Below are positions 1 to 52,680 of a DNA stretch of 52,680 bases, in pieces. The notes beneath the pieces are model-generated. The model worked only from the letters and a program-made list of their open reading frames with translations, had not been told where the DNA came from and did no database searches. The position numbers and the translations under genes were made by a program. The stretch is from Nocardioides sp. (GTDB lineage Bacteria; Actinomycetota; Actinomycetes; Propionibacteriales; Nocardioidaceae), in the NCBI RefSeq assembly GCF_024509035.1, contig NZ_JANINT010000053.1:1-52680 (forward strand), written 5' to 3'. Each line of letters opens with the position of its first letter. The stretch's first letter is position 1.

Positions 1-1
1 G

Positions 2-529
2 GTGCTCGCCGAGCGGGGGTACGCCGGGCTCAGCACCAACCGGGTCGCGGCCACGGCCGGGGTGAGCGTCGGCTCGCTCTACCGCTACTTCGGCGACAAG
101 GACGACCTCGTGCGGGAGCTCCGCGTGCGCAGCACCCAGGACATCCTCGGCGAGCTCACCGCGGCCATGTCCTCGGCGGTCGGCCTGCCCACCCGCGACG
201 CGATCCGCCAGGTGCTCGCGACCCTCGTCGCCGCGCTGCAGCGCCACCGCGCGCTCACCTCGGCCCTGGTCAACGAGGTCCCGTTGGGTGCCCAGAGCAA
301 CGTGCTGCCGGAGGTCGAGCAGCAGCTCGCGCAGTTCACCCGGCTGTTCGTCGCGGTCCACGCCCCGCACCTCGAACCGGCCGAGGCCGACGCGCGCATC
401 TACCTCGCGCTGGGCGTCACGCTCAGCACCTGCCTGCGGATCGCGCTCGACCCTCCGCGGGGGATCTCCGAGGAGAGGCTGCTCGACCTCACCGCCGACC
501 TGCTGCACACGGGCCTGGTGCTGCCCTAG
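2..529 (+). CDS. TetR family transcriptional regulator, 5'-truncated by window edge
   Basis: The frame is open from the first bases, and the DNA-binding helix-turn-helix (AGLSTNRVAATAGVSVGSLYRYFGDK, quoted in part as GVSVGSLYRYF) begins only about 8 residues in. TetR proteins normally have 15-25 residues before this point, so the true start lies outside the window. 175 residues are visible; the remaining C-terminal part is the helical ligand-binding and dimerisation domain, which is not family-diagnostic. A TetR-type palindrome lies downstream at 947-962 in front of an acyl-CoA dehydrogenase, so this protein is one candidate binder of that site, but the genes are separated by a minus-strand gene and the link is inference. 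Family certain; ligand unknown. Confidence 0.9.
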   Translation: MLAERGYAGLSTNRVAATAGVSVGSLYRYFGDKDDLVRELRVRSTQDILGELTAAMSSAVGLPTRDAIRQVLATLVAALQRHRALTSALVNEVPLGAQSNVLPEVEQQLAQFTRLFVAVHAPHLEPAEADARIYLALGVTLSTCLRIALDPPRGISEERLLDLTADLLHTGLVLP

Positions 530-556
530 AAAGGGGCCCTGCGCTCGGCCGGGCTG

Positions 557-772
557 TCAGCGCGAGGACTCGTTGCTCTCCTCGGGAGGGTTGTGGCGAG
601 GGGGCGCGAGCGGCCCGGCCGTGCCCTCCTCGGGCTCGCCGCTCTCGCTCGGCGGGTAGCCCCCGGTGGCGTCCTCGGGGGAGATCGGGTCGGGGCTCTC
701 GCCCATCCCCGAGACCTCCGACACCTGGCCGGAGCGGTCCGGGTCCTCGGTCGGGCTCTGCTCTGCGCTCAT
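557..772 (-). CDS. small disordered acidic protein, hypothetical
   Basis: A 71-residue protein rich in Glu, Asp, Ser, Pro and Gly, with no predicted membrane segment or fold. The start is supported by a strong GGAGGA ribosome site about 6 bases before the ATG (complement of 770-772). It is transcribed opposite to both neighbours, with 27 bases to the end of the TetR gene. Short Pro/Ser/Glu-rich proteins like this are common in actinobacteria and are usually left as hypothetical. I do not recognise a function. The good ribosome site is the main reason to regard it as real. Confidence 0.55.
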   Translation of the reverse strand: MSAEQSPTEDPDRSGQVSEVSGMGESPDPISPEDATGGYPPSESGEPEEGTAGPLAPPRHNPPEESNESSR

Positions 773-946
773 GCGTCCTCCTCGGTCTGGGCCGACAGTG
801 ACCGCAGGTGGTGTCGACCATGCGTCTCAGGCGGTCGAGCCATCGGACCGCCCGAGGTCCACGCGAGGGCCGGAGCCGATCTCGGCCGCGGCTCCGGTGA
901 GGTCGTCCGCGTCGGCACGCACACGCCGAGGAGTGGTTAACAATCG

Positions 947-962
947 CTAACCGAACGGTTAG
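947..962. promoter_or_regulatory. TetR-type operator palindrome before acyl-CoA dehydrogenase
   Basis: CTAACCG-AA-CGGTTAG is a perfect inverted repeat with 7-bp arms and a 2-bp centre, ending 10 bases before the ATG at 973. Sites of this form (TAACCG..CGGTTA) are typical of TetR-family fatty-acid or acyl-CoA regulators in actinobacteria. Its position over the translation start region would block transcription or early elongation. The cognate regulator is not proven; the truncated TetR gene at the left edge is one candidate. Confidence 0.6.
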
Positions 963-972
963 GGTGGCCGCC

Positions 973-2169
973 ATGAGCGAGTCGACCTACGAGCTGTCCC
1001 GCGAGCACGAGGAGTTCCGCCGCAGCGTCCGCGAGTTCGCGGAGGCCGAGATCGGGCCGCACGCCGCGAAGTGGGACCGCGACCACCACTTCCCGGTCGA
1101 CGTGGTGCGCAAGATGGGCGCGCTCGGGCTCTTCGGGCTCACCTCCCCGGAGGAGTACGGCGGCGCGGGCGAGCACGGCGACTTCACCAGCCTGTGCGTC
1201 GCGATCGAGGAGATCGGCCGGGTCGACCAGTCGCTCGGCATCACCCTCGAGGCGGCGGTCGGCCTCGGTATCAACCCGATCCTCACCTACGGCACCGACG
1301 AGCAGCGCCGGACGTGGCTGCCCGACCTGGTGGCAGGGGAGCGGCTCGCCGGCTTCGGCCTGACCGAGCCCGGCGCCGGCTCCGACGCGGGCGCCACCAA
1401 GACCCGTGCGGTCCTCGAGAACGGTGAGTGGGTGGTCAACGGCGCCAAGCAGTTCATCACCAACTCCGGCTCCGAGATCACCAGTGTGGTCACCGTGACC
1501 GCTCGCACCGGCACCCGCGAGAACGGCTCGCCCGAGATCAGCGCGATCATCGTCCCGAGCGGCACCCCCGGGTTCACCGCCGAGAAGGCCTACGACAAGC
1601 TCGGCTGGCACGCCTCGGACACCCACCCGCTGGCTCTCGAGGACGTGCGCGTCCCCGAGGCGAACCTGCTCGGCGACCGCGGTCGTGGCTACGCCCAGTT
1701 CCTCGCCACCCTCGACGACGGCCGGGTCGCGATCGCCGCCCTCGCCGTCGGCTGCATCCAGGCCTGCCTGGACCTCAGCCTCGAGTACGCCGGCGACCGT
1801 CAGACCTTCGGCGGCCCCATCGGCCGCAAGCAGGGCGTGGCCTTCCAGATCGCCGACCTCGAGGTGATGCTGCACGCCAGCCGCCTGCTGACCTACCGCG
1901 CCGCCGCGATGAAGGACAGCCAGCGCGACGGCGGCGGCGCCTCGATGAAGGACTTCAAGCAGGCGGCAGCCGTCGCCAAGCTCTACGCCACCGAGTCGGC
2001 CGTGACCGCCACCCGGATCGCGACCCAGGTGTTCGGCGGCTACGGATTCATGGAGGAGTACCCGGTCGCCCGGTTCTACCGCGACGCCAAGGTGCTCGAG
2101 ATCGGCGAGGGCACCAGCGAGGTGCAGCGGATGCTGATCGCGCGCGGGCTCGGCCTGCCGGTCGAGTAA
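973..2169 (+). CDS. acyl-CoA dehydrogenase
   Basis: FAD-dependent acyl-CoA dehydrogenase of 398 residues, the usual length; it introduces the alpha,beta double bond in acyl-CoA oxidation. Domains in order: N-terminal helical domain (residues 10-120), middle beta domain with the signature GFGLTEPGAGSDAGAT (around 130) and FITNSG, and C-terminal helical domain with the catalytic-base motif IGEGTSEVQR near 382. The glutamate before GTSE, which acts as base in short- and medium-chain enzymes, is present. I chose ATG 973; an in-frame GTG at 964 overlaps the operator and has no better ribosome site. The gene stands alone behind a TetR-type palindrome, suggesting substrate-responsive derepression. 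Chain-length or branched-chain specificity cannot be read from the sequence. Confidence 0.93.
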   Translation: MSESTYELSREHEEFRRSVREFAEAEIGPHAAKWDRDHHFPVDVVRKMGALGLFGLTSPEEYGGAGEHGDFTSLCVAIEEIGRVDQSLGITLEAAVGLGINPILTYGTDEQRRTWLPDLVAGERLAGFGLTEPGAGSDAGATKTRAVLENGEWVVNGAKQFITNSGSEITSVVTVTARTGTRENGSPEISAIIVPSGTPGFTAEKAYDKLGWHASDTHPLALEDVRVPEANLLGDRGRGYAQFLATLDDGRVAIAALAVGCIQACLDLSLEYAGDRQTFGGPIGRKQGVAFQIADLEVMLHASRLLTYRAAAMKDSQRDGGGASMKDFKQAAAVAKLYATESAVTATRIATQVFGGYGFMEEYPVARFYRDAKVLEIGEGTSEVQRMLIARGLGLPVE

Positions 2170-2228
2170 CCGCGTCCGGCGCGCGGGTGCCGGCCTTTCC
2201 CGTTCGGGCAGATCGACCCGATAGCCTG

Positions 2229-2828
2229 ATGGGCATGGGGAGTCGGTGGCACCGCGTCTTCACCGAGGCCTACCGGTTCCTCGCGGTGGGCGGCATCGCG
2301 ACGATCGTCGCGTTCGTGATCTTCAACTTCCTCGTGCACGGGTTCAACACCGAGCACAAGGCGCTGCTCGACGGGCATCCCTACCTCGGCTACGTCATCG
2401 CCAACACCGTGGGCATGATGGTCAGCTACCGCGGCAGCAAGACGTGGGTGTTCAAGCACCGGCCACCGCGCTCGGCCGACGGCGGGCGTACGGCGTTCAT
2501 CGCGATCAACCTCGTCACGATGCTGATCCCGATCGCCTGCCTGTGGCTGAGCCGCAACGTCTTCGGCCTCGACGACCCGTGGTCGGACAACGTCTCGGCC
2601 AACGTGGTCGGCCTCTTCCTCGGCCTGGTCGCGCGGTTCTACCTGTTCCGCAGGCTCGTCTTCAGGCACCCGGTGCATCTGCCCGACCTCATGCACAACC
2701 CGATGCAGGTCTTCGACCTCAGCGAGCTCGTCGAGGAGGAGCCGGTCGCGGTCGAGGTCGTCACGGACGTCCGGAGCCGGCCCACAGGGCCGTCCAGGAG
2801 TGACCCAGCTCGGCGACCAGCTCTCTGA
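2229..2828 (+). CDS. GtrA family membrane protein
   Basis: About 199 residues. Four hydrophobic segments (roughly 18-37, 55-75, 93-112 and 126-146) with the GtrA pattern FLAVGGIATIV, YVIANTVGMMVSYRGSKTWVF and FLGLVARFYLFRRLVF. GtrA proteins are proposed flippases or accessory factors for polyprenyl-linked sugars used in cell-envelope glycosylation. The C-terminal 45 residues are hydrophilic and acidic. Start is ATG 2229, with an alternative ATG two codons on at 2235. The 3' end overlaps the 3' end of the convergent maf gene by 68 bases, so the two transcripts are complementary there. The sugar substrate is unknown. Confidence 0.85.
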   Translation: MGMGSRWHRVFTEAYRFLAVGGIATIVAFVIFNFLVHGFNTEHKALLDGHPYLGYVIANTVGMMVSYRGSKTWVFKHRPPRSADGGRTAFIAINLVTMLIPIACLWLSRNVFGLDDPWSDNVSANVVGLFLGLVARFYLFRRLVFRHPVHLPDLMHNPMQVFDLSELVEEEPVAVEVVTDVRSRPTGPSRSDPARRPAL

Positions 2829-3369
2829 GCAGCGGCAGGCTGACGCCGACCACGTTGTGGTGGTCGCCCTCGATGCCGGTCACGAACGCGCCGCCGAGCC
2901 CGTCCACGGTGAACGCTCCGGCGACGAGCAGCGGCTCCCCGGTGGCGACGTACGCCGTGATCTCCTCGTCGCTCACGTCGGCGAAGTGCACGGTCGTCGC
3001 GGCGGTCGCCGCCGCGACCTGACCCGAGGCGGTGTCGGTGAGGCAGTGCCCGGTGAGCAGGACGCCCGACCGCCCGCGCATCGCGCGCCACCGGTCGACG
3101 GCCTCCGCGGGGTCGGCCGGCTTGCCCAGCGCTGCGCCGTCCAGCTCGAGCACGGAGTCGCAGCCCAGGACGAGCGCGTCGGTCGGCAGGTCGTCGCGGG
3201 CGGCGACCGCGGCGCTCTTGAGCTCCGCGAGCTGGAGGGCGAGCTCGGCCGGCGGCAGGCCGTCGAGCTGGGACTCGTCGACGCCGGACACGACGACCGT
3301 CGGGTCCAGGCCCGCGCTGCGCAAGGTGGCGAGGCGGGCGGGAGAAGCGGAGGCGAGGACGAGGGTCAC
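2761..3369 (-). CDS. maf: Maf-type nucleoside triphosphate pyrophosphatase
   Basis: 202 residues. Maf proteins hydrolyse nucleoside triphosphates (dTTP/UTP or modified nucleotides) to monophosphate and pyrophosphate, a house-cleaning role. Visible family motifs: LASASPARLATL at the N-terminus, GVDES near 35, VLGCDSVLELDG near 67 with the catalytic aspartate, and GKPADPAEA. The start is a GTG whose first base pairs sit in the GTGA overlap with the stop of the upstream TetR gene, indicating translational coupling. The 3' end overlaps gtrA tail to tail. Pairing of maf with a TetR regulator is unusual and may be incidental. Confidence 0.9.
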   Translation of the reverse strand: MTLVLASASPARLATLRSAGLDPTVVVSGVDESQLDGLPPAELALQLAELKSAAVAARDDLPTDALVLGCDSVLELDGAALGKPADPAEAVDRWRAMRGRSGVLLTGHCLTDTASGQVAAATAATTVHFADVSDEEITAYVATGEPLLVAGAFTVDGLGGAFVTGIEGDHHNVVGVSLPLLRELVAELGHSWTALWAGSGRP

Positions 3370-3959
3370 GCCGGCGATTGAAGCATCTCGAGGTCGGCGC
3401 CGAACGCGCAGGCCGTGAGCGGGGCCAGGGGGTCGTCCGGCTCGAGGTGCTCCAGGGCGCGCATCGAGACCATCACGTTGAGCAGCATCCCGTAGGCGAT
3501 GAAGTCGCGGACCTCCTCGTCGGTCCAGCCGGTGCGCCGGATGGTCGCGAACACCTCGCCCATGCACGAGCGCGCGGCGGCCGCGATCTCGTCGATCCCG
3601 CCGGCGGAGAACCCGTGCATCATCACCTGCAAGAAGGCGTGGTCCTGGAGCAGCTCGGTGTACGCCATCGCCATCCGCTCCCGGCCGTCCTCGGTCGTGG
3701 GGTCGAACCCCGGGTCGTCGACGACCGCAGCGAAGGCGTCGCGGATCCCGCCCACCGCGCGCTCGAACACCGCGAGGAACAGCTCGAGCTTGGTGCCGAA
3801 CATCCGCACGACGTACGGCTGGGAGACCCCGGCCTCCTTGGCGACCGCATCCGTGCTGGTGCCGTGGTAGCCGCCGCGCGCGAACGCGCGCGTGGCCGCT
3901 TCGAGGATCGCCTCGCGCCGCTCGTCCGCACTCATCCGGGTAGCTCTCGAGGGATTCAT
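3366..3959 (-). CDS. TetR family transcriptional regulator, divergent from MFS exporter
   Basis: 197 residues with a clear N-terminal helix-turn-helix (residues 12-58: AILEAATRAFARGGYHG, then VAKEAGVSQPYVVRMFGTK) and a C-terminal all-helical ligand domain. The start is ATG at 3959. It is transcribed away from a drug-type MFS exporter across a 73-bp gap containing inverted repeats that overlap a likely promoter. This is the classic arrangement of a TetR repressor controlling its own gene and an efflux pump, inactivated by the pump substrate. The stop overlaps the maf start by four bases, so maf is probably co-transcribed and also under this control. Confidence 0.92.
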   Translation of the reverse strand: MNPSRATRMSADERREAILEAATRAFARGGYHGTSTDAVAKEAGVSQPYVVRMFGTKLELFLAVFERAVGGIRDAFAAVVDDPGFDPTTEDGRERMAMAYTELLQDHAFLQVMMHGFSAGGIDEIAAAARSCMGEVFATIRRTGWTDEEVRDFIAYGMLLNVMVSMRALEHLEPDDPLAPLTACAFGADLEMLQSPA

Positions 3960-3961
3960 GC

Positions 3962-4007
3962 TTGACAGATTATCAGTCGATTACTTAGCGTCGGCGGCCT
4001 AGTAATC
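3962..4007 (+). promoter_or_regulatory. MFS promoter with overlapping inverted-repeat operator
   Basis: TTGACA at 3962-3967 and TAGCGT at 3986-3991 are 18 bases apart and face the MFS gene, a plausible sigma-70-type promoter. GATTAC (3979-3984) and GTAATC (4002-4007) form an inverted repeat that straddles the -10 hexamer. The gap is markedly AT-rich compared with its surroundings, with further GATTA repeats at 3968 and 4003. A TetR dimer bound here would occlude both divergent promoters. The transcription start is not shown. Confidence 0.5.
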
Positions 4008-4032
4008 ATTCAATTACCAACTTGGAGATCCG

Positions 4033-5457
4033 ATGACCCTCCTCGACGTGGCGGCCCCGCCCGCCCCGGCGCGATCACGCCGCGCGCCGGTCTGGCTCGC
4101 GATCGTGGCCGCCTCGCTCCCGATGTTCATGGCCACCCTCGACAACCTCGTGATGACGAGCGCGCTGCCGGTCATCCGTGCCGACCTCGGCGCCAGCGTG
4201 GGCCAGCTGTCGTGGTTCATGAACGCCTACACGCTCACGTTCGCGACCTTCATGCTGCCGGCGGCGACGCTCGGTGACCGCCTCGGCCGGCGCCGCGTGA
4301 TGCTCGCCGGGCTGACGATCTTCACGCTGGCCTCCATCGCCTCCGCGACGAGCACGACGTCGGAGGCCCTGATCGCCGCCCGCGCGGTCCAGGGGCTCGG
4401 CGCGGCCGCGATCATGCCGCTCTCCTTGACCCTGCTCGCGGCTGCGGTGCCGCCGGCCATGCGCTCGGCCGCGATCGGGATCTGGGGCGGCGTCAGCGGC
4501 CTCGGGGTGGCGCTCGGCCCGGTCGTCGGCGGTGCGGTCGTCGAAGGGGTCAGCTGGCAGGCGATCTTCTGGCTCAACGTGCCCGTGGCCGCCGTCGCCG
4601 CCCCGCTGCTCGTCGTCGCCGTGCGGGAGTCACGGGGCGCGTGGCAGCGGCTGGACCTCCCGGGTGCGGTGCTGCTCGGCGGCGCGGTGTTCGCCGGCAT
4701 CTGGGGGATCGTCCACGGCAACGACGACGGGTGGACGGCGCCCGGTGTCCTCGGCCCGCTGGTGGCAGCGGTGCTGCTGGTGCCGGCGTACCTGCTCTGG
4801 GCGCGGGGCCGCTCGTACGCCGTGCTGCCGCTGCGCCTGTTCGCGGCGCGCGGGTTCTCGGTGTCCAACGTGATCGCGCTGTTCTTCACCCTCGGGATGT
4901 TCGGCACCGTCTTCCTGCTCTCGCAGTACCTCCAGGTGGTGCAGGGCTACAGCCCGCTCGAGGCCGGACTGCGGACGCTGCCGTGGACGGCGGCCCCGAT
5001 GGTGGTCGCGCCGGTCGCGGGGCTGCTCGCCCCGCGCACCGGGATCCGCGCCCTCCTGCTGACCGGACTGGTGCTCCAGGCCGGCTCCCTGGTGTGGTTC
5101 GCCGGGCTCACCGAGAGCGGCGCCGGCTACCCGTCGTTCGTGCCCGCGCTGCTCATGGCCGGCGTGGGGATGGGGCTGACGTTCGCGCCGATGGCGACCG
5201 CGGTCCTCGAGGGTCTGCCGGAGGACGACTTCGCCATGGCGAGCTCCGCGAACTCGACGATCCGCGAGTTCGGGGTGGCGCTCGGGATCGCCGTGCTGAC
5301 CGCGGTCTTCCTCGGCAACGGGGGAGCGATCGAGCCGCTCGGCTACGACGGAGCGATCGGCCCCGCCCTGCTGACCGGCGCCGCGGCGGTGGCGGTCGCG
5401 ACACTCGCGGCGTGGCTCGCCCCCGGGCGCGAGCGAGGCGGTGCTCCTCGGGCATGA
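4033..5457 (+). CDS. MFS drug exporter, DHA2 (14-helix, EmrB/QacA) family
   Basis: 474 residues, about 14 hydrophobic segments. Family marks: first helix LDNLVMTSALPVIRADL (motif D1-like), motif A between helices 2 and 3 (LGDRLGRRRVMLAG), and motif C in helix 5 (GGVSGLGVALGPVVGG). These place it among proton-driven multidrug exporters of the DHA2 group. ATG 4033 follows a GGAG ribosome site by 6 bases. It is divergent from a TetR regulator with an operator-like repeat between, so expression is probably induced by an exported compound. The compound could be a drug, dye or self-made metabolite; the sequence does not say which. Confidence 0.93.
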   Translation: MTLLDVAAPPAPARSRRAPVWLAIVAASLPMFMATLDNLVMTSALPVIRADLGASVGQLSWFMNAYTLTFATFMLPAATLGDRLGRRRVMLAGLTIFTLASIASATSTTSEALIAARAVQGLGAAAIMPLSLTLLAAAVPPAMRSAAIGIWGGVSGLGVALGPVVGGAVVEGVSWQAIFWLNVPVAAVAAPLLVVAVRESRGAWQRLDLPGAVLLGGAVFAGIWGIVHGNDDGWTAPGVLGPLVAAVLLVPAYLLWARGRSYAVLPLRLFAARGFSVSNVIALFFTLGMFGTVFLLSQYLQVVQGYSPLEAGLRTLPWTAAPMVVAPVAGLLAPRTGIRALLLTGLVLQAGSLVWFAGLTESGAGYPSFVPALLMAGVGMGLTFAPMATAVLEGLPEDDFAMASSANSTIREFGVALGIAVLTAVFLGNGGAIEPLGYDGAIGPALLTGAAAVAVATLAAWLAPGRERGGAPRA

Positions 5458-5464
5458 TGGCGCG

Positions 5465-6493
5465 GTGCCTCGCCGCCTCGCGCCGACCCGGCTGCTCGCC
5501 CTGTCGCTGGCTGCGGCCTCGCTCGCGCTGACCCTCGTCGGCTGCTCGGGCAGCGACGGTGCCCCTGCCGGGGAGCGGCCCCAGGGCGACCCCGCGGCGA
5601 CCAACCCGTACGCCGACCGTGCCGGCTACGCCGACCCGGGATCGCGGACGGCCCAGGCCGCGGCCCGCGCGAAGTCCGAGGGGGACGCGGAGGCCGAGCG
5701 GGTGTTCTCGCGGCTGGCCACGACGCCCCAGGGCATCTGGCTGACCCCCGAGGAGTACCCCGCCGGCTCGGTCGCCGCCTTCGTCACCACCATCGTCGAG
5801 GGCGCCGACGACGCGGACCAGGTGCCGACGTTCGTGGTCTACGGCATCCCCGACCGCGACTGCAGCGGCGGGTTCTCCGGTGGCGGTCTCACCGCGGACC
5901 AGTACGGACCCTGGGTGCAGGAGATCGCGGACGCCGTGGACGCCGCCGCGCCGTCGGTGCCGATCGTCGCGGTGGTCGAGCCCGACGCCCTCGCGTCGGC
6001 GATCGAGTGCGACCGCCGGGAGGAGCGCGTGCGGCTGGTCGACGACGCGGTGACCCGGCTCGCCGACGCCGGCGTGACGACGTACCTCGACGGCGGCCAC
6101 TCCCACTGGATCGAGCCGCAGCGGCTGGCGCCGCTGCTGCGCAAGGCGGGCGTGGAGCGGTCGCGCGGCTTCGCCACCAACGTCTCCAACTACCAGACCG
6201 ACGACGACGAGCGTGCGTACGCCGAGCAGCTCAGCGGCCTGCTCGACGGCGCGCACTACATCATCGACACCGGGCGCAACGGGAACGGCTCGACCGACGA
6301 GTGGTGCAACCCGACCGGCCGTGCCTACGGCACCGATCCCGCGCCCGCGCCGCAGGGCGACGCCGAGCACCTGGACGCCTCGGTCTGGGTCAAGCCACCC
6401 GGCGAGAGCGACGGGGAGTGTGGCGGCGGTCCGCCCGCCGGCAGGTTCTGGCCCGAGCGCGCGCTGGAGATGTCGATCTCGTCCGGATGGTGA
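5465..6493 (+). CDS. glycoside hydrolase family 6 lipoprotein (endoglucanase/cellobiohydrolase type)
   Basis: 342 residues. The N-terminus is a lipoprotein signal peptide (RRLAPTRLLALSLAAASL followed by lipobox LVGC, cysteine near residue 27), so the enzyme should be tethered outside the membrane. The rest is a GH6 catalytic domain: YGIPDRDCSGG (general-acid aspartate), VVEPDALA, YLDGGHSHWI, GFATNVSNYQ, IDTGRNGNG, EWCNPTGRAYG and WVKPPGESDGEC. GH6 enzymes cut beta-1,4-glucan with inversion. The start is GTG 5465, 7 bases after the MFS stop; an upstream GTG at 5441 would spoil the signal peptide. No carbohydrate-binding module is present, and the lipid anchor suggests a role on the cell's own polymer rather than in biomass decay. 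A family 2 glycosyltransferase lies 2 kb away. Confidence 0.92.
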   Translation: MPRRLAPTRLLALSLAAASLALTLVGCSGSDGAPAGERPQGDPAATNPYADRAGYADPGSRTAQAAARAKSEGDAEAERVFSRLATTPQGIWLTPEEYPAGSVAAFVTTIVEGADDADQVPTFVVYGIPDRDCSGGFSGGGLTADQYGPWVQEIADAVDAAAPSVPIVAVVEPDALASAIECDRREERVRLVDDAVTRLADAGVTTYLDGGHSHWIEPQRLAPLLRKAGVERSRGFATNVSNYQTDDDERAYAEQLSGLLDGAHYIIDTGRNGNGSTDEWCNPTGRAYGTDPAPAPQGDAEHLDASVWVKPPGESDGECGGGPPAGRFWPERALEMSISSGW

Positions 6494-6578
6494 GCGGCGG
6501 CCCCGATCTTCGACCGCTCCCCGCGCGTCTGTCGGCCCTGGCGCTCGGGAGCGGCGGTCCGTTGTTAGCATTCGGCCC

Positions 6579-7709
6579 ATGCAGCCGGGCAGCGAATGGG
6601 TGGCCGTCATCATCGAAGATGACCCCGATGTCCGCGACCTCATCGACATCGTCCTGACCCAGTCGGGATTCCGCACCGTGGTGACCGAGAACGGTCCCGA
6701 CGGCGTCGAGGCCGTGCGCCTCCACAACCCGCTGATCACGACGCTCGATGTGAACATGCCCGGCATGGACGGCTTCGCGGTCGCCAAGCGGCTGCGCGAG
6801 TTCAGCAACACCTACCTGATCATGATCACGGCGCTCGCCGACGAGATCGATGTGGTGCAGGGCTTCGAGGCCGGCGCCGACGACTACCTCGTCAAGCCGT
6901 TCCGCCCCCGCGAGCTGCGGGCCCGGGCCGACTCCATGCTGCGCCGCCCACGCACCCGCTTCGAGGTCCCCGCCGGCTGGGCCGAGGGTGAGGAGCACCC
7001 GCACGCCGAGGAGCACCCGCACGAGGAGTCCTGGGCGGCCGCCGCGGCCCGCGACCTCGCCGCCAACCACCCGCTGCAGCCGCTCCACCACGAGCAGCCG
7101 CCGGCCACCCAGCCGGTCCAGCAGCCCGCGCCGCAGCCTCAGGCGCCGCAGCCGCCGGTCCAGCAGCCCGCACCGCAGCAGCCCGTCCAGCCGGTGCCCC
7201 AGCCCGGCTACCCGCCGCAGCAGTACCCCGACCCGGCCTACCAGCAGCCGGCTCAGCAGTACCCACCGGCCTACCAGCAGCCGCAGGCCGCCCCGGCCTA
7301 CCAGCAGCCGCAGCCCGGTGTCGTCCAGCCCGCGCCCCACCAGCACGCGGGCGAGGCGCCGGGCGCCCCGCAGCAGCAGGGCGGCTGGATCCGCTTCAAC
7401 GGGCTCGCGCTCAACAACGAGACCCGGGTGGTCACCGTCAACGGTGGCGCGGTCGACCTGACGCGCACGGAGTTCGACCTGCTCGCCTCGCTGCTCAGCA
7501 CCGGCCGCCGGGTCCGCAGCAAGGCCGACCTCGTGCTGACGATGCGCGGGCAGCAGTACGTCACGTCGTACTTCGTCAACGAGGCCGACAAGCGCTCGGT
7601 CGAGGTGCACATCGCCAACCTGCGGCGCAAGATCGGCGACGACGCCGGCACCCCGCGCTACATCGAGACCGTTCGTGGCGTCGGCTACCGCCTCGCCGAG
7701 GCCTCCTGA
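6579..7709 (+). CDS. OmpR/PhoB-type response regulator with ~140-residue Pro/Gln-rich linker
   Basis: 376 residues. The receiver domain (residues 7-122) has the acidic pair D14/D15, phospho-acceptor D57 (TLDVNMPGMDG), T84 and K106 (LVKPF). The C-terminal winged helix (about 267-376) carries LTRTEFDLLASLL, VEVHIANLRRKIG and IETVRGVGYRL, typical of OmpR/PhoB. Between them lies about 140 residues of low complexity: an acidic/His stretch (EEHPHAEEHPHEE) and then repeats of PQ, QQP and AYQQP. OmpR-type linkers normally span 5-20 residues, so this one is exceptional. No kinase gene is adjacent. It ends 6 bases from the convergent lipoprotein gene. It may control the flanking polysaccharide genes, by position only. 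Confidence 0.92.
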   Translation: MQPGSEWVAVIIEDDPDVRDLIDIVLTQSGFRTVVTENGPDGVEAVRLHNPLITTLDVNMPGMDGFAVAKRLREFSNTYLIMITALADEIDVVQGFEAGADDYLVKPFRPRELRARADSMLRRPRTRFEVPAGWAEGEEHPHAEEHPHEESWAAAAARDLAANHPLQPLHHEQPPATQPVQQPAPQPQAPQPPVQQPAPQQPVQPVPQPGYPPQQYPDPAYQQPAQQYPPAYQQPQAAPAYQQPQPGVVQPAPHQHAGEAPGAPQQQGGWIRFNGLALNNETRVVTVNGGAVDLTRTEFDLLASLLSTGRRVRSKADLVLTMRGQQYVTSYFVNEADKRSVEVHIANLRRKIGDDAGTPRYIETVRGVGYRLAEAS

Positions 7710-7715
7710 CCGACC

Positions 7716-8438
7716 TCAGTTCGCGTCGACCGGGATCGACTGGACCTCGGTGGGCTTCTCGCTCGCGAAGATCGCGATCGGGACCTTCTGGCGGATGACC
7801 TTCTTGTAGAACTTCGACGACCCGGGGCTCTCCTGGATCCACACGGTCGCCGTGAACAGCAGGTCGATGCCCTTGGTGTCCATCGAGACGGGCTTGATCT
7901 TCTGGTTGCGCAGCTCGAAGGCGCCCTTGGGGGAGGTGATGATCATCCCGTACTCGGTCGTCACGGGCTCGGGGTCGAAGGTGACCTTCTTGGCCACCGC
8001 GTCGAGCTCGTAGGGGTGCTGGACGGCGCCGCCGTCGGTCGTCTTGGTCTCCGAGGTCACCGTGATGTGGTCGAGGTAGACCTTGCGCTTGGTGGCGAAC
8101 TTGTCGCGCAGCGAGCGGTCGAGGTCGTAGGCCTGGAAGGTGAACGAGAAGAACTTGTTGCCCTTCGGGTACCACTCGTTGGTGCGCGGCGTGGACTTGG
8201 TCGGGTACAGCGTGTAGACGAAGTCCAGCCCGTTGACGTCGATGTGCGACTGGAACGTGCCGTCGCGGGTGAACTGCGAGTCGTACGGCGTCTCCACGGC
8301 GGTCGGGGAGGCCGCGGGGGACTCCGCGGGGTCGTTGGAGCTGGTGAGCCCGTCGAAGGCGGAGCAGCCGCTGAGCAGCGCCGCGACGGTGGCGAGACTG
8401 GCCACGGCCGGGAAGAGGCGCGAGCGGGTGCGGGACAT
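7716..8438 (-). CDS. secreted lipoprotein of unknown function, downstream of glycosyltransferase
   Basis: 240 residues. Signal peptide with lipobox LLSGC (cysteine at 25), then a Ser/Pro/Ala-rich tether (30-50) and a soluble domain of about 190 residues. The domain looks beta-rich, with alternating hydrophobic strands such as DFVYTLYPTKS, FFSFTFQAYDLD, TVWIQESP and KVPIAIFASE. I do not recognise the family. It begins 43 bases after the glycosyltransferase gene in the same direction and is probably in its operon. By analogy with polymer-secretion loci it could bind or guide the exported glycan at the cell surface; this is inference. Confidence 0.8.
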   Translation of the reverse strand: MSRTRSRLFPAVASLATVAALLSGCSAFDGLTSSNDPAESPAASPTAVETPYDSQFTRDGTFQSHIDVNGLDFVYTLYPTKSTPRTNEWYPKGNKFFSFTFQAYDLDRSLRDKFATKRKVYLDHITVTSETKTTDGGAVQHPYELDAVAKKVTFDPEPVTTEYGMIITSPKGAFELRNQKIKPVSMDTKGIDLLFTATVWIQESPGSSKFYKKVIRQKVPIAIFASEKPTEVQSIPVDAN

Positions 8439-8481
8439 CGGTACTCCTGGAGGTCGGGGAAGGCGTCGGGCAGAGGGAGGG

Positions 8482-9978
8482 TCAGGCCTTGAAGCCGCGG
8501 TAGCGCTTCATGGACTTGATGATCATCCACGCGGTCTGCAGCACCGTGATGACGCCGAGGATCGGCCAGGCGACCGCGAGGATGTCCGAGCGCAACGGGA
8601 TCGAGAGCAGCTGGGACCAGATCGCGTAGAACAGGACGAAGACCACCACGAAGGCGACGAACGGGTAGGTCCACGCGATGCCCTTGCCGCGTTCGGCCTT
8701 GGCCTGGGCCGCCCAGTTGTCGGTCTGCTGGCGGCTGAAGAACTTCAGCCAGGCGCGGATGAAGTGGCCCATCCGGATCACCATGTAGAGCTCGGCCGGG
8801 AACACCAGCAGCGCGAACAGGTAGTCGCGCCGGTTGGCGAACGCCATCGAGCGCGCGACGCGGAAGTTCAGCCACACCGCGGCGAGCGGCGGGATCAGCC
8901 ACCACGGGCTGAAGACGAACGCCGAGATGTTCAGCGAGCCCGCGAGCAGCAGGATGAACATCGTGCGAGTCGTGATGTTGATGATCATCGACATGTGCTC
9001 GAACCAGCGCAGCCGCAGGTTCGGGTGGAAGGGCTGGCCCTTCGTGTCGCCACGCTGTCCGGGCCACATCAGGTCGATCGCGCCGAAGTTCCACTTCACC
9101 TGCTGGGCGTCCAGCGAGCGCAGCGTCGTCATGCCGCCGACGTGCGCGCGGGCGCGTGCGCTGATCTTGGTGAGGTAGCCGGCGCTCTTGATCTGCAGCG
9201 AGAGCAGGGAGTCCTCGACCTCGCTGTCGTTGACCCACGGCGTGCGCTGGTGGCTGTCGCGCATGACGTCGCGCAGCGCCTGGGTCGAGAAGATCGAGAA
9301 CTGGCCGCCGAGCACCGCCATGTTGCGGCCCTTGAGCAGGTTCTGCATGTTGAAGGCCGAGAACTGTGCGCGCTGACCCGCGATCAGGAACTTCGCCATC
9401 CACCCGTCGAGCGCACTGTCGTCGATCGAGTAGATCGCGGAGATGCCGCCGATGCGGTCGTCGCTGGCGATCTCGTTGACGAGGTGCTCGACGGCGTCCG
9501 GCTCGGGGGTGGTGTCGCCGTCCACGCCGAGGAGGTAGTCCATCGTCTCGACGAGGGAGTAGCCGTAGTTGAGGGCGCCGACCTTCTTGTCGGGGTTCTT
9601 GCCGATGTCGTGGACGTAGATGACCGTGCTCTGCTCACCGGTGGCGGTCATCCGGGTGTGCGGTCCGGCGTAGTGGCTGGCGATCTCGACGGAGTCGTCG
9701 CTGGTGTTGTTGATGACGACGTGGATCGTGTCGGGGATGCGGGTCTGCTGGAGCAGCGAGTCGAGCACGCCGGCGATCGTCTCGGCCTCGTTGTAGGCCG
9801 GGATGATGCAGCCGACCGTGGGGCGGTACGTCGGCAGCTCGTCGACCTCGTCGAGGAACTGCGGCTCGTAGGCCGCGAGCCCGGGATCGGCGGTGCGCAC
9901 GTACGGCGGGGGAGTCCCCGCCGCAGCGACCGGCGGCCCGGCCTCGGGTCCCGGGTCGCCCGGATAGTTGGTGTTCAC
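8482..9978 (-). CDS. family 2 glycosyltransferase, membrane-bound, processive type
   Basis: 498 residues from GTG 9978. The GT-A catalytic domain starts near residue 55 with CIIPAYNEAETIAGVL, then GVDGDTTPEPD (DxD, metal/UDP-sugar), EVEDSLLSLQIKSAGY (general-base ED) and QQVKW, a variant of the QxxRW motif of processive synthases. Three to four membrane segments follow the catalytic domain, with a final pair at about 425-480. This is the layout of cellulose, hyaluronan and poly-GlcNAc synthases, which polymerise and export a glycan. There is no PilZ domain, so no sign of direct c-di-GMP control. The lipoprotein gene follows in the same operon and a GH6 beta-glucanase lies nearby. Linkage and sugar are not determinable here. 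Confidence 0.88.
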   Translation of the reverse strand: MNTNYPGDPGPEAGPPVAAAGTPPPYVRTADPGLAAYEPQFLDEVDELPTYRPTVGCIIPAYNEAETIAGVLDSLLQQTRIPDTIHVVINNTSDDSVEIASHYAGPHTRMTATGEQSTVIYVHDIGKNPDKKVGALNYGYSLVETMDYLLGVDGDTTPEPDAVEHLVNEIASDDRIGGISAIYSIDDSALDGWMAKFLIAGQRAQFSAFNMQNLLKGRNMAVLGGQFSIFSTQALRDVMRDSHQRTPWVNDSEVEDSLLSLQIKSAGYLTKISARARAHVGGMTTLRSLDAQQVKWNFGAIDLMWPGQRGDTKGQPFHPNLRLRWFEHMSMIINITTRTMFILLLAGSLNISAFVFSPWWLIPPLAAVWLNFRVARSMAFANRRDYLFALLVFPAELYMVIRMGHFIRAWLKFFSRQQTDNWAAQAKAERGKGIAWTYPFVAFVVVFVLFYAIWSQLLSIPLRSDILAVAWPILGVITVLQTAWMIIKSMKRYRGFKA

Positions 9979-10204
9979 GCCTCGTCGTCTCCCGTCGCGT
10001 GCGGGTCGCCTGCGCGGCCCGCCCGGTCGTCTGGTCACACCAGTCTCGGGAGCCCACCTCAAGACGCCCCACGGTAAACCTCAAAGATTCGCCCAATTCG
10101 TGAGCGTAGTGGTCTGGACCAGGCGGACGGGAGATTTCGGTGAAGTCCGTCCCCGGCTGGCCGGGAGGCGGTGCGGGGGTCCTCGGAGGGGGTGGGACGG
10201 ACGG

Positions 10205-10489
10205 TCAGCGCGGGAGCGCGCTCGCCCGCCAGCCTCCGGGGCCGTGGGGAAGCGTGCGACGTACCTTGCGGTGGTGCGCCGCCCACGCGGGCGCCGGACG
10301 CCGGGTCGGCGGCTCGTCGGTGCGCAGCGCGGCGAACACCGCGACCAGCGCGGCCACCTCCTCCGGCGTCGCGTCACCCTTCACCACGCGGAGCAGGGGT
10401 GGCTGCTGGACGGGGTCGGGGCCGGCGTCGGTGTGGGTGGTTGCGGTGGGCTCGGTGCTTGCGGTGGTCTCGTTCATTTCCTCGCTCAC
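10205..10489 (-). CDS. accE: acyl-CoA carboxylase epsilon subunit
   Basis: 94 residues. The core LLRVVKGDATPEEVAALVAVFAAL is the signature of the small epsilon subunit of actinobacterial acyl-CoA carboxylases, followed by a basic tail (HHRKVRRTL) with the typical W near residue 68. The epsilon subunit stabilises the alpha-beta complex and raises activity. Start is GTG 10489; an ATG at 10477 is the alternative and has an AGGA only 2 bases before it. It lies 73 bases downstream of the beta subunit gene, as usual for AccD5-AccE pairs. The N-terminal 30 residues are Thr/Pro-rich and probably disordered. Confidence 0.85.
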   Translation of the reverse strand: MSEEMNETTASTEPTATTHTDAGPDPVQQPPLLRVVKGDATPEEVAALVAVFAALRTDEPPTRRPAPAWAAHHRKVRRTLPHGPGGWRASALPR

Positions 10490-10562
10490 CGTCGTCTCTC
10501 GTCGTGCTGTTCGCCGTGGTGGCGCATGTCCAGCTGCTCGGGGGGCGCTTCGCTGCCCCCGC

Positions 10563-12176
10563 TCACAGCGGGATGTTGCCGTGCTTCTTGGCGGGCAGGC
10601 TCTCCCGCTTGGAGCGCAGGAGGCGCAGGGCGCGGACGATCTCGAGGCGGGTCTCGTGGGGGGCGATGACCGCGTCGATGTAGCCGCGCTCGGCCGCGAT
10701 GTAGGGGTTGGCGAGCGTCGTCTCGTACTCGTCGATCAGCTCGGCGCGGCGCGACTCGACGTCGCCGCCCTCGGCCTCGATCGCCGCGAGCTCCTTGCGG
10801 TAGACGATGTTCGCGGCGCCCTGGGCACCCATCACCGCGATCTGGGCGGTCGGCCACGCGACGTTGATGTCGGCACCGAGGTGCTTGGAGCCCATCACGT
10901 CGTAGGCGCCGCCGTAGGCCTTGCGGGTGATCACGGTGATCAGCGGGACGGTGGCCTCGGCGTAGGCGTAGATCAGCTTGGCGCCGCGGCGGATGATGCC
11001 GTTCCACTCCTGGTCGGTGCCGGGCAGGAAGCCCGGGACGTCGACGAACGTCAGCACGGGGATGTTGAAGGCGTCGCAGAAGCGGACGAACCGGGCGGCC
11101 TTCTCGGAGGCGTCGATGTCGAGGGTGCCCGCGAACTGCATCGGCTGGTTGGCCACGACGCCCACCGACTGGCCCTCGACCCGACCGAAGCCGACGATGA
11201 TGTTGGGCGCGAACAGCTCCTGGACCTCGAGGAAGTCCTCGTCGTCGAGCGAGGCCCGGATGACGTCGTGCATGTCGTAGGGCTGGTTCGGCGAGTCGGG
11301 GATGATCGTGTCGAGGCTGCGGTCGAGGTCGGTGAACTCCTCGATCGCTGCGTCGTCGTACGACGGGACCTCGTCGAGGTTGTTCTGCGGCAGGTAGGAC
11401 AGCAGCGCCTTGACGTACTCGATCGCGTCCTCCTCGTCCGAGCCCATGTAGTGGGCGTTGCCGGACTTGGAGTTGTGGGTGCGGGCGCCGCCGAGGTCCT
11501 CCATCGAGACGTCCTCGCCGGTGACGGTCTTGATGACGTCGGGGCCGGTGATGAACATGTTCGAGGTGCCGTCGACCATGATCGTGAAGTCGGTGACGGC
11601 GGGGGAGTAGACGTGGCCGCCGGCACAGGAGCCCATGATCAGGCTGATCTGCGGGATCACGCCCGAGGCGTGCACGTTGCGCTTGAAGATCTCGCCGTAC
11701 AGACCGAGCGAGACGACGCCCTCCTGGATGCGCGCGCCGGCGCCCTCGTTGATGCCGATGATCGGGCAGCCGGTCTTGATCGCCAGGTCCATCACCTTGG
11801 TGATCTTCTCGCCGTAGACCTCGCCCAGCGAGCCGCCGAACACCGTGAAGTCCTGGGAGAACACGCACACCTGGCGCCCGGCGATCGTGCCGTAGCCGGT
11901 CACGACGCCGTCGCCGTAGGGCCGGTTCTTCTCCAGGCCGAACGCGGTGGAGCGGTGCCGGGCGAGCTCGTCGAGCTCGACGAACGAGCCCTCGTCGAAG
12001 AGCATCGCGATCCGCTCGCGGGCGGTCTTGCGGCCCTTGGCGTGCTGCTTCTCCACCGCCTTCGCCGAGCCCGCGTGCACGGCCTCGTCGAGCCGCCGGT
12101 CGAGATCGGCGAGCTTGCCGGCCGTCGTGTGGATGTCGGGCCGGTCGGCGGTCGGCTCTGCCATCTGCTCTGCCAT
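10563..12176 (-). CDS. accD5: acyl-CoA (propionyl/acetyl-CoA) carboxylase beta subunit
   Basis: 537 residues, the full carboxyltransferase family length. It moves carboxyl from biotin-carboxyl carrier to an acyl-CoA, giving methylmalonyl- or malonyl-CoA. Motifs: [17 protein letters not shown] near 55, the first oxyanion region [14 protein letters not shown] and [10 protein letters not shown], and the second [24 protein letters not shown] and [16 protein letters not shown]. The closing [15 protein letters not shown] is typical of AccD5/PccB. The acyl-CoA pocket residue after GGAYDVM is consistent with a propionyl-preferring enzyme, but that assignment is soft. GAGGAG lies 9 bases before ATG 12176. 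The epsilon gene follows; biotin ligase is divergent. Confidence 0.93.
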
Positions 12177-12229
12177 TGCTGGGGGCTCCTCGTTGGCGGG
12201 TGGTTGGGCCGTGGGTCAATGTAGTGCCC

Positions 12230-13042
12230 GTGACCCCAGACCCGGTGCGACGCTCATCACTCGATCCACGACCGCTCGCCGATCTCGCCCCCGACCTGGT
12301 GGTCGAGGTGCTGGAGACCGCGACCTCGACCAACGCGGTGGCCGCCGAGCGCGCCCGGGCCGGCGCTGACGAGGGGCTGGTGGTCGTGGCCGAGCACCAG
12401 ACGGCGGGCCGGGGCCGCCTGGACCGCTCCTGGGAGACCCCGGCCCGGTCGTCGCTGACGTTCTCGCTGCTGACCCGGCCCTCGGTGCCCGCGGCCGACT
12501 GGCCGTGGCTGCCGCTGCTCACGGGCTACACGGTGGCCAAGACCCTGCGGGCGCAGGGCTACGACGCGGACGTCAAGTGGCCCAACGACGTGCTGATCGG
12601 CGACCGCAAGCTCGTCGGCATCCTCGTCGAACGGGTCGAGACCCCGGCCGGGGCCGCGGCGATCCTGGGGGTGGGCCTCAACGTCGACCTCACCACCGAG
12701 GAGCTGCCGGTGCCGACAGCCACCTCCCTGGCCCTCGAGTCCCCGGCCGGCGCGGCCCCCGACCGGACCCGCCTGCTCGTCGAGCTGCTGCGCTCGCTGC
12801 GCGAGGCCTACGACGCCTGGCAGGCGGGCGGCGCCGATGCCGTGGCGCGGCTGCACGCGTCGTACGCCGCCGCGTGCGTCACCGTCGGGCGCGAGGTGCG
12901 GGTCGACCTGCCGGGTGGCCGGGAGCTGACCGGCAGGGCCACGGCGGTCGACGAGGCCGGCCGGCTCGTGGTGCTCGCCGACGACGGCGAGTCCGTGGTC
13001 GGGGCAGGTGACGTAGTCCACGTGCGGGCCCGCGAACAGTGA
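12230..13042 (+). CDS. birA: biotin-[acetyl-CoA-carboxylase] ligase, monofunctional
   Basis: 270 residues. It activates biotin as biotinyl-AMP and attaches it to carboxyl carrier lysines. Motifs: ATSTNAVA, the biotinoyl-AMP loop TAGRGRLDRSW (GRGR), KWPNDVLIG with the catalytic lysine, KLVGILVE and GVGLNVD. The small SH3-like C-domain occupies about 215-270. There is no N-terminal winged helix, so unlike E. coli BirA it cannot act as a biotin repressor. GTG 12230 is chosen (GTG 12224 possible). It is divergent from the biotin-dependent carboxylase genes it serves, with 53 bases between. Confidence 0.92.
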   Translation: MTPDPVRRSSLDPRPLADLAPDLVVEVLETATSTNAVAAERARAGADEGLVVVAEHQTAGRGRLDRSWETPARSSLTFSLLTRPSVPAADWPWLPLLTGYTVAKTLRAQGYDADVKWPNDVLIGDRKLVGILVERVETPAGAAAILGVGLNVDLTTEELPVPTATSLALESPAGAAPDRTRLLVELLRSLREAYDAWQAGGADAVARLHASYAAACVTVGREVRVDLPGGRELTGRATAVDEAGRLVVLADDGESVVGAGDVVHVRAREQ

Positions 13043-13054
13043 CATGATCGGCCC

Positions 13055-13543
13055 GTGGCCATCTCCAGCAAGCTGCTCAACGAGGGTGAGACCGTCGTCG
13101 TCGACACCCGCACGCACATCAAGGCGCTGCTGCTGCCCCTGCTGATCCTCGTGGTCCTGCTCGCGGTCGGCACCTTCGCCCAGGTCACGTGGGACCAGAC
13201 GGTCGCCTTTGTCGTGTGGGCGGTGGTCGCGGTCGGCATCGTCTGGTACGTCCTGCGTCCCGCGCTGATCTGGGCGACGTCCAGCTACACGTTCACCAAC
13301 CGGCGGCTCATCACCCGCAGCGGCATCCTGGTGCGCCGCGGCCACGACATGCCGCTCGCCCGGATCAGCGACATCGCCTACGAGTTCGGGCTGATCGACC
13401 GGATGCTCGGCTGCGGCACGCTGATCATCTCCGACGCCAGCGAGTACGGGCAGATCAAGCTGCACGACATCCCGCGCGTCGAGGAGACCCAGCGCAAGGT
13501 CAACGCGATGCTGCACCCCTCGGCGGGTCATGACGGAACCTGA
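13055..13543 (+). CDS. PH domain-containing (bPH2) membrane protein
   Basis: 162 residues. Two adjacent membrane helices (about 24-43 and 49-67) are followed by a bacterial PH domain with the usual YTFTNRRLITRSGILVRRGHDMPLARI and LIISDASEYGQIKLHDIPRVEE. Proteins like this are found across actinobacteria next to biotin ligase or cyclase genes; their role is not well defined. GTG 13055 starts 12 bases after birA, and the 3' end overlaps the cyclase gene by 14 bases, so the three genes are probably one transcript. Confidence 0.88.
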   Translation: MAISSKLLNEGETVVVDTRTHIKALLLPLLILVVLLAVGTFAQVTWDQTVAFVVWAVVAVGIVWYVLRPALIWATSSYTFTNRRLITRSGILVRRGHDMPLARISDIAYEFGLIDRMLGCGTLIISDASEYGQIKLHDIPRVEETQRKVNAMLHPSAGHDGT

Positions 13544-14543
13544 CGGCACAGGGGCCGGCCCCGGCGCCGATCCCGGCCCCAGCTCCGAGGACCTCGAGCG
13601 GGCGATCCTCGGCGAGAACCCGGTCTTCAACGCCCACGAGGTCGCGGCGCGCACCGGCGTGACCGTCGCCGAGGCGCGCCGGCTCTGGCGCGCCCTGGGC
13701 TTTCCCGAGCACGGCCTCGAGACCGCGTTCACCGACGCGGACGCGGAGGCGCTCTCGACGCTGCTCGGCGTCGTCGAGTCCGGCGCCATCGACTTCGACA
13801 TGGCCGTCAACCTCACCCGGGCGGTCGGCCAGACCATGGCGCGCCTCGCCGACTGGGAGGTCGCGACCCTCGTCCACCGGGTCGAGGAGCTCGAGTCCGG
13901 TGATGCGGCCACCGGCAGCCGCACCGGGTCGGCGATCCGGCTGATCGACGAGATCAACCAACCCTTCGAGGAGCTGCTCGTCTACGTCTGGCGCCGCCAC
14001 CTCGCCGCCGCGGTGGCGCGCGTCGAGGCGCTGCGCGCCAACGAGGAGGACCTCAACACCGTCCAGCTCACGGTCGGGTTCGCCGACATCGTGAGCTTCA
14101 CGGCACTCTCCAATCGGCTCAGCGAGGAGCGCATCGGTGACCTCGTGGAGCTCTTCGAGTCCCGCTGCGCCGACGTGGTCGCCTCCCAGCGGGGTCGGGT
14201 GATCAAGAGCATCGGCGACTCCGTGCTGTTCGTGAACGACGACCCGGTCCGCGCCTACGACACCGCCGAGGGGATCATCAGCGTGGTCGGCCGCGACTCG
14301 CGGATGCCCGACGTACGCCTCGGCCTGGCCAGCGGCTCGGTCGTGATGCGCCTCGGCGACGTCTTCGGCCCCCCGGTCAACCTGGCCGCCCGCCTGACGG
14401 CGGTCGCGCGGCGCAACCGGATCATCATCGACGCCGCCACCGCCCAGCTGCTGCCGGCCGACGAGTTCGAGACGAGGCCGCTGCCGGCGCGCCCGGTGCG
14501 CGGGTTCGGGATCGTCGAGCCGGTCGCCGTACGCCGCTCCTGA
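13530..14543 (+). CDS. class III adenylate/guanylate cyclase with N-terminal regulatory domain
   Basis: 337 residues. The N-terminal half (25-160) resembles the helical regulatory domain of Rv1264-type cyclases (AHEVAARTGVTVAEARRLWRALGFPE). The C-terminal catalytic domain (175-325) has the metal-binding FADIVSFTALSNRL, the substrate-specifying lysine in VIKSIGDSVLF with the second metal aspartate, and the transition-state pair in GPPVNLAARL. Lys in KSIGD and the intact set predict an active adenylate cyclase. No membrane segment is seen. In Rv1264 the N-terminal domain confers pH sensing; whether that holds here is inference. It overlaps the PH-domain gene by 14 bases. Confidence 0.92.
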   Translation: MTEPDGTGAGPGADPGPSSEDLERAILGENPVFNAHEVAARTGVTVAEARRLWRALGFPEHGLETAFTDADAEALSTLLGVVESGAIDFDMAVNLTRAVGQTMARLADWEVATLVHRVEELESGDAATGSRTGSAIRLIDEINQPFEELLVYVWRRHLAAAVARVEALRANEEDLNTVQLTVGFADIVSFTALSNRLSEERIGDLVELFESRCADVVASQRGRVIKSIGDSVLFVNDDPVRAYDTAEGIISVVGRDSRMPDVRLGLASGSVVMRLGDVFGPPVNLAARLTAVARRNRIIIDAATAQLLPADEFETRPLPARPVRGFGIVEPVAVRRS

Positions 14544-14589
14544 CCGCGTCTCGCGGCCGCGGGGTCGATCTCGGTGCGGACCTCCGACG

Positions 14590-14622
14590 GTGTGGTTGCG
14601 GTGTGGTTGCGGTGTGGTTGCG
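14590..14622 (+). repeat. three perfect 11-bp tandem repeats upstream of winged-helix gene
   Basis: GTGTGGTTGCG occurs three times without interruption at 14590-14600, 14601-14611 and 14612-14622; a degenerate fourth copy (GTGGGGTCG) follows. The period of 11 bp is one helical turn, the spacing used by direct-repeat binding sites of OmpR/PhoB proteins. The only gene downstream encodes a stand-alone OmpR-type DNA-binding domain. A TAAAAT hexamer that could be a -10 element lies at 14692-14697. Confidence 0.6.
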
Positions 14623-14744
14623 GTGGGGTCGTCGGCTGCGGGGCCTCCTCTGCTCGTCACCTCACGGGGACCGGTCGTCGCTCATCGAAGGTAAAATTCG
14701 GCGATTACCCCTCCGGCGCGCTGGCGCGTTCCTACGGTGGGAAA

Positions 14745-15056
14745 ATGATCGAGGTGCAGGACATCCGGCTCGATCCGGTCTCGCGGCGGACGTGGCGCGG
14801 ATCCAAGGAAGTGGTGCTGTCCCGCAAGGAGTTCGACCTGGTCCAAGCGCTGATGGAGCGCGCCGGGAGGGTCGTCAGCCGTGACGAGCTGATGCGCGAG
14901 GTGTGGCACACCACGTTCTGGACCTCCTCCAAGACCATCGACGTCCATCTGGGGTGGGTGCGACGCAAGCTCGGCGACGACAGCAGGCACCCGCGCCTGA
15001 TCACGACCATCCGCGGCGAGGGCCTGCGGTTCGAGACCGAGGACCACTCCAACTGA
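14745..15056 (+). CDS. stand-alone OmpR/PhoB-type winged-helix DNA-binding protein
   Basis: 103 residues made up almost entirely of one OmpR-C domain: LSRKEFDLVQALMERAGRVVSRDELMREVW, then the recognition region TIDVHLGWVRRKLGDD and the wing ITTIRGEGLRF. There is no receiver domain. ATG 14745 directly precedes the domain, with GGTGGG 5-6 bases upstream; reading further upstream gives low-complexity sequence through the 11-bp repeats, so a longer start is unlikely. Such orphan effector domains exist in actinobacteria and can be controlled by abundance or partner binding rather than phosphorylation. It is followed 34 bases later by purK, which starts an unrelated pathway. Targets unknown. Confidence 0.85.
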   Translation: MIEVQDIRLDPVSRRTWRGSKEVVLSRKEFDLVQALMERAGRVVSRDELMREVWHTTFWTSSKTIDVHLGWVRRKLGDDSRHPRLITTIRGEGLRFETEDHSN

Positions 15057-15090
15057 GCTCCGGCTCGGTGTCGTGCCCTAGAGTTCCGGC

Positions 15091-16251
15091 GTGCCCAGCC
15101 CTGCCCCGACCCTCGCCGTGATCGGCGGCGGCCAGCTGGCCCGCATGATGGCCGCTCCCGCCAACGAGCTCGGACTCCCGCTGCGCCTGCTCGCCGAGGG
15201 CGAGGGCGTCTCGGCCGCCCAGGTGATCCCCGACCACCTCGTCGGCGACTACCGCGACCTGGCGATGCTGCGCCGGGTGACCGCCGGCTGTCCGGTGGTG
15301 ACCTTCGACCACGAGCACGTCCCGACCGAGCACCTGCACGCGCTCGAGGAGGACGGCATCGCCGTCCGCCCCGGCCCGCACGCGCTGGTGCACGCCCAGG
15401 ACAAGGCCGTGATGCGAGAGCGGCTCGCCGAGCTCGGCGTCCCGTGTCCGCGCAACGCCGTCGTCCACACGGTGAGCGACGTGGAGGCCTTCGGGTTCCC
15501 GTGCGTGCTGAAGACCACGCGCGGCGGATACGACGGCAAGGGCGTGTGGTTCGTGCGCTCCGCGGGTGACTGCGAGGAGGCGTTCCGTGCGGCCTCCGAG
15601 GCCGAGGTGCGGCTGCTCGCGGAGGAGCTCGTCGACTTCCGGCGCGAGCTCTCCGCGCTGGTCGTGCGCTCGCCGAGCGGCCAGGCCGCGGCGTACCCCG
15701 TCGTCGCCTCCACCCAGGTCGACGGGATCTGCTGGGAGGTGGTCGCCCCGGCCCCCGACCTCGACCCGGCGCTGGCCGGCCAGGCCCAGGAGATCGCGCT
15801 GAGCATCGCCGGTGCCCTCGACGTCACCGGCGTCCTCGCGGTCGAGCTGTTCGAGACACGCGACGGCCGGGTCCTGGTCAACGAGCTCGCCATGCGTCCC
15901 CACAACACCGGCCACTGGACCCAGGACGGCGCGGTGACCTCGCAGTTCGAGAACCACCTGCGTGCGGTGATGGACCTGCCGCTCGGCTCGCCGGCGCCGC
16001 GGGCGCGGTGGACCGTGATGGTCAACATCCTGGGGAGCGACGACGCGGCCGTGGGCCGGCTGTACGACGGCTACCCGCACGCGCTGGCCCGCGACCCGAT
16101 GCTGCGGGTGCACCTCTACGGCAAGGAGCTGCGCCCGGGCCGCAAGGTGGGGCACGTCAACGCCTACGGGGACGACCTCGACGACTGCCTCGAGCGCGCG
16201 CGGCACGCCGCCGCGTGGTTCCGCGGCGACCTCGGGAACGAGAGTGAGTAA
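15091..16251 (+). CDS. purK: 5-(carboxyamino)imidazole ribonucleotide synthase
   Basis: 386 residues, ATP-grasp fold. It makes N5-CAIR from AIR, bicarbonate and ATP in purine synthesis. Motifs: GGGQLARMMAAPANELG at the N-terminus, VTFDHEHVP near 75, KTTRGGYDGKGVW (ATP-binding) near 150, and NELAMRPHNTGHWT, the family-specific phosphate/product loop, near 270. Start GTG 15091. The stop is 3 bases before purE, the usual purK-purE arrangement. Confidence 0.96.
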   Translation: MPSPAPTLAVIGGGQLARMMAAPANELGLPLRLLAEGEGVSAAQVIPDHLVGDYRDLAMLRRVTAGCPVVTFDHEHVPTEHLHALEEDGIAVRPGPHALVHAQDKAVMRERLAELGVPCPRNAVVHTVSDVEAFGFPCVLKTTRGGYDGKGVWFVRSAGDCEEAFRAASEAEVRLLAEELVDFRRELSALVVRSPSGQAAAYPVVASTQVDGICWEVVAPAPDLDPALAGQAQEIALSIAGALDVTGVLAVELFETRDGRVLVNELAMRPHNTGHWTQDGAVTSQFENHLRAVMDLPLGSPAPRARWTVMVNILGSDDAAVGRLYDGYPHALARDPMLRVHLYGKELRPGRKVGHVNAYGDDLDDCLERARHAAAWFRGDLGNESE

Positions 16252-16254
16252 GGG

Positions 16255-16785
16255 ATGACGCAGACTGCTGACGGCGCCGCTCGTGTCGGCATCGTGATGG
16301 GATCGGACTCCGACTGGCCGGTGATGAAGGCCGCCGCGGAGGCGCTCGGGGAGTTCGACATCGCCTACGAGGCCGACGTCGTCTCGGCGCACCGGATGCC
16401 GGAGGAGATGCTGGCCTACGGCCGGGAGGCGGCCGACCGCGGGCTCGCGGTGATCATCGCCGGAGCCGGGGGAGCGGCGCACCTGCCGGGCATGCTCGCC
16501 TCGGTCACGCCGCTGCCGGTCATCGGGGTGCCCGTGCCGTTGAAGAACCTCGACGGCCTCGACTCCCTGCTCTCGATCGTGCAGATGCCCGCCGGGGTCC
16601 CCGTCGCGACCGTGGCCGTCGGCGGCGCCCGCAACGCCGGCCTGCTCGCCGTACGCATCCTGGCGGCCGGTGATGCGTCCCTGCAGGACAAGATGCGCGC
16701 CTTCCAGGCCGAGCTGCGCTCCACCGCCCAGCAGAAGGGCGAGGTCGTCCGCGGCGACCGGCCCGGCCGGAAGCTGGGGTTCTAG
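16255..16785 (+). CDS. purE: N5-carboxyaminoimidazole ribonucleotide mutase
   Basis: 176 residues, class I PurE; moves the carboxyl group of N5-CAIR to C4 to give CAIR. Motifs: [12 protein letters not shown] at 13, the catalytic histidine in [11 protein letters not shown] near 47, and [15 protein letters not shown]. The family core ends near 160, with a short basic tail ([11 protein letters not shown]). It overlaps the stop of the convergent receiver gene by 4 bases, so the two operons meet tail to tail with no room for a terminator. Confidence 0.96.
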
Positions 16786-17168
16786 GAGTCCTGGGTCCGG
16801 TCCCAGCCGACCATCGCCGCGACCTCGTCGCCGAGCGTCATCGGGCTGAACGGCTTGGCGATGACTCCGGCGACGTCGAGGTCGTCCCAGACCTGGGTGC
16901 CGCCGACCTGCAGCTTCGCGGTCAGCAGCACCACCGGGATGTCGCGCGTGGACTCGTCGGCCCGGAGCGCCTGGAAGGTCGCCCGCCCGTCGACGTCGGG
17001 CATCATCAGGTCGAGCAGCACAGCGTCGGGATGGTGCTCCTTGGCGGCCACGATCGCCTTGGCGCCGCCGTCGACGGCGATCACCTGCCAGCCCGCGACG
17101 ACCTCGAGGGCCACCTGCGTGATCTCCCGGATCGAGTCGTCGTCGTCGACGACCAGGACGGTCGGCAT
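16782..17168 (-). CDS. single-domain response regulator (CheY-like receiver)
   Basis: 128 residues, a receiver domain only: acidic pocket [12 protein letters not shown], phospho-acceptor in [13 protein letters not shown], Thr in VVLLTAK and conserved lysine in VIAKPFSP. No output domain, so it acts by protein contact or as a phosphate sink. The start ATG 17168 has an excellent GAGGAGGG ribosome site that lies in the 10-base gap after the GNAT-like gene. It is the last gene of the kinase-decarboxylase-GNAT set, and the hybrid kinase of that set is its natural partner, by position. Confidence 0.92.
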
Positions 17169-17178
17169 CGTTCCCTCC

Positions 17179-17766
17179 TCAGGGCCGGTCCGGTGGGCCC
17201 GCCGGGTGGAAGGTACCCAGGTAGTAGGTCTGACGATCAATGGGTGCGACGGTGACCACACCGGTGCGGCCGAGCACCCGGGCCGCGTGCTCCCCGAACG
17301 CGAAGCCGTCGTCGTTGAAGGCGCAGATGTCCCACCCGACGACCGCCCGGGCGGCGGCGAGGACCTCGCCCATCCGGTGGATCATCGCCTGGAAGACGTG
17401 GCTCTGGCGGTGCTCGCGGCGCACCAGCGTGAACCCGATGTAGTAGACCGCGTCGCGGGCGGCGTGGTCGGGATAGTGGTGGCGGAAGTACGCCGGGCTG
17501 ATCCACGGCACCGTCTCGAGGTGGTGGGTGAGCGTCGAGAGACCGATCGCCTCGCCCCGGTCGTCCCAGGCGACGTACTTGTCGACGCGCGGGTCGAGCA
17601 TCTCCTCGAGGAACTCCTCGCGGTGCAGCAGCTGCCGCGCCACCGCCTGGGTCTCCAGCTCACCGAAGGTCTCGCGGTAGAGCGCGTAGTAGCTCTCCGC
17701 CATCGCCGCGTCCACGGCGCCCTCGATCGTCACCGCCACGGTGCCGGTCGGGCCTGGCGCGCTCAC
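17179..17766 (-). CDS. divergent GNAT-fold acyltransferase
   Basis: 195 residues. The segment order (N-terminal helix with YYALYRETFGELE, strand YVAWDDRGEAIGLSTLTHH, strand YYIGFTLVRREHRQSHVFQAM, and C-terminal YYLGTF) fits a GNAT fold. The acyl-CoA pyrophosphate loop, normally Q/RxxGxG/A, is here RREHRQSHVF, so activity or donor choice is uncertain. GTG 17766 overlaps the stop of the arginine decarboxylase gene by 4 bases, indicating translational coupling and probably a shared pathway. An agmatine or related amine acyltransferase is the simplest reading of the context; a signal-molecule synthase of the LuxI-like branch of the GNAT superfamily is another. Neither is shown by the sequence. 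Confidence 0.7.
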   Translation of the reverse strand: MSAPGPTGTVAVTIEGAVDAAMAESYYALYRETFGELETQAVARQLLHREEFLEEMLDPRVDKYVAWDDRGEAIGLSTLTHHLETVPWISPAYFRHHYPDHAARDAVYYIGFTLVRREHRQSHVFQAMIHRMGEVLAAARAVVGWDICAFNDDGFAFGEHAARVLGRTGVVTVAPIDRQTYYLGTFHPAGPPDRP

Positions 17767-18278
17767 GGGGTGCTCCAGTCGGCGACGGCGTACGCCGCGA
17801 GCACCAGGGCGCACGCCGGTCGGTCCTCGCAGCGGGCGGTCGTGACCGCGGTGTGCACCACGCCGAAGTCGATCCCGCGCGTCTCGGCCATGTCGGCGAG
17901 GCTGAGCTCGATCTGCCGCTCGACGTCGGTCACCGTCGGACCGGTGTGCTCGACGAACAGGCCGCCGACCTCGGGGTGGATCACCCAGCCGAGCCCGGCC
18001 GCGACCTCCTCGCCCGGGCGGTCGGCGTACGCGACGGACTCGACGCAGTAGAGGCGGTCGCCGTGGCCCCCGGGCAGGGGACCACCGCCGCGGGTGACCG
18101 TGCTGCGCGGTGGGATCACCGACGAGAGCGGGATCAGGTTGAAGTCGCCGACCCCCGCCTCGAGCAGTGCCCGGTCGAACGCGGACAGGCGGGTGCGTCC
18201 GGCGCCGGCCGCGGTGCGGACGGTGATGTCGAGCAGCCGGCCGTCGGGACGGATGTCCTGCAGGGTGGGGGCGGTCAC
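17763..18278 (-). CDS. pyruvoyl-dependent arginine decarboxylase family protein
   Basis: 171 residues. It matches the archaeal/chlamydial pyruvoyl-dependent arginine decarboxylases, which convert arginine to agmatine. The decisive region is LSAFDRALLEAGVGDFNLIP followed by LSSVIPP: the S52-S53 pair is where the proenzyme self-cleaves to form the pyruvoyl group. The conserved glutamate after GLFV is present (E110), as is the C-terminal ACALVLAAYAVADW helix. Start GTG 18278 lies in a GTGA overlap with the stop of the histidine kinase gene, and its own stop overlaps the GNAT-like start. A decarboxylase locked between a kinase and an acyltransferase is unusual. Substrate arginine is by homology; a related amino acid cannot be excluded. 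Confidence 0.88.
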   Translation of the reverse strand: MTAPTLQDIRPDGRLLDITVRTAAGAGRTRLSAFDRALLEAGVGDFNLIPLSSVIPPRSTVTRGGGPLPGGHGDRLYCVESVAYADRPGEEVAAGLGWVIHPEVGGLFVEHTGPTVTDVERQIELSLADMAETRGIDFGVVHTAVTTARCEDRPACALVLAAYAVADWSTP

Positions 18279-20851
18279 GCGTCGTTTCCTCCTGGTGATC
18301 GGGAATCCTCGAGGCGCTCGACCACGCGGTCCTCCAGGCCGGCCGCGTCGACCCGGCCCTTGGTCACGAAGTCGGTGCGGCCGAGCGTGAGCAGCGGACG
18401 GTCCACTGGCTCGACCTCGGCGGTGCTGTAGACGATCAGGTCGACGGTCGCGGTCTCGGGGTCGCGGCGCAGCTCGCTCACCACGGCCCGGGCGCGGCCG
18501 CTGGCATGGTCGAGGTCGAGGTCGAGCACGACGACCTGTGGCGTCCGCTCACGGGCGAGGCGTACGGCGTCACCGGCGTCCGGTGCGCGCAGCACGGAGA
18601 CCCCGTGGCTGGTGAGCAGCCCGTCGAGCTGCTCGGCGAGGCCGTCGTCGTCCGAGACGAGCAGCACCGCGCCCCACCCCGCAGCGAGCAGCGTGGGCGC
18701 GTGGTGGCTGTGGTGGCCAGGGCCGCGCCGGCCGGTCGAGGGCAGCGTGAACGCGACGGTGGTGCCGGTCCCGGGCGTGCTCTCGGCCCAGATCCGGCCG
18801 CCGTGGCCCTCCACGATCCCTCGGCTGATCGCCAGGCCGAGACCGGTGCCGCCCTTCTGGCGTGCGTCGGAGGAGTCGACCTGCTCGAAGCGCTGGAAGA
18901 TCGACTCGAGCTTGTCCGCGGGGATGCCGCGGCCGTGGTCGCGGACCCGGAAGGTGACCTGGCCGTCCTCGGCTGCGGCGCCGAGCACCACGCTCTGGCC
19001 CGCGCTGGAGAACTTGATCGCGTTGCTGAGCAGGTTGGTCAGCGTCTGCACGATCCGGTCGGCGTCGACGAGGACCCGGCCGGTGCTCGGCGCCACCTCG
19101 ATGCGTACGCCGCTGGACTGGGCCTGTCCGGCCATCTCGGTGGCCGCGCGGGTGAGGAGCTCCTCGGCGGCGACCGGCGCGATGTCCATCGACCGGGCGC
19201 CCGACTCGATGCGCTCCAGGTCGAGGATGTCATTGATGAGGCGGGTGAGCCGCTCGCTGCTCTCCAGTGCGATGCCGGTCATCGACCGGGCCCGCGGCGA
19301 GAGCTCGCCGAGCACGCCGCTGGCCAGCAGGTCCAGCGAGCCGCGGATCGAGGTGAGCGGTGTGCGCAGCTCGTGGCTGACGACCGAGATGAACTCGTTC
19401 TTCATCCGGTCCACCTCACGGCGCTCGGTGACGTCGCGGAAGACCACGACGGCGCCGCGCACGACCTGGCTGCCGGGAGTGCCGTCGAGCTGGGGGCTCG
19501 CGGTGATCTCGACGGGGAAGCTCGAGCCGTCGCACCGGATGTAGACGTCCTCCTCGGCGAAGGTGCTGATCCCGGAGGCGATGGCCTCGGCGATGTAGCA
19601 GCCCTGGTAGGGGTACGCAGGCCCGTCCTCGGCGGGCGCGTGGAAGACGTCGTGCGCCGAGCGACCGAGGAGGTCCTCCGCGGCGTACCCGAGCGCGTCG
19701 GCGGCCGACGGGTTCACGAAGGTGACCCGGCCCTCGTCGTCGACGCCGTAGATGCCGTCGCCCACCGACGTGAGCAGCACCTCGGTCTGGCGGGCCAACC
19801 GCTGCAGGTGGGCCGTCTGCTCGCTCACCCGGTGCTCCAGGCCACGGCGCAGGGCGTTGTTGTCGCGCGTGAGCACGATCTGGCGCGCGGCGGCCGCCAC
19901 GGCGACGACCAGCCACAGCGCCCCCATCGTGGGCGGCAGCGCCTCGTTGTCGCCGACGACCACCTGCACGCCCGCTGCGAGCATCAGCACGAAGTAGACC
20001 AACGCCGTATCGCGCGCGTCGACCGCGGCGCCCGACGCCGCGGGCACGTCCACCTCGGTGCTGGGGTACCAGGCGGCCAGCGCGAGCAGCGCGTACCCGA
20101 CGATCCAGCCCAGGTCGACCTGGGTGCCGAACTCGAAGTCGTCCTGGGCGACGAGCACGGCGAACCGCAGGTCGGCCACGGCGTAGGACAAGAACCCCAG
20201 CGCGAGGAGTGCCAGCGCCCGGCGGTCCGACCCGCTGGCGCGCAGCAGGAGCAGGAGGCCGACGACGACCAGCACCACGTCGAGCACGGGGATGAGCAGC
20301 GTCGAGACCTGGGAGGCGAGGCCGCCACGGCTCTGCTCGAGCAGCTCGTCGTAGACCAGCGTCGAGGCGATGATCAGGACCGCGCCCCCGACCACCAGGC
20401 CGTCCATGCTGATCACGACGAGGTCGACACCGCGCCGCCGGACGCTCGGGAACCCGAGCACGCCGGCGATGCACAGGCCGAGCGCCACGACGATCGTCAG
20501 GTCGCTGAACGCGCTCGGCGAGGTGACGGGGTCGGAGCCGATCGCGGTGGCCCACACGTTGCCGGCGATCGCGACGACCGCGCCCGCCATGATCAGCAGC
20601 CAGGACCGGCGCCGGCGGCCGACCGTGCGGCGCGACCGCACCCAGCACGAGACCGCCAGGAACAGCCCGCTGGTGATCAGGCCGAGGCCGCTCGCGAGCT
20701 GCCGCACGTCCTGGTCCACCCAGGCGGGCTCGAGCAGCGCCGCGAAGACCACGATCGCCGCGACCGTGCACGACAGCACCACGAGGTACTGGCGTCGCTG
20801 CCGCGCGAGCGAGTCAGGCATGAGGAGGTCCCGAGAGATGGTGGAGGCCAC
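18275..20851 (-). CDS. hybrid sensor histidine kinase, ten-helix membrane input + PAS
   Basis: 858 residues. About ten hydrophobic helices (20-330) form an integral-membrane input domain I cannot name. A PAS domain (about 350-465, LLTSVGDGIYGVDDEGRVTF to VVFRDVTERRE) follows. Then come the phospho-acceptor SHELRTPLTSIRG, the ATPase domain with NLLSNAIKFS, DHGRGIP and GTGLGLAIS, and a C-terminal receiver-like domain (about 715-845) with LDLDLDHASG and VTKG. Start GTG 20851 has no clear ribosome site; ATG 20821 is an alternative. The stop overlaps the arginine decarboxylase start by 4 bases. It begins 33 bases after the NarL-type regulator, so it may belong to the same long transcript. Partner: probably the receiver encoded three genes downstream. 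Confidence 0.9.
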   Translation of the reverse strand: MASTISRDLLMPDSLARQRRQYLVVLSCTVAAIVVFAALLEPAWVDQDVRQLASGLGLITSGLFLAVSCWVRSRRTVGRRRRSWLLIMAGAVVAIAGNVWATAIGSDPVTSPSAFSDLTIVVALGLCIAGVLGFPSVRRRGVDLVVISMDGLVVGGAVLIIASTLVYDELLEQSRGGLASQVSTLLIPVLDVVLVVVGLLLLLRASGSDRRALALLALGFLSYAVADLRFAVLVAQDDFEFGTQVDLGWIVGYALLALAAWYPSTEVDVPAASGAAVDARDTALVYFVLMLAAGVQVVVGDNEALPPTMGALWLVVAVAAAARQIVLTRDNNALRRGLEHRVSEQTAHLQRLARQTEVLLTSVGDGIYGVDDEGRVTFVNPSAADALGYAAEDLLGRSAHDVFHAPAEDGPAYPYQGCYIAEAIASGISTFAEEDVYIRCDGSSFPVEITASPQLDGTPGSQVVRGAVVVFRDVTERREVDRMKNEFISVVSHELRTPLTSIRGSLDLLASGVLGELSPRARSMTGIALESSERLTRLINDILDLERIESGARSMDIAPVAAEELLTRAATEMAGQAQSSGVRIEVAPSTGRVLVDADRIVQTLTNLLSNAIKFSSAGQSVVLGAAAEDGQVTFRVRDHGRGIPADKLESIFQRFEQVDSSDARQKGGTGLGLAISRGIVEGHGGRIWAESTPGTGTTVAFTLPSTGRRGPGHHSHHAPTLLAAGWGAVLLVSDDDGLAEQLDGLLTSHGVSVLRAPDAGDAVRLARERTPQVVVLDLDLDHASGRARAVVSELRRDPETATVDLIVYSTAEVEPVDRPLLTLGRTDFVTKGRVDAAGLEDRVVERLEDSRSPGGNDA

Positions 20852-20884
20852 GCCCAGGTAGGGCCGCGGTCACCACATTCTTGC

Positions 20885-21592
20885 TCAGCCCCCCGAAACC
20901 GGTCCGCCGGGCTCGGACGGACCCACCAGACCGTGCTCGTGGGCGAAGACGACGATCTGGACCCGGTCGCGCAGCCCCAGCTTGCGCAGGATCGCACCGA
21001 CGTGGGTCTTGACCGTGGACTCGCTCGCGAAGACCAGACCCGCGATCTCGGTGTTCGAGAGGCCGCGGGCGACCGCGCTGAACACCTCGCGCTCCTTGTC
21101 GGTGAGCGTGAGGTACGCCGCCGGCGCGGGCGCCCGGCTCTGGAACTGACCGTCGAGGAGCGTGGCGAGGTCGTCGGGGGCGAGCACGGCGTTGCCGGCG
21201 TGCACCGTGCGGATGGCGTCGGCCAGCATCACCGGCGTGGTGCCCTTGAGCAGGAACCCGCTGGCGCCGTACCGGATCGCGGTGGCCGCCCGGTCGTCGA
21301 GGTTGAACGTCGTGAGCACCACCACCCGCACCGGCCGCTCGCGGCGCGCCGCACGGTCGGGCAGGAAGATCTGGCGGGTGGCCTCGACGCCGTCCATCTC
21401 CGGCATCCGGATGTCCATGAGCACGACGTCGGGCTCGAGCTCGTCGACGAGCGCGACGGCCTCGATCCCGTCACCGGCCGCGCCGACGACCTCCATGCCG
21501 TCCTGGGCGTCGACGATCACCCGGACGCCCTCGCGGAACAGCTCCTGGTCGTCGACCAGGAGCACCCGGATGGCGGGGTCGGGCGCGCTCAC
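20885..21592 (-). CDS. NarL/LuxR-type response regulator (van-like cluster)
   Basis: 235 residues. Receiver domain (8-130): LLVDDQELFREG, phospho-acceptor VVLMDIRMPEMDG, VVVLTTF and LLKGTTP lysine. C-terminal LuxR helix-turn-helix (about 160-220): LTDKEREVFSAVARGLSNTEIAGLVFASESTVKTHVGAILRKL in pattern, quoted here as LSNTEIA and STVKTHV. The start is GTG 21592 in a GTGA overlap with the kinase gene. This is the regulator of the dipeptidase-racemase-ligase operon by position. Known van operons use OmpR-type VanR, so the NarL class is notable. Confidence 0.93.
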   Translation of the reverse strand: MSAPDPAIRVLLVDDQELFREGVRVIVDAQDGMEVVGAAGDGIEAVALVDELEPDVVLMDIRMPEMDGVEATRQIFLPDRAARRERPVRVVVLTTFNLDDRAATAIRYGASGFLLKGTTPVMLADAIRTVHAGNAVLAPDDLATLLDGQFQSRAPAPAAYLTLTDKEREVFSAVARGLSNTEIAGLVFASESTVKTHVGAILRKLGLRDRVQIVVFAHEHGLVGPSEPGGPVSGG

Positions 21593-22806
21593 CGGCTGCG
21601 CACCGGCAGCCAGGCGGTGGCGGTGAAGGTGGGCGGGTCGTCGCGCCGGCGTACGTCGAGGCGACCGCCGACCGACTCCAGCCGGCGCCGCATGCCGTCG
21701 AGGCCCTGACCGCCGCCCGTGGGGGTCGCCACCAGCGGCTGGGTCTCCTCGGTCGCGGGCTCGACCACGTTCTGCACCTCGATCCTCAGCTCTCCCTCCC
21801 AGTGTCTCTCGACGCGCACCGGAGCGCCGCGCCGACCGTGCTTGAGGGCGTTGGTCAGCATCTCCTGGAGCACCCGGAAGGCCACCGTCGCCAGCTCGGG
21901 CGGCAGCGGCTGGGGAGTGCCGAACTCGGTCGAGGCCACCTCGTTGCCCGCGGCCCGCACCCCGGCGACCAGGCTGTCGAGGTCGGTGGTGCCCGCGCGC
22001 GGTCCGGCCTCGGCGCCGGTCGAGGCGAGCACCTGGCGGATGTCCTCGAGCGAGCTGCGGGCGGTCGTCGCGATGTTGTCCATGGTCTTCTTCAGCGCCT
22101 CGGTGTCGGCGTCCTTGAGATATTGCGCGGACTCGGACTGGACGAGGATCACCGCGAGCGAGTGCCCGACGACGTCGTGCACGTCGCGAGCCAGCTTGGC
22201 CTGCTCCTCGCGCAGGCGGGCGATCTCCTCGGCCTGGTCACGCTGCTCCTCGGCGACGACCTGCGAGACGCGCGACTCCCGGGCCCGGTCGGAGAACCTC
22301 AGCGCGAGACCGGCGAGCCACGGCACCCCGAGCACGGACATCCCCACGACCGCGGCGGTGACCTGCCACCGGTCGCTCAGCTGGGAGGTCTGCTCGACCA
22401 GCGTCCGGAAGCCGGCGGTGTCGAGCGCGCTGTAGAAGACGCCCGAGTCGACCCACCGGACAGCGATGAAGGCTGCTGCCGGGATGGAGAGGGCGCTCGC
22501 CCAGACGGTCGCGGTGCTGCCCCAGCGCGAGGTGCCGAAGGCGACCGCGGCGAGCGCGATCTCGAACAGGAAGAGGTCGGTGCCGGTCGAGATCTGCAGC
22601 GCGCAGATGACCCAGGTGAGGGCGAGGGCGGCGGCGGGCAGGTGGCGGCTGAGCGTGACGGCGCTGGAGATCGCGACCGCGAGCAGGATCATCGGCGTGC
22701 GCGTGTCGGGCCAGTACACCGCGCGGGTGGCGACCTCGAAGAGGCCGACGAGCAGCACGGCCAGGCCGAACCCGATGTCGGGCGCCCAGCGCACGAGGAT
22801 CTTCAC
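21589..22806 (-). CDS. NarL-partner sensor histidine kinase (HisKA_3)
   Basis: 405 residues. Five to six membrane helices occupy 8-170 with only short external loops, so it probably senses within or at the membrane. A coiled segment (VVAEEQRDQAEEIARLREEQ) leads into the HisKA_3 phospho-acceptor LARDVHDVVGHSLAVILV. The ATPase domain includes MLTNALKHGRRG and GQGLDGMRRR. GTG 22806 overlaps the acyltransferase stop and its stop overlaps the regulator start, giving a tightly coupled pair. Signal unknown; a cell-wall precursor or envelope-acting compound is suggested by the cluster only. Confidence 0.92.
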   Translation of the reverse strand: MKILVRWAPDIGFGLAVLLVGLFEVATRAVYWPDTRTPMILLAVAISSAVTLSRHLPAAALALTWVICALQISTGTDLFLFEIALAAVAFGTSRWGSTATVWASALSIPAAAFIAVRWVDSGVFYSALDTAGFRTLVEQTSQLSDRWQVTAAVVGMSVLGVPWLAGLALRFSDRARESRVSQVVAEEQRDQAEEIARLREEQAKLARDVHDVVGHSLAVILVQSESAQYLKDADTEALKKTMDNIATTARSSLEDIRQVLASTGAEAGPRAGTTDLDSLVAGVRAAGNEVASTEFGTPQPLPPELATVAFRVLQEMLTNALKHGRRGAPVRVERHWEGELRIEVQNVVEPATEETQPLVATPTGGGQGLDGMRRRLESVGGRLDVRRRDDPPTFTATAWLPVRSR

Positions 22807-23765
22807 GCTGCCACCCGCACCCGATCCCGGCGCTGGTGCAGGGGCGCCTCGACGTACCGCCACGACACAGCGGCCGCGACCAGCGTGAGCACCACCGCCG
22901 GCAGGGCGGGCAGCCACAGCGAGAGGGGGTAGTTCCAGAGGTACGCCGCGTAGGAGACGGTGCCCAGCCAGACCCCGGCGCGCAGCGGTCCGGTGATGGT
23001 GCGCCAGTGCCGCCAGGCGAGGACCAGCACCCCGGTGAGCGCGGCGATGGCGGGTCCTCCTGCCAGGTAGGTGAGCACGTGACCCCGCAAGGGAACCACA
23101 CTCATGAGGCCGATCGCCGCCAGGGCGATGGGCACCGCCCAGGTCGGGACGGCGAGCCGGTCGCCGTACAGCCGGACGGCCGCGCCGACGACGAAGCAGA
23201 GCGCCCAGCTCGTGGGCAGCGCGTAGGCGAGGTCGGGGTCCTCGGCCAGCCACCAGGTCGTCGCGACGCAGGCCAGAGCGGTCGTCGTGGCCGCCACCAG
23301 CAGCGCGCGGCGGCGGCCCAGCAGGAGGAGGACGGCGGGCCAGACGAGGTAGAACTGCTCCTCGGTCGCCAGGGTCCACAGGTGGAACGTCGCGTCGCTC
23401 GCGTGCCCGAACGGCAGGTTGCCGGTCCACGTCAGCGCCCACAGCACGGTCCAGCCGAGCCGGTCGCGGTCGCCGAGCGGGTCGAGCGCGAGGGTCACCA
23501 GCGACACCCCGGCGACCAGCACCAGCAGGGGCGGCACGAGCCGTCGCGCCCGGCGTGCGTAGAAGCGACGCAGCGGCGGTCGCTCCTCGAGCAGGCCGGT
23601 GATCAGGTAGCCCGACAGCGCGAAGAACATCACCACGCCCACCACGCCCGCCCCCGGGAACAGGTCCGGCAGGGCGTGGCGCAGCATCACCAGCGCGATC
23701 GCCAGGCCGCGGAGCAGGTCGAGGCCGTCGATCCTCCTCGTCTCGGGCCGCGGAGCGTCGCTCAC
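22803..23765 (-). CDS. acyltransferase-3 family membrane protein (VanT membrane-domain-like)
   Basis: 320 residues, nine to ten membrane helices. Family marks: GLDLLRGLAIALVMLRHAL at the N-terminus with the conserved histidine, MFFALSGYLITGLL, FYARRARRLVPPLL and TLATEEQFYLVWPAVLLLL. The ending KWRYVE-like SWRYVEAPL is typical. Such proteins O-acylate envelope sugars or other cell-surface molecules. The N-terminal membrane half of serine racemase VanT belongs to this same family, where it has been linked to L-serine uptake. Located between ligase and kinase with GTGA overlaps on both sides, it could supply the racemase. An ordinary O-acetyltransferase is the alternative. Confidence 0.88.
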   Translation of the reverse strand: MSDAPRPETRRIDGLDLLRGLAIALVMLRHALPDLFPGAGVVGVVMFFALSGYLITGLLEERPPLRRFYARRARRLVPPLLVLVAGVSLVTLALDPLGDRDRLGWTVLWALTWTGNLPFGHASDATFHLWTLATEEQFYLVWPAVLLLLGRRRALLVAATTTALACVATTWWLAEDPDLAYALPTSWALCFVVGAAVRLYGDRLAVPTWAVPIALAAIGLMSVVPLRGHVLTYLAGGPAIAALTGVLVLAWRHWRTITGPLRAGVWLGTVSYAAYLWNYPLSLWLPALPAVVLTLVAAAVSWRYVEAPLHQRRDRVRVAA

Positions 23766-24700
23766 CGGAGGGCGCCGCGGACCAGCTCGTCGAGCAGGTC
23801 CGCGTAGGGGAGCCCCTGGGCCGCGAACATCCGCGGGACCTGGGAGTGCTCGGTCATACCGGGCATCGTGTTCACCTCGTTGAGCACCGGCCCCGCCTCG
23901 GTGAGGAAGAAGTCGACGCGGGCGACCCCGGCGCAGCCGAGGGCGTCGTACGTCGCGACCGCGGCGTCGGTCAGGGCCTTGGCGTCCACCTCCTCGAGCG
24001 CCGCCGGCACCCGGAAGTCGGCGTGGCCGCCGTACTTCGCCTCGAAGTCGAAGAGGCCGTCGACGACGATCTCCAGGGCGGGGGAGACCTGGAGCGTCCC
24101 GTCGGCGCGCCGGAGCACGGCGACGTCGATCTCGCGCCCGGCCACGACGTCCTCGACGAGCACCCGGTCGTCGACGGCCAGCGCCGCCTCGAGGGCGGGC
24201 CCGAGGTCGGCGGGGGCGCGGACCAGGCTGACGCCCTGGCTGGAGCCGGCGGCGACCGGCTTGACCACGACCGGATGCGTCCAGACCTCCTGGGCGGCGG
24301 TGGTCCGGGTGACCAGGCGTCCGGGTGCGGTGGCGATGCCGATCGCCTCCGCGACCAGCTTCGTCGCCCACTTGTCCATCGCGAGCGCCCCCGCGCGGAC
24401 CCCCGAGCCGACGTACGGGAGGCCGGCGAGCTCGCACAACGCGGCGAGCGTGCCGTCCTCCCCGCGGGGCCCGTGCAGGACCGGGAACACCACGTCGCAG
24501 GTGGAGAGCACCGAGGTGGCCCCCGACAGGCCGAGCGGGTGCGCCCCGCTGTCGCGCCACATGCCGTCGAGGTCGATCGTGAGCGGCACCACCTCGTACC
24601 GGCGGGGGTCGAGGGCCGCTGCGACCGAGGCGGCCGAGGCCAGCGACACCTCGTGCTCGCAGTTCTGGCCGCCGCCGACGACCGCGACACGGGTCCTCAC
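23762..24700 (-). CDS. ddl: D-alanine-D-alanine ligase family (D-Ala-D-X ligase)
   Basis: 312 residues, ATP-grasp. It joins D-Ala to a second D-residue using ATP. Motifs: GGGQNCEHEVSLASA (subsite 1 Glu), LHGPRGEDGTLAALCEL, VVVKPVAAGSSQGVSL, the omega loop FDFEAKYGGHADF, and NEVNTMPGMTEHSQ. The EAKY tyrosine is the residue kept in D-Ala-D-Ala and D-Ala-D-Ser ligases; D-Ala-D-lactate ligases of the VanA type have a different omega loop. So D-Ala-D-lactate is unlikely; D-Ala or D-Ser in the second site is open. Start GTG 24700 overlaps alr; stop overlaps the acyltransferase. The clustering with a VanX homologue suggests an accessory rather than housekeeping copy. Confidence 0.9.
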   Translation of the reverse strand: MRTRVAVVGGGQNCEHEVSLASAASVAAALDPRRYEVVPLTIDLDGMWRDSGAHPLGLSGATSVLSTCDVVFPVLHGPRGEDGTLAALCELAGLPYVGSGVRAGALAMDKWATKLVAEAIGIATAPGRLVTRTTAAQEVWTHPVVVKPVAAGSSQGVSLVRAPADLGPALEAALAVDDRVLVEDVVAGREIDVAVLRRADGTLQVSPALEIVVDGLFDFEAKYGGHADFRVPAALEEVDAKALTDAAVATYDALGCAGVARVDFFLTEAGPVLNEVNTMPGMTEHSQVPRMFAAQGLPYADLLDELVRGALR

Positions 24701-25842
24701 GACAGGCTCCGCAGGTGGGCCGGACGGCGCACGGTGCGCGGCACGCGGCCGCCGATGCCGGTGACGATCTCGTGCTCGAGGGTGTCCGCCCAGGCGGCCC
24801 ACTCGGCCACCGTCGGCTCGCCGGCGTCGCCGGGCCCGAACACGGTCACGGGCTCGCCGAGGTCCACGGGCCGCTCGCCCAGGTCGACCACGACCTGGTC
24901 CATCGAGATCCGCCCGACCAGCGGACGACGCCGCCCGCGGACCAGCACCTCGGCGCGCCCGGAGGCCAGCCGCGGGAGCCCGTCGGCGTACCCCAGCGGC
25001 ACGAGGCCGAGGTGGGTGGGCGCGGGGGTGCGGTAGCCGTGCGCGTAGCCGACCGGGGTGCCGGCGCGGACCCGGCGCACCTGCACGATCGGCGCGGTCA
25101 GGGTCATCGCCGCGCGCAGGGGGGTGGTGAGCGAGGGGTCGATGCCGACGAGGCCCGCGCCGACCCGGCTCATCGTGTGGTGGCTGCGCGGGTCGGTGAG
25201 GGTCGCCGAGGTCGCGGCGAGGTGTCGGTGGGCGGGGCGCAGGCCGGCTGCCCGCGCCGTCTCGAGGGCCCAGGCGAACCGGGTGCGGGCCAGGGCGTTG
25301 CAGTCGTCGGCCGGATCGTCGGCGCAACCGAGGTGGCCCATGACGCCGACGACCTCGATCTCGCCGCGCTGCTCGGCCCGCCGGGCCGAGCGGCACAGCT
25401 GGGCCCACGTCGACGGGTCCGCCCCGTCGCGGGCCATGCCGGCGTCGACGTGGAGATGCACGCGCGTCCGGGGTGCCGATGCCACCGCGGTGAGGTGGGC
25501 GAGGCTGGGCACGGCGACCTCGACGTCCTCCCGGGCGGCGCGGGCGTAGTCGGCGTCGACGGCGTTGAGCCAGCTGAGCACCGGCGCGGTGAGGCCGGCG
25601 GCGCGCAGGGCGAAGGCCTCCTCGAGGCTGGTGACGCCGAGCCGGGTCGCGCCGTTCGTGAGCGCCGTGCGGGCGACGTCGACGGCACCGTGCCCGAAGC
25701 CGTCGGCCTTGACGACCGCCATCAGCTCGCCGGTGGCCCGCTCGGCGAGCAGCCGGGTGTTCTGGGCGATCGCCGCGAGCTCGACCTCGAGCCGAGGACC
25801 CGAGCCGACGTGCGGCCGGGCGGCGGTGGCGAGGCCGGTCAC
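24697..25842 (-). CDS. alr: alanine racemase family protein (possible serine racemase)
   Basis: 381 residues, PLP-dependent fold III. PLP lysine in AVVKADGFGHGAV near 46; substrate contacts VDAGMARDG, the PLP-ring arginine in MSRVGAGLVG, catalytic tyrosine region GTPVGYAHGYRT, GYADGLPRL and GRISMDQVVVDLG. The position matching Tyr354 of the Geobacillus enzyme (ISYRVPR) is glycine here (IGGRVPR). A smaller residue there favours serine in mutant studies, but many actinobacterial alanine racemases also lack the tyrosine. Start GTG 25842 in a GTGA overlap with the dipeptidase. Housekeeping alr in actinobacteria usually sits beside tsaE, not here. Confidence 0.9.
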   Translation of the reverse strand: MTGLATAARPHVGSGPRLEVELAAIAQNTRLLAERATGELMAVVKADGFGHGAVDVARTALTNGATRLGVTSLEEAFALRAAGLTAPVLSWLNAVDADYARAAREDVEVAVPSLAHLTAVASAPRTRVHLHVDAGMARDGADPSTWAQLCRSARRAEQRGEIEVVGVMGHLGCADDPADDCNALARTRFAWALETARAAGLRPAHRHLAATSATLTDPRSHHTMSRVGAGLVGIDPSLTTPLRAAMTLTAPIVQVRRVRAGTPVGYAHGYRTPAPTHLGLVPLGYADGLPRLASGRAEVLVRGRRRPLVGRISMDQVVVDLGERPVDLGEPVTVFGPGDAGEPTVAEWAAWADTLEHEIVTGIGGRVPRTVRRPAHLRSLS

Positions 25843-26462
25843 GCCGCCACCTCCGCGGCGACCGGGCCGTAGAGGGCGTGCCCGCTGCCGGTCATCAGTG
25901 CCCAGTAGCGGTCGCCGAAGCTCCAATGCCACCACTCGGTCGGGTAGTTCACCAGGCCCTGGGCGCCGAGCACCGCGGCCAGCAGGTCCCGGTGGGCGCG
26001 CGCGTCCGCGCCGATGCCGTCGGCCGCGAAGTAGCAGCGCCCGTCGCTCTGCTCGGGCGTCGCGTCGATCTCGGTGCCGAGGTCGAGCTCGTCGCCGCAC
26101 ACGTCGACGAGCGTCAGGTCGACCGCGGCCCCCGCGACGTGCGGTGCGACCTCCACCGGGCTCACGAAGCGGCTCGTCAGCACCTCCAGCTCCGCCGCGT
26201 CCGCGTGCGGGTGATGGGCGCGCACCTCGGCGGCGTACGACGCGACGATCGCGCGCTGGACGTCCAGCGGCCGGTAGCCCTCGATCACCCGCAGCCGGAT
26301 GCCCGCGGGGAGCGTGGCGTCGGCGGCCTCGAGGCGCTCGGCGAGGCTCGCGCGCACGAGCGCGCCGAGGGGGGAGAGGTCTCGGTCGAGGCGGACCAGC
26401 GGCTCGCCGGTCTCCGCCACCGGCACGGCGCGGACCCGCGGGTCCGACAGCAGGATCGTCAT
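25839..26462 (-). CDS. vanX: D-alanyl-D-alanine dipeptidase, VanX family (M15D)
   Basis: 207 residues, no signal peptide, so cytoplasmic like VanX. All catalytic residues of VanX can be placed: R64 in VIEGYRP, zinc ligands H108 (VAPHVAGAAVD) and D115, base E176 and zinc ligand H179 in NYPTEWWHWSFGD. VanX removes D-Ala-D-Ala so that a replacement dipeptide is used in peptidoglycan precursors and glycopeptides no longer bind. ATG 26462 chosen (GAGGG 2-3 bases upstream); GTG 26486 is an alternative. First gene of the cluster; its stop overlaps the racemase start by 4 bases. A role in D-amino acid recycling from wall turnover is the alternative. Confidence 0.88.
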   Translation of the reverse strand: MTILLSDPRVRAVPVAETGEPLVRLDRDLSPLGALVRASLAERLEAADATLPAGIRLRVIEGYRPLDVQRAIVASYAAEVRAHHPHADAAELEVLTSRFVSPVEVAPHVAGAAVDLTLVDVCGDELDLGTEIDATPEQSDGRCYFAADGIGADARAHRDLLAAVLGAQGLVNYPTEWWHWSFGDRYWALMTGSGHALYGPVAAEVAA

Positions 26463-26529
26463 GCCCTCGACGCTAGAAGTGCGCAAGGTCCTCCGACCTC
26501 CACCTCAGGTGCCGCCTCCCTGACCGCGA

Positions 26530-26561
26530 GTACCGATCGCCCGGGACCACGGGCGCGGTAC
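26530..26561. promoter_or_regulatory. imperfect inverted repeat in divergent promoter of van-like cluster
   Basis: GTACC (26530) and CGCCCG (26538) are mirrored by CGGGCG (26550) and GGTAC (26557), an 11-bp split inverted repeat around a 6-base centre. It sits in the 134-bp gap between the dipeptidase gene and the divergent secreted-protein gene, where promoters for both must lie. It could be the binding site of the cluster's NarL-type regulator. The arms are offset by two bases, so it may also be a chance GC-rich repeat. Confidence 0.35.
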
Positions 26562-26596
26562 GGGAGCCGATCTGGTCCGGCGCACGTCCGACCACT

Positions 26597-27694
26597 GTGC
26601 AGACGCGAGACGAGACGCCGGAGGGCGACCGGGTGGCCCGGCCGCGATCGGCGTGGGTGGTCGCGGTCGCGGCGCTGGCGGTGATCCTGGTCGCGACCGG
26701 CGCGGCGATCGCGGCGGGGCTGCGGGACGGCTCGGGCCACGAGCCGGCGCGGCCGACCACCGGCCCCCTGCCGACGCCACCGACGCCCGGGGCACGAGGC
26801 TTCGACGGGCCGACGCGCCAGGTCTCCTGGCGCGGGGTCGCGGTGGACGTCCCCGCGGACTGGCCCGACGACACCGGGCCAGGGCCCGACTGGTGCGCCT
26901 CGGACGACGGTCGGGGCGGCTCGCTGTACCCGACCCGGCCGTACGTCGCCGTCGACCGGACCTACGCCATGACGCTCAGCATCGGCTGCCCGGAGGGCGG
27001 CGGGGCACCCGACGCGTTCGGCTCGGCGCCGGAGCGCCTGTGGGCGCCGCACCTGGCCTTCGAGCTGCCGATCGGCCACCTGCCCGACGGCACGCTGACC
27101 CACCGGGGATGGACGTTCTCCACGCGCACGGTCGCCGGCGTCCGGGTCACGCTGCTGACCGATGCCGCGACCCGCGACCTGGTGGACCCGATCCTCGACA
27201 GCATCCGCCCGGTCGACACCGACGCCCACGGGTGCGACAGCACCTCACCGGTGCAGGCGAGGGAGTTCGTCCGGCCCGAGCCGGCGTTCGACGTGACCGA
27301 CGTCGACCGGGTCGACGCGATCTCGATCTGCCAGTACGACCGCGGCTCCGGCACGTCCGCGCCGGGGCTCCTCGGCTCACGCCGCCTCGAGGGCGCACCG
27401 GCGCAGAGCCTGCTCGACGCCGTCAGGGTGGCGCCAGCGGGAGGAGGCCCCGACGCTCCGCAACACTGCGTCCACGACATGTACGGCGACACCGCCCTCA
27501 CCATCCGCCTCCACACCGGAGGGACGACGCGCGACCTCTACGCGTACTACGAGTGGTGCTTCGGCAACGGCATCGACGACGGCACCACCCGTCGCGAGCT
27601 GACCCGGGGCGACTGCCTGCCGCTGTGGGGTGACCGCGTCACGCTCTGGGGCGGCAGCGCCGAGTCGTTCAGGCGCTGTCACGATCCGCGGTGA
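26597..27694 (+). CDS. membrane-anchored extracellular protein, hypothetical
   Basis: 365 residues. One N-terminal membrane anchor (about 18-40, WVVAVAALAVILVATGAAIA) is followed by a Pro/Thr-rich tether (48-66) and an extracellular domain with eight or more cysteines (for example DWCASDD, IGCPEGG, HGCDSTS, HCVHDMYGD and EWCFGNG), suggesting disulfides. Two related halves may exist (each starting with a V.VPADWP / QAREFVRP-like segment), but this is faint. I do not recognise the family. It shares a divergent promoter region with the van-like cluster, so co-regulation is possible. It overlaps the convergent DUF2568 gene by 26 bases. Confidence 0.75.
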   Translation: MQTRDETPEGDRVARPRSAWVVAVAALAVILVATGAAIAAGLRDGSGHEPARPTTGPLPTPPTPGARGFDGPTRQVSWRGVAVDVPADWPDDTGPGPDWCASDDGRGGSLYPTRPYVAVDRTYAMTLSIGCPEGGGAPDAFGSAPERLWAPHLAFELPIGHLPDGTLTHRGWTFSTRTVAGVRVTLLTDAATRDLVDPILDSIRPVDTDAHGCDSTSPVQAREFVRPEPAFDVTDVDRVDAISICQYDRGSGTSAPGLLGSRRLEGAPAQSLLDAVRVAPAGGGPDAPQHCVHDMYGDTALTIRLHTGGTTRDLYAYYEWCFGNGIDDGTTRRELTRGDCLPLWGDRVTLWGGSAESFRRCHDPR

Positions 27695-28034
27695 GGGCCC
27701 GGATGCCGGGGAGCATCGCGAGGCCGTTCACCACGACCGAGAAGACCAGCAGCGCGACCGCCCAGCTGTGGTGGTCGAGGTCCCACAGGGCGAGGGTGGC
27801 CAGGCCGAAAACCAGCACCTTGGCCACCGGCCGCACGACGACCCCGCCGTACGGCGCCTTCGGCGAGGCGAACCAGTACCACGTCGAGGCCGCCAGCACC
27901 GGCAGCAGCCACACCAGCACCCAGCCCGGGACCCCGAGCGCCGACGACTCCCATCCCCAGATGCCGAACGCCGTGACCGCGGCGATCTCGTCGACGAAGA
28001 CGAGGAACAGCACCACCCACCCGAAGACCACCAT
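27669..28034 (-). CDS. DUF2568/YrdB family membrane protein
   Basis: 121 residues with four hydrophobic helices (2-24, 36-53, 66-85 and 90-108). The segment AAVTAFGIWGW plus PKAPYGGVVVRPVAKVLVFGLATLALW fits the DUF2568 (YrdB) family of small actinobacterial and Bacillus membrane proteins, whose function is unknown. Start ATG 28034. Its 3' end overlaps the 3' end of the preceding convergent gene by 26 bases. Confidence 0.82.
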   Translation of the reverse strand: MVVFGWVVLFLVFVDEIAAVTAFGIWGWESSALGVPGWVLVWLLPVLAASTWYWFASPKAPYGGVVVRPVAKVLVFGLATLALWDLDHHSWAVALLVFSVVVNGLAMLPGIRALTADRDSA

Positions 28035-28081
28035 GCGGCGATCATCTCGCGACCGGGCCGGGCGTCAGTAGGGTGCCACGC

Positions 28082-28951
28082 ATGCTGTTCCCCGAGGCCC
28101 GGCGAGCGGTGGAGGCGGCCGCTGCGGACACGCCCGTCTGGGCCGAGGGCCACGACATCGACGAGGTCCGCGCCCAGGCCCGGGAGGCGGCGGCCGCCGA
28201 GCCGCGGGAGGACGTCGCGGAGGTGCTCGACGTCGACGCCGACGGTGTGCCCGCCCGGCTCTACCGGCCCGAGGGAGCCGCGCCGGGCGTGGTGGTGCAC
28301 GTCCACGGCGGCGGCTTCGTCTTCAACGACGTCGACGTGCACGACCCGGGCGCTCGGCGGCTGGCCAACCGCACCGGGATGAGTGTGCTCAGTGTCGACT
28401 ACCGCCGCCCACCCGAGCACCGGTTCCCGGCCGCGCCCGACGACGTCTCCGCCGCATCCGGCTGGGCGCAGCGCGAGCTGGGCGGACCGGTGTCTGCCCA
28501 CGGCGACAGCGCCGGCGCCAACCTCGCGCTGGTCGCGGCGCTGCGCCACCCCGGCCGGTTCGCGGCGCTCGTGCTGATCTACCCGTTCCTCGACCCCACG
28601 GCCGGCTTCGACTCCTACGACACCGCCGCCGACGGCTTCGACCGCCGCGAGGCCCAGTGGTACTGGCAGCAGTACGCCGCCAGGCCGGACGACCTCACCC
28701 ACCCCGACCTGGCTCCGCTCCGCTCCGACCGGCTCGGCACGCTGCCGCCGACGCTGGTCGTGACCTCGGAGCACGATCCGCTCCGCGACGAGGGCGAGGA
28801 GCTGGCCAGGCGGCTGGCCGAGTCGGGGGTGGAGGTCACGGCCACCCGCTACCTCGGCCAGATCCACGGGTTCTGGCGCCACCACGCCGCCTTCCCGGCC
28901 TCGGAGTCACTCCTCCGGCAGGCAGCCGGGTTCCTCCGCGAGCACTGCTGA
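28082..28951 (+). CDS. alpha/beta hydrolase, hormone-sensitive-lipase family esterase
   Basis: 289 residues. Oxyanion motif HVHGGGFVF near 76, nucleophile elbow AHGDSAGANLAL near 140, acid in TSEHDPLRDEG near 230 and histidine in GQIHGFWRH near 262. This full set marks a type IV (HSL) carboxylesterase, which hydrolyses short acyl esters. Cytoplasmic, no signal. ATG 28082, 5 bases ahead of nothing unusual; a GTG at 28073 is also in frame. It is followed 13 bases later by rpiB. Natural substrate unknown. Confidence 0.9.
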   Translation: MLFPEARRAVEAAAADTPVWAEGHDIDEVRAQAREAAAAEPREDVAEVLDVDADGVPARLYRPEGAAPGVVVHVHGGGFVFNDVDVHDPGARRLANRTGMSVLSVDYRRPPEHRFPAAPDDVSAASGWAQRELGGPVSAHGDSAGANLALVAALRHPGRFAALVLIYPFLDPTAGFDSYDTAADGFDRREAQWYWQQYAARPDDLTHPDLAPLRSDRLGTLPPTLVVTSEHDPLRDEGEELARRLAESGVEVTATRYLGQIHGFWRHHAAFPASESLLRQAAGFLREHC

Positions 28952-28964
28952 CAGGATGGGCTCC

Positions 28965-29453
28965 ATGCGCGTGCACCTCGGCTGCGACCATGCCGGACTC
29001 GACCTCAAGGACCACCTCAGCCGATGGCTCACCGAGCACGGCTACGAGCCCGTCGACCACGGGCCCTTCGAGTACGACTCGCTCGACGACTACCCGGTCT
29101 TCTGCCTGCGGGCGGCGGAGGCGGTCGCGCAGGAGCGGGCCGCCGGCGCCGACAGCCTCGGCGTCGTGATCGGCGGGTCCGGCAACGGCGAGCAGATGGC
29201 CGCCAACAAGGTCACGGGCATCCGCTGCGCGCTGGTCTGGTCGGAGGAGACCGCCGTCCTGGCGCGCCAGCACAACGACGCCAACGTGGTCTCGATCGGC
29301 GGCCGGATGCACTCGCTGCAGCACATGACGCGCTTCGTGGAGGTCTTCCTCGCCGAGCCGTTCAGCGGCGAGGAGCGGCACGTGCGCCGGATCGGCCAGA
29401 TGGCGGCGTACGAGGCCACCGGCGAGCTCCCGCCGCTGCCCGGCGATGCCTGA
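28965..29453 (+). CDS. rpiB: ribose-5-phosphate isomerase B
   Basis: 162 residues from ATG 28965. RpiB interconverts ribose 5-phosphate and ribulose 5-phosphate in the pentose phosphate pathway. Motifs: HLGCDHAGLDLK at the N-terminus with the catalytic-site aspartate and histidine, GVVIGGSGNGEQMAANK (phosphate loop) near 70, and RHNDANVVSIGGR-type ARQHNDANVVSIGGR. As in mycobacterial RpiB, the loop has serine-glycine in place of the cysteine base of the E. coli enzyme. AGGA lies 8 bases before ATG 28965; ATG 28956 is less well placed. It overlaps the next gene by 8 bases. Confidence 0.93.
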   Translation: MRVHLGCDHAGLDLKDHLSRWLTEHGYEPVDHGPFEYDSLDDYPVFCLRAAEAVAQERAAGADSLGVVIGGSGNGEQMAANKVTGIRCALVWSEETAVLARQHNDANVVSIGGRMHSLQHMTRFVEVFLAEPFSGEERHVRRIGQMAAYEATGELPPLPGDA

Positions 29454-30291
29454 GGGGCACACCCTCCATCGCCTGGCCGACGAGCTCGCGGCGACGTTCG
29501 CGGGTCGCGTGGTGCGCGTCGGCAGCCCCCAGGGGCGGTTCGCCGATGCGGCGGCGCTCCTCGACGGCCAGGTGCTGGTCGGCGCCGAGGCGTGGGGCAA
29601 GCACCTGTTCGTCGCGTTCCCCGACGAACGCTTCGTGCACGTCCACCTCGGCCTGTACGGCAAGTTCGACGTCGCGACAGGCGCCGAGATCCCGCTGCCG
29701 GTCGGGCAGGTGCGGCTGCGCCTGAGCGCCTCCGACCGCGACTGGAACGCCTGGGCCGACCTCCGGGGAGCGACGACCTGCGAGCTCGTGACCCGCGAGC
29801 GGCGCGACGCGGTCGTGGCCCGGTCCGGACCCGACCCCCTGCGCGAGGACGCCGAGCCCGACCGCGCCTGGGAGCGGATCCGTCGCAGCAAGGCGCCGAT
29901 CGGCGGCCTGCTGATGGACCAGGCGGTGCTGGCCGGCGTCGGCAACGTCTACCGGGCCGAGCTGCTGTTCCGGCACCGGGTCGACCCGATGCGCCCGGGG
30001 CACACGCTGCGCGTCGGGCAGTGGCGCGCGATGTGGGAGGACCTCGTCGCGCTCATGCACGAGGGCGTGCGGACCGGCCGGATCGACACCGTGCGGCCCG
30101 AGCACACCCCCGAGGCCATGGGGCGACCGCCGCGGCGCGACGACCACGGCGGCGAGGTCTACGTCTACCGCCGGCACGGCCAGGCCTGCCACGTCTGCGG
30201 CTCGAGCGTGCGCACGACCGAGCTCCAGGGACGCAACCTCTTCTGGTGTCCCCGTTGTCAACCCAGGTTCCGCTCGCGAGCACTACAGTGA
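29446..30291 (+). CDS. Fpg/Nei family DNA glycosylase/AP lyase
   Basis: 281 residues. Base-excision repair enzyme that removes oxidised bases and cuts the abasic site. The catalytic N-terminus is MPEGHTLHRLA (Pro2 nucleophile, Glu3). The helix-two-turn-helix region includes APIGGLLMDQAVLAGVGNVYRAELLFRHRVDP, seen in parts, and a C-terminal zinc finger CHVCG...CPRC binds DNA. The PEGHT start, rather than PELPE, places it with the Nei2/endonuclease VIII branch. Gene order rpiB-nei is common in actinobacteria. Confidence 0.94.
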   Translation: MPEGHTLHRLADELAATFAGRVVRVGSPQGRFADAAALLDGQVLVGAEAWGKHLFVAFPDERFVHVHLGLYGKFDVATGAEIPLPVGQVRLRLSASDRDWNAWADLRGATTCELVTRERRDAVVARSGPDPLREDAEPDRAWERIRRSKAPIGGLLMDQAVLAGVGNVYRAELLFRHRVDPMRPGHTLRVGQWRAMWEDLVALMHEGVRTGRIDTVRPEHTPEAMGRPPRRDDHGGEVYVYRRHGQACHVCGSSVRTTELQGRNLFWCPRCQPRFRSRALQ

Positions 30292-30319
30292 GCAGCCCCG
30301 AGCACGAGGACCCACGACC

Positions 30320-31423
30320 ATGACCGTTCGCCCCCAGGCGGACCGGCCTGACCGACCGAAGCGCCCCCGGCGCTCGGTCGCCCAGATCGTCGGCCGTGGC
30401 CTCCCCCCACACAGCCGCATCCTCGCGGCCCTCGTGACCCTCACGGTGGTGACCACCGTCCTCGTGCTGGCCTGGCCCAACGACGTGCCGCTCAACACGC
30501 TGATGGTCCCGCTGATGCTCGGCAGCCTGCTCCTCGGCCCGCGCCACCTGCCGTGGTTCGTCGTGTTCTTGATGGTGATGCTGATGCTCGCGGTCGGGCG
30601 TCAGGAGCAGATCACGGTGCGGATCGTGCTGACGATCGCCATCGTGTTCCTGCTCTGCTTCATCGTCCTGGTCACCTCGTTCCGCCGGTCCCGGCTGGGC
30701 GTCGCGGGCGTCCTCGGCGAGTCGATGCTCGTCGACCTGCGCGACCGGATCCTCAACCAGGGCGGCATCCCGACCCTGCCCGAGGGGTGGCTCGCCGAGA
30801 CCGCGCTCCGCTCGGCCGGCGGCACGCCGTTCGCCGGCGACTTCGTCGTGGCCAGCCGGGCGCGGCGCGACAGCCGCGTCGAGCTCGCCGTCGTCGACGT
30901 CTCGGGCAAGGGCGAGCAGGCCGGCACCCGCGCGCTGCTGCTCTCGGGCGCCTTCGGCGGCCTGCTCGGTGCGCTCCCGCCCGCCGAGTTCCTCCCGGCC
31001 GCCAACGACTACCTGCTGCGCCAGGACTGGGACGAGGGCTTCGCGACCGCGGTGCACCTCTCCCTGGACACCGCGACCGGCGAGTTCGAGGTGCGTACGG
31101 CGGGGCACCCGCCGGCCGCCCAGCTCGACGCCGGCTCGGGTCGGTGGACGGTCCTCCAGGGCGAGGGGCCGGTGCTGGGCCTGATCGAGGACGCCGAGTT
31201 CACCACCGTGCGCGGCCTGCTGCGATCCGGAGACGCGCTGCTGCTCTACACCGACGGCCTGGTCGAGACGCCGCGGCGCGACATCGGCATGGGCATCGAC
31301 CGGATGCTCGGGCAGGCCGAGCGGCTGCTGCGCGATGGTCTCGACGGCGGTGCCGCCCGTCTGGTCGACTCGCTCGGCTCGGAGAACGACGACCGCGCCC
31401 TGGTGCTGGTCCACCGGCGCTGA
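30320..31423 (+). CDS. membrane PP2C-type (SpoIIE) serine phosphatase
   Basis: 367 residues. Three to four membrane helices (34-52, 60-75, 80-98 and 103-122) are followed by a SpoIIE/PP2C catalytic domain (155-365): FAGDFVVASR and VVDVSGKGEQAGTRALLL (metal aspartates), TAGHPPAAQL, and LLYTDGLVETPRR, with a closing DDRALVLVHRR. Such phosphatases act on phosphorylated anti-sigma-factor antagonists or related regulators. No anti-sigma or STAS gene is beside it, so its partner lies elsewhere. Followed by a 436-bp gene-free stretch. Confidence 0.9.
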   Translation: MTVRPQADRPDRPKRPRRSVAQIVGRGLPPHSRILAALVTLTVVTTVLVLAWPNDVPLNTLMVPLMLGSLLLGPRHLPWFVVFLMVMLMLAVGRQEQITVRIVLTIAIVFLLCFIVLVTSFRRSRLGVAGVLGESMLVDLRDRILNQGGIPTLPEGWLAETALRSAGGTPFAGDFVVASRARRDSRVELAVVDVSGKGEQAGTRALLLSGAFGGLLGALPPAEFLPAANDYLLRQDWDEGFATAVHLSLDTATGEFEVRTAGHPPAAQLDAGSGRWTVLQGEGPVLGLIEDAEFTTVRGLLRSGDALLLYTDGLVETPRRDIGMGIDRMLGQAERLLRDGLDGGAARLVDSLGSENDDRALVLVHRR

Positions 31424-31461
31424 GCCCGGCTGACCACGCTTCCGCCGACCACATGGGGGTC

Positions 31462-31590
31462 GTCGGTGTCCTCCCGATAGGCGCCAGCGTTCGTCCTCCG
31501 TCAGGCGGGTCAAGGGTTCCCTGCGGCGGCTTCGCCGCCCTTGACCCGCCTGTCTTCGGACGAGTTGGCGCCTATCGGGAGGACGCCGAC
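31462..31590. repeat. 129-bp imperfect palindrome (REP/MITE-like)
   Basis: Outer arms 31462-31486 and 31566-31590 are complementary at 24 of 25 positions, the one exception allowing a G-U pair. Inner arms CAGGCGGGTCAAGGG (31502-31516) and CCCTTGACCCGCCTG (31538-31552) match perfectly over 15 bases. The centre holds a further small hairpin, GGCGGC-TTC-GCCGCC (31525-31539), that competes with the inner stem. The whole could fold into one very long stem. It lies just downstream of the phosphatase gene and could end its transcript. The structure resembles palindromic interspersed repeats rather than a simple terminator. Confidence 0.8.
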
Positions 31591-31604
31591 CTGTGGTCGC
31601 CGCG

Positions 31605-31720
31605 GGGACGTCATGCGTTGTGGTGGCTAGGACGCCCACTTCGCATGACGTCCCGGAGCCGCGCGCAGGATGTCATGCGTTCTGGTGGCTAGGACGCCTA
31701 CTTCGCATGACGTCCGGGAG
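31605..31720. repeat. two 62-bp tandem units, each bounded by inverted repeats
   Basis: Unit 1 (31605-31654) has arms GGGACGTCATGCG and CGCATGACGTCCC. Unit 2 (31668-31715) has arms GGATGTCATGCG and CGCATGACGTCC. Between the arms both carry nearly identical sequence including TGGTGGCTAGGACGCC followed by C or T and ACTT. The offset between units is 62 bases, with only a few differences. Each unit could form a stem with a 24-base loop. Confidence 0.8.
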
Positions 31721-31859
31721 TGCCGACACGTGTGGTGGGGGCTCGGGCAGCCAACAGAGGAGCCGGCTGACCGGGGTCTCGCGCGGCGCCCTCGGTTGGG
31801 TGGGGCGCTGCCGGGTGTGGCAGGATTCGGGGGTTCCTGGGGGACCGATCCCAGGGCGC

Positions 31860-31933
31860 GCGGATGTAGCTCAATGGTAGAGCCCCAGTCTTCCAAACTG
31901 GCTACGCGGGTTCGATTCCCGTCATCCGCTCCA
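31860..31933 (+). tRNA. tRNA-Gly (anticodon TCC)
   Basis: Acceptor stem GCGGATG pairs with CATCCGC; D-arm AGCTCAATGGTAGAGC; anticodon stem CCAGT/ACTGG around loop CTTCCAA gives anticodon TCC; T-arm GGGTTCGATTCCC. The discriminator base is T and the 3' CCA (31931-31933) is encoded. Reads GGA/GGG glycine codons. It lies 44 bases before tRNA-Pro in the same direction, probably co-transcribed. Confidence 0.96.
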
Positions 31934-31977
31934 AGCAGGGACCGACCGCACCCGCTGCGGGCCGGGAGCCCACTTGG

Positions 31978-32050
31978 CGGGGCGTAGCGTAGTGGCTAGC
32001 GCGCCTGCTTTGGGAGCAGGAGATCGCAGGTTCGAGTCCTGTCGCCCCGA
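31978..32050 (+). tRNA. tRNA-Pro (anticodon TGG)
   Basis: Acceptor stem CGGGGCG pairs with CGCCCCG; D-arm AGCGTAGTGGCTAGCGC; anticodon stem CCTGC/GCAGG around loop TTTGGGA gives anticodon TGG; T-arm CAGGTTCGAGTCCTG. Discriminator A; CCA is not encoded. It ends 34 bases before the trigger factor start. Confidence 0.96.
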
Positions 32051-32084
32051 CACCCACCCAATGAGAAGCATGAGGAGAAGACCT

Positions 32085-33485
32085 GTGAAGAGCGCCGTCG
32101 AGACCTTGAGCCCGACCCGGGCCAAGCTGACCGTCGAGGTGCCCTTCGAGGAGCTCAAGCCGAGCCTCGACGCGGCGTACAAGAAGATTGCTCAGCAGAT
32201 CAACGTCCCCGGCTTCCGGCGCGGCAAGGTCCCGCCGATGGTGATCGACCGCCAGGTCGGTCGCGGTGTCGTGCTCGACGAGGCGATCAACGCGGTCGTG
32301 CCGCAGAAGTACATGGAGGCCCTCCAGGCCAACTCCCTCCAGCCGCTGGCGCAGCCGGAGATCGAGGTCACCAAGTTCGAGGACAACGACGCGCTCGAGT
32401 TCACCGCCGAGGTCGACGTCCGTCCCGAGATCGAGCTGCCCGACTACGACGGTGTCGAGGCGCAGGTCGACGACGTCGAGCTGACCGACGCCGACGTCGA
32501 CGAGCAGGTCGAGGCGCTGCGTGAGCGCTTCGCGACCCTGATCGACGTCGAGCGCGCCGCCGCCGAGGGCGACTTCGTGGTCATGGACCTCGTCGCGACC
32601 CGCGACGGGGAGCCGATCGAGGGCGCCGAGGTCTCCGGGATGTCCTACCGCGTCGGCCGCGGGGGCATGCTCGACGGCCTCGACGAGGCGCTGACCGGCA
32701 TGGCCGCCGGCGAGACCAAGACGTTCCAGTCCGAGCTGGTCGGCGGCGACCTGATGGGCGAGGCGGTCGACGTGGCCGTGACCGTCAGCCAGGTCCAGGA
32801 GCAGGAGCTCCCCGAGCTCGACGACGAGTTCGCCCAGATGGCCTCCGAGTTCGACACCGTCGAGGAGCTGCGCGACGACGTGCGCGAGCGCCTCGGTCGG
32901 GGCCGCCGCCTCGAGCAGGCCGCCGCCGCTCGCGACGCCGTGCTCGAGCAGCTGCTCGACCGCGTCGAGGTGCCGCTGCCCGAGACCGTGGTGACCGACG
33001 AGCTCAACGCCCGCCGCCAGAACGTCGAGCAGCAGCTCATGTACTCCGGGCTCACCATGGAGAAGTACCTCGAGGACGAGGGCCAGACCCAGGAGGAGTT
33101 CGAGGCCGACCTCGAGCGCCGGGTCCGCGACGCCGTCGCCGCCCAGTTCCTCCTCGACGAGATCGCGAAGAAGGAGGAGTTCGGCATCGACCAGGCCGAG
33201 CTCTCCGAGCACCTCGTGCGCCGTGCCCAGCAGTCCGGGCAGGACCCGCAGGAGTTCGCGAACCACATGTTCGAGCACAACCACATCCCCGAGCTCGTGC
33301 AGGAGATCCTGCGCGGCAAGGCCCTCGCCCGGATCGTGGAGTCGGCGGTCGTCAAGGACGCCTCCGGCAACGTCGTCGAGCTGAAGAACCTGCGCCCCGA
33401 CGGCACCATCGGTGAGCCCGAGGCCGAGGGCGACGCCGTGGCCGCCGAGGAGCAGCCGGCCGAGGAGCCTGCGGTCCAGGAGTGA
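32085..33485 (+). CDS. tig: trigger factor, ribosome-associated chaperone/prolyl isomerase
   Basis: 466 residues. It binds nascent chains at the ribosomal tunnel exit. N-terminal ribosome-binding domain with the signature FRRGKVPP (GFRRGKVP near 43); PPIase domain (about 155-240) with VVMDLVATRDGEPIEGAE and VGRGGMLDGLDEALTGMAAGE; C-terminal chaperone arms (250-430); acidic tail rich in Glu/Ala. GTG 32085 follows GAGGAG by about 8 bases. tig upstream of clpP1-clpP2-clpX is conserved in actinobacteria, although here two genes intervene. Confidence 0.96.
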   Translation: MKSAVETLSPTRAKLTVEVPFEELKPSLDAAYKKIAQQINVPGFRRGKVPPMVIDRQVGRGVVLDEAINAVVPQKYMEALQANSLQPLAQPEIEVTKFEDNDALEFTAEVDVRPEIELPDYDGVEAQVDDVELTDADVDEQVEALRERFATLIDVERAAAEGDFVVMDLVATRDGEPIEGAEVSGMSYRVGRGGMLDGLDEALTGMAAGETKTFQSELVGGDLMGEAVDVAVTVSQVQEQELPELDDEFAQMASEFDTVEELRDDVRERLGRGRRLEQAAAARDAVLEQLLDRVEVPLPETVVTDELNARRQNVEQQLMYSGLTMEKYLEDEGQTQEEFEADLERRVRDAVAAQFLLDEIAKKEEFGIDQAELSEHLVRRAQQSGQDPQEFANHMFEHNHIPELVQEILRGKALARIVESAVVKDASGNVVELKNLRPDGTIGEPEAEGDAVAAEEQPAEEPAVQE

Positions 33486-33488
33486 CGT

Positions 33489-33528
33489 CGTACCGAATGA
33501 GTGCACACATGTGCACTCATTCGGTACG
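33489..33528. promoter_or_regulatory. 40-bp near-perfect palindrome between tig and lipase gene
   Basis: Arms CGTACCGAATGAGTGCACA (33489-33507) and its exact complement (33510-33528) surround a two-base centre. It begins 3 bases after the tig stop and ends 9 bases before the GTG of the next gene. It is richer in A and T than its surroundings, and has no T-run, so a protein-binding site for the hydrolase gene is as likely as a terminator for tig. Confidence 0.6.
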
Positions 33529-33537
33529 CTCCGGCGG

Positions 33538-34677
33538 GTGAGCACCCCCCTCGACGCGGGCACCGCGCCCACCTACCTCGACGCGTTCTCCCTGCTCTCG
33601 GAGGTCGCCGACGAGCTCGTCGTGCAGAGCGTCCGCGACACGCACGACGCCTGGGCCGACCGGTTCGGCGGCTATCCGGGCCGGTCGATCACCACTGCCG
33701 TCTGCGGCGGTCTCAGCCTCGGGCTCCGCGCCGCCTCCGCGGGCCTGGGACGGGTCGCCGAGACCGGCGCGGGCCCGCGCCTCGAGGACGGCCCCCGGGG
33801 GCGCTTCGTGAGCTCGGCGGTCAACGGCCTGATCGGCGACCGGCTCGTGGCCGAGCGGCCGCGCCTCGCGATCCCCATGGCCGTGCGCTCCGAGGGCCGC
33901 GACGTGCTCCCCGAGCGGGACGCCCTGGCCCGGGCCTTCCCCGAGGCCGGCGGCCGGATCGTGGTGTTCGTCCACGGTCTGTGCGAGAACGAGTCGTACT
34001 GGAACCGGTGGCGCGAGCGCACCGGCACGACGTACGCCGAGACGGTGACCGCGGCCGGGTGGACCCCGGTGTTCCTGCGGGCCAACACCGGTCTGGGGCT
34101 GCGCGAGAACGGCGTCGCGCTCTCCGCGCTGATGCAGCGGCTCGTCGAGGAGTGGCCGACCGAGCTGGAGCGCATCGCGCTCGTGGGTCACTCGATGGGC
34201 GGCCTGATCCTGCGGGCGGCCGGAGCGGTCGCCCACCCTGCCGGTCGGCCGTGGGCCGACCTGGTCTCCGACGTGGTGACGCTCGGCACCCCCCACCTGG
34301 GTGCGCCGATCGCCCGCGGCATCGGTCACGGCAGCCGTGGGCTCGGCCGGGTGCGCGAGACGGCCGCGTTCGGCCGCATCCTCGACCTCCGCTCCACCGG
34401 CGTGCACGACCTCGTCGCAGGGCTCGCCGAGGACGTGCCGCCGCTCCCACACGCGCGCTACCGGCTGGTCGCGGCGACGGTGACCGCGCGCAAGCGACAC
34501 CCCGTCGGCCACGTGGTCGGGGACCTGCTGGTGCGGGTGCCCTCGGCGTACGGCCACGACCGGCACGGCCGGCAGCTGTTCCCGGACGCCGACGTGCTGC
34601 ACGTCGGACGCACGGACCACTTCGGGCTGCTCAACCACCCCGAGGTCCACCGGGCTCTGCGAGACTGGCTCGCATGA
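33538..34677 (+). CDS. alpha/beta hydrolase, lipase/PGAP1-like
   Basis: 379 residues. Helical N-terminal region (1-130) with no signal, then an alpha/beta hydrolase domain: [15 protein letters not shown] near 142, nucleophile elbow [15 protein letters not shown] near 220, [14 protein letters not shown] near 250 (lipase/PGAP1 pattern) and the terminal histidine in [14 protein letters not shown]. It likely hydrolyses an ester of a lipid. GTG 33538; upstream in-frame sequence runs through the 40-bp palindrome and tig, so this start is preferred. Its stop overlaps the next ATG (ATGA). Substrate unknown. Confidence 0.85.
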
Positions 34678-35147
34678 CCGGACCTGCCGACCGCGAGCTG
34701 CGCGCCGAGACCACGATCCAGGCGCCCCCGGAGCGGGTATGGGCACTGCTCACCGACTTCTCGCGGATGCCCGAGTGGAGCCCCGAGCTGGTCCGGATGG
34801 TGCCCCTCAAGCCCGGGGGCCTCCGGGTGGGGCAGTGGTACCTCGGCGTCAACCGCCGCAAGGCCGCTGTCTGGCCCACGCGCAACGTCGTCTCGGCGCT
34901 CGAACCGGGCCGCGCGGTCGCCTGGGACACCACCTCCAGCGGCGCCCGGTGGGTGTGGGAGCTCGCGCCCGAGGCGGACGGGACCGCCACCCGGGTCGTG
35001 CACCGCCGACCCGTCCCGCGGCGGATCACGGCGATGAGCAAGGTCTTCGCCCCGCTCGCGCTGGGCGGCAGCGAGGGCCACGCGGACGAGCTCGAGGAGG
35101 GCATGGCCCGCACGGTCGCCCGCCTGAAGGCCGCCGCCGAGGCCTGA
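34674..35147 (+). CDS. SRPBCC (START-like) family protein
   Basis: 157 residues. N-terminal [31 protein letters not shown] is the hallmark of polyketide cyclase/START-like SRPBCC proteins; later strands include [20 protein letters not shown] and a long C-terminal helix. These fold around a hydrophobic cavity and bind lipids or other apolar ligands. It is translationally coupled (ATGA) to the lipase-like hydrolase, which suggests related hydrophobic substrates. Exact role unknown. Confidence 0.88.
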
Positions 35148-35178
35148 CCCATGGGCCCGCCCGGTCGCCGACTTATCT

Positions 35179-35194
35179 GCTGTCGGCGAACAGC
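35179..35194. promoter_or_regulatory. candidate ClgR-type site upstream of clpP1
   Basis: GCTGTCGGCGAACAGC; on the minus strand the core CGCCGACAGC fits the CGCYNANRGC core described for ClgR, the activator of clpP and clpC genes in actinobacteria. It lies 49 bases before the chosen clpP1 start, a reasonable activator position. A single short match, so only a candidate. Confidence 0.35.
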
Positions 35195-35242
35195 GGGGGA
35201 TTGGCCGTGGAAGTGTCGATGCTTCCGGCTAGGGTCGCTCTC

Positions 35243-35872
35243 GTGACCCAGAACTCCAGCCCACAGCTCAACGGCGGCGCGGGCATGAACGTCCTCGACG
35301 ACCACATCTACCAGCGCCTGCTGCGCGAGCGGATCGTCTTCCTCGGATCCGAGGTGCGCGACCAGAACGCCAACGCGATCTGCGCCCAGCTGCTGCTGCT
35401 CTCGGCCGAGGACCCCGAGGCCGACATCTTCTTGCACATCAACAGCCCCGGCGGCTCGGTGGACGCGGGCATGGCGATCTACGACACCATGAACTACATC
35501 CCCAACGACGTCGCCACGGTCGGGATGGGCCTGGCCGCCTCGATGGGCCAGTTCCTGCTGTGCGCCGGCACCAAGGGCAAGCGCTACGCCCTGCCGCACG
35601 CGCGGATCATGATGCACCAGCCCTCCTCGGGCATGGGCGGCTCCGCCTCCGACATCAAGATCCAGGCCCAGCAGTCCCTCCACATCAAGAAGGTCCTGCT
35701 CGAGCTCATCGCGGAGCACACCGGCCAGACGGTCGAGCAGATCGAGATGGACGCCGACCGCGACCGCTGGTTCACCGCCGACCAGGCGCTCGAGTACGGC
35801 CTGGTCGACCAGGTCATCAAGAGCGCCCGCGAAGCCGCCGACGACGGGCGTCCGGCCCGCAAGAAGGACTGA
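35243..35872 (+). CDS. clpP1: ATP-dependent Clp protease proteolytic subunit 1
   Basis: 209 residues from GTG 35243. Serine peptidase forming the Clp chamber with ClpP2. Motifs: [18 protein letters not shown], nucleophile [11 protein letters not shown], histidine [20 protein letters not shown]-terminal RKKD follows VIKSAREA. Starts at ATG 35219 and ATG 35285 are also in frame; GTG 35243 has AGGG 8 bases upstream. In actinobacteria ClpP1 and ClpP2 form mixed double rings and are processed at the N-terminus, so the exact start matters little to the mature form. One base separates it from clpP2. Confidence 0.95.
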
Positions 35873-35873
35873 C

Positions 35874-36485
35874 ATGAACTACTACATCCCGCAGTGGGAA
35901 GAGCGCACGTCCTACGGCTTCCGCCGCATCGACCCCTACGCCAAGCTGTTCGAGGACCGCATCATCTACCTCGGCACGCCGATCTCCGACGACGTCGCCA
36001 ACGCGGTCATCGCCCAGCTGCTGTGCCTGCAGTCGATGAACCCCGACCAGGACATCAGCATCTACATCAACAGCCCCGGTGGCTCGTTCACCGCGCTGAC
36101 GGCGATCTACGACACGATGAAGTTCATCAAGCCCGACGTGCAGACGGTGTGCATCGGGCAGGCCGCCTCCGCGGCGGCGATCCTGCTGGCGGCCGGCACG
36201 CCCGGCAAGCGCCTCGCGCTGCCCAACAGCCGGATCCTCATCCACCAGCCCTACACCGAGGGCACGTTCGGCCAGACCTCCGACATCGAGATCCAGGCCA
36301 ACGAGATCCTGCGCATGCGCGAGCTGCTCGAGAAGATGATCAGCGACCACAGCGGCCGCCCCCTCGAGCAGGTCAGCCGCGACATCGAGCGGGACAAGAT
36401 CCTCACCGCCGAGGGTGCGGTCGAGTACGGCCTGATCGACGCCGTGCTCGAGTCGCTCAAGGGCACCCCCGCGGTGACGGGCTGA
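35874..36485 (+). CDS. clpP2: ATP-dependent Clp protease proteolytic subunit 2
   Basis: 203 residues. Second ClpP subunit: INSPGGSFTALTAIYDTM, nucleophile GQAASAAAILLAAGT, histidine RILIHQPYTEG and DIEIQANEILRMRELLEKM. The N-terminus MNYYIPQWEERTSYGFRRIDP is typical of ClpP2-type subunits. It follows clpP1 with a single base between, so the two are made from one transcript. The 202 bases to clpX contain a CCCCCAATGGGGG hairpin (around 36540) and probably a clpX promoter. Confidence 0.95.
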   Translation: MNYYIPQWEERTSYGFRRIDPYAKLFEDRIIYLGTPISDDVANAVIAQLLCLQSMNPDQDISIYINSPGGSFTALTAIYDTMKFIKPDVQTVCIGQAASAAAILLAAGTPGKRLALPNSRILIHQPYTEGTFGQTSDIEIQANEILRMRELLEKMISDHSGRPLEQVSRDIERDKILTAEGAVEYGLIDAVLESLKGTPAVTG

Positions 36486-36687
36486 CCCGGCCCGCTCAAC
36501 GTGGCGACGAGTCGGCCGATGTGTTCCCACGTGTCCGTCCCCCAATGGGGGGCGGCACGGGGTACCGTCGTAGTGGTCTCGCACCACGTCGGTCGGCGCC
36601 CTGAGGGCACCGACCCGCAGCACCCCCTGCTCCACGCACGCACCAGGCTCGACCCGCAGAGCCCGACTACCCGGAGGATGACCACCC

Positions 36688-37983
36688 GTGGCACGAATCG
36701 GTGACGGCGGCGACCTGCTCAAGTGCTCTTTCTGCGGAAAGAGCCAGAAGCAGGTCAAGAAGCTGATCGCGGGTCCTGGCGTCTACATCTGCGACGAGTG
36801 CATCGACCTGTGCAACGAGATCATCGAGGAGGAGCTCAGCGAGGGCGCCGAGGTCAGCCTCGACGAGCTGCCCAAGCCGAAGGAGATCTTCGAGTTCCTC
36901 AACTCCTACGTGATCGGGCAGGAGCAGGCCAAGAAGTCCCTCGCGGTCGCGGTCTACAACCACTACAAGCGGGTGCAGGCCGGGCTCCAGCCCGGTGGCG
37001 GCTCCGGCCCCGGCAAGCACAGCAAGGACGAGGTCGTCGAGGTCGCCAAGTCCAACATCCTGGTGATCGGTCCCACCGGCTGCGGCAAGACCTACCTCGC
37101 CCAGACGCTCGCGCGGATGCTCAACGTCCCGTTCGCGATCGCCGACGCCACCGCGCTCACCGAGGCCGGCTACGTCGGTGAGGACGTCGAGAACATCCTC
37201 CTCAAGCTGATCCAGGCCGCTGACTACGACGTCAAGAAGGCCGAGACCGGCATCATCTACATCGACGAGATCGACAAGGTCGCTCGCAAGGCCGAGAACC
37301 CCTCCATCACCCGCGACGTGTCCGGTGAGGGAGTCCAGCAGGCACTGCTGAAGATCATCGAGGGCACCACCGCCTCGGTGCCTCCGCAGGGTGGGCGCAA
37401 GCACCCCCACCAGGAGTTCATCCAGATCGACACCACCAACATCTTGTTCGTGGTGGGCGGCGCCTTCGCCGGGCTCGAGCACATCATCGAGCAGCGGGTC
37501 GGCAAGAAGACCCTCGGCTTCACCGCCGAGGTGCGCGGCAAGGCCGAGAAGGAGGCCGAGGACCTCCTGGCCCAGGTGCGGCCCGAGGACCTCACCAAGT
37601 TCGGCCTGATCCCCGAGTTCATCGGCCGGCTGCCCCTGATCGCGAGCGTCTCCAAGCTCGACCAGGAGGCGCTCGTGCAGATCCTCACCGAGCCGCGCAA
37701 CGCCCTGGTCAAGCAGTACCAGAAGCTCTTCGAGCTCGACGGCGTCGAGCTCGAGTTCACCCCCGAGGCCGTCGAGGCCATCGCCGACCACGCCCTCGAG
37801 CGCGGCACCGGTGCCCGCGGGCTGCGCGCCATCATCGAGGAGGTCCTCCTCCACGTGATGTACGACGTGCCGTCCCGCGGCGACATCGCCCGGGTGATCG
37901 TGACCGGCGAGGTCGTCACCGACGGCGTCTCCCCGACCCTCGTCCCGCGCGAGTCCGAGGCCAAGAAGAAGAAGTCGGCCTGA
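36688..37983 (+). CDS. clpX: ClpX, AAA+ unfoldase of Clp protease
   Basis: 431 residues. Zinc-binding domain (LKCSFCGK...[10 protein letters not shown], 12-42), AAA+ domain with Walker [13 protein letters not shown] near 128, Walker [10 protein letters not shown] near 192, sensor and pore loops ([26 protein letters not shown]), IPEFIGRLP and [13 protein letters not shown] with sensor-2 arginine. It unfolds tagged substrates and feeds ClpP1P2. GTG 36688 with GGAGGA about 9 bases upstream. A GACCCG/CGGGTC hairpin about 20 bases after the stop may end the transcript. Confidence 0.97.
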
Positions 37984-38204
37984 CCGAGACCCGCGGCGAG
38001 ACCCGCGACGGTCGGGTCGAGATCCCGGCAGTCGGGCAGGGATGAGGCGCTCCCAGGCGGCGGTCGGATAGCCACCTCGCGCGCGGTGTGCACACCGCCC
38101 CTGGTCACCCCTGACTAGCCTGACTAGTCCATTCGGGTCATATCGTGCCCAGAGGGCCTCGAAGGCTTGGAGCGGCCGCTCTCCGCCCGGGAGACTGGGC
38201 CCCG

Positions 38205-39035
38205 ATGAACGACCGTCGGCGCGTCCGCCTCTTCCTCGACCACAAGCCACCGCTGGTGGCTTTCACGGTCGTGTCGATCGCGTGCGCCCTGATGATGGTC
38301 CACGTGGCCCGCAGCGAGGCGGCTCCCGGCTGGCTGCGCGCCGGCCTGAGCGGCGTGGTCGCCCAGAGGATCGCCGAGGCGACCGTGCTGGAGCCGGAGC
38401 CGGCTCCCGAGCGTCGCACCGAGGCGGCGGGCCCGCTCGCAGACGGCCCCCGCGACCCCGGAGCGGCGCCGTCGGACGACGCGCCTGGCTCGTCCACCTC
38501 TCGGGGTCCGGACGGCGGGGCCAGCGGCGTCGGGGCCGGCGTCGTCAACCCGAGCGGCAGCCAGCACGCGGACAGCACGAGGGACGACGAGCCCGCGGCG
38601 CCCGGTGACGCGGTCGTGGTGGACGGCGACCCGACCGGGCCGGGCCACGGCCACCGCGGTCCCCAGTCCGTCTCCGACGTGCCGGTCCCCGGTGCCGCGC
38701 CCGGCCGCGGTCCCCGTGGCTCGCACGGGCCCCACGACTGGCGCGGTGACTGGGTCGGCGACCGCGGTCCCGACCACGACCACGGACGCGGGCACGACGG
38801 CGACCGCGGCCACGGACCGAAGAGCTCGACGCCTCCCGGGCACAGCCACGGCGACCCCGGGCACGGCGACCACGGGCACGGCGAGCACGGCCACGGCCCG
38901 AGCGAGCACGGTCACGGCGGGCACGGCCACGGCGGGCCCGGCAAGGGCCACGGCGACCGCGGCGAGCACGGGCGCGACGGGCACGGCCGCGGCGGCAGCA
39001 AGCACGGCTCCGTGCGCGGGTACAGCCACCACTAG
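38205..39035 (+). CDS. membrane-anchored His/Gly-rich protein, hypothetical
   Basis: 276 residues from ATG 38205. One membrane segment near the N-terminus (about 15-31, PPLVAFTVVSIACALMMVHVA) with a positive side before it, then an extended Pro/Ala/Gly/Asp-rich stretch and a C-terminal tail of about 104 residues with 23 histidines, mostly as HG, HGH or DH pairs. This tail could bind divalent metals (Ni, Zn, Cu). An in-frame ATG at 38145 is possible. Low-complexity GC-rich DNA can give spurious frames, but the clean membrane anchor argues for a real gene. No family recognised. Confidence 0.6.
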   Translation: MNDRRRVRLFLDHKPPLVAFTVVSIACALMMVHVARSEAAPGWLRAGLSGVVAQRIAEATVLEPEPAPERRTEAAGPLADGPRDPGAAPSDDAPGSSTSRGPDGGASGVGAGVVNPSGSQHADSTRDDEPAAPGDAVVVDGDPTGPGHGHRGPQSVSDVPVPGAAPGRGPRGSHGPHDWRGDWVGDRGPDHDHGRGHDGDRGHGPKSSTPPGHSHGDPGHGDHGHGEHGHGPSEHGHGGHGHGGPGKGHGDRGEHGRDGHGRGGSKHGSVRGYSHH

Positions 39036-39158
39036 CGTTCGGGGCCCCGCCCCACTCACCTCCCACGCTGCGGAGGCTTCGAGGTCACCGCTCCGGTGTC
39101 GTGATGTTCCCGGCGCCGGGCGCGAGGGCCACCGCCCGAGCGGTGGACCTCGCGGCGG

Positions 39159-41789
39159 CTACTCCGTCGGGGCCAGCTCGGCGTCGACGCTCAGCTCGGC
39201 GGCGGAGCCGTCGACGGTGAAGACCAGGTCACCGGTGATCTTGCCGGTCTTGCGCAGGTCGTCGGCGGCCAGCTCGGCCGCGCGGACCAGGGCCTCGGGG
39301 CCACGGATCTCGACCCGGGAGAGCTCGGCGCGCATCGAGACCTTGGCGTTCGACTTCGCGCCGCGGATGCCGATCAGGGCGGCCGAGACCGCCTCGAGGG
39401 TGGCGGCGTCGGTGGCCGCGGCCGACCCGAGCTCGACGACGGTGGGCCAGGCGGCGTGGTGGATGGAGCTTCCCCCTGAGTTGGCGGAGCGCCACCACGA
39501 CCAGACCTCCTCGGTCACGTAGGGCAGGAACGGCGCGAGCATCCGCAGCTGGGCGTGCAGCGCCAGCGCGAGGGCGGCCTTCGCCGACGCGGTGGCCGCG
39601 CCGCCGTCCGCGTCGTACGCGCGCTCCTTGACCAGCTCGAGGTAGTCGTCGCAGAACTCCCAGAAGAACTTCTCGACCGTCTCGAGCGCGGTGGTGTAGT
39701 CGTAGGCCTCGAACGCGTCGGTGGCCTTGGTGATCACCTCGGCCAGCCGGCCCAGCAGCGCGCAGTCGACGGGCTCGGAGACCTCGAACGCGTTCACGCT
39801 GGTCGCGCCCACGCCGCCGAGGACGAACTTCGAGGCGTTGAGCACCTTCATCGCCAGCCGTCGGCCGACCTTCATCTGGGTCTCGTCGAACGGCGAGTCC
39901 AGGCCGGGGCGCGCCATCGCGGCGCGCCAGCGGACGGCGTCGGCGCCGTACTTGTCGAGGATGTCGGTGGGGACGACGACGTTGCCCTTGGACTTCGACA
40001 TCTTCTTGCGGTCGGGGTCGAGGATGAACCCGGACACCAGCGCATGCGACCAGGGCGCTGCGTGGTTCTCGAAGTGGGCCCGCACGACGCGCGAGAACAG
40101 CCAGGTGCGGATGATGTCGTGTGCCTGCGTGCACAGGTCCATCGGGAAGACCCGCTGCCACAGGTCGTCGTCGCTCTCCCAGCCGCCGGCGATCTGCGGG
40201 GTCAGCGAGGAGGTCGCCCACGTGTCCATCACGTCGGGGTCGCCGATGAAGCCGTCCGGCTTGCCGCGCTGGTCCTCGGAGTAGCCGCCGGGCGCCATCG
40301 TCGACGGGTCGACCGGCAGCTCGTCCTCGCGGGGGAGCAGCGGGTGGTCGTAGTCGGGCTCGCCGTCGGCGTCGAGGGGGTACCAGACCGGGAACGGGAT
40401 GCCGAAGAACCGCTGCCGCGAGATCAGCCAGTCGCCGTTGAGGCCGCCGACCCAGTTGTCGTAGCGGTGCTTCATGTGGCCGGGCACCCACTCGATCTCG
40501 GCGCCGCGCTCGAGCATCTCCGAGCGCAGGTCGCCGTCCCGGCCGCCGTTGCGGATGTACCACTGGCGGGTGGCGACGATCTCGAGCGGCTTGTCGCCCT
40601 TCTCGTAGAAGTTCGTCATCCGCTGGGTGGGCTTGGGCTCCCCGTCGAGGTCGCCGGCCTCACGCAGCTTGGCGACCACGGCCTCGCGGGCCGAGAACGC
40701 CGTCTTGCCCTTGAGGTCCTCGTACGCCGAGGCCGCCGGCTCGTGCGCCAGCCACTCCGGCGTCTCGCGCGACATCCGGCCGTCGCGGCCGATCAGCGTG
40801 CGGACGGGGAGGTTGAGCTCGCGCCACCAGGTGACGTCGGTCAGGTCGCCGAACGTGCAGCACATGGCGATGCCGGCGCCCTTGTCCATCTCCGCCAGCG
40901 GGTGGGCCAGCACGGGGATCTCGACGCCGAACACCGGGCTGGATACAAACGACCCCACCAGCGGCTGGTAGCGCTCGTCGTCGGGGTGCGCGATCAGCGC
41001 CACGACCGAGGGGATCAGTTCGGGGCGGGTCGTCTCGATGAAGACGGGGGTGCCGTCGGGCTGGTGGAACGCGACGCGGTGGTAGGCGCCGGCGTACTCG
41101 CGCGCCTCGAGCTCGGCCTGTGCGACCGCGGTCTGGAAGGTGACGTCCCAGAGGGTCGGCGCCTCCTGGAGGTAGGCCTCGCCGCGGGCGAAGTTGCGCA
41201 GGAACGCGCGCTGGCTGACGGTGCGGGCCTTCGCGCCGATCGTCGTGTAGTGCTGCTTCCAGTCGACCGAGAGGCCGAGGGTGCGCCACAGCTGCTCGAA
41301 GACCTGCTCGTCCTGCTCGACGAGCTCCTCGCACAGCGCGATGAAGTTGGGCCGGCTGATCGGCACCTGCTTCTTCGGGTCCGGCTTCTCCGGCGGGGTG
41401 AAGTCGGGGTCGTAGGGCAGCGAGGGGTCGCAGCGCACGCCGTAGTAGTTCTGCACCCGGCGCTCGGTGGGCAGGCCGTTGTCGTCCCAGCCCATCGGGT
41501 AGAACACCGACTTGCCGCGCATCCGCTGGAAGCGGGCGACCAGGTCGGTGTGGGTGTAGGAGAACACGTGCCCGACGTGCAGGCTGCCGCTCACGGTCGG
41601 CGGCGGGGTGTCGATCGAGTAGACGTTCTCGCGCGGCTGGGCGCGGTCGAAGGCGTAGGTGTCCTGCTCGCGCCAGCGCTCGCTCCAGGTGGCCTCGAGG
41701 CCCTCGAGGGCAGGCTTGTCGGGTACGGCTACGACGGCCTGCGGCGGGGTCGTCGTCTCCGGTGCCTGGTCAGCCTGCGTCTCGGTCAT
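39159..41789 (-). CDS. valS: valyl-tRNA synthetase
   Basis: 876 residues, class I synthetase. ATP motif [14 protein letters not shown] (HIGH) near 70; editing domain inserted about 205-370 with THRPELIPS-type TRPELIPS and HPLAE; KMSKS loop [13 protein letters not shown] near 605; anticodon-binding domain after 690. This is the shorter actinobacterial/archaeal-like form, apparently without the long C-terminal tRNA-binding coiled coil. It charges tRNA-Val and clears mis-made threonyl-tRNA. ATG 41789, divergent from a GNAT gene 77 bases away. Confidence 0.96.
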
Positions 41790-41866
41790 GACGAAATCCT
41801 AGGGTCAGGGCTCCGCGGTGGAGAAACCGGTTGTGACGATGGGCACCCGACTGGCTGACTTCGGTC

Positions 41867-42766
41867 ATGTCGCACACCATCCAGCTCACTGAGGACCCGG
41901 CCGAGTTCCTGGGTGCCGCGGCCGACCACCTGGCCGCGGATCCCGTGGTGAGCACGGTGATCGCGTCGGTGACCCAACGCGCCGTCGAGGCCGACGAGCG
42001 CGGCCTGCCGCGCGGCGAGCACCCGCGCTGGTGGGCGATCGTGCGCGACGCCGAGGGGGTGGTCGTCGGCGTCGGGATGCGGACCGCGCCGTTCGCGCCC
42101 TACCCGATCTACCTGCTGCCGATGCCCGACGACGCCGCGGTGGAGCTGGCCCGCCTGCTCCACGTGCGCGGCGAGGTGGTCGCCGGCGTCAACGGCGCGC
42201 TGCCGGCCGCCCGGCTGGCCGCGGAGGAGACCGCCCGCCTGGCCGGGGGAGAGGTGCGGGTGCACGAGCACCTGCGGCTCTTCGAGCTCGGTGAGCTGGT
42301 CGCACCACCCAGCACGCCGGGCCGGCTGCGGCTCGCGACCCCCGAGGACGCCGAGCTGTGTCTGGCCTGGTTCCGCGCGTTCGGCGCGGCCGCGGCCGAG
42401 CAGGCCGGCCGGGACGAGCCGCACCAGGGTCCGCTGGAGACGTTCACGCTCGCCGACATGCTGCTGCGCATCGAGCAGGAGGTGATCTGGCTGTGGGAGG
42501 ACGACCACGGCGAGCGGGTGCACCTCACCGGCGCCAACCCGCCTGCCCACGGCGTCACCCGGATCGGGCCCGTCTACACCCCGGTCGGGCACCGCGGCCG
42601 GGGCTACGCCAGCGCGGCCGTCGCCGAGGTCTCCCGGCAGTACGTCGAGCAGGGCGTGCGCTGCTGCCTGTTCACCGACCAGGCGAACCCGACGTCGAAC
42701 AAGATCTACCAGGCACTGGGCTACGAGCCGGTCGTCGACATGGTCAACCTCGTCATCCAGCGTTGA
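41867..42766 (+). CDS. GNAT family N-acetyltransferase
   Basis: 299 residues. The C-terminal 150 residues carry the acetyl-CoA loop in RIGPVYTPVGHRGRGYASAAVAEVS (quoted in part GHRGRGYASA) and the strand-helix LFTDQANPTSNKIYQALGYEPV. The N-terminal half lacks motif A but may be a second, degenerate GNAT-like domain. Substrate unknown. Its stop codon lies inside a 35-bp palindrome that serves as terminator against the convergent dehydrogenase gene. Confidence 0.88.
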   Translation: MSHTIQLTEDPAEFLGAAADHLAADPVVSTVIASVTQRAVEADERGLPRGEHPRWWAIVRDAEGVVVGVGMRTAPFAPYPIYLLPMPDDAAVELARLLHVRGEVVAGVNGALPAARLAAEETARLAGGEVRVHEHLRLFELGELVAPPSTPGRLRLATPEDAELCLAWFRAFGAAAAEQAGRDEPHQGPLETFTLADMLLRIEQEVIWLWEDDHGERVHLTGANPPAHGVTRIGPVYTPVGHRGRGYASAAVAEVSRQYVEQGVRCCLFTDQANPTSNKIYQALGYEPVVDMVNLVIQR

Positions 42767-42795
42767 CCCGCCCGAAAGTTTCGGGCGGGTCAACG
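42761..42795. terminator. bidirectional terminator between convergent genes
   Basis: Two perfect 17-base arms (CGTTGACCCGCCCGAAA and its complement) around a single central G. It overlaps the stop of the GNAT gene (42764-42766) and ends 3 bases before the stop of the dehydrogenase gene on the other strand. AAA/TTT flanks lie at the stem tip rather than after it; still, location and symmetry strongly suggest termination in both directions. Confidence 0.75.
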
Positions 42796-42797
42796 TG

Positions 42798-43901
42798 TCA
42801 CCAGACCAGGACCGGCTTGACCACCTTCCCTGCGAGCACGTCGGCGATCGCGGCGTTGATCTCGGTGAAGGGGTACGTCGTCACCAGGTCGTCGACCGGG
42901 AACTTCCCTTCGGCGTTCAGGCTCAGCATCCGCGGGACCATCTCCTGGGGGTCCGAGTCGCCCTCGACCGAGCCGCGCACGACCTTGCCGTTCTGCAGCA
43001 GGTCGATGGCGTCGACGGGGAACTCCGGGCGGCTCATGTCCAGGCCTAGCACGACGAGCGTGCCCTGGACGCCCAGGGACTGGGCGGCCTCCTTGAGCAC
43101 CGAGGGCACGGCGGTCGTCTCGATGCCGTAGGTCGCGCCGCCGCCGGTCAGCTCCTTGACCTTGTCGACCACGGTGGTCTCGCCGAGCCCGGCCGGGTCG
43201 ACGGCGATCGCGCCGAGCTTCTCCGCCGCCTCCAGTCGGCTGGGCTGGAGGTCGACGGCGACGACGGTCCCCACTCCGCTGGCTCGCGCGGACGCGACCG
43301 CGGCCAGGCCGACCGCGCCCACGCCGTACACGACGACGCTGTCGCCGGGTGCGGGACGGGCGACGTTGAGCACCGAGCCCGACCCGGCCATGAACCCACA
43401 GCCGTACGGCGCGACCCGGGTCAGGTCGAGCTCCGGGTCGACCACGACCACGCTCGAGGCCAGCGCCACCGCATGCTGGGCGAACGACGATTGCCCGAAG
43501 AAGTGGCCGTAGACCGGGCCGGACTCGCGGGCGTAGGACGTCGAGCCGTCCATCCGGAAGCCCATGTAGTTGAGCATGAGCGTCTGCTCGCAGTACCCGG
43601 CGCGCCCGTCCCGGCACCGCGCGCACTCGCGGCACGACGCGAGACTGAGCACGACGTGGTCGCCCACGCTGACGCCGGTGACGTCCGCGCCCACCTCCTC
43701 CACGACCCCCGCGCCCTCGTGGCCGAACACCCGCGGGAACATCTCGGTGGGCAGCGTGTCGCGCAGCGAGAGGTCGGTGTGGCACAGGCCGGTCGCGACG
43801 ATGCGCACGAGCACCTCGTCGGCGCGCGGGCCGTCGATCTCCACCTCCTCGAACGCGAACTCCTCGCCGGGACCGTTGACGACCGCCACCGTGGTTCTCA
43901 T
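42798..43901 (-). CDS. zinc-dependent alcohol dehydrogenase (MDR, benzyl/aryl-alcohol type)
   Basis: 367 residues. Catalytic zinc cysteine in GLCHTDLSLRD and GHEGAGVVEEVG; structural zinc set CRECARCRDGRAGYC (four cysteines); Rossmann motif VVYGVGAVGLAAVASA with an acid (AVDLQPS) fitting NAD. The segment LMLNYMGFRMDGSTSY and GHFFGQSSFAQHAVA resembles the aryl/benzyl alcohol branch. It oxidises an alcohol to the aldehyde or the reverse. ATG 43901. A KstR-type operator lies 12 bases upstream, so the natural substrate may arise in sterol or cholate degradation. folC is divergent. Confidence 0.92.
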   Translation of the reverse strand: MRTTVAVVNGPGEEFAFEEVEIDGPRADEVLVRIVATGLCHTDLSLRDTLPTEMFPRVFGHEGAGVVEEVGADVTGVSVGDHVVLSLASCRECARCRDGRAGYCEQTLMLNYMGFRMDGSTSYARESGPVYGHFFGQSSFAQHAVALASSVVVVDPELDLTRVAPYGCGFMAGSGSVLNVARPAPGDSVVVYGVGAVGLAAVASARASGVGTVVAVDLQPSRLEAAEKLGAIAVDPAGLGETTVVDKVKELTGGGATYGIETTAVPSVLKEAAQSLGVQGTLVVLGLDMSRPEFPVDAIDLLQNGKVVRGSVEGDSDPQEMVPRMLSLNAEGKFPVDDLVTTYPFTEINAAIADVLAGKVVKPVLVW

Positions 43902-43912
43902 GTCGAGCAACC

Positions 43913-43926
43913 TAGAACCTGTTCCA
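43913..43926. promoter_or_regulatory. KstR-like operator upstream of alcohol dehydrogenase
   Basis: TAGAACCTGTTCCA fits TNNAACNNGTTNNA, the published binding motif of the cholesterol-catabolism repressor KstR, at every fixed position. It lies 12 bases before the dehydrogenase ATG and 41 bases before folC. A short 8-base-defined motif can arise by chance, but the position is right. Confidence 0.5.
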
Positions 43927-43967
43927 TTTCCTGTCAGCAGTTCGGTCGTCCCTAGACTCGGGGGATC

Positions 43968-45344
43968 ATGACGGAGACCCCTGACGCCCCCCGCCTGGCC
44001 GAGACGATGGCGGAGGTCGAGGACGCGCTGCTGTCCCGCTGGCCCGAGACGCGCCTGGAGCCCTCGCTCGACCGCATCCAGGCCTTCACCGAGCTGCTCG
44101 GCGACCCCCAGCGCGCCTACCCGGTGATCCACCTGACCGGCACCAACGGCAAGACCTCCACCTCGCGGATGATCGACACGCTGCTGCGCGCCCTGGAGCT
44201 GCGCACCGGGCGGTTCACCAGCCCCCACGTCGAGCGGATGAACGAGCGCATCTCCGTCGACGGCGAGCCGCTGAGCGACGAGGACTTCGTGCGCGCGTTC
44301 AACGACGTCGCGCCCTACACGCACCTCGTCGACGCCGACCAGCCGCACCCGCTGTCGTTCTTCGAGACCGTCGTCGGCATGGCGTACGCCGCGTTCGCCG
44401 ACGCGCCCGTCGACGTCGCCGTGGTCGAGGTCGGGATGGGCGGGTCGTGGGACGCCACCAACGTCGCCGACGCCACGGTCGCGGTGCTGCTGCCGGTCGC
44501 GGTCGACCACGCGGCGTACCTCGGCGGTACGCCCGCCGCGATCGCGGTCGAGAAGGCCGGCATCATCAAGCCCGGCTCGGTCGCGGTGCTCGCCCAGCAG
44601 TCGCCCGAGGTCGCCGAGATCCTCCTCGCGCGCGCGGCCGAGGTCGGTGCGCGGGTCGTCGCGGAGGGCGTCGACTTCGGCGTGATCTCCCGGGTGCCGG
44701 CCGTCGGCGGCCAGGTGCTCTCGCTGCAGGGCCTCCGGGCGCGGTACGACGACATCTTCCTGCCGCTCCACGGCGCCCACCAGGCGCAGAACGCCGCCGT
44801 CGCGCTCGCCGCGGTCGAGGCCTTCCTGGGCGACGAGAGCCAGGCCCTGGACGGCGAGGTCGTCGGCGCGGCGTTCGCGGAGGCCACCTCGCCGGGGCGC
44901 CTGGAGGTCGTGCGCCGCAGCCCCACGATCGTGCTCGACGCGGCGCACAACCCGCACGGTGCCGAGGCGCTGGCCGCCGCGCTCGAGGACTCGTTCACGT
45001 TCGACCCGCTGATCGGCGTGCTCGGCGTCATGGGCGACAAGGACCACGAGGGCCTGCTGGCCGCGCTCGAACCGGTCCTCGCGCACGTCGTGTGCACGCA
45101 GAACTCCACCCAGCGCGCGCTGCCCGCCGAGGAGCTCGCGGCGGCGGCTCGCGAGGTGTTCGGCCCCGACCGCGTCAGCGTCGCCTCGACCGTGGCGGCG
45201 GCCATCGAGGAGGCGGCCACGTTGGCCGAGGCCGGCGAGGCCTTCGGCTCCCCGCTCGGCTCGGGTGCGGTGCTGGTCACCGGGTCGGTGGTCACCGTCG
45301 GGGAGGCCCGCTCGCTGCTCGTCCGACCGGAGCGTCACGCGTGA
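43968..45344 (+). CDS. folC: folylpolyglutamate synthase/dihydrofolate synthase
   Basis: 458 residues, Mur-ligase-like fold. P-loop VIHLTGTNGKTSTSRMI near 62, FTSPHVERMNERI near 88, EVGMGGSWDATNV, and ATP/domain contacts in LDAAHNPHGAEALAAAL near 325. It joins glutamate to dihydropteroate and to folates. ATG 43968; TAGACT at 43953-43958 could be a -10 element, leaving a very short leader. DUF4233 follows, the usual actinobacterial pair. Confidence 0.95.
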   Translation: MTETPDAPRLAETMAEVEDALLSRWPETRLEPSLDRIQAFTELLGDPQRAYPVIHLTGTNGKTSTSRMIDTLLRALELRTGRFTSPHVERMNERISVDGEPLSDEDFVRAFNDVAPYTHLVDADQPHPLSFFETVVGMAYAAFADAPVDVAVVEVGMGGSWDATNVADATVAVLLPVAVDHAAYLGGTPAAIAVEKAGIIKPGSVAVLAQQSPEVAEILLARAAEVGARVVAEGVDFGVISRVPAVGGQVLSLQGLRARYDDIFLPLHGAHQAQNAAVALAAVEAFLGDESQALDGEVVGAAFAEATSPGRLEVVRRSPTIVLDAAHNPHGAEALAAALEDSFTFDPLIGVLGVMGDKDHEGLLAALEPVLAHVVCTQNSTQRALPAEELAAAAREVFGPDRVSVASTVAAAIEEAATLAEAGEAFGSPLGSGAVLVTGSVVTVGEARSLLVRPERHA

Positions 45345-45393
45345 ACACCCCACGACAAGGCTCGCTGCGCTCGCTTGCCGCGGGGACCCCGAC

Positions 45394-45786
45394 GTGAGCG
45401 GGCCCGAGCGCTCGCCGCGGCGCGGCATGTGCGCCGCGGTGCTCTCGCTCGAGGCGGTGACGCTGGGTCTGACGACGCCGGTGATGATCTCGGTCGCCGA
45501 CGTCGACGTGACGACCGCGCTCCTCGTCGGCCTCGGGCTGGCCCTCGCGTGCCTCCTGCTCGCCGGGATGCTGCGGGCCGAGTGGGCCTACAGTCTCGGC
45601 TGGGTGATCCAGGGCGCGGCGATCGGACTCGGCTTCGTCATCCCGCTGATGTTCTTCCTCGGCGCGATCTTCGCGCTGCTCTGGGGCAGTGCCTACGCGC
45701 TGGGTCGCAAGATCGAGCGCGAGCGTGCGGCGGCCTACGCCGCCCTTGCCGAGCAGGGCTCGAAGGGCCAGCAGTCAGAGAACTGA
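45394..45786 (+). CDS. DUF4233 membrane protein
   Basis: 130 residues from GTG 45394 with four hydrophobic helices. The start RSPRRGMCAAVLSLEAVTLGL is characteristic of DUF4233 proteins, which sit between folC and ndk in actinobacteria; function unknown. Arg/Glu-rich C-terminal tail. The 49-bp gap after folC contains a REP-like GCTCGCTGCGCTCGC sequence. The 3' end overlaps the convergent MocR gene by 12 bases. ndk follows later, as in related genomes, but a MocR/oxidase pair is inserted between. Confidence 0.9.
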   Translation: MSGPERSPRRGMCAAVLSLEAVTLGLTTPVMISVADVDVTTALLVGLGLALACLLLAGMLRAEWAYSLGWVIQGAAIGLGFVIPLMFFLGAIFALLWGSAYALGRKIERERAAAYAALAEQGSKGQQSEN

Positions 45787-47100
45787 GGTGAGCGCCGCCA
45801 GAGCCTGGTCGAGCTCCTCGTCGCTGACCCCGCCGAAGCCGACGACGAGCCCGGTGAGGTCGGCGCTGCGGCAGTAGTCGGCCAGCAGGTTGACCTCGAA
45901 GCCCGCCCGTCGGGCCGCGTCGCGCGCCCGGACGGCGTCGGCGGCCGGCAACCGCCAGGTCGAGTACATCCCCGCGAGCGGCCCCGCGAGCTCGGCGTAC
46001 GGCGCGAGCGCGGCCGCCACCCGCGGCGCCCGCTCGGCGTAGACCCGGCGGGCGGTGCGCACGACCTTGTCGACGTAGCCGTCGCGCAGGAGCGCGAGGT
46101 AGGCGCGCTGCACCGGCCACGGGGCGCCCTCGTGGGTGACCAGTCGCCGCGCGTTCACGAGATCGGCCACGTCGGGTGGGGCGACCAGCCAGCCCAGGCG
46201 CAGCGACGGCGCCACGGACTTGGCGGCGGTGCCGAGGTAGGCGACCCGGCTCCGGTCCAGGCTGGCCAGGGCCGGCACCGGCGCGACGTCGTAGCGGAAC
46301 TCCGAGTCGTAGTCGTCCTCGACGACCAGGGCCTCGGCCGCCCGGGCGGCCTCGAGCAGCGTGACCCGGTCGGCGCCCGGCATCACGCGCCCGAGCGGGT
46401 GCTGGTGGGCCGGGGTGACGTACGCCGCGGCCACGCCGGCCAGGTCGGTGACCGGTGCGAGCGCCGGCAGGTCGACCACCTCGCGGCCGACGCCGCGGGC
46501 CGTCTCGACCGCCGCGCGGTAGCCGGGGTCCTCCAGCGCCACCGGACCGGGCGGCAGCACGGTCAGCAGGTGCCGCAACCCGTCGGTCGTGCCGTTGACG
46601 ACCGTCACCTCGTCGGGATCGACCGCCAGCCCGCGGGTCCGCGCCAGCCGGTCGGCCAGAGCGGCGCGCAGCTCGGGGATGCCCCGCGGGTCGTGGTACC
46701 CCCGTGGCGGCCGGGCGACCGACACCTCGCGCCAGGCGCGGCGCCAGCCGGCCGCGTGCCGTGGGTCGATCCAGGGCGTGCCCGCGTCGAGCCGCACCAG
46801 CTGCTGCTCCGGTGGCGTGGCCCGGCGGCGGGGGATCCCGGCCGGCTCCGCGCCGGTCGAGGCCACGAACGTCCCCGCCCCGCGGCGGGCGACCAGCCAG
46901 CCCTCGGCGAGCAGCTGCTCGTAGGCCTGCTCGGTCACCGCTCGGCTCACGCCCAGCTCGGCGGCGAGGGCCCGGCTGCTCGGCAACCGGTCTCCGCGGG
47001 CCAGGGTGCCGCCGAGGACCAGCGCGCGGATCCGCCCCGAGAGCTGCACGCCCAGCGGGCCGGGGGCCGCCCGGTCGAGGCGGAGGGGGAGAGTGGCCAC
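45775..47100 (-). CDS. MocR-type regulator (GntR helix-turn-helix + aminotransferase domain)
   Basis: 441 residues. N-terminal GntR winged helix (15-85): PLGVQLSGRIRALVLGGTLARGDRLPSSRALAAEL in pattern, with SRAVTEQAYEQL. The C-terminal aminotransferase fold I domain has GTTDG, VVEDDYDSEFRYD and the PLP lysine in LGTAAKSVAPSLRLGW. PdxR-type members sense PLP and control vitamin B6 genes. It is divergent from an FMN-binding pyridoxamine-oxidase-like gene, 70 bases away, its likely target. GTG 47100. Confidence 0.93.
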   Translation of the reverse strand: MATLPLRLDRAAPGPLGVQLSGRIRALVLGGTLARGDRLPSSRALAAELGVSRAVTEQAYEQLLAEGWLVARRGAGTFVASTGAEPAGIPRRRATPPEQQLVRLDAGTPWIDPRHAAGWRRAWREVSVARPPRGYHDPRGIPELRAALADRLARTRGLAVDPDEVTVVNGTTDGLRHLLTVLPPGPVALEDPGYRAAVETARGVGREVVDLPALAPVTDLAGVAAAYVTPAHQHPLGRVMPGADRVTLLEAARAAEALVVEDDYDSEFRYDVAPVPALASLDRSRVAYLGTAAKSVAPSLRLGWLVAPPDVADLVNARRLVTHEGAPWPVQRAYLALLRDGYVDKVVRTARRVYAERAPRVAAALAPYAELAGPLAGMYSTWRLPAADAVRARDAARRAGFEVNLLADYCRSADLTGLVVGFGGVSDEELDQALAALTSVL

Positions 47101-47170
47101 GAATTGTCCTGTTGAAACGGTGTCGGATTGGCCCGTGTGCGCAGGCCACTTCTCCAGGATCGTAGTACCC

Positions 47171-47860
47171 GTGACCACCGCCGCCACCTCCACGACCCCG
47201 CTCTCGCCCACGCCCCGCACGACGGTCGGCCGGGGCCGCAACCGGATGGTCGAGGACCGGGCCGAGCTGCACCGGCTGCTGGAGGACGGCCTGGTCGCCC
47301 ACCTCGGCGTCACGGTCGGCGACCACCCGCTGGTGCTCCCGACGGCGTACGGCGTGGACCTCGACGGTCCCGACCGGGGCGGCAGCCTGTACGTCCACGG
47401 GTCGGTCGCCGCGGGCTGGGTCGGTGGGGCCGCGGGCGCGACGGTGTGCGTGACGATCACCGAGCTGGACGGCCTGGTGGCCGGCCGCTCCGCCTTCCAC
47501 CACTCGATGAACTACCGCTCCGCGGTCGTCATCGGCGAGGCCAGGCTGGTCGAGGACCGCGAGGAGCGCGAGCGCGCGCTCGCGCTGATCGTCGACCACA
47601 TGATCCCGGGTCGCAGCGCGACGCTGCGGCCCTCGACCCGCAAGGAGCTCGCAGCGACCGCCGTGCTCGCCGTACCCCTCCACGAGGCCTCGATGAAGGC
47701 GCGCGCCGGGGGCCCGGTCGACGAGCCGTACGACGTCCTCGCCGGCACGTGGGGCGGGCACATCCCGCTGCGCCGCGTGGCCGGCGCCCCGGTGCCCGAC
47801 GACGACGCGACGGTCCCGGTCCCGCGCGACGTCCTCGCCCGGGCGGCGTCCCACCACTGA
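47171..47860 (+). CDS. pyridoxamine 5'-phosphate oxidase-related FMN-binding protein
   Basis: 229 residues. Split-barrel flavin family: RMVEDRAELHRLLEDGLVAHLGVTVGDHPLVLPTAYG in pattern, then GSLYVHGSVAAGW, TVCVTITELDGLVAGRSAFHHSMNYRSAVVIGEA and a C-terminal PVPRDVLARA. These bind FMN or a related cofactor; PNPOx activity itself is not certain. GTG 47171, divergent from the MocR regulator that probably controls it. Confidence 0.88.
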   Translation: MTTAATSTTPLSPTPRTTVGRGRNRMVEDRAELHRLLEDGLVAHLGVTVGDHPLVLPTAYGVDLDGPDRGGSLYVHGSVAAGWVGGAAGATVCVTITELDGLVAGRSAFHHSMNYRSAVVIGEARLVEDREERERALALIVDHMIPGRSATLRPSTRKELAATAVLAVPLHEASMKARAGGPVDEPYDVLAGTWGGHIPLRRVAGAPVPDDDATVPVPRDVLARAASHH

Positions 47861-47952
47861 GCGGAGTCCCACGCTGATCGGCACAAAGGCCCGGGAGCGG
47901 GCGTCCAAGGGCCCTCGCCGCAGCCCCCGGGTCGCTCAGTAGGGTGCCGATC

Positions 47953-48360
47953 ATGAGTCAGCGCACCCTCGTCCTCCTCAAGCCCGATGCCGTCCGCCGC
48001 GGGCTGGTCGGAACGATCCTGTCCCGCTACGAGGCGAAGGGTCTGACCATCGTCGCCATGGAGCACCGCACCATCGACGCCGCGTTCGCCGACCGGCACT
48101 ACGCCGAGCACGTCGGCAAGGGGTTCTACGCGGGCCTGCGTGACTTCGTCACCAGCGGCCCGATGGTCTCCCTCGTGCTCGAGGGCGACGAGGCCGTCGA
48201 GATCGTGCGCGCCCTCAACGGCGCCACCGACGGCCGCAAGGCCGCCCCTGGCACGATCCGCGGCGACCACTCGATCTCCAACCAGCAGAACCTCGTGCAC
48301 GGCTCGGACTCCCCGGAGTCGGCCGAGCGCGAGATCGCGATCTGGTTCCCGGGTCTCTGA
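47953..48360 (+). CDS. ndk: nucleoside diphosphate kinase
   Basis: 135 residues, standard length. Transfers phosphate between nucleoside tri- and diphosphates. Motifs: TLVLLKPDAVRRGLVG at the N-terminus, RHYAEHVGKGFY, GATDGRKAAPGTIRGD and the phosphohistidine in NLVHGSDSPESAEREI. ATG 47953; the longer frame upstream adds only MPI. It stands alone, 91 bases after the FMN-binding protein gene. Confidence 0.97.
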   Translation: MSQRTLVLLKPDAVRRGLVGTILSRYEAKGLTIVAMEHRTIDAAFADRHYAEHVGKGFYAGLRDFVTSGPMVSLVLEGDEAVEIVRALNGATDGRKAAPGTIRGDHSISNQQNLVHGSDSPESAEREIAIWFPGL

Positions 48361-48492
48361 CCTGCGTCGATTCCGCCCCGCAGGGCCGCGTGTCCTGCCG
48401 GGAGGCAGCGCCCTGCCTTCGTAGCCTGTAGTCACACCTTCCCCACCTGCACCACCGCTCCCCGGCATGGTGCTCCACCGACAGGGCGACGC

Positions 48493-49521
48493 ATGGCGAA
48501 CAGCTTCATCGGCCGCGACATGGCCGTGGACCTCGGGACCGCCAACACGCTGGTCTACGTGCGCGGCAAGGGCGTCCTGCTCGACGAGCCGAGCGTGGTG
48601 GCGCTCAACGACACGACCGGCGAGATCCTCGCCGTCGGCCACGAGGCCAAGCGGATGATCGGGCGCACGCCCGACCACATCACCGCGATCCGCCCGCTCA
48701 AGGACGGCGTGATCGCCGACTTCGAGGCGACCGAGCAGATGCTGCGCTACTTCATCCAGCAGGTCCACCGGCGCCGCTACTTCGCCAAGCCGCGCATGGT
48801 GATCTGCGTCCCCAGCGGCATCACCGCGGTCGAGCAGCGCGCGGTCAAGGAGGCCGGCTACCAGGCCGGCGCGCGCCGCGTCTACATCGTCGAGGAGCCG
48901 ATGGCCGCCGCGATCGGCGCGGGGCTGCCGGTGCACCAGCCCACCGGCAACATGGTCGTCGACGTCGGCGGCGGCACCACCGAGGTCGCGGTGATCTCGC
49001 TGGGCGGCATCGTCACGAGCCTCTCGGTGCGCACCGCCGGCGACGACCTCGACCAGGCGATCGTCGCCTGGATGAAGAAGGAGCACTCGCTGATGCTCGG
49101 CGAGCGCACCGCCGAGGAGGTCAAGATGACCATCGGCTCGGCGTTCCCCATGACCGACGAGCCCGAGGCCGAGATCCGCGGCCGTGACATGGTCTCCGGG
49201 CTGCCGCGCACCGTGACCGTCTCGAGCTCCGACGTCCGCCAGGCGCTCGAGGAGCCGGTGCACGCGATCGTCGACGCGGTCCGCACCACCCTCGACCAGA
49301 CCCCGCCCGAGCTGGCCGGCGACATCATGGACCGCGGCATCGTGCTCACCGGCGGGGGAGCGCTGCTGCGCGGCCTCGACGAGCGGCTGCGCCACGAGAC
49401 CGGCATGCCCGTGCACGTCGCCGAGGACCCGCTCAGCTCGGTCGCCCTCGGCGCCGGCAAGTGCGTCGAGGAGTTCGAGGCCCTCCAGCAGGTGCTGGTC
49501 AGCGACCAGAGGCGCCGCTGA
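48493..49521 (+). CDS. mreB: rod-shape-determining actin homologue MreB
   Basis: 342 residues. Actin-fold ATPase: phosphate-1 MAVDLGTANTLVYVRGKGV, phosphate-2 MVVDVGGGTTEVAVISLGGI near 155, adenosine loop GGGALLRGLDERL near 285. It organises wall synthesis along the cell side. First gene of mreB-mreC-mreD-PBP2. The 132-bp upstream gap has CTGCC-GGGA-GGCAG hairpin and TAGCCT/TAGTCA elements that could form a promoter. Its stop and the mreC ATG share a base. Confidence 0.97.
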   Translation: MANSFIGRDMAVDLGTANTLVYVRGKGVLLDEPSVVALNDTTGEILAVGHEAKRMIGRTPDHITAIRPLKDGVIADFEATEQMLRYFIQQVHRRRYFAKPRMVICVPSGITAVEQRAVKEAGYQAGARRVYIVEEPMAAAIGAGLPVHQPTGNMVVDVGGGTTEVAVISLGGIVTSLSVRTAGDDLDQAIVAWMKKEHSLMLGERTAEEVKMTIGSAFPMTDEPEAEIRGRDMVSGLPRTVTVSSSDVRQALEEPVHAIVDAVRTTLDQTPPELAGDIMDRGIVLTGGGALLRGLDERLRHETGMPVHVAEDPLSSVALGAGKCVEEFEALQQVLVSDQRRR

Positions 49522-50453
49522 TGCGACGCCCGGACCGTCCTCGGACTCCCCGGGAGCGCCGCTGGCGCGGCTCGGGCCAGGGACCGCAGCCCTCGCCGGC
49601 GCTGCTGGTCGCACTGGTGCTCGCCTGCCTGACGCTGATGACGCTCGACCAGGCGGGCGACAGCTCGCCCCTCGAGCCCGCCCGGCGCGCGGCCGGAGAG
49701 GTCTTCGGCCCCGTCGAGGTCGCGGCCAGCACCGCGATCCGACCGTTCACCGGCGTCTCCGACTGGTTCCGCTCGCGCGACGCGATGCAGGACGACCTGA
49801 TCGCCCTCCAGGCGGAGAACTCGCGGCTCAAGTCCGACCTCGCCACCCAGGGCTACGACCGCAACCGCCTCGAGGAGTACGACGGTCTCACCGCCGCCGC
49901 CCGTGACCTCGGCTACGACCTGGTGCCGGCGCGCGTGGTCGGGCTCGGCCCCTCGCAGTCGTTCTCGAGCACCGTCACCATCGACGCCGGCTCCGACGCC
50001 GGCATCCACCCCGACCTCACCGTCATCAACAACGACGGGTTGGTCGGCCGCGTCCTGCGGGTGACCCGCACGACCGCGACCGTGCTCCTGATCGTCGACT
50101 CCGACTCCGTCGTCGGCGGCCGGGTGGGGGAGAGCATGGAGGTCGGGTTCCTCCACGGCCGAGGTGTCCTCGGCCAGGATGGCCGCCTCGACCTCGAGCT
50201 CGTCGACCAGACGGCGGTGCCCGCCAAGCACGACTCGGTGGTCACCTGGGGCAGCGAGGCCGGCGGTCCGTACGTCTCCGGCGTCCCCGTCGGCCGCGTC
50301 ACCAGTGTCTACAGCAGCCTGCGCGAGACCTCGACCCGCGCGGTCATCGACCCGTACGTCGACTTCGGCGCTCTCGACCTCGTCGGCGTCGTGGTGCCGT
50401 CCGGCACGCCCAGCGACCGCGCGGTCATCGAGTCCGACGGAGATCTACGGTGA
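49521..50453 (+). CDS. mreC: rod-shape-determining protein MreC
   Basis: 310 residues. A basic cytoplasmic N-terminus, one membrane helix (about 27-45), a coiled coil (about 85-120, DDLIALQAENSRLKSDLA) and a periplasmic-face double beta-barrel (ARVVGLGPSQSFSSTVTIDAGSDAGI; NDGLVGRVLRV; VTWGSEAGGPYVSGVPVGRV). It links MreB to PBP2 and MreD. ATG 49521 within TGATG. Confidence 0.95.
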   Translation: MRRPDRPRTPRERRWRGSGQGPQPSPALLVALVLACLTLMTLDQAGDSSPLEPARRAAGEVFGPVEVAASTAIRPFTGVSDWFRSRDAMQDDLIALQAENSRLKSDLATQGYDRNRLEEYDGLTAAARDLGYDLVPARVVGLGPSQSFSSTVTIDAGSDAGIHPDLTVINNDGLVGRVLRVTRTTATVLLIVDSDSVVGGRVGESMEVGFLHGRGVLGQDGRLDLELVDQTAVPAKHDSVVTWGSEAGGPYVSGVPVGRVTSVYSSLRETSTRAVIDPYVDFGALDLVGVVVPSGTPSDRAVIESDGDLR

Positions 50454-50962
50454 ACGCGCTGCGCGCGGCCGTCGCCGCGGCCGCCGTCGGCGTCGCGCTC
50501 GTGCTCCAGGTCTCGGTGTTCCCGCACCTCGCCTGGGACGGCATCGTCCCCGACCTCTGCCTGCTGGTCGTCGTCGGCGCCGCCCTGACCCGCGGCCCGC
50601 AGTTCGCGATGGTGCTCGGCTTCGGCGCCGGCGTCGTCCTCGACCTCGCGCCGCCGGCCGACCACGTCGCCGGCCGCTGGGCGCTGGCGCTGGTCCTCGT
50701 GGGGTACGTCGCCGGCCGGGTGCGCCAGGACGTCCGGCCCTCCGCCGGCACGGTGCTCGCCACGGTCGCCGCGTCGTCGTTCGTCGGCACGTCGGTGTTC
50801 GCGCTCAGCGGCCTGCTCCTGGGCGACCCGGCGCTCGGCGTCCCGCAGCTGCTGGAGGTGATCGTGCTGGCGCTCGTCTGGGACCTCCTGCTCACCCCGC
50901 TCGTCCTGCCCGCCGTGATGACCCTCTTCCGTCGGCTCGAGCCCGACCGATCGCTGGCGTAG
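50450..50962 (+). CDS. mreD: rod-shape-determining protein MreD
   Basis: 170 residues with five to six membrane helices (for example AAVAAAAVGVALVLQVSVF; FAMVLGFGAGVVLDLAPP; ALALVLVGYVAG). Family pattern GIVPDLCLLVVVGAALTRGP and LLTPLVLPAV. Partner of MreC and PBP2 in the elongasome. Start GTG 50450 overlaps the mreC stop by 4 bases. Confidence 0.94.
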   Translation: MNALRAAVAAAAVGVALVLQVSVFPHLAWDGIVPDLCLLVVVGAALTRGPQFAMVLGFGAGVVLDLAPPADHVAGRWALALVLVGYVAGRVRQDVRPSAGTVLATVAASSFVGTSVFALSGLLLGDPALGVPQLLEVIVLALVWDLLLTPLVLPAVMTLFRRLEPDRSLA

Positions 50963-50977
50963 GGCCGAGGTGGACCG

Positions 50978-52680
50978 ATGACGACCCCGAGGACCTCGAG
51001 CACGGGCCGCCTGCGCCTGGTGGTGATCCAGGCGCTGGTCTTCGCGCTCTTCGCGACGCTGTTCGCCCGCCTCTACTACCTGCAGGTCGTCGGCGGCGAG
51101 GAGTACCACGCCAAGGCGGCCTCCCAGTCCGTGCGCGAGATCGTCGTCCAGCCCCAGCGCGGCCTGATCGTCGACGACCAGGGCCGACCCCTGGTCGCCA
51201 ACCGCACCTCGTGGGTCGTCTCGATCGACCGGACGCTGCTCGAGAAGATGACCGAGCACCAGCAGGACGTGCTGATCGGCCGCGTGTCCGACGTCGTGCA
51301 CGTCTCCGAGCGCACCATCCACCGCTCGCTGGTCACCTGCGGTGAGGACGGCAGCGTCCCGGGCGAGTGCTGGAACGGCTCGCCGTACCAGCCGGTGCCG
51401 GTGGCCACCGACGTCAAGCAGGCTGTCGCGCTGCGCATCCTCGAGCAGCCCGAGGACTACCCCGGCGTGCTCGCCGAGCAGCAGAGCGTCCGCGCCTACC
51501 CGCGGCCCTACGGCGTGAACCTGGCCCACGTGCTCGGCTACCTCAGCCCGATCACCGAGGACGAGCTCGACCGCGCGCAGGACCGCGACGACCGGTCGGT
51601 CAACGGCGCCTCGTCGGTGGGCCGGGCCGGCGTCGAGAAGGAGTACGACCGCTGGCTGCGCGGCATGCCCGGCTACAAGCGGGTCGCCGTCGACTCCATG
51701 GGCCGGGTGCTCGGCGACGACAGCGAGGTCGACAGCTCGCCCGGCGACACGCTGGTCACCTCGATCGACGCCAAGGTCCAGTCGGTGCTCGAGCAGCAGC
51801 TGCTCGAGCGGATGCGCTACCAGCGCACCCAGCGCGACCCCGTCACCGGCCGCAACTACGTCGCCGACTCGGGCGCCGCCATCGTCATGGAGGCCGACAC
51901 CGGGCGGATCGTCGCGATGGCCAGCCAGCCGACGTACGACCCCGGTGTCTGGGTCGGCGGCATCAGCAAGAAGCAGCTCGCCCGGCTCTACTCCGAGGCG
52001 GCCGGCACCCCGCTGCTCGCGCGAGCGACCCAGGGGCAGTTCGCGCCGGGCTCGACCTGGAAGCCCTTCATGACCGCCGGCGCGCTGACCCACGGCTACA
52101 CCCCCGACACCCGGCTCAACTGCTCCTCGGCGCTGCGGGTCGGCAACCGCGACTTCAAGAACTACGAGTCGGGCGCCTACGGCTTCATCGGTTTCGACAA
52201 GGCCCTCGAGGTCTCCTGCAACACCTTCTTCTACCGGATCGGCTACGCCTACTGGCAGCGGTACGGGTCGGACGTCGCGGACGTCCACGCCAAGGACCCG
52301 CTGGTCGCCGAGGCCAAGGAGTTCGGCTTCGGCCGCGAGACCGGCATCGACCTGCCGGGCGAGGCAGCGGGCAGGATCGCCGACCGGAAGTGGAAGCGCG
52401 CGTACTACGAGTCGATGAAGGGCTTCTACTGCAACATCGCCGGCAAGCCGCAGGACAGCGACACCAGCGACTTCGTCTACCTCTTCGCTCGCGAGTTCTG
52501 CGCGGAGGGCTACGCCTACCGCGCCGGCGACGCGGTCAACTTCGCCATCGGTCAGGGCGACACCTTGGTGACCCCGTTGCAGCTGGCTCGCGCGTACGCG
52601 GCGATCGCCAACGGCGGCACGCTCCTCGCCCCGCGCGTCGCCAAGGCCATCGTCAGCCCCGACGGCGAGGTCGTGCGTCG
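50978..52680 (+). CDS. mrdA: penicillin-binding protein 2, transpeptidase (cut by window edge)
   Basis: 567 codons visible, still open at 52680. One N-terminal membrane helix (about 12-32, VVIQALVFALFATLFARLYYLQV), dimerisation/pedestal domain (YHAKAASQSVREIVVQPQRGLIVDDQG; RAYPRPYGVNLAHVLGY; GRAGVEKEYDRWLRG) and transpeptidase domain from about 275. SxxK nucleophile STWK in FAPGSTWKPF; second motif SCN in LEVSCNTFFYRIG. The KTG motif lies beyond the edge. It cross-links peptidoglycan in elongation. ATG 50978, 15 bases after mreD, GCCGAGGTGG upstream. Confidence 0.95.
   Translation, partial: MTTPRTSSTGRLRLVVIQALVFALFATLFARLYYLQVVGGEEYHAKAASQSVREIVVQPQRGLIVDDQGRPLVANRTSWVVSIDRTLLEKMTEHQQDVLIGRVSDVVHVSERTIHRSLVTCGEDGSVPGECWNGSPYQPVPVATDVKQAVALRILEQPEDYPGVLAEQQSVRAYPRPYGVNLAHVLGYLSPITEDELDRAQDRDDRSVNGASSVGRAGVEKEYDRWLRGMPGYKRVAVDSMGRVLGDDSEVDSSPGDTLVTSIDAKVQSVLEQQLLERMRYQRTQRDPVTGRNYVADSGAAIVMEADTGRIVAMASQPTYDPGVWVGGISKKQLARLYSEAAGTPLLARATQGQFAPGSTWKPFMTAGALTHGYTPDTRLNCSSALRVGNRDFKNYESGAYGFIGFDKALEVSCNTFFYRIGYAYWQRYGSDVADVHAKDPLVAEAKEFGFGRETGIDLPGEAAGRIADRKWKRAYYESMKGFYCNIAGKPQDSDTSDFVYLFAREFCAEGYAYRAGDAVNFAIGQGDTLVTPLQLARAYAAIANGGTLLAPRVAKAIVSPDGEVVR

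Follow-up and report, generated by a model that had tools for sequence, protein, structure and literature searches.

In the vanG, vanC, vanE, vanL, and vanN operons, which are of the D-Ala-D-Ser type, the acyltransferase-3 (AT3) part lies within the racemase VanT, the peptidase is VanXY, and the two-component pair is OmpR-type. To our knowledge, D-Ser is the sole D-amino acid that serves as the second residue, X, in van systems. The regulator of the VraTSR system belongs to the NarL class. Loci that combine vanRS-vanY with an alanine racemase and a Ddl-like ligase are found in Allonocardiopsis, Murinocardiopsis, and the Geodermatophilales, and the pdx operon of the Micromonosporales consists of a Ddl-like ligase, a VanX-like peptidase, and a two-component pair with no VanH (PMC8698665). 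VraTSR of Staphylococcus aureus is described in the accessible text of PMC3893269 as responsive to vancomycin and as influencing the expression of van genes.

The window, the whole stretch of 52,680 nucleotides of Nocardioides DNA that was analyzed, contains six minus-strand open reading frames (20885-26462) joined by five 4-base GTGA overlaps. The gene order, strand, and overlaps of the original prediction were all confirmed from the coordinates of these frames, which are listed below in the order of transcription with their Pfam domains.

25839..26462, minus strand: VanX-like D,D-dipeptidase (M15), 207 aa; Peptidase_M15; five catalytic/zinc residues retained
24697..25842, minus strand: alanine-racemase-fold amino-acid racemase, 381 aa; Ala_racemase N and C; His357 replaces Tyr354 of Alr
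23762..24700, minus strand: predicted D-Ala-D-X ligase (ATP-grasp), 312 aa; Dala_Dala_lig N and C; Gln287 next to Ser286 of the second-residue subsite
22803..23765, minus strand: AT3 membrane protein, 320 aa, accessory; Acyl_transf_3; R-x10-H motif starting at R19
21589..22806, minus strand: sensor histidine kinase, 405 aa; HisKA_3 and HATPase (domain and NCBIfam profile searches)
20885..21592, minus strand: NarL-type response regulator, 235 aa; Response_reg and GerE (domain and NCBIfam profile searches)

We propose that this operon probably belongs to an inducible glycopeptide-type resistance regulon that makes D-Ala-D-X precursors, with D-Ser as the most likely X. As in the vanG, vanC, vanE, vanL, and vanN operons, a racemase and a ligase are combined with a D,D-peptidase and a two-component pair (the VanG sequence was compared directly), but here the peptidase is VanX rather than VanXY, AT3 is separate or missing, and the pair is NarL-type rather than OmpR-type. 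The vanRS-vanY loci also have a racemase-ligase pair adjoining van genes, and a locus from another family of the class (L180, genome G354) is similarly arranged, with the same Gln and His in the two enzymes and an adjoining VanY-family gene and OmpR/HisKA pair. Unlike those loci, with their VanRS and VanY, the operon carries VanX, AT3, and a NarL-type pair, and operator-marked vanY and vanZ genes lie elsewhere. The pdx operon shares the ligase, the VanX-like peptidase, the two-component pair, and the absence of VanH, but it has a PALP serine/threonine dehydratase-like enzyme and a VanRS-like pair, and the operon here has a racemase. In vanHAX the ligase and VanX likewise share one operon; the vanHAX sets of this genus, in contrast to the racemase-containing operon, have a VanH-like dehydrogenase, a VanA-clade ligase with a pocket Arg, and, where a pair was seen, one of OmpR type. 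Finally, VraTSR is a chromosomal stress system that acts on an acquired vanA operon, whereas the pair described here is encoded inside the van-like operon.

The operon ligase was found in 38 of the 98 genomes of the genus (the Nocardioides group) and in other actinomycetes, at 94 distinct loci in all. Pimelobacter simplex ATCC 6946 (L082), a laboratory or type strain, is among the carriers. A vanHAX-like set, with a weak VanX-like match, was called in 9 of the 98 genomes, 5 of which were opened and their VanH judged by eye. Exclusion between the two systems within the genus was not significant (1/38 carriers versus 8/60 other genomes; Fisher p 0.15).

The racemase and ligase had been predicted to lie beyond the housekeeping set, and a search of the same genome supports this. 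A separate alr is located on contig C93, a second ddl on C408, and a third ddl-like gene on C56. Since the genome has its own housekeeping ddl and alr, the operon enzymes are extra copies. The ligase clade was separated with 100/100 support from VanG plus the VanA-type ligases and from housekeeping Ddl, in a tree in which VanG is the only D-Ser ligase; the ligase thus falls outside the housekeeping clade but does not group with VanG. A Gln stands beside the second-residue pocket Ser in 94 of 94 operon ligases. In place of Gln287, the aligned housekeeping Ddl have Met, whereas VanG and the VanA-type ligases of five Nocardioides loci have Arg; these alignments contain no VanT, VanC, or VanL sequences. 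No conserved His was found at the short omega loop of the operon ligases in the alignment. The ligase may prefer D-Ser as the second residue, although its pocket residue has changed from the housekeeping Met to Gln rather than to the Arg of VanG.

At the position of Alr Tyr354, 91 of the 92 operon racemases have His and one has Asn, whereas the housekeeping Alr encoded in the window's genome retains Tyr. The single natural Asn variant is the racemase of locus L117. Lys129 is mostly replaced by His or Gln, and Tyr43 mostly by Phe. According to the accessible part of PMC3485190, Tyr354 is tied to the specificity of Alr, and VanT carries Asn at this position; the racemase of the window has His instead.

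Curated NCBIfam models label both enzymes plain Alr and Ddl, which is evidence counter to the proposed reading. The ligase passes three D-Ala-D-Ala ligase models (NF002528, 310.2 versus a cut-off of 262; TIGR01205, 289.1 versus 245.65; NF002378, 253 versus 243) and scores well below the cut-offs of the D-Ser ligase models. The racemase passes the alanine racemase model TIGR00492 (257.5 versus 168) and is far below the VanT cut-offs (VanT-G, 184.8 versus 460; VanT-L, 72.5 versus 750). Among the models displayed, those for Van ligases, VanT, and VanX all stayed below their cut-offs with the operon proteins.

The original prediction of a D-Ala-D-Ser or other D-X system stands in its broader form, in that D-X remodeling is the likeliest reading; the Gln and His, set against the Arg of VanG and the Asn of VanT, make D-Ser the more conditional part. 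The same architecture could serve a D-amino acid other than D-Ser, such as a larger or a polar one. The racemase pocket differs both from Alr and from the Asn of VanT, and the ligase Gln occurs in none of the aligned Ddl, VanG, or VanA-type ligases, but the L117 racemase naturally has the VanT residue, and we consider this alternative doubtful.

The VanX-like protein keeps R64, H108, D115, E176, and H179 (the catalytic Arg, the zinc His/Asp/His, and the catalytic Glu) at the positions predicted. Its M15 fold is recognized by PF01427 at 67 bits, and it scores 42.2 bits against a cut-off of 320 for the NCBIfam VanX equivalog. Classical VanX cleaves D-Ala-D-Ser as well; with D-Ser as X, this activity would be wasteful. 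Members of the vanX-like family also adjoin unrelated genes (loci L165-L171), and 13 of the 94 loci lack vanX but retain the pair, racemase, and ligase; two of these 13, L098 and L119, begin at a contig edge.

It had also been suggested that the AT3 and racemase parts of VanT are encoded here by two separate genes, as they are in vanL, next to a D-Ala-D-Ser ligase marked by an EAKY motif. Gene content agrees with this where AT3 is present, and all six genes occur in 34 of 94 loci. However, a separate AT3 gene was found in 44 loci and not in the other 50, a few of which are truncated by contig ends. Of the 63 loci in which vanX, racemase, ligase, and pair occur together, 29 have no AT3, and the gene is also missing from the 13 in which racemase, ligase, and pair are present without vanX. 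As roughly half of the loci lack AT3 while other genes remain, the split is weakly supported, and AT3 as an obligatory half of VanT was rejected on these counts. The AT3 protein matched no NCBIfam model at an E value of 0.001, and the racemase falls short of VanT as given above. The EAKY motif is present in the ligase, but the identical tyrosine occurs in housekeeping Ddl, both in this genome and in related ones. The motif is thus an ordinary Ddl feature and was rejected as a mark of D-Ser. The split-VanT explanation is therefore improbable. We propose that AT3 is an accessory envelope protein. Of the original prediction as a whole, the extra enzymes, D-X remodeling, and NarL-class control were retained, the EAKY sign was dropped, and split VanT was weakened.

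The operon promoter carries a tandem palindrome with the following elements.

26519..26532, minus strand: operator box 1, TACTCGCGGTCAGG, consensus about TACYTsAGGACAGC (phylogenetic footprint)
26497..26514, minus strand: operator box 2, CGGCACCTGAGGTGGAGG, palindromic core CACCTGAGGTG (locus comparison and genome pattern searches)
26470..26475, minus strand: -10-like TAGCGT, 7 bases before the ATG, apparently a leaderless-type start (promoter sequence)

All 74 testable loci with a NarL-type pair carry the operator, as opposed to 0 of 14 without one, which backs the predicted control by this pair. The pair is not essential, since those 14 loci, which have upstream sequence, lack it. In a null set that excludes operon promoters, 1 of 920 segments reached a score of 14, and this segment, in L058, represents a second operator site upstream of a vanZ gene. 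Genes were called with a simple GC-frame caller that misplaced some starts; misplaced starts at first hid the operators of L126, L132, and L150, which were found on re-examination.

On other contigs of the window's own genome, the operator precedes one vanY, two vanZ, and, as a weaker site, one DUF6518 gene. It marks 2 of 4 vanZ, 1 of 2 vanY, and, through a two-mismatch site, 1 of 2 DUF6518 genes. In the 38 carriers there are 9 non-operon sites with 0-1 mismatches, 8 of which lie before vanY, vanZ, or DUF6518 genes. In the 38 carriers, the two-box search with two mismatches gave 59 non-operon matches versus 86 for the reversed pattern; because this class is at chance level in number, only the 0-1 mismatch class was counted as evidence. 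Of 50 non-operon two-mismatch sites, 21 were opened (14 chosen by eye and 7 because their loci were returned), and 9 of these precede vanY, vanZ, or DUF6518 genes. The sites at L214, L217, L225-L228, and L230 are chance sites. Operator sites at vanY, vanZ, and DUF6518 genes were seen in some Nocardioides genomes only, and the non-operon sites opened in a set of 13 genomes lie mostly at other genes. In a Kineosporia genome (L232), one site matches exactly, with no gene called within 200 bases of it. DUF6518, whose low-scoring subgroup was defined post hoc with the scores already known, is proposed to be an accessory envelope membrane protein.

A general envelope stress operon resembling LiaSR or VraSR, tuning D-Ala-D-Ala turnover rather than conferring drug resistance, is quite improbable. 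The HisKA_3/NarL pair weakly resembles LiaS and NarX in NCBIfam HMM searches, and VraTSR, in the accessible text of PMC3893269, reacts to vancomycin and beta-lactams. But the 8 of 9 close sites mark van-type and DUF6518 genes and no broad envelope set, and the changed specificity residues are invariant.

Duplication of the D-cycloserine targets, Alr and Ddl, with D-Ala-D-Ala still the product, is very improbable. Both target enzymes are duplicated with changed active sites, curated models give them these names, and cycloserine-resistant strains have changes at the equivalent of Mycobacterium Tyr354. However, the VanX of the same operon would degrade the product, vanY and vanZ genes carry the operator too, and the ligase change is invariant and next to the second-residue pocket. 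A D-Lac (vanHAX-type) reading was rejected, as the operon has no dehydrogenase gene and the ligase lies outside the VanA clade and lacks a conserved His at the omega loop. A dedicated MurF was rejected as a regular component: MurF-like genes adjoin the operon in just a few loci, namely L071, L074/L142, L107, L126, and L155, and such genes, identified by similarity or by eye, also lie near housekeeping ddl and vanHAX (L079, L080, L173, and L175).

In the proposed D-Ala-D-X regulon, from whose gene content and operator sites at vanY and vanZ we infer glycopeptide resistance, the kinase would detect either a drug binding to the D-Ala-D-Ala terminus of lipid II or the resulting damage. The regulator would bind the tandem palindrome, which is positioned at the -35 region of the leaderless-type promoter, and turn on vanX, racemase, ligase, AT3 where present, kinase, and regulator, and in trans the operator-marked vanY, vanZ, and DUF6518 membrane gene. 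Judged from families and pocket residues, VanX would destroy cytoplasmic D-Ala-D-Ala, VanY would shorten pentapeptide ends, and the racemase would supply a non-alanine D-amino acid, to which the ligase would couple D-Ala. Precursors ending in D-Ala-D-X would then bind glycopeptides poorly.

We tentatively suggest, at somewhat less than even confidence, that this is an undescribed van class: a genome-wide NarL-type regulon (vanX-racemase-ligase-AT3, vanY, two vanZ, and DUF6518) with a tandem palindrome at leaderless-type promoters, a third ligase-racemase lineage in addition to the D-Lac enzymes and the VanG-type D-Ser enzymes, an X that is possibly new to peptidoglycan, and DUF6518 as a new resistance-associated membrane family. 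Van-like genes were reported in 16 of 593 Propionibacteriales genomes (PMC8698665), compared with the ligase in 38 of 98 genus genomes here, the genome sets being different. If the proposal is true, a common environmental genus would have glycopeptide-type resistance that was seemingly overlooked by surveys with VanRS/VanHAX queries. The defined operator would be directly testable, and it would link vanY, vanZ, whose mechanism is called unknown in the accessible text of PMC3893269, and the uncharacterized DUF6518 family to one signal. The third lineage would also allow the change of specificity in D-Ala-D-Ala ligases and alanine racemases to be studied.

The six genes of the operon (minus strand, 20885–26462) were found to be as the original prediction had described them, with five 4-base overlaps; the named families were confirmed, and all five of the VanX residues claimed are in place. 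The features referred to below are

20885–26462, minus strand, operon: vanX, racemase, ligase, acyltransferase-3 membrane protein (AT3), HisKA_3 kinase and NarL-type regulator
26497–26532, operator: tandem palindrome boxes at the operon promoter
18275–20851, large membrane histidine kinase gene (858 aa), immediately downstream of the operon

By eye, this histidine kinase has PAS-like and receiver-like parts, and an 848-aa gene occupies the matching position at locus L092. The window is the whole of contig C53 in a 4.75 Mb genome of 453 contigs. Besides the operon copies, this genome has a ddl of housekeeping type on C408, a third ddl-like gene on C56 and another alr on C93, which excludes the operon genes as the sole alr and ddl.

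Orthologues of the ligase (67–82% identity) were found in 37 further genomes of the genus (Nocardioides group), giving 38 carriers among 98; the other 60 have other Ddl-type matches only, at about 45–49% for most. Of 396 genomes sampled evenly across the phylum, two had a ligase match past E 1e-70, including the genome studied here. The operon ligase is therefore frequent in its own genus and rare in general. In a scan of named genomes, the best 80 of 294 relatives are loci at 63–82% identity to the operon ligase, and include Nocardioides, Pimelobacter, Jiangella, Kineosporia, Actinopolymorpha, Cellulomonas, Hamadaea, Motilibacter, Lentzea, Saccharothrix, Actinopolyspora, Nakamurella and others.

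Table. Make-up of the 94 distinct loci (duplicates removed)
Six genes complete: 34
AT3 missing: 29
vanX and AT3 missing: 13
Kinase–regulator pair missing, AT3 kept: 8
vanX-racemase-ligase alone: 5
Other make-ups, some truncated by contig ends: 5

The loci that keep vanX-racemase-ligase-AT3 and have neither pair nor operator (L139, L141, L143, L149, L154, L156, L157, L161) are from Lentzea, Saccharothrix, Actinopolyspora and Actinophytocola. The genomic surroundings vary repeatedly among loci. At L045, L055 and L089 the operon is one or two genes from the housekeeping ddl, beside a gpsA-like gene (by eye). At five loci the operon adjoins a divergent MurF-like Mur ligase gene, possibly encoding a MurF dedicated to D-Ala-D-X, where X is the amino acid after D-Ala in the proposed precursor.

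Table. Divergent MurF-like genes adjoining the operon
L107, 4746–6101 (Pfam checked)
L126, 4814–6601 (Pfam checked)
L155, 4485–5804
L071, 4951–6270
L074, 5593–6930

Near-full-length VanX (at least 64%) was found in 32 of the 98 genus genomes, including the one studied here, and all 32 are carriers. In the non-carrier G082 the match to the operon VanX is confined to 33 residues at 67% (L179, G082:C12:12699–12797) and is perhaps a remnant. A further VanX-like copy (48–57% in the genome search) occurs in seven carriers (G010, G041, G043, G050, G057, G068, G078; L165–L171); in G057, whose operon is without vanX, it is the sole one. Five of the seven (L167–L171) immediately follow a gene resembling, by eye, that for trehalose-6-phosphate synthase (otsA). 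Nine genus genomes, one of which (G004) is also a carrier, have a weak VanX match (29–35%) in a region shared with a 42–47% ligase match. These regions are read as vanHAX, and the VanX of the five inspected (L172–L176) shares 26–30% identity with the operon VanX.

In the maximum-likelihood tree of 33 ligases, the 21 operon ligases and the ligase of L180 form one group, split 100/100 from housekeeping Ddl (n = 5) and from VanA-type plus VanG ligases (n = 6); with a very long third Ddl-like branch added, the support falls to 87/88. Grouping of the ligase with the housekeeping clade is excluded by this tree. The residue following the conserved Ser of the second-residue subsite, equivalent to Leu282 of E. 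coli DdlB, was aligned as Gln in the ligases of 94 of 94 loci; it is Met in the aligned housekeeping Ddl and Arg in VanG and five Nocardioides VanA-type ligases. The omega-loop Tyr, retained in 94 of 94, is identical in housekeeping Ddl, and most operon ligases have a loop shortened by two to three residues. By the tests made, the ligase falls outside the VanG and VanA families; the system would work like a van system.

Racemase residues are given in Geobacillus numbering, assigned by alignment. Catalytic Lys39, Tyr265, Arg219 and Arg136 are retained. Lys129 is replaced by His or Gln in 88 of 92 racemases, Tyr43 by Phe in 86 of 92, and the phosphate-loop Asn-Ser by Ala-Thr in about 90 of 92. 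At the position aligned with Alr Tyr354, 91 of 92 have His and one (L117) has Asn, a natural His/Asn exchange that makes it the sole racemase with the VanT residue there. Tyr354 is described in PMC3485190 as a determinant of Alr specificity, with Asn at this position in VanT of E. gallinarum.

The curated NCBIfam models count against the D-Ala-D-X reading as it stands. Against the listed models for Van ligases and VanT, the operon proteins score far under the cut-offs, and the operon VanX scores 42 bits against an equivalog cut-off of 320. The racemase passes the alanine racemase model TIGR00492 (257.5 vs 168), and the ligase passes the D-Ala-D-Ala ligase models NF002528 (310 vs 262), TIGR01205 (289 vs 245.65) and NF002378 (253 vs 243). 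Automatic annotation would therefore label both enzymes plain Alr and Ddl, which is also a reason why such loci could be overlooked.

The operator reads approximately TACYTsAGGACAGC and, after a 4-base gap, CGGCACCTsAGGTGGAGG. Among 78 loci with the pair, 42 have an exact TAGCGT close to the start; in the window it stands 7 bases ahead of the ATG, a position suggestive of a leaderless transcript. Of 77 loci with the pair, 71 reached a weight-matrix score of at least 14 bits, and in three of the six sub-threshold loci (L126, L132, L150) the operator is present, the gene starts having been miscalled. With L098 and L119 (start at the contig edge) and L159 (unrelated pair) left out, the operator was found in 74 of 74 testable loci with the pair and 0 of 14 without it (Fisher p 1.6e-16, relatedness ignored). 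L081, whose contig ends inside ddl and which may therefore have the pair, reached the score threshold and was left out of an initial 15 pair-less loci; L057 and L105, both beginning within the operon, are outside the count. The matrix was trained on loci with the pair and thus favours them, and the exact-pattern counts are independent of this training. Random segments gave 1 match in 920, itself a site preceding a vanZ gene.

Across the 98 genus genomes the exact 18-mer CGGYACCTSAGGYSGASG occurs 21 times and the reversed control 5 times; within carriers the counts are 19 vs 0. Fifteen of the 21 are at the operon, two are in non-carriers (G019, inside a called PALP-family ORF, and G093), and the four elsewhere in carriers precede vanZ and vanY of the genome studied here, vanZ of G079 and DUF6518 of G068. 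The two-box pattern at 0–1 mismatches gave nine non-operon sites in carriers, eight of them preceding vanY, vanZ or DUF6518 genes, and one in non-carriers, within a PBP-type gene (G094).

Table. Non-operon two-box sites in carriers (0–1 mismatches)
Genome studied here, C179: vanZ
Genome studied here, C314: vanY
Genome studied here, C450: vanZ
G066, G038, G041 and G068: DUF6518
G068: vanZ
G026:C6: chance site

The distance from the beginning of the pattern to the start codon is 61–63 bases in most marked genes, matching the operon, and a longer 100–119 bases in C450-type vanZ genes. The operator marks two of four vanZ, one of two vanY and, via a two-mismatch site, one of two DUF6518 genes in the genome studied here. 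DUF6518 matches were found in 16 of 38 carriers vs 3 of 60 others (Fisher p 9e-6). A low-scoring subgroup above the cut-off, defined post hoc, is present in 10 carriers and absent from non-carriers, and in 9 of these 10 it is preceded by an operator-like site (two of the nine are weak, 17 and 27 bits). Near high-scoring DUF6518 genes (L275 = G000:C31, L273, L274, L272) there is a weaker GGTACC-type tandem site in opposite orientation (16–27 bits), which could be another regulator's site. A second site set came from 13 genomes reached via named loci, two of them Nocardioides; the 30 of 45 sites inspected were mostly operon promoters or chance sites. One in N. marmoriginsengisoli (L242) precedes a DUF6518-like gene (by eye), and no called gene follows an exact match in Kineosporia (L232).

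In G354 (L180), which belongs to another family of the class, a racemase-ligase pair shares this His and Gln, and its neighbours are a VanY-family gene and an OmpR/HisKA pair. In a few genera, according to PMC8698665, vanRSY adjoins genes for Ddl and alanine racemase, with alternative remodelling suggested; of 593 Propionibacteriales genomes, that paper reports 16 with van-like genes, and its main text does not mention LuxR, NarL or Nocardioides. PMC9689679 contained none of the terms sought. The open-access literature searched yielded no account of a NarL-type van regulon, nor of DUF6518.

With gene content, altered pockets, a separate ligase clade, operator co-occurrence and operator sites at van-type genes established here, an inducible glycopeptide-type resistance regulon with D-Ala-D-X precursors is the probable reading. 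The drug would be sensed by the system, the operon would be activated, the D-Ala-D-X product would be made, and resistance would result. We give D-Ser an even chance of being X; the Gln of the ligase and the His of the racemase leave room for another residue. Our confidence in the regulon, and in the more novel case given next, was lowered slightly on account of the curated models, which both enzymes pass as Alr and Ddl. Somewhat short of an even chance, the system may represent an undescribed van class: a NarL-controlled regulon with a third ligase-racemase lineage, an X possibly new to peptidoglycan, and DUF6518 as a resistance-associated family.
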